The notes beneath the pieces were generated by a model that saw nothing but the letters and a program-made list of their open reading frames with translations, had not been told where the DNA came from and did no database searches. A stretch of 14,341 nucleotides of DNA, taken from NCBI GenBank assembly GCA_031296355.1, contig JARLFX010000137.1, positions 1 to 14,341 on the forward strand, read 5' to 3'. Every line of letters begins with the position of its first letter. The stretch's first letter is position 1. Below are positions 1 to 14,341 of this stretch, one piece after another. Origin of the DNA: Acidobacteriaceae bacterium (GTDB taxonomy: Bacteria > Acidobacteriota > Terriglobia > Terriglobales > Acidobacteriaceae). A program made the position numbers and the translations under genes.

Positions 1-411
1 CCAGTCGCGCCAGGTATGGTGATGGGGCTCAGCTAGATGGCGGGTCAGCAGCTTGTAATTCCGACGGTTTGCCTTCCATGCAATGTCAAACACATCGCCG
101 ATGAACGGTATGGCGCCGATCACTATGTCAATTGCTACATTTACCAGCATGCGCACGAGCGTAATGTACGGAACGCCGCGGAACCATGCGGCCACTACGA
201 TAATGCATGCCGCCAGCCCGGTGATGATGTCGCCCAGCCCCGGAATCAGGCCGATAATGCCGTCAATGCCAAAGCGGATACTTGTACCCGGAATGCGAAA
301 ACAGTCTTCCAGTACATGCGATAGCAGATCCAGATTCTCGTCGTCGAATAAGCGCCTCCCACCCCCGGGTCGGGGAAGCAGGATTTCGGGCTGTGGCCTG
401 GGTGTCTGCAT
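1..411 (-). CDS. DUF4112 domain membrane protein (C-terminus outside window)
   Basis: The reverse strand reads from ATG at 411 without a stop to base 1, giving 137 residues of a protein that continues out of the window. After a Pro/Arg-rich N-terminus it carries the recognisable DUF4112 core: RFGIDGIIGLIPGLGD, then a hydrophobic stretch with an RGVPYITLVRM segment, then a second Gly/Pro turn IGAIPFIGDVFDIAWKANRR. The two G-x-IPG/IPF-x-GD turns between hydrophobic helices are the family signature, and the family is predicted to be a small membrane protein. Its function is unknown. The plus-strand frames here have skewed composition and are shadows. The gene is divergent from tRNA-His, with 56 bp between them. 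No clear Shine-Dalgarno sequence decides the start, so ATG 411 is the longest convincing choice. Confidence 0.85.
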   Translation of the reverse strand, partial: MQTPRPQPEILLPRPGGGRRLFDDENLDLLSHVLEDCFRIPGTSIRFGIDGIIGLIPGLGDIITGLAACIIVVAAWFRGVPYITLVRMLVNVAIDIVIGAIPFIGDVFDIAWKANRRNYKLLTRHLAEPHHHTWRDW

Positions 412-425
412 GGCTGGGTTCGCAA

Positions 426-456
426 GGTAGGACTCTACCGGCTGCGATGTTACAAT
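426..456 (+). promoter_or_regulatory. Possible promoter and small inverted repeat before tRNA-His
   Basis: TACAAT at 451-456 matches five of six bases of the sigma70 -10 element and lies 11 bp before the tRNA. No good -35 box is visible. A five-base inverted repeat (GGTAG, gact, CTACC) occupies 426-439 in the divergent region, which could bind a regulator or be chance. Confidence 0.3.
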
Positions 457-467
457 TATCTCAATAC

Positions 468-543
468 GGCGGCTATAGTTCAGTGGCAGAACGCCGCTCT
501 GTGGCAGCGGATGTCGTGGGTTCGAACCCCACTAGCCGCCCCA
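468..543 (+). tRNA. tRNA-His (GTG anticodon)
   Basis: The cloverleaf can be drawn by eye. The acceptor is GGCGGCTA at 468-475 pairing with TAGCCGCC at 533-540; this is an eight-base-pair acceptor including the extra G(-1):C73 pair that is characteristic of tRNA-His. The anticodon stem is CCGCT/AGCGG with loop CTGTGGC, giving anticodon GTG. The T arm is GTGGG-TTCGAAC-CCCAC. CCA is genome-encoded at 541-543. It decodes CAC/CAU. Confidence 0.95.
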
Positions 544-809
544 ATCCTCTCCCACAGCGCCCTTAGTGACCCCGCGCTCACAGCCCGGTTTTCAGCTTGC
601 CACTTCTTCCCTTGCGAAGTCGTGCGTTTGCTTTGGCACATCTGATAGGGCCTGCATATCGGCCTGCAAACTCAAGAAGCTGTCCGCCGCACACAATGTT
701 TTTGCCTGCTTCACGCATCTGAAAGAACTGACAGGTGCGCTGCGGGCTGTTGCGTTGCGGGTGGTGCTGGGTGCCGGTGGGTCGCATCGCACGAAAGGAA
801 GCGCCTAGT

Positions 810-1916
810 ATGGCAACCGTCGCCGTATCTCGAACCAGGCCCGACTGGCTTACGGACTTCACGCCACGCCGCTTGCTTGCGAATGGCCATCTGCAAACCG
901 TGCTGGGGAGTGTGCTGGCGCGGGTTGATGCGTTGCCCCCCCCGGTGGGGGAGGTGGTAGAAGTTGCTCCGGCTACGGCGACGCGTACTTCCGCCAGCCT
1001 GATCTGCCTGTGCCACTGGCAGGCGGAGGAGGTGCGGGCACAGCGGCCTATGGCGGTGATCGTGCATGGGCTGGAGGGCTCGGCACGTTCGCAGTATGTG
1101 GTGGGTAATGCCAATAAACTGTGGCGCGCGGGCTGGAACATTGTTCGCATGAACATGCGCAACTGCGGCGGCGCACGCTACTGGGACGGCGAGCGGCCGG
1201 AAGATATCTTCCAGCCAGGATCCGCGTTGATCGATCCGGATACCATCTGCCCTACGCTCTACCACTCCGGACTGTCGAGCGATGTGCGCGCGGTGGCGAA
1301 GCATTTCGTGCGTACTCGTGGCGTACGCGACATCGCGATCATCGGCTATTCCATGGGCGGGAATATGGTGCTGAAGCTCGCCGGGGAACTGGGCGACGAT
1401 CCTATGCCGGAGATTCGCGCTGCGGTTGCGGTGTCGCCGGCGGCCGATCTGGCAGCCAGCGCGGACATGTTGCATCGCACTATCAATCGTGGCTACGAGT
1501 GGCGATTCATGCGCGCGTTGAGCCGTCACTATCTGCACAAAGTCGCCTTGTATCCGGATATTTATTCCGCTGCGCGGCTCTACAACCTGCACTCTATCCG
1601 CGAATTTGATGAGCAGATCACCGCGTATTACATGGGCTTTACGGGGGCGGACGATTACTATGCGCGATCTTCCGCTTCAGCCGTGGTGGACCGTGTGCCG
1701 GTGCCGACCATGGTACTGCATGCGCTCGATGACCCTTTCATTCGTCTGCTGCCGGAGACCTGTGAGCGGCTACAGGACAATGCCAATACGATCCTGGTGG
1801 AAACACCGCATGGCGGACATTGCGCGTTTCTCGGGGATGCAAATCCCTCAGTGGATGACGATGGCTACTGGGCGGAATACACCACGCTGAAATTTCTGCA
1901 GACTGTGATGGAGTAG
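810..1916 (+). CDS. YheT-family alpha/beta hydrolase (COG0429)
   Basis: This 368-residue protein belongs to the YheT/UPF0017 group of alpha/beta-hydrolase esterases. Visible features are an N-terminal RRLLANGHLQT segment typical of the family (residues 20-30), the oxyanion-side HGLEGSARS (86-94), RNCGG (117-121), the nucleophile elbow GYSMGG with Ser181, an acid in HALDDPF (Asp307/308), and the catalytic His337 in HGGHCAF. Length is normal for the family. ATG 810 is preferred over an in-frame ORF extension to 735 because GAAAGGA at 793-799 is a good Shine-Dalgarno sequence and the family's conserved N-terminus begins shortly after. It is a cytoplasmic enzyme whose natural substrate is not established; short-chain esters are a reasonable guess. 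It stands alone, with no neighbouring gene of related function. A run of eight C bases inside the gene (about 936-943) is a potential slippage spot but the frame is intact. Confidence 0.92.
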   Translation: MATVAVSRTRPDWLTDFTPRRLLANGHLQTVLGSVLARVDALPPPVGEVVEVAPATATRTSASLICLCHWQAEEVRAQRPMAVIVHGLEGSARSQYVVGNANKLWRAGWNIVRMNMRNCGGARYWDGERPEDIFQPGSALIDPDTICPTLYHSGLSSDVRAVAKHFVRTRGVRDIAIIGYSMGGNMVLKLAGELGDDPMPEIRAAVAVSPAADLAASADMLHRTINRGYEWRFMRALSRHYLHKVALYPDIYSAARLYNLHSIREFDEQITAYYMGFTGADDYYARSSASAVVDRVPVPTMVLHALDDPFIRLLPETCERLQDNANTILVETPHGGHCAFLGDANPSVDDDGYWAEYTTLKFLQTVME

Positions 1917-1942
1917 GGTACCTCCCCTCCCCCACCTGAAAT

Positions 1943-2025
1943 GCTAAATATCTTGTTTGCAGGTACTTAGCCTATGCGACTGCGGCTAAATATTTGAAAA
2001 CAGGATGTTTATTGGTAAATATTTC
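1943..2025 (+). repeat. Three degenerate AT-rich repeat units
   Basis: Three related units begin GCTAAATATCTT (1943), GCTAAATATTT (1985) and GGTAAATATTTC (2014). Each is followed by about 8 variable bases and then a purine-rich CAGG or CAAAGG ending close to TTA. Spacing is 42 and 29 bp. No ORF covers them. They look like members of a dispersed intergenic repeat; function unknown. Confidence 0.5.
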
Positions 2026-2109
2026 ATTCGCAAAGGGTTATAGTCTTCGCCAGTGCGTTTGAGAATTTACTTCCTGCATTAATTGTAGCGATTTTGGATG
2101 GAAACTACG

Positions 2110-2138
2110 CCAAACTTTCTGAATAAAGTTTGGTTTTT
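2110..2138 (+). terminator. Rho-independent terminator-like hairpin
   Basis: CCAAACTTT (2110-2118) pairs perfectly with AAAGTTTGG (2125-2133) across a six-base loop, followed directly by TTTTT (2134-2138). The nine-base stem is AT-rich, so it is weaker than a usual terminator. It lies 193 bp after the hydrolase stop and would end transcripts from that gene. Confidence 0.6.
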
Positions 2139-2300
2139 CGTGTTTTTTCATGGACGGTTTGTGGACAGCTCATGGATGAGGCACGGTGATTACATGGATA
2201 GTGCATGACTGCTCTATGGACGCTACGGGTTCCGTGTGGCGGCGTGGGGAGAAAGGCTCGCTGCGCCTGCGGCTCCGCTTTGGCCTGCGGCAGCAAGGAG

Positions 2301-2366
2301 CGCGCCTGACGGCGCGGGCTTTTCCGTGCGGACTAAAGTCCGCACTCCCCCGGCTGAAGCCGGAGG
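2301..2366. repeat. Cluster of three adjacent GC-rich hairpins
   Basis: Three back-to-back inverted repeats are present: CGCGCC-TGAC-GGCGCG (2301-2316), GTGCGGAC-TAAA-GTCCGCAC (2326-2345) and CCGGCT-GA-AGCCGG (2350-2363, extendable with one mismatch). None is followed by a T run, so they do not look like plain terminators. They resemble dispersed REP-like palindromes that acidobacterial genomes carry between genes; that comparison is from memory and not a search. Confidence 0.6.
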
Positions 2367-2407
2367 CTTAATCCGAACAACGGCAAAAGCAAAGGCAAAG
2401 GCGCGAA

Positions 2408-2784
2408 GCAGATTCCTCCGCTGCGCTGCGGAATGACAAAGAAAGAAAAAGCAAAGGCGGTCGCCGCTGCGCGACGATTTCCCAGGTCTCAGAAGCGAGA
2501 CCTGGGGCACCCGCATCTGTGCAGCGGGAGCTTTTTGGCAATATGGGTGGCGCGGGCGGTTGTGCATGCAGGTTCCTCCGCTGCGCATCGCAAGAGGCCG
2601 CGATGCTTCGGTCGGAATGACGGAGGTGGGGAGTGGTGGTGACGGGAAGATGGGCGGGGGCATCGCCGCTGCGCGACGATGCCCCACTCATCCCGCATGA
2701 GGCCGCGTGATGAATGGGGCACCCAGCAACAGCAAAAGCAAAGACGAGAAGCAGATTCCGCGCGCTTCGCTTCGGAATGACAAA
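2408..2784. repeat. Mosaic of two interleaved intergenic repeat families
   Basis: Family B starts GCAG(A/G)TTCC and ends CGGAATGAC. Copies lie at 2408-2440, 2568-2621 and 2751-2784; the TTCC and GGAA arms pair, and the interior differs in length. Family C starts TCGCCGCTGCGCGACGAT and ends GGGGCACCC. Copies lie at 2461-2513 and 2663-2724; the middle of each can fold, in the first as GGTCTC-agaagc-GAGACC. The order is B-C-B-C-B, joined by (A)GCAAAAGCAAAGG-type linkers. The open frames here are Ser/Arg/Cys/Ala-rich on both strands and are not genes. The whole span 1917-2852 therefore contains repeats and a terminator-like hairpin but no supportable gene. Confidence 0.7.
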
Positions 2785-2852
2785 TAAAGAAAAGGCAATG
2801 AATGGGCACTGGTTTCACGTGCTTGTCCGTAGACAATAGTAGGCGGTGAGAT

Positions 2853-2880
2853 TTGACCGCTTTAAAATCTGTGTTATAAA
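2853..2880 (+). promoter_or_regulatory. Sigma70-type promoter for the leader peptide/receptor operon
   Basis: TTGACC (2853-2858), a 16-bp spacer and TATAAA (2875-2880) together match the sigma70 consensus at ten of twelve positions. Seven bases after the -10 box is A2888, the first base of an ATG, so the transcript probably begins at or next to the start codon of the leader peptide. Confidence 0.65.
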
Positions 2881-2887
2881 TAAACCC

Positions 2888-2938
2888 ATGAACAGCACTT
2901 CCTATTCGCGTTCATCCTTCCGTTGTTGTTGTTGCTAA
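2888..2938 (+). CDS. Leaderless polycysteine leader peptide (16 aa)
   Basis: ATG at 2888 opens a 16-codon frame, MNSTSYSRSSFRCCCC, closed by TAA at 2936-2938. Four consecutive Cys codons (TGT, TGT, TGT, TGC) sit immediately before the stop. There is no Shine-Dalgarno sequence, and the predicted transcription start coincides with the ATG, so it would be read from a leaderless mRNA. In mycobacteria, leaderless short ORFs encoding polycysteine act as cysteine-responsive attenuators of downstream genes, so a regulatory role is likely here by analogy. It lies 157 nt before the receptor start at 3096. The peptide itself need not have a function. It could be a chance frame, but the combination of a good promoter, an exactly placed ATG and a terminal CCCC argues against that. 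Confidence 0.6.
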   Translation: MNSTSYSRSSFRCCCC

Positions 2939-3030
2939 CCTGCGCGTAGTATCCGCGGGACATTCCCCTATCCCTCCACACAATTTCTAAATAGTCGCTG
3001 ACGAGTTGTTGCTCGCCGTGGCCTGCTATT

Positions 3031-3089
3031 TGCAAACCTATGTTTGCATCTGCGTGGCCTGGCCGCGGCTCATCAAGCGGCAGATAGGT
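3031..3089 (+). promoter_or_regulatory. Leader hairpin with candidate anti-Shine-Dalgarno pairing
   Basis: TGCAAAC (3031-3037) and GTTTGCA (3042-3048) form a perfect seven-base stem with loop CTAT. ACCTAT at 3036-3041, spanning that loop, is the exact complement of ATAGGT at 3084-3089, the presumed ribosome binding site of the receptor. Further upstream CCTATC (2967-2972) is complementary to GATAGG (3083-3088). These could be alternative pairings that hide or free the ribosome binding site depending on leader-peptide translation. The pairings are seen; the mechanism is inference. Confidence 0.35.
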
Positions 3090-3095
3090 CTATTC

Positions 3096-6000
3096 GTGAA
3101 GAAACTCCTTGTATTATTGCTCCTATTGGCCCCGACGCTCTTTGCCCAGACGCCGACTGCATCGCTTACAGGTTATGTCCAGGATCTCTCCGGCGCAGCC
3201 ATCGCGAATGCAAAGGTCACCGTGCGGAACACCGCGACCGGCATCACCCATACCGTCATCACCACCGCTCACGGTGAATATGAAGTCGTTCAACTGCCTC
3301 CCGCGATATACGAAGTGACTGCGGCAGCCAACGGCTTCCAGACCATCTCACAGACAGGCGTTGTTCTTCAGGTCGATCAACGCGCTCGTACCAATTTTGT
3401 TTTGAAGGTCGGTCAGACTACCGAGACGATCCAGGTCTCCAGCGAAGCGGCGTTGACCGATACGCAATCATCTTCGGTTGGCGCCGTGATTGATAACCGC
3501 GAGGTTTCGGAGCTACCGCTGAACACGCGCAGTTTTTATTCTCTGGCGTTGCTTGCTCCGGGCGTGACCCTGCCTGCGCAGAACTCTACGCTCGGATACC
3601 GGGGCGGCTTCAATGTCGCCGGTTCCAAGGAGACATGGAACAGCTTCTCGCTGAATGGCGTCGATGATAACGACGAAGCCATCAATGGCCCAAGCTATCG
3701 CCCCAGCGTCGAATCCATTCTGGAATTCAAGGTGCTTACGGGTATCTACTCTGCTGAGTACGGACGCACCTCTGGCGGTCAGGTTGTAGTGGTTACCAAG
3801 TCTGGAACGAATAATTTTCACGGCGATCTCTTTGAGTATGTTCGCAACCAGCACTTCGATGCCGACAACTACTTCAATCCCGCCGGATCGGCACGTCCGC
3901 CGTACCATCGCAACCAGTTCGGCGGTACTATCGGCGGCCCCATCCAGCACGATAAAACATTCTTCTTCGCGAACTACGAGGCACTTCAACTCAAGCAGCA
4001 GGTTATCGCGCTCTCTACTGTTCCCACGGATGCAATGGCTGGCATTGCTGCTCCCGGCGTCTACGACTTCCGTAGCTTGTTGAATCTGCCAACGCCGATT
4101 CATGTAAAAAATCCTTATACAGGTTTGGATTTCTCCACGCCTAACGTGATTGATAATCAATATCTCAGCTCACTGGGCGTTGCACTGGCCAGTTTCTATC
4201 CCCGGGCAACCCAGCCGACAGCGGCGACTGTAGCGCCGGGCAACAATTACAACTTCTCAGTAACCAGCACGGAGCAGATGAATGAGTTTGCGGTGAAGGT
4301 GGACCATACCTTCTCGCCGAAGGACTCGCTCTTCGTCAATTACAACTATCTGGACGATCCAACCTTCGTCCCCACAAACAACCAGTGCAATTCGAATAAT
4401 TTCATTCCCGGCTTTGGTTGCAGAGACGGTCTCACAGTGCAGCTCGCTGTGATCTCTGAAACGCACGTCTTCCGCCCTAACCTGCTGAATGAAGTGCGTC
4501 TGAACTTCCAGCGTTTCCGCCAGTCGGGCATACAGCAGGATACAAATGCCAACTTCGCCGGTATTCCCGGAGCGTCTGCCGGAGACTTCCAGAACAATAC
4601 CGGCCTGCCGCTTACCACGGTAACGGGCTTCGGCGCGCTCGGCGGTGCATACAACATGCCGCAGCAGCGCTTCGACAACACCTATCAGTTCATTGACGTG
4701 CTGCATTATACGCACGGCCACCATACTCTTGCGGTGGGTGCAGACATCCGCCGTGCTGACTCCATTGACGCTACGGTTTACTACGGCCGCGGTGCGCTCT
4801 CCTTCACCGGCGGCGGCAGCGGATACTCCTTTGCCGATCTGCTGCTCGGTGTGCCGCACACCACGCAGCGCGAACCCGGCGCACCCACCATGCGCCCATA
4901 CCACAATAACGTGGCGTTCTTTGGGCAGGATGACTGGCAGTACCGTCCGTACCTGACCTTCAACCTTGGCCTGCGCTGGGAGTACGATTCACCACTGCGC
5001 GATTACTCCAACAATCTTTCCGGCTTCAACGCAGCGAACGGAACCATCACACTTGCCGGAGCGAATGGTGCATCGACTGCGCTCTACAAGGGTGATTTCA
5101 ACAACTTCGGGCCACGTCTTGGATTTGCCTGGCAGCCCACGCATAACAGTTCCACGGTTGTGCGTGGCGGCTTTGGCATCTTCTACAACGTGCCGGTTCT
5201 GCTGCAGCAGTTCGTCAGTGTGCTGAGCCAGTATCCCGTGCGCAATCCGCAGCTTTTCAGTGCAACCAGCTCTTCACTGCTCACGCTCTCGAATCCTTTT
5301 CCGTCGACTAATGCTCCTGGCTCGCGTACAGCGACGGGGATTGATCCAAACTATGCCACGCCGTATGTGGATGAATGGAGCCTTGGGGTGCAGCGGGCGC
5401 TCTCGCGCTCTGCGCTGCTCGAAGTGACCTACGTGGGCTCGAAGGGGACCAAGCTGCCCACTGAGGTCAACATCAACCAGGCCGTGCTGGGTCCGGGTGG
5501 AACGGGGACGCTCAATGCACGCCGTCCTTACCAGACGCCCTACGCGGGTCTCACCTTCGGCAACGTGACCTACCTGCAGACCGAAGGGAACTCACATTAC
5601 CACTCGCTTCAGGCCAAGCTGCAGCAGAACTATGCGAACGGCTTGTCTTATCTTGTCGCTTACACCTACGGCCGCTCCATCGACGAGGGTCCCGGCGGCA
5701 GCGATTCCAGCAGCGATTCATCGAAGGCGCTTCCGCAGAACTCTTACGCTCCGCATAGTGAGCGCGGGCTTTCTGACTTCGATGTTCGCCACCGCCTGGT
5801 GATCAGCCCGGTCTACGATCTTCCGTTCGGCGCGAAGGGGAAGTACCTGACGCACGGCGTCGGCTCGTATCTGGCTGGGGGGTGGCAACTCTCCGGCATC
5901 ATCCAGTGGCAGACTGGCCGTCCCTTCACCGTCTACTACGGAACGGACAATAGCTACACCGGTGAAAATGCCGACCGTCCAAATGTAGCTCACAACCCCA

Positions 6001-6332
6001 ATCAGAATGCGCCACATAGCGTATCGCAGTGGTTCAACACCACCACGAACCCTGCGTTTGCTGCGGCCGGTACCGGGAACTTCGGTAATGAAAGCCGCAA
6101 TGCCATCCAGGGACCCGGCTACACGGAAGCCGACGTTGCGATTGCCCGTACTTTTCCCATCCATCACAGCGTCAAGTTGAACTTCCGCGCGGAAGCCTTC
6201 AATCTTGCCAACCATCCTAATTTCTACAACCCCAACCCTAGCACGGATACGTACGGCTCTGGTTCCTTCGGCAAGATCTCACAGGCCTTTGATCCGCGCC
6301 AACTGCAGTTTTCGTTGAAGTTGCACTACTAA
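3096..6332 (+). CDS. Oar-like TonB-dependent outer-membrane receptor with carboxypeptidase-regulatory-like domain
   Basis: This outer-membrane protein has 1,078 residues. A signal peptide (KKLLVLLLLLAPTLFA, cleavage before Gln18) is followed by a carboxypeptidase-regulatory-like beta-sandwich (about residues 21-100, TGYVQDLSGAAIANAKVTV onward), a plug domain (about 110-240, with ELPLNTRSFYSLALLAPG and SAEYGRTSGGQVVVVTKSG), and a long beta-barrel ending in the aromatic LQFSLKLHY. This is the Oar-like architecture that is heavily expanded in acidobacteria, where ligands are mostly unknown. I see no clear TonB box. GTG at 3096 is chosen because the signal peptide begins there and AGATAGG (3082-3088) lies a normal distance upstream; the frame stays open to TTG 3006, but that start would put Arg/Pro-rich sequence before the signal peptide. 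It follows a polycysteine leader peptide and precedes a small secreted protein by 21 bp, so the two genes form an operon. Confidence 0.9.
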   Translation: MKKLLVLLLLLAPTLFAQTPTASLTGYVQDLSGAAIANAKVTVRNTATGITHTVITTAHGEYEVVQLPPAIYEVTAAANGFQTISQTGVVLQVDQRARTNFVLKVGQTTETIQVSSEAALTDTQSSSVGAVIDNREVSELPLNTRSFYSLALLAPGVTLPAQNSTLGYRGGFNVAGSKETWNSFSLNGVDDNDEAINGPSYRPSVESILEFKVLTGIYSAEYGRTSGGQVVVVTKSGTNNFHGDLFEYVRNQHFDADNYFNPAGSARPPYHRNQFGGTIGGPIQHDKTFFFANYEALQLKQQVIALSTVPTDAMAGIAAPGVYDFRSLLNLPTPIHVKNPYTGLDFSTPNVIDNQYLSSLGVALASFYPRATQPTAATVAPGNNYNFSVTSTEQMNEFAVKVDHTFSPKDSLFVNYNYLDDPTFVPTNNQCNSNNFIPGFGCRDGLTVQLAVISETHVFRPNLLNEVRLNFQRFRQSGIQQDTNANFAGIPGASAGDFQNNTGLPLTTVTGFGALGGAYNMPQQRFDNTYQFIDVLHYTHGHHTLAVGADIRRADSIDATVYYGRGALSFTGGGSGYSFADLLLGVPHTTQREPGAPTMRPYHNNVAFFGQDDWQYRPYLTFNLGLRWEYDSPLRDYSNNLSGFNAANGTITLAGANGASTALYKGDFNNFGPRLGFAWQPTHNSSTVVRGGFGIFYNVPVLLQQFVSVLSQYPVRNPQLFSATSSSLLTLSNPFPSTNAPGSRTATGIDPNYATPYVDEWSLGVQRALSRSALLEVTYVGSKGTKLPTEVNINQAVLGPGGTGTLNARRPYQTPYAGLTFGNVTYLQTEGNSHYHSLQAKLQQNYANGLSYLVAYTYGRSIDEGPGGSDSSSDSSKALPQNSYAPHSERGLSDFDVRHRLVISPVYDLPFGAKGKYLTHGVGSYLAGGWQLSGIIQWQTGRPFTVYYGTDNSYTGENADRPNVAHNPNQNAPHSVSQWFNTTTNPAFAAAGTGNFGNESRNAIQGPGYTEADVAIARTFPIHHSVKLNFRAEAFNLANHPNFYNPNPSTDTYGSGSFGKISQAFDPRQLQFSLKLHY

Positions 6333-6353
6333 CCATTCCTCAGGAGGGAATAC

Positions 6354-6791
6354 ATGAAGAAATTATTTCGCATCACTTTCATCGCGCTGCTGCTTGCGGG
6401 TTTTGCATCCACCAGTCTGCACGCGCAACGTGACAACAACGGCGGCCCGCGCACCTCGCAGGCGTACTACAAGATCACTGCCGGCCACCAGCAGGAGTGG
6501 TTCAATCTCTACGAGAACTATCACTACCCTATCCTGAAGTCGCTACAGCAGGAGGGCTATATCAAGAGCATCACGCTCTATAAGCGCGACCGTCATCATC
6601 TGTCGCCTGCATGGGATTATGAGCTGCAGATTGTGTGGCGCGATAAGGTTGCGCAGATTACCGGGGACAGCCCGGAACTTCTGCACAAGCTCTTCCCGGA
6701 CTGGGCGGACTACCAGAAGAATGAAGCCCGCCGCTGGGAGGTTACGCAAGAGCATTGGGACGAAGATCTCTCGCCCGTTGCGGTGGAGTAG
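6354..6791 (+). CDS. Small secreted protein with possible dimeric alpha/beta-barrel fold
   Basis: This 145-residue protein starts with a clear signal peptide (MKKLFRITFIALLLAGFASTS, cleavage after Leu-His-Ala, before Gln25). The mature part is about 120 residues. Its SQAYYKITAGHQQEWFNLYE segment (35-54) is followed by a strand-rich SITLYKRD and YELQIVW, a pattern like the antibiotic-monooxygenase/NIPSNAP-type ferredoxin-like fold; this is inference from pattern only. A strong Shine-Dalgarno CAGGAGGGA at 6341-6349 fixes the ATG at 6354. It lies 21 bp after the receptor stop and before a terminator, so it is the last gene of the receptor operon and probably a periplasmic or exported partner. 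It shares the GHxxEW motif with the protein at 13223-14098. Confidence 0.75.
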   Translation: MKKLFRITFIALLLAGFASTSLHAQRDNNGGPRTSQAYYKITAGHQQEWFNLYENYHYPILKSLQQEGYIKSITLYKRDRHHLSPAWDYELQIVWRDKVAQITGDSPELLHKLFPDWADYQKNEARRWEVTQEHWDEDLSPVAVE

Positions 6792-6811
6792 TTCGAGCCG
6801 GCAGGTATCAG

Positions 6812-6857
6812 GCGGGTGCGTGCGCGTATTTTCTCTACGCGCCGTGCCCGCTTTTTT
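6812..6857 (+). terminator. Strong Rho-independent terminator of the receptor operon
   Basis: GCGGG (6812-6816) pairs with CCCGC (6847-6851) and, after a small internal loop, GCGCGTA pairs with TACGCGC around a TTTTCTC loop. TTTTTT follows at 6852-6857. It lies 21 bp after the stop at 6791. Confidence 0.85.
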
Positions 6858-6992
6858 CGGTTTAGGCAGGATAAAGATGCTAAGTCTGCTGCTGTCCCGC
6901 TTGTCCATACGATAGAGGAGAGCCGGAAGGAGCACGCCGCGGGCGGGGCCTATCCACACAACTGATTTCACCTGTACACTCACACACACTCC

Positions 6993-7619
6993 ATGTTTTC
7001 CGTTTCTCACAACAACTCTGCGTTTCAGGCCAGTTGGGCGATTGCGCTGGCAGCAGATTCACCGGTGCTGGTGGTGCCGTGGCAGGACGATGCGGGCCAT
7101 GTGACCTACGTGGATCTGCGCCGGCAGCCGGAGCGCGTATTGGAGATACCGGAGGCGCACCATCAGCCCGCGCTGGCGCGTGCGTTGCAGCAGTTAAACG
7201 CGGCGGATTCGCCGTGGGCAACGGCGAAGTGCGATTGCTGGCGGCTGGACGAAGAGGACCTGGAAGCAGTTGCGTTTGACCTGGAACTGGCTCGCGATGC
7301 GCGTTTCGGGCAGGCGGGTATCGGCTCGTACATTGACGTGTATAGTCGCGATGCTCTGTGCTTTGTCTCTCTGGCGCAGCACCGGGAGCTGCTGCTTCGG
7401 CTGACGCGGACGGCGATGCGGCCTGCAGGGCACACCGGCCATCCGGTGGCGTTGCTTGAGTTCACTTTGCGACGGTGCATTGCAGAGGGTGAGGATGGCT
7501 ATGCCATCACCGTATTTCTCTACGCGATTGGGCAGGACCGGGTGGATGCACAGGCGAACTGGGATGCGGCGCTGGATGCGCTGACCGTGATGCTACGGTC
7601 TGAGGGCTGCGTCGGCTAG
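6993..7619 (+). CDS. Unknown soluble protein
   Basis: I do not recognise a family for this 208-residue protein. It has no signal peptide or membrane segment. It is acidic, with balanced composition and a third-position G/C bias like the neighbouring chromosomal genes, which supports real coding. Notable stretches are CDCWRLDEEDLEAVAFDLELARD (residues 79-101), with two Cys close together, and a C-terminal half rich in amphipathic helices (HRELLLRLTRTAMRP, LLEFTLRRCIAE). ATG 6993 has no Shine-Dalgarno sequence. A TACACT box at 6975-6980 suggests a short 5' leader. The stop lies only 12 bp before tRNA-Arg, so the tRNA may be co-transcribed with it or have its promoter inside the gene. Confidence 0.65.
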   Translation: MFSVSHNNSAFQASWAIALAADSPVLVVPWQDDAGHVTYVDLRRQPERVLEIPEAHHQPALARALQQLNAADSPWATAKCDCWRLDEEDLEAVAFDLELARDARFGQAGIGSYIDVYSRDALCFVSLAQHRELLLRLTRTAMRPAGHTGHPVALLEFTLRRCIAEGEDGYAITVFLYAIGQDRVDAQANWDAALDALTVMLRSEGCVG

Positions 7620-7631
7620 AATGAAAGTCGC

Positions 7632-7708
7632 GGGCGAGTAGCTCAATTGGATAGAGCACCGGCCTTCTAAGCCGGTGGTTGCAGGTTCGAGCCCTGCCTC
7701 GCCCACCA
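7632..7708 (+). tRNA. tRNA-Arg (TCT anticodon), island integration site
   Basis: The acceptor GGGCGAG (7632-7638) pairs with CTCGCCC (7698-7704), with discriminator A7705 and encoded CCA at 7706-7708. The D arm is GCTC-AATTGGATA-GAGC. The anticodon stem CCGGC/GCCGG holds loop CTTCTAA, anticodon TCT, reading AGA. The T arm is GCAGG-TTCGAGC-CCTGC. Its last 45 bases are repeated exactly at 10823-10867. Confidence 0.96.
7664..7708 (+). repeat. attL: left 45-bp direct repeat (3' half of tRNA-Arg)
   Basis: The segment from the anticodon loop to the CCA end is identical to 10823-10867. It is the usual footprint of tyrosine-recombinase integration at a tRNA 3' end, where the element's copy keeps the tRNA intact. 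The flanking bases differ outside the 45 bp. Confidence 0.9.
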
Positions 7709-7731
7709 ATTACATCAGTAACTTGCAGAAA

Positions 7732-7767
7732 ACCCATAAAATGGGTAGCAAATGGCCGCAATGGGAC
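7732..7767 (+). promoter_or_regulatory. Left-arm putative recombinase binding region
   Basis: ACCCAT-AAA-ATGGGT (7732-7746) is a perfect six-base inverted repeat. It overlaps GGGTAGCAA (7743-7751), which recurs as a direct repeat at 10769-10777 near the other end; TGGGAC (7762-7767) recurs at 10751-10756. Such matching short repeats inside both ends resemble integrase arm sites; no protein is available here to support the match. Confidence 0.4.
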
Positions 7768-7858
7768 TATGGGGATAATCTGTAGGATCTCCGACTGATT
7801 GCCTATCTTGAGGAATCACGAATGAGCTATCTATAGCCCCGACCTCTCTGCAATCACC

Positions 7859-7890
7859 GCTTGTCAAATATTAGACAAGCAGCGTAATAT
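7859..7890 (+). promoter_or_regulatory. Island operon promoter overlapped by 22-bp palindromic operator
   Basis: GCTTGTC (7859-7865) and GACAAGC (7874-7880) are perfect inverted arms, and the AT-rich centre is palindromic except for one symmetric pair, so 20 of 22 positions fit. TTGTCA (7861-7866), an 18-bp spacer and TAATAT (7885-7890) form a sigma70-like promoter inside it. The GTG of the first gene begins seven bases after the -10 box, predicting a leaderless mRNA. A further half-site TTGACAAG lies at 7911-7918. Binding by the HTH protein encoded second in the operon would give autorepression, as in mqsRA-type systems; that is inference. Confidence 0.6.
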
Positions 7891-7897
7891 TCTCGCA

Positions 7898-8236
7898 GTG
7901 TGTCCAACCATTGACAAGTCGCGAAGGGCTGGCGGTATTAGGCTCATTTGCACCCTTGTCGCTGAATTAAATTATGAACTGTCGAGCCATGCAGTAGTGG
8001 GAGTCGAGAACAATGATTTCAGTCCAGAGGATATAGAGGCCAGCATCGCTAGTGGCACCGTCTTAAAGACTGACGCCGACGAATTCTGCGAAAGCGTTGG
8101 AAACAAGAAATACACAATCGTCGGAAAAGCATCGTGTGGGAGACCGATATACACCGTCGGAAAGATTGTCCGTTGTTGCGGTGAACTCACCTACCGCTTT
8201 ATCTCCATCAAATGCGATGAGGTTAATTATGACTGA
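7898..8236 (+). CDS. DUF4258-like protein, candidate toxin
   Basis: This 112-residue protein has the DUF4258 layout: YELSSHAVVGVENNDFSPED (residues 26-45), a helix ending IASGTVLK, then VGNKKYTIVGKASCGRPIYTV (67-87) and a final strand RFISIKC. In typical members the S-x-HA motif is followed by an Arg (HAxxR); here the position is Val/Gly, so the active site may differ. DUF4258 proteins are often found next to YgiT/MqsA-type antitoxins and are suspected RNase-type toxins; activity is not shown here. GTG 7898 is chosen because no in-frame ATG precedes the domain and the promoter places transcription start at this base; TTG-type starts further in would cut into the domain. The last 8 bases overlap the start of the next gene, consistent with translational coupling. 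Confidence 0.65.
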   Translation: MCPTIDKSRRAGGIRLICTLVAELNYELSSHAVVGVENNDFSPEDIEASIASGTVLKTDADEFCESVGNKKYTIVGKASCGRPIYTVGKIVRCCGELTYRFISIKCDEVNYD

Positions 8237-8795
8237 GCCAAAATGTGATACATGCCATGAAGGGCTAATTGTTCCACGGGACATAATCAATTATCGTGCA
8301 AAGGTGAGTGGAGTAGAACTTACGATACCCATAGCCCATCTGCGGGTATGCGAAAACTGTGGTGCCATCTATTTTCCAGCTAAGGAACTACGCCGCTGGA
8401 ATGATCTGCTTCTAGAGCTTGATCCACTTAGAACGCCTACACCTGAGGAAATCCGCAAACTACGAGAGCGCCTTGGAATGAGCGTGAACGAATTTGCGAC
8501 CTTTCTCAGATCTACTCGCCAATCTGTTTATAGTTGGGAAAATTCGAATAACGTCATCCGACCAATTAGGCCGATCGCCATTTTGTTGTCAATCGTACAA
8601 GCAAGTTTGGATAAAGGCGCGATAGACATCGTGGCTCTTCTCAAGCCGCCAGTGCGAAATAGTCGCACATTCACAATACCTAGTTGCCGTTCTTGGCCTG
8701 AACACGGTAGACGACTGCGCCCAAGCACGGAATACCGCTCAGCCCTCAAATTATCCAACAACTCTTCACCCAAGCCACTTCCAGGACTCAGATAA
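8229..8795 (+). CDS. MqsA/YgiT-like zinc-finger HTH protein, candidate antitoxin-repressor
   Basis: This is a 188-residue protein. Cys6-x2-Cys9 (KCDTCHEG) and Cys41-x2-Cys44 (VCENCGAIYF) make the zinc-binding N-terminal domain of the MqsA/YgiT type. Residues about 70-125 (PEEIRKLRERLGMSVNEFATFLRSTRQSVYSWEN) are an XRE/MqsA helix-turn-helix. In MqsA the zinc domain binds the toxin and the HTH represses the operon, and the toxin gene comes first, as here. A basic, low-complexity tail of about 50 residues after the HTH is longer than usual for MqsA (131 residues) and might contact the third gene product. ATG 8229 is chosen because it gives the zinc finger at the N-terminus and overlaps the upstream stop; the frame extends to 8097, but only through the DUF4258 gene. 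Its TAA stop overlaps the next ATG (TAATG). Confidence 0.8.
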   Translation: MTEPKCDTCHEGLIVPRDIINYRAKVSGVELTIPIAHLRVCENCGAIYFPAKELRRWNDLLLELDPLRTPTPEEIRKLRERLGMSVNEFATFLRSTRQSVYSWENSNNVIRPIRPIAILLSIVQASLDKGAIDIVALLKPPVRNSRTFTIPSCRSWPEHGRRLRPSTEYRSALKLSNNSSPKPLPGLR

Positions 8796-10732
8796 TGTTC
8801 GCTACTTTCTATTCTTACAAAGGCGGGGTAGGTCGAAGTTTGGCATTGGCAAATGTCGCTTGGCTCTTGGCCAACCATCCCACTGAACCCGCGCGAGTTC
8901 TAACAATAGACTTTGACCTGAATGCACCCGGTCTTCACAAGGTCTTTGGTATGGAGGAACACAATGATGCGCTAGGCATAGTCGACTTTGTTCAGACATT
9001 TATCTCGGAAGCGCGAATCGACTCCATAAGCTCATATATTCACAAGACTCAATTCCCCAATATCGATATCCTTCCGGCTGGGCTTTTTAATTCCACATAT
9101 CAAGCTCGTCTAGAGGCAATCAATTGGAAAGAACTGTATGAAGATGCATACGGATTTGAATTTATCAATCGGCTTAAGCAGATGATCTTGGATCTAAAGC
9201 CGGCATACGATTATGTTTTGGTTGATTCACTGACTGGCTATAGCGATGTTGGTGGTATTTGTGTGAGACAACTTCCAGACTGCGTCGTACTGCTCTTTCG
9301 ACTGAATGATCAAAATCTGGATGGTATTGAATCAGTTTACAAGAGTATAAAGTCGGCCGATGAGACGGGCAGTCCAACTCCCGTTATTCCAGTAATTACG
9401 CCTGCGTGGCCATTCCTGGATTCAGCAGCGACTAAATGGTATGAAAAGGCAAAATCTATATTTTCTTCCCAGACACTTAGCCAGATTTCCTTTGATGGGG
9501 GACTGAGCTTTGGTGAATCAATTATTTCTCAATCTCGGTCCACAAATCTGCGGCTAGCCGTTCTAAGCGATTATGAGGGTTTAGCATTGCGTCTTCGCTC
9601 TCAGAATGCTGCTGACCCGCTAACAATGTGGAACTCCCTCAGGTCGAGAACGTCGGACATAGCAACTGACTCGCTTAGCAAGTATCAGAAGCTCCTCGCG
9701 CTTCGACCGAAGAACGAAGAGTATTGGCAATACTTACCCAATATTGCTTACAGGCCCAGTCTTTCTGTGATGTCTGATCGGAAGGCGAGTATTCCGAATG
9801 CACTTCAAGAGTTTAGAGCTTTTGTCGATAAGCAATGCGAGTTGAGCAATGAGTTCGCATTGCTAGCACGCTTTCGCTTTGAGACTCTATGGAATCCTAA
9901 AGGGAAAAGGCGTCCTATTGACGATCTCAATAAAGCACTTGAGATCAGTCCGGGCTATTTTGATGCTTTGATAGCAAAAGGGCATCTCTTGCAATTCGAA
10001 GGAAATCCTGTAGAAGCGGTTCGCATCTTCAAAGTTGCTCTTAATATTCTTCCAGCTGCAGATCGGAAGAGGGGGATGGTCTTCGAACTCTTAGGTGGTG
10101 CGTCCCTAGATGTTCTTGACGGGGATAGTGCAGTCGACTTTTATTTACAGGCTTTGCGACTCAATGATAGGGATGCCGATCTCTATTCGGGATTAAGTCG
10201 CGCCTATTATTTAGTCGGCAAGCTAGGCGAAGCATTCGGAGAAATTGAAAGGTTTCGCTCAATTGATCGGGAAGATGAAACTACGGGACAACTCCTTCCA
10301 ACGCAGATACTGGCAGCTATGGGAAAGATTGAAGAGGCTAAGAGCCGTTTGGACCAGCTTCTAAGTGAGAACAGGAGGAATCGAGATGTCGAGAATCTCG
10401 CTGAGGCTTATTTAGCTGTTGATCCTGCGAAGAGCCTAGATCTTCTTAGCAGGAAGTCCTCGGGTGTAAAGTCAAGCCCAGTGAACAGCCTTCAGATAAT
10501 TGCGAAGATACTGCTTGGTGAAAAGAGACGATTGTCACAGCAAGACAAGTTAGATATCGCAAAGGATAGGAAGAACAAGAAAATCTTTTGGAGTTCTTTC
10601 GAATTGACGGCAATGTTGAGAGCAGCTTCTCGTTCAGGGCGAATCGCACAAACCAAGATCCGCCTCGCGGAGGATGTGCTGCGGGAGCTTGGGCCGATGA
10701 GTCCTGCAGCTATCACTTTTCAAGGGCGCTAA
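8795..10732 (+). CDS. KGGVGR-motif P-loop ATPase with C-terminal TPR-like repeats
   Basis: This is a 645-residue protein. It opens with a ParA/MinD/SIMIBI-type deviant Walker A, FYSYKGGVGRS (Lys9, Arg14 instead of the usual Lys before Ser/Thr), the KGGVGR variant found in several bacterial conflict systems. A Walker A' (TIDFDLNAPG, Asp39/Asp41) and a Walker B strand (YVLVDSLTG, Asp144) are present, so nucleotide binding is likely. After the ATPase (about 1-270) comes a helical region with TPR-like pairs at about 370-540 (for example DLNKALEISPGYFDALIAKGHLL and FYLQALRLNDRDADLYSGLSRAYY), suggesting protein binding or sensing. It has no signal peptide or membrane segment. The start ATG shares one base with the previous stop, so translation is coupled. 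Its place as the third gene of a toxin-antitoxin-like operon suggests a sensor or regulator of that pair. Full length and apparently intact. Confidence 0.85.
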   Translation: MFATFYSYKGGVGRSLALANVAWLLANHPTEPARVLTIDFDLNAPGLHKVFGMEEHNDALGIVDFVQTFISEARIDSISSYIHKTQFPNIDILPAGLFNSTYQARLEAINWKELYEDAYGFEFINRLKQMILDLKPAYDYVLVDSLTGYSDVGGICVRQLPDCVVLLFRLNDQNLDGIESVYKSIKSADETGSPTPVIPVITPAWPFLDSAATKWYEKAKSIFSSQTLSQISFDGGLSFGESIISQSRSTNLRLAVLSDYEGLALRLRSQNAADPLTMWNSLRSRTSDIATDSLSKYQKLLALRPKNEEYWQYLPNIAYRPSLSVMSDRKASIPNALQEFRAFVDKQCELSNEFALLARFRFETLWNPKGKRRPIDDLNKALEISPGYFDALIAKGHLLQFEGNPVEAVRIFKVALNILPAADRKRGMVFELLGGASLDVLDGDSAVDFYLQALRLNDRDADLYSGLSRAYYLVGKLGEAFGEIERFRSIDREDETTGQLLPTQILAAMGKIEEAKSRLDQLLSENRRNRDVENLAEAYLAVDPAKSLDLLSRKSSGVKSSPVNSLQIIAKILLGEKRRLSQQDKLDIAKDRKNKKIFWSSFELTAMLRAASRSGRIAQTKIRLAEDVLRELGPMSPAAITFQGR

Positions 10733-10768
10733 TATGTGACGCGAGTGTGGTGGGACAGGAGGGCACAA

Positions 10769-10777
10769 GGGTAGCAA
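10769..10777 (+). promoter_or_regulatory. Right-arm copy of putative recombinase site
   Basis: GGGTAGCAA here repeats 7743-7751 in the same orientation, 46 bp inside the right attachment repeat. TGGGAC at 10751-10756 matches 7762-7767. See the left-arm entry; support is base identity only. Confidence 0.35.
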
Positions 10778-10822
10778 TAGATGGATGGATAGAGCAATCG
10801 GCTTCGAAACCAACGCTTCCGT

Positions 10823-10867
10823 CTTCTAAGCCGGTGGTTGCAGGTTCGAGCCCTGCCTCGCCCACCA
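10823..10867 (+). repeat. attR: displaced 3' half of tRNA-Arg
   Basis: This is an exact 45-bp copy of 7664-7708, from the anticodon loop CTTCTAA to CCA. It lacks the acceptor 5' arm and cannot fold into a tRNA. TGGATAGAGCA at 10786-10796 also matches the tRNA's D-arm (7648-7658), but it is followed by unrelated bases with a TTCGAA loop-like segment before the repeat resumes. Confidence 0.9.
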
Positions 10868-10902
10868 TTTCCGCATCATTTACATTTAGCTGGTTGCTGG
10901 CT

Positions 10903-11589
10903 TTACAGGTAGCTGGGGGTGGCCGATGGGGCGGGTGGAAATGCTGGGTGGGCGATCATGGTGGGGCGGCTGAAAAAGTATCCCTGAAAATAGGTGAAGC
11001 CCTCTGCCTGCGCCTGGGCGAAGTCGTGCGGGGTCTCTAATTTTTCGGCGATGAGGGTGGCAGGGCTGCCCTGTACCAGGGTGCGGATGGTGCGGCGCTG
11101 GGCGGCGTCGGCGGCGCGGAAATCGACCTTGATGTAACTGGCGAGTTCGACCAGAGGCAGCATGGCTTCCTGCGGCACAAAATCATCGAGCGCAATTGCA
11201 TAGCCCATGGCATGCAGCCCGATGCAGGCATCGACCAACTCAGCGTCTGGCTCTACCGTCTCCAGAATTTCGAGCACGGTGCTGGTGGCGGGAAGAAGCG
11301 TGACCAGGCCATCGACCAGAGCTTCGCGGGTGCAGTTCACAAAGGCCAGGCCCTTTTGCGTGAGGGAGGAGAGGCCGATGAATGCGCAGTGATCGAGTAT
11401 CTGGCGGGTGGCGTAGTTGGGTTCGCCGCTGAAGGAGTTTTCCATGCCTTCGCGGAAGAGAAGTTCGTAGCCGAGGATGCCACCGCGTGCGTTGACGATG
11501 GGTTGCCGCGCGAGGAAGCGGCTGGGCGGTGGTGCAGGATGCTGTGCGTGTCCGTCGACGGTTATCGGCGGACCGGGCTTGTCCATCAT
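10903..11589 (-). CDS. Degenerate EAL-domain protein, EAL-HDOD type lacking HDOD
   Basis: This is a 228-residue protein. FLARQPIVNARGGILGYELLFR (residues 24-45) is the hallmark start of EAL-HDOD (YuxH-like) signalling proteins. Later landmarks are EILETVEPD (about 107), ALDDFV (about 134), YIKVDF, AEKLET and QGYFFSRP, all at EAL-domain positions. The EAL triad is ELL, the DDFG motif ends in Val, and the AEGVE motif is changed to AEKLET, so cyclic-di-GMP hydrolysis is unlikely. Family members normally continue with an HDOD domain of about 200 residues; this one stops 14 residues after QGYFFSRP, close to the island border at 10867. It is either a genuine single-domain protein or a truncation. 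A good Shine-Dalgarno sequence (GGAG at 11600-11597) fixes the ATG at 11589. It follows the MFS gene by 113 bp on the same strand. Confidence 0.75.
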   Translation of the reverse strand: MMDKPGPPITVDGHAQHPAPPPSRFLARQPIVNARGGILGYELLFREGMENSFSGEPNYATRQILDHCAFIGLSSLTQKGLAFVNCTREALVDGLVTLLPATSTVLEILETVEPDAELVDACIGLHAMGYAIALDDFVPQEAMLPLVELASYIKVDFRAADAAQRRTIRTLVQGSPATLIAEKLETPHDFAQAQAEGFTYFQGYFFSRPTMIAHPAFPPAPSATPSYL

Positions 11590-11702
11590 GGTGAAACTCC
11601 TGCACCACCGTCAGGGGGTGCGCTACGCAGGTGCGTGATAAGACTATCGGCAGAGCGGTGGTGCGATTTCAAAGCGTGCAAGTTGCAGGGCGGTTGGTGC
11701 GT

Positions 11703-12917
11703 TCAGGCTTCGAGGACAGCGTCGGCGCGTTCGAGGTGCGCCTGCGCGACGGGGGTACGGGGGCTGAAGATGTGGACGAGGCCGGCCATCGAAATGAAAA
11801 AGAGAGCAAGCACGCAGACGCCACGCCATTCATAGTGTACCCATGCGAGTGAAGCCAGGGCCGAGCCGAGGGATGCGCCGGCGAAGTAGATGGTCATGTA
11901 GACGGTATTGAGGCGGCTGCGGGCGGCGGAATCGATGCCGAAGATGCGGGTCTGGTTGGCGATCTGGGTGGCCTGTGCGCCGAGGTCGAGGATGATGACG
12001 CCCACGATCAATCCGGCCATGTGATAGCCGAAGATCCAGAGAATGAAGTACGAGGTGGCGAGGGTGGTGAGGCCGTATCCGACGACATAGCGCGAACCGC
12101 GGCGGTCAGTATAGCGGCCGGCGAAGGGGGCGATGAGCGCGCCGGTGGCGCCGAGGATGCCGAAGCTGCCGGCGACTCCGGGGCCGAGGTGGTAGTGCGG
12201 GCTGCCGAGCAGGAAGACGAGCGTGGTCCAGAAGGTGCTGAAGGACGCGAAGACAAGGCTGCCGATGAAGGAGGATTCGCGCAGCAGGGGCTGGGTGCGG
12301 AAGAGCGTCCAGAGAGAGCGCAGGGCCTGGCCGTAGGCGATGGGCGCGGTGGGTTCCAGGAGGGGCATGACCTTCCACACGAGGGGAACGAAGGCGAGAT
12401 TGATGACGCCGGCGACGACGAAGACGATGCGCCAGTGGCTGGCGGCGCTGATCCAGCCGGCGAAGGTGCGGGCGAGGAGGATGCCGAGCAGAAGGCCGGT
12501 CATGACGGTGCCGATGGCGCGTCCGCGCTGGTCGTCGCTGGCGAGCGATGGCGCGATGGGAAGGACGACGTGGGTGACGGATGCGAAGAGGCCGACTGCG
12601 GCGCTGGCGACCAGAAGCAGGGGGAAGTTGGGCGCGGCGGCGGTGGCAAAGAGGGCGATGGAGACGGCGGCGAACATGCGCATCATCAGCGCGCGGCGCT
12701 CAGTGACGTCGCCCAGAGGAACCAGCAGAAAGAGGCCGAGTGCATAGCCAACCAGCGTGGCGACGGAGACGAAACCTGTGTGGCCGGGGACGATGTGGAA
12801 GCTTTTCGCCATCTCCAGCAGAAGGGGCTGGTTGTAGTAGATGCTGGAGACGCCGACAGCGCAGGCGAAGCCGAGGAAGGGAATCATCCAGCGGGCGTGT
12901 TTGATATGGGAAGACAT
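11703..12917 (-). CDS. Major facilitator superfamily transporter (drug/metabolite exporter type)
   Basis: This 404-residue protein with about 12 hydrophobic helices is an inner-membrane MFS permease. SSIYYNQPLLLEMAKSF in helix 1 and the loop 2-3 motif PLGDVTERRA are typical of the drug-exporter-like MFS group (YgaY/YnfM-like). A second loop, AGRYTDRRGSRYVV, sits between helices 8 and 9, as expected for a duplicated six-helix design. Substrate cannot be told from sequence. ATG 12917 has no good Shine-Dalgarno sequence; upstream, on the minus strand, TACACT lies at 12944-12939. The opposite-strand long frame over this gene is a composition artefact (Gly/Glu/Asp-rich). Confidence 0.9.
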   Translation of the reverse strand: MSSHIKHARWMIPFLGFACAVGVSSIYYNQPLLLEMAKSFHIVPGHTGFVSVATLVGYALGLFLLVPLGDVTERRALMMRMFAAVSIALFATAAAPNFPLLLVASAAVGLFASVTHVVLPIAPSLASDDQRGRAIGTVMTGLLLGILLARTFAGWISAASHWRIVFVVAGVINLAFVPLVWKVMPLLEPTAPIAYGQALRSLWTLFRTQPLLRESSFIGSLVFASFSTFWTTLVFLLGSPHYHLGPGVAGSFGILGATGALIAPFAGRYTDRRGSRYVVGYGLTTLATSYFILWIFGYHMAGLIVGVIILDLGAQATQIANQTRIFGIDSAARSRLNTVYMTIYFAGASLGSALASLAWVHYEWRGVCVLALFFISMAGLVHIFSPRTPVAQAHLERADAVLEA

Positions 12918-13222
12918 GTGGAGAGAGGTCCAACCACTAGTGTAGTAGTTTCGGCGGGTGAGGGCCAGAAGGCGGAGTAGGGAAGTTTGCGAATCCTGTT
13001 GACCGGAGCCGCTCAGGCAGGCACTATAAGCTGCACTGTTGTTGATGGCTTTGCATGGATGTCATGTTTTGTTGCAAAGGACTTTTGCTCGGGCTGGAAT
13101 CCTTATCCGGCGGCTGTATGGGCGATTGATCCTACTTCTCCGGCTCTGTTTTGCACAGTATCTATCCAACAATCTATTGCTACACCTTTAGTTCAATTCG
13201 TTCCCCGAAAGGTATACGCACA
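12918..13222. other. Divergent intergenic region between MFS gene and secreted protein
   Basis: About 305 bp without a credible gene. ACTA-GTG-TAGT (12936-12946) is a short palindrome just upstream of the MFS start and could be an operator. GCAAA-GGACT-TTTGC (13074-13088) is a second small inverted repeat. I find no convincing -35/-10 pair for the gene at 13223; TTGCAC at 13151 has no good -10 partner. Confidence 0.4.
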
Positions 13223-14098
13223 ATGAAACGGTTCAGCCAACTTGTTTTGGGATGTTCGCTTGTCTTAACGTCAGGGTCTTATGCCCTGGCGCAGTCGTCC
13301 ACCGCAACAACACCGAGCGTGCTTCAAGTGATTCGTGAATACCCTAAGCCGGGCAAAGGGGGCGGGCTTCACGATAAGAGCGAAGGCGCGTTTGTGCAGG
13401 CCATGGCGCGTGCCAAGTGGCCCACGCACTACATTGCGCTGAATTCGCTCTCCGGCAAGAGCCGGGCCATCTATCTGATGCGTTACGATTCTTTCGACGC
13501 GATGGAGAAAGATAATCTGGCGATGCAGAAGAACGGTGTGCTCTCCGCGGCGCTGGAGCATGCTACGGTGGCGGACGGTGATCTGCTGGATTCAACGGAC
13601 CAGTCCATTCTTATCGAGCTCAATGATCTGAGCTACAAGAGCGTGAATGACATTGGCCACATGCGCTACCTGGAGGCCACGACGTACCGTGTGCGCCCGG
13701 GGCACGGGAAAGAGTGGTCAGAGCTGGTGAAGATGGTGAAGGCCGGCTACGACAAGGCGGACACCACCGTCCACTGGGGCATGTACCGGCTTGCGTATGG
13801 CGGTGCGGATGGCACGTACCTGGTGCTCACTTCGCATCCCACGCTGAGCGAGATCGATCACGGATTTCTTGAGGATAAGAAGTTCAGCGACGCGATGGGC
13901 AAGGACGGGCTGAAGAAACTGGATGAACTCCTGGCCGCAGCGGTGGAATCGTCAGACAGCGAACTGTTTGCCGTCAATCCACACCAGAGCTATCCTTCTG
14001 ACGAATGGATCAAGGCGGACCCGGATTACTGGAAGCCTAAGCCGAAGGCGGCTGCGGCACCGGCAGCAAAGCCTGCACCGGCTAAAGCTACTCCGTAA
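13223..14098 (+). CDS. Secreted protein with two related alpha/beta-barrel-like halves
   Basis: This 291-residue protein has a signal peptide (MKRFSQLVLGCSLVLTSGS, cleavage after ALA, before Gln24), so it is exported. Two segments look alike: residues about 33-97 (IREYPKPGKGG, then THYIALNSLSGKSRAIYLMRYDSFDAME) and about 150-213 (TTYRVRPGHGKEW, then VHWGMYRLAYGGADGTYLVLTSHPTLSEID). Each is a strand, helix, strand, strand pattern like a NIPSNAP/ABM domain, so the protein may be an internal duplication. A Pro/Ala/Lys-rich tail (about 270-291) follows the folded part. ATG 13223 is chosen because GAAAGG (13207-13212) and a signal peptide lie there; the frame opens earlier, at 13151, without support. 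Function unknown; it is related to the protein at 6354-6791. Confidence 0.75.
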   Translation: MKRFSQLVLGCSLVLTSGSYALAQSSTATTPSVLQVIREYPKPGKGGGLHDKSEGAFVQAMARAKWPTHYIALNSLSGKSRAIYLMRYDSFDAMEKDNLAMQKNGVLSAALEHATVADGDLLDSTDQSILIELNDLSYKSVNDIGHMRYLEATTYRVRPGHGKEWSELVKMVKAGYDKADTTVHWGMYRLAYGGADGTYLVLTSHPTLSEIDHGFLEDKKFSDAMGKDGLKKLDELLAAAVESSDSELFAVNPHQSYPSDEWIKADPDYWKPKPKAAAAPAAKPAPAKATP

Positions 14099-14123
14099 AG
14101 GCAGAGCATCGCACAGCAACGAG

Positions 14124-14149
14124 AACGGCTCCGGAGAACCGGAGCCGTT
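14124..14149. terminator. Perfect 11-bp hairpin between convergent genes
   Basis: AACGGCTCCGG (14124-14134) pairs perfectly with CCGGAGCCGTT (14139-14149) around loop AGAA. The T tract after it is weak (GTTGCGTT). It lies between the convergent ends of the genes at 13223 and 14177, so it may end transcription in both directions. Confidence 0.75.
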
Positions 14150-14176
14150 GTTGCGTTAGGTGAAAAAGAGCGGGAT

Positions 14177-14341
14177 CTAGCCGTTGACGACGTGCTGCAT
14201 GATGCGACCGTGGCGGGTGACGATGCGGAGGCGTTCGCCGTTCATGATCTTGCGGGCCTGGGCTTTGGCGTGGCCGGCCCAGGGGCCGACGGGGTCAAGC
14301 CGCATGTACATCTGCCAGTGGCGGAGGGCGCGGCGCTTCTC
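14177..14341 (-). CDS. C-terminal end of a TPR-like protein (start outside window)
   Basis: The last 54 residues are visible on the minus strand, ending with TAG at 14179-14177. ALRHWQMYMRLDPVGPWAGH resembles the terminal TPR of proteins in which a helix pair ends LDPxxPWAxxAR, followed here by a basic tail (KIMNGERLRIVTRHGR). The rest of the gene lies beyond the window, so its role cannot be stated. Confidence 0.55.
   Translation of the reverse strand, partial: EKRRALRHWQMYMRLDPVGPWAGHAKAQARKIMNGERLRIVTRHGRIMQHVVNG

Follow-up and report, generated by a model that had tools for sequence, protein, structure and literature searches.

Acidobacteria, which are abundant soil bacteria, have scores of TonB-dependent receptors whose substrates are unknown. 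One such receptor is encoded at 3096..6332 on the forward strand of the stretch analysed here, 14,341 nt of an Acidobacteriaceae contig (JARLFX010000137.1), referred to below as the window. The gene starts with GTG, and Pfam assigns to its product an N-terminal CarboxypepD_reg domain and an OMP_b-brl_4 barrel, with a Plug match just below the Pfam cut-off; orthologs are present in the genomes G001 (Granulicella MAG PLHC01000143) and G282. The list of open reading frames gives TTG 3006, an upstream extension in the same frame as GTG 3096; this N-terminal extension of the receptor was rejected, as the leader frames differ by indels. The receptor gene is followed on the same strand (6354..6791) by that of a companion protein of 145 aa with a signal-like N-terminus and a predicted dimeric alpha-beta-barrel/NIPSNAP/ABM-like fold. 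Its structure model (mean pLDDT 80.5, as opposed to 59-64 for the other four models) resembles dimeric alpha-beta-barrel proteins, with a best Foldseek E of 1.5e-05, and does not support a PadR regulator, as which the protein appears under some source names. The companion has no Pfam match and 29 related clusters in the protein database. It also adjoins the receptor in G001 and G282 and has a distant relative in the receptor cluster of G403; a search of 347 genomes found no close relative beyond G001 and G282. Further downstream, a gene pair at 8097-10732 with low third-position GC, encoding a protein with a weak HTH match and an AAA_31/TPR protein, follows the tRNA-Arg at 7632 and looks like a mobile island.

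A short open reading frame (sORF) encoding MNSTSYSRSSFRCCCC (2888..2938, forward strand) ends 157 nt upstream of the receptor GTG. It runs from ATG 2888-2890 to TAA 2936-2938 and comprises 16 sense codons, the last four of which are cysteine codons, TGT TGT TGT TGC (2924..2935), proposed here as the sensor run. This is the 16-codon frame with four terminal cysteine codons and a stop that the first-pass annotation had placed upstream of the receptor, and the sigma70-like hexamers that it saw before the ATG can likewise be read, as a putative -35 hexamer TTGACC (2853..2858) and, after a spacer of 16 nt, a putative -10 hexamer TATAAA (2875..2880), which is preceded by TGT as in the extended -10 type and lies 7 nt 5' of the ATG. 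A strict promoter scan nevertheless found no promoter and listed neither hexamer, because the -10 hexamer does not end in T. Upstream of ATG 2888, Shine-Dalgarno-like stretches are at most 3 nt long, which is consistent with a leaderless start. Between the sORF and the receptor, a C-rich tract of 34 nt without G (2960..2993), possibly a Rho-loading tract, is followed by the conserved leader element ATAGTCGCTGACGAG (2991..3005), with 14 of its 15 positions invariant in the alignment of the three closest leaders, and by a Shine-Dalgarno-like AGGT of the receptor (3086..3089). No Rfam family was found in the leader, the scan having matched two tRNAs only. Terminator-like sites were absent from 2400-3400 of the window, and a classical attenuator with an intrinsic terminator was accordingly not found there.

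The receptors closest to that of the window are those of G001 (locus L042, 77% identical) and G282 (L043, 73%), and both are preceded by an sORF at the same position, encoding MVRLTPFQPAFRCCCR in G001 and (MK)MTPSFQSGFRCCCCR in G282. The sORF ends 157, 150 and 156 nt before the receptor match in the window, L042 and L043, respectively. The three peptides have only the start and FRCCC in common, and most other residues differ. The TTGACC hexamer is not conserved as such in L042 and L043, and GTTATAAATAAA at the -10 region is identical in L042 and different in L043. A wider receptor search in 398 genomes added G403 (L099, 51% identical), with a leader sORF ending in PCRCCCR and stop, and G366 (L104, 45%), with two tandem sORFs, one encoding MKNILTHRVCCCR and the other ending in HGLCCCH and stop; the receptor of G211 (L052, 39%) has a leader sORF ending in MHCCCR and stop. 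The other four receptors of the window's clade (45-77% identical; see the tree below) and one more distant receptor are thus preceded by a short ORF that ends in three or four Cys codons plus Arg, His or stop, and the rest of the leader peptide drifts while the Cys tail is kept. Shine-Dalgarno-like stretches before the start codon do not exceed 3 nt in the window, L042, L043, the first sORF of L104 and the cysK-operon sORF of G282 (see below), and reach 4-5 nt before the second sORFs of L099 and L104 and the sORF of L052. In G403 an earlier Cys-rich short ORF with two CCC runs, ending in CCC, was read by eye (L143, about 3420-3580), with TATAAG 7 nt before its ATG. Between this first and the second sORF lies a GC-rich hairpin with a T run, which the terminator scan of G403 did not list; this arrangement could represent a classical attenuator or simply a terminator.

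In a tree of 25 receptors, the window, L042, L043, L099 and L104 form one supported clade (98/96), and the leader is present in all five members. The CCC run is kept in these five and in L052, so that the first-pass annotation's proposal to look for conserved Cys codons in orthologous leaders gave a positive answer for the Cys run and not for the other residues. In the neighbouring clade of 13 rows and in L085, the leader was found in none. L106, a partial match, was left out of the tree and is one of the 22 nearest receptors counted below. The neighbouring clade seems to have a conserved leader of its own without Cys codons; by eye, the motifs TTTGCAAGA and GCATCTGG, which contain no Cys codons, were seen about 170-300 nt upstream of the receptor match in two of its loci, L044 and L050. 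Several other candidates were discarded. The frame encoding MRPSGLWACLCR in L072 lacks three consecutive Cys and, as a weak candidate, was not counted, and the Cys-rich frames of L050, L062 and L069 overlap the start of the receptor match and correspond to a leucine-rich signal peptide read in another frame. A scan of genome contigs with the receptor gave two loci, and L002 (30% identical) had no leader recognisable by eye. With the leader DNA as query, 213 of 300 genomes gave a match at E up to 1, of which only that of G001 was strong (2e-13), the next best being short with an E of 0.004. A first tail pattern matched 8 of 150 genomes, and the seven other than G001 were judged chance matches.

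The frequency of such sORFs was compared with shuffled sequences. In the 400 nt before the 22 nearest receptors, which comprise the window, 20 matches at E up to 1e-165 and L072, six CCC-tailed short ORFs were found, the window included, as opposed to a mean of 0.09 and a maximum of 1 in 200 rounds of dinucleotide shuffling and none on the reverse strand. The remaining 16 receptors are without the leader. Before 44 more distant receptors, among them L070 (39% identical), no such ORF was found (shuffle mean 0.07; one on the reverse strand); one partial match of 42% identity (G243) lies outside both sets. Since the receptors are related, these counts are not independent events. As a positive control, cysK genes were read at the best 30 matches from a search of 120 genomes, 90 of which had a match, leaving out L196, which is the same locus as L150. 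Four of these 29 genes are preceded by a CCC-tailed short ORF (shuffle mean 0.04) and 25 are not. The sORFs end 63-75 nt before the gene and encode peptides ending in FQCRCCCCPR (G064), TSCCCCCF (G116) and CACCCCCCR (G029), and MRAIANSAPCDSCRLCCCR in G078, each followed by a stop. The ORF is observed as a conserved element that is enriched before both the receptor clade and cysK.

To this was added a census of six genomes, which gave 62 matches to TGYTGYTGYCRNTRR; each of them was inspected. At eight of them there is an ATG-started short ORF that does not fall within a plausible protein gene: six lie before receptors (G001, G282, G403, G211 and two in G366), one precedes the outer-membrane protein-cysK-cysE genes of G282, and the eighth, encoding MVFSFTYRLCCCR, is found in G366 before a DOPA-dioxygenase-like gene, 1.3 kb upstream of the receptor leader. 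Six had already been found before the census, and the two that it added both fit. At two of the eight sites, G366:C10:64623 and G282:C21:60861, the sORF is also covered by an open frame of 110 codons or more; these two frames were taken to be that of the receptor itself and an antisense one. The other 54 matches lie in longer open frames, have no start or stop, or belong to two weak misfits. One misfit, G325:C133:8095 (L142 2045-2110), starts with TTG and ends in ACCCR and stop 24 nt before a permease gene, which is followed by PfkB kinase and IlvD/Edd genes; this sORF may be due to chance or have a target outside sulfur metabolism. The other, G366:C4:208935, has a GTG start and 8 codons, overlaps the 5' end of a divergent gene and does not precede a sulfur gene. 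Because both precede non-sulfur genes, they slightly lower the odds of the cysteine-leader reading. A second census, of four genomes selected because they have cysK leaders, yielded 37 matches and no target other than the two cysK leaders known beforehand; an RYCCCCR-stop match in G116 results from reading the leucine run of a protein out of frame. That such tails can arise by chance is evident from the 54 of 62 matches that are not good sORFs, and the leader could in principle be a by-product, with a simple TGT repeat in a short ORF lying before the receptor by coincidence. This is very unlikely, as six and four cases were seen before receptors and cysK against shuffle means of 0.09 and 0.04, and the tail is kept between receptors of 45% identity.

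Several of the genes found with these leaders point to sulfur. In G282, which also has the receptor leader, an sORF encoding MAQSHHAARHLGCCCCR precedes genes for an outer-membrane protein, cysK and cysE, and cysK and cysE score above the NCBIfam cut-offs. The outer-membrane protein (DUF3034) was rejected as the carrier of the leader: at 29 other loci of its family (from the best 30 of the matches, which came from 44 of 250 genomes), the sORF was absent and the flank examined contained no cysK, so that the leader accompanies the cysteine genes rather than the membrane protein. The G403 receptor is followed by genes for a DszB-like protein, whose sole matched PDB molecule is DszB (2de2, best E 1e-11), an MFS transporter and a DszC/SfnB-like flavoprotein (E 1e-60), and the G211 receptor cluster encodes an SfnG/SsuD-like monooxygenase, MetQ, MetN and a permease. 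Whereas cysK and cysE exceed the curated NCBIfam cut-offs, the matches listed for these sulfur-type genes fall below them and do not fix the exact activities. The genes of the G366 cluster (LysE, MFS, aminotransferase, dioxygenase) and that of G325 (an amidohydrolase) are not obviously sulfur genes, and in the stretches examined of the window, G001 and G282, no relative of the G403 and G211 sulfur enzymes was found and only the companion adjoins the receptor. The receptor-sulfur link that the first-pass annotation had drawn is thus supported by association, through the cysK leaders, the leader of the cysK-cysE operon and the desulfurisation-type neighbours of two relatives; for the window's own receptor, the putative link runs through kinship and the leader only. 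The Cys-run leader probably marks the receptor clade as sulfur-related.

A metal signal was considered as well, since the first-pass annotation had pointed to a copper-responsive device in Bordetella. On this reading, the CCCC peptide, while emerging from the ribosome, would bind a thiophilic metal such as copper or zinc and gate a receptor for a metal or metallophore. The uORF CruR precedes a TonB-dependent transporter gene with an intergenic region of 162 nt (PMC9973294), similar to that of the window. About 8 kb upstream of the G001 receptor, and separated from it by pyrimidine-type genes, there is an RND efflux gene that looks CusA/CzcA-like by eye. The CruR/CutF-like copper uORFs of Bordetella and Rhodobacter combine a Cu-binding motif with a Pro-rich stalling-like motif and respond to metal (PMC9973294). 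In contrast, the window peptide has 16 residues with a bare Cys run and contains neither CXXC nor Pro, and the related peptides are short and, by eye, without CXXC or a signal sequence. As the same leader type also precedes cysK and cysK-cysE, and the neighbours in G403 and G211 are sulfur-type genes, the copper alternative was set aside as unlikely. Still less likely is a RiPP-like role, in which the receptor would take up a small thiol or metal-binding peptide made from the sORF product as precursor, an idea that draws on a small Cys-tailed peptide adjoining a TonB-dependent receptor. The N-terminal part of the peptide is not conserved, the same tail occurs before cysK, and no modifying enzyme was noticed by eye in the neighbourhoods listed, all of which makes this reading barely credible.

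At the RNA level, the Cys codons of 11 sORFs from 10 loci are 36 TGT to 11 TGC, as opposed to 81 TGT to 279 TGC in the long open frames of 12 stretches, which may include spurious frames; the bias towards TGT corresponds to an odds ratio of 11 (p 5e-13 if codons are taken as independent). This preference would also suit a conserved untranslated leader in which the repeated TGTTGTTG acts as RNA, for example by pairing or as a protein site, and so would the identity of the tail at the nucleotide level (TGTTGTTGCCGCTAG) in L043, L052 and the first sORF of L104. However, in each of the 11 sORFs compared the Cys run shares its frame with a start codon upstream and is separated from a stop by no more than two codons, L209 and L207 keep the Cys run with other tails, and TGT and TGC are exchanged, so this alternative appears quite improbable. 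The leaders fold little or no better than shuffled sequences (z -1.66 in the window, 0.46 in L042, -0.69 in L043), and RNAalifold gave no covariation support for three leaders, with 4 of 45 consensus pairs covarying and a covariation term of 0.13. Partition-function modelling of ten leaders, with the start assumed 3 nt (L042) and 1 nt (L099) downstream of the true start, gave no consistent opening of the receptor Shine-Dalgarno site when the Cys run is occupied. Its unpaired probability changes from 0.44 to 0.49 in the window, from 0.34 to 0.33 in L042 and from 0.32 to 0.32 in L043, with the largest rise of the ten in L211 (0.33 to 0.46) and a fall in L104 (0.32 to 0.22). The longest G-free stretch exceeds that of shuffled sequences in the window, L043 (33 nt) and marginally L211 (p 0.04) and not in the other eight of 11 leaders, L042 among them (22 nt, p 0.09). 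In the window the tract, which would be suitable for Rho, begins 22 nt past the stop and thus farther downstream than a ribosome stalled in the Cys run usually covers. Stalling on the Cys codons is the best-supported idea.

We therefore regard it as quite likely that the locus carries a ribosome-stalling, cysteine-responsive leader of the mycobacterial kind in another phylum, which controls the outer-membrane import of a sulfur compound. The conserved leader suggests that the receptor is made when the cell is short of cysteine. For leader translation, signal and output, we infer the following course. RNA polymerase would start at or within a few bases of ATG 2888 and, because transcription would begin at or near the ATG, ribosomes would load on the 5' end without a Shine-Dalgarno site; translation of the leader peptide (2888-2938) would measure charged tRNA-Cys. 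When cysteine is ample, the ribosome would pass FRCCCC to the stop and receptor expression would be low; when it is short, the ribosome would stall in the TGT-rich run, by analogy with mycobacteria, the downstream leader RNA would be remodelled, and the receptor and its 145-aa companion would be made. The output step may be the freeing of the receptor ribosome-binding site, a step reported in mycobacteria, or an escape from Rho-dependent termination in or near 2960-2993, the former being slightly more likely purely by analogy. If the receptor imports a sulfur-containing compound, as we suppose, the circuit would therefore couple outer-membrane sulfur import to the cytoplasmic cysteine supply. 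There is about an even chance that this extends to a cysteine 'ribulon' in Acidobacteria, in which unrelated genes (cysK, a cysK-cysE operon, organosulfur-import receptors and a dioxygenase of the same cluster) would each have their own polycysteine leader peptides, some in tandem with a leaderless sORF followed by an SD-led one, and stalling on uncharged tRNA-Cys would directly open outer-membrane sulfur scavenging.

Leaderless polycysteine sORF attenuators were reportedly described in Mycobacterium smegmatis by Canestrari et al. in 2020. The leader of the window resembles these attenuators as a short ORF with a terminal Cys run that is putatively leaderless in the window and lies, with its relatives, upstream of genes of known or putative sulfur or cysteine supply. 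It differs from them in its phylum and in its target, an outer-membrane TonB-dependent receptor, and is known here from sequence alone; moreover, most tails are CCC followed by Arg or His, the spacer is 150-157 nt in the three closest leaders, an SD-like site precedes some of the sORFs, and sORFs occur in tandem in G403 and G366. If the proposed control is real, tRNA-charging control of the mycobacterial polycysteine type extends to a distant phylum and to an outer-membrane importer, and the Cys-run leader gives one receptor clade a testable signal. Polycysteine leader peptides are known in mycobacteria (PMC9031893, PMC9094748 and PMC13236596). Leader-peptide candidates were predicted in 2005 for cys operons of Mycobacterium and Propionibacterium acnes and for cbs in Bifidobacterium longum (PMC1262725). 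As in the leaders described here, the Cys runs of these actinobacterial candidates lie near the stop without a conserved terminator, for which the authors suggest Rho; unlike them, the candidates precede cys or cbs operons and not receptors. Among the papers listed in searches of open-licence literature, no account was found of such leaders in acidobacteria or before TonB-dependent receptors. New here are the phylum, the tandem arrangement and the control of an outer-membrane receptor as the proposed target. As a separate observation, three polycysteine short ORFs lie within 1.5 kb in G366 (contig C10; L137, about 5120-6640), one before the DOPA-4,5-dioxygenase-like gene and two in tandem before the receptor.
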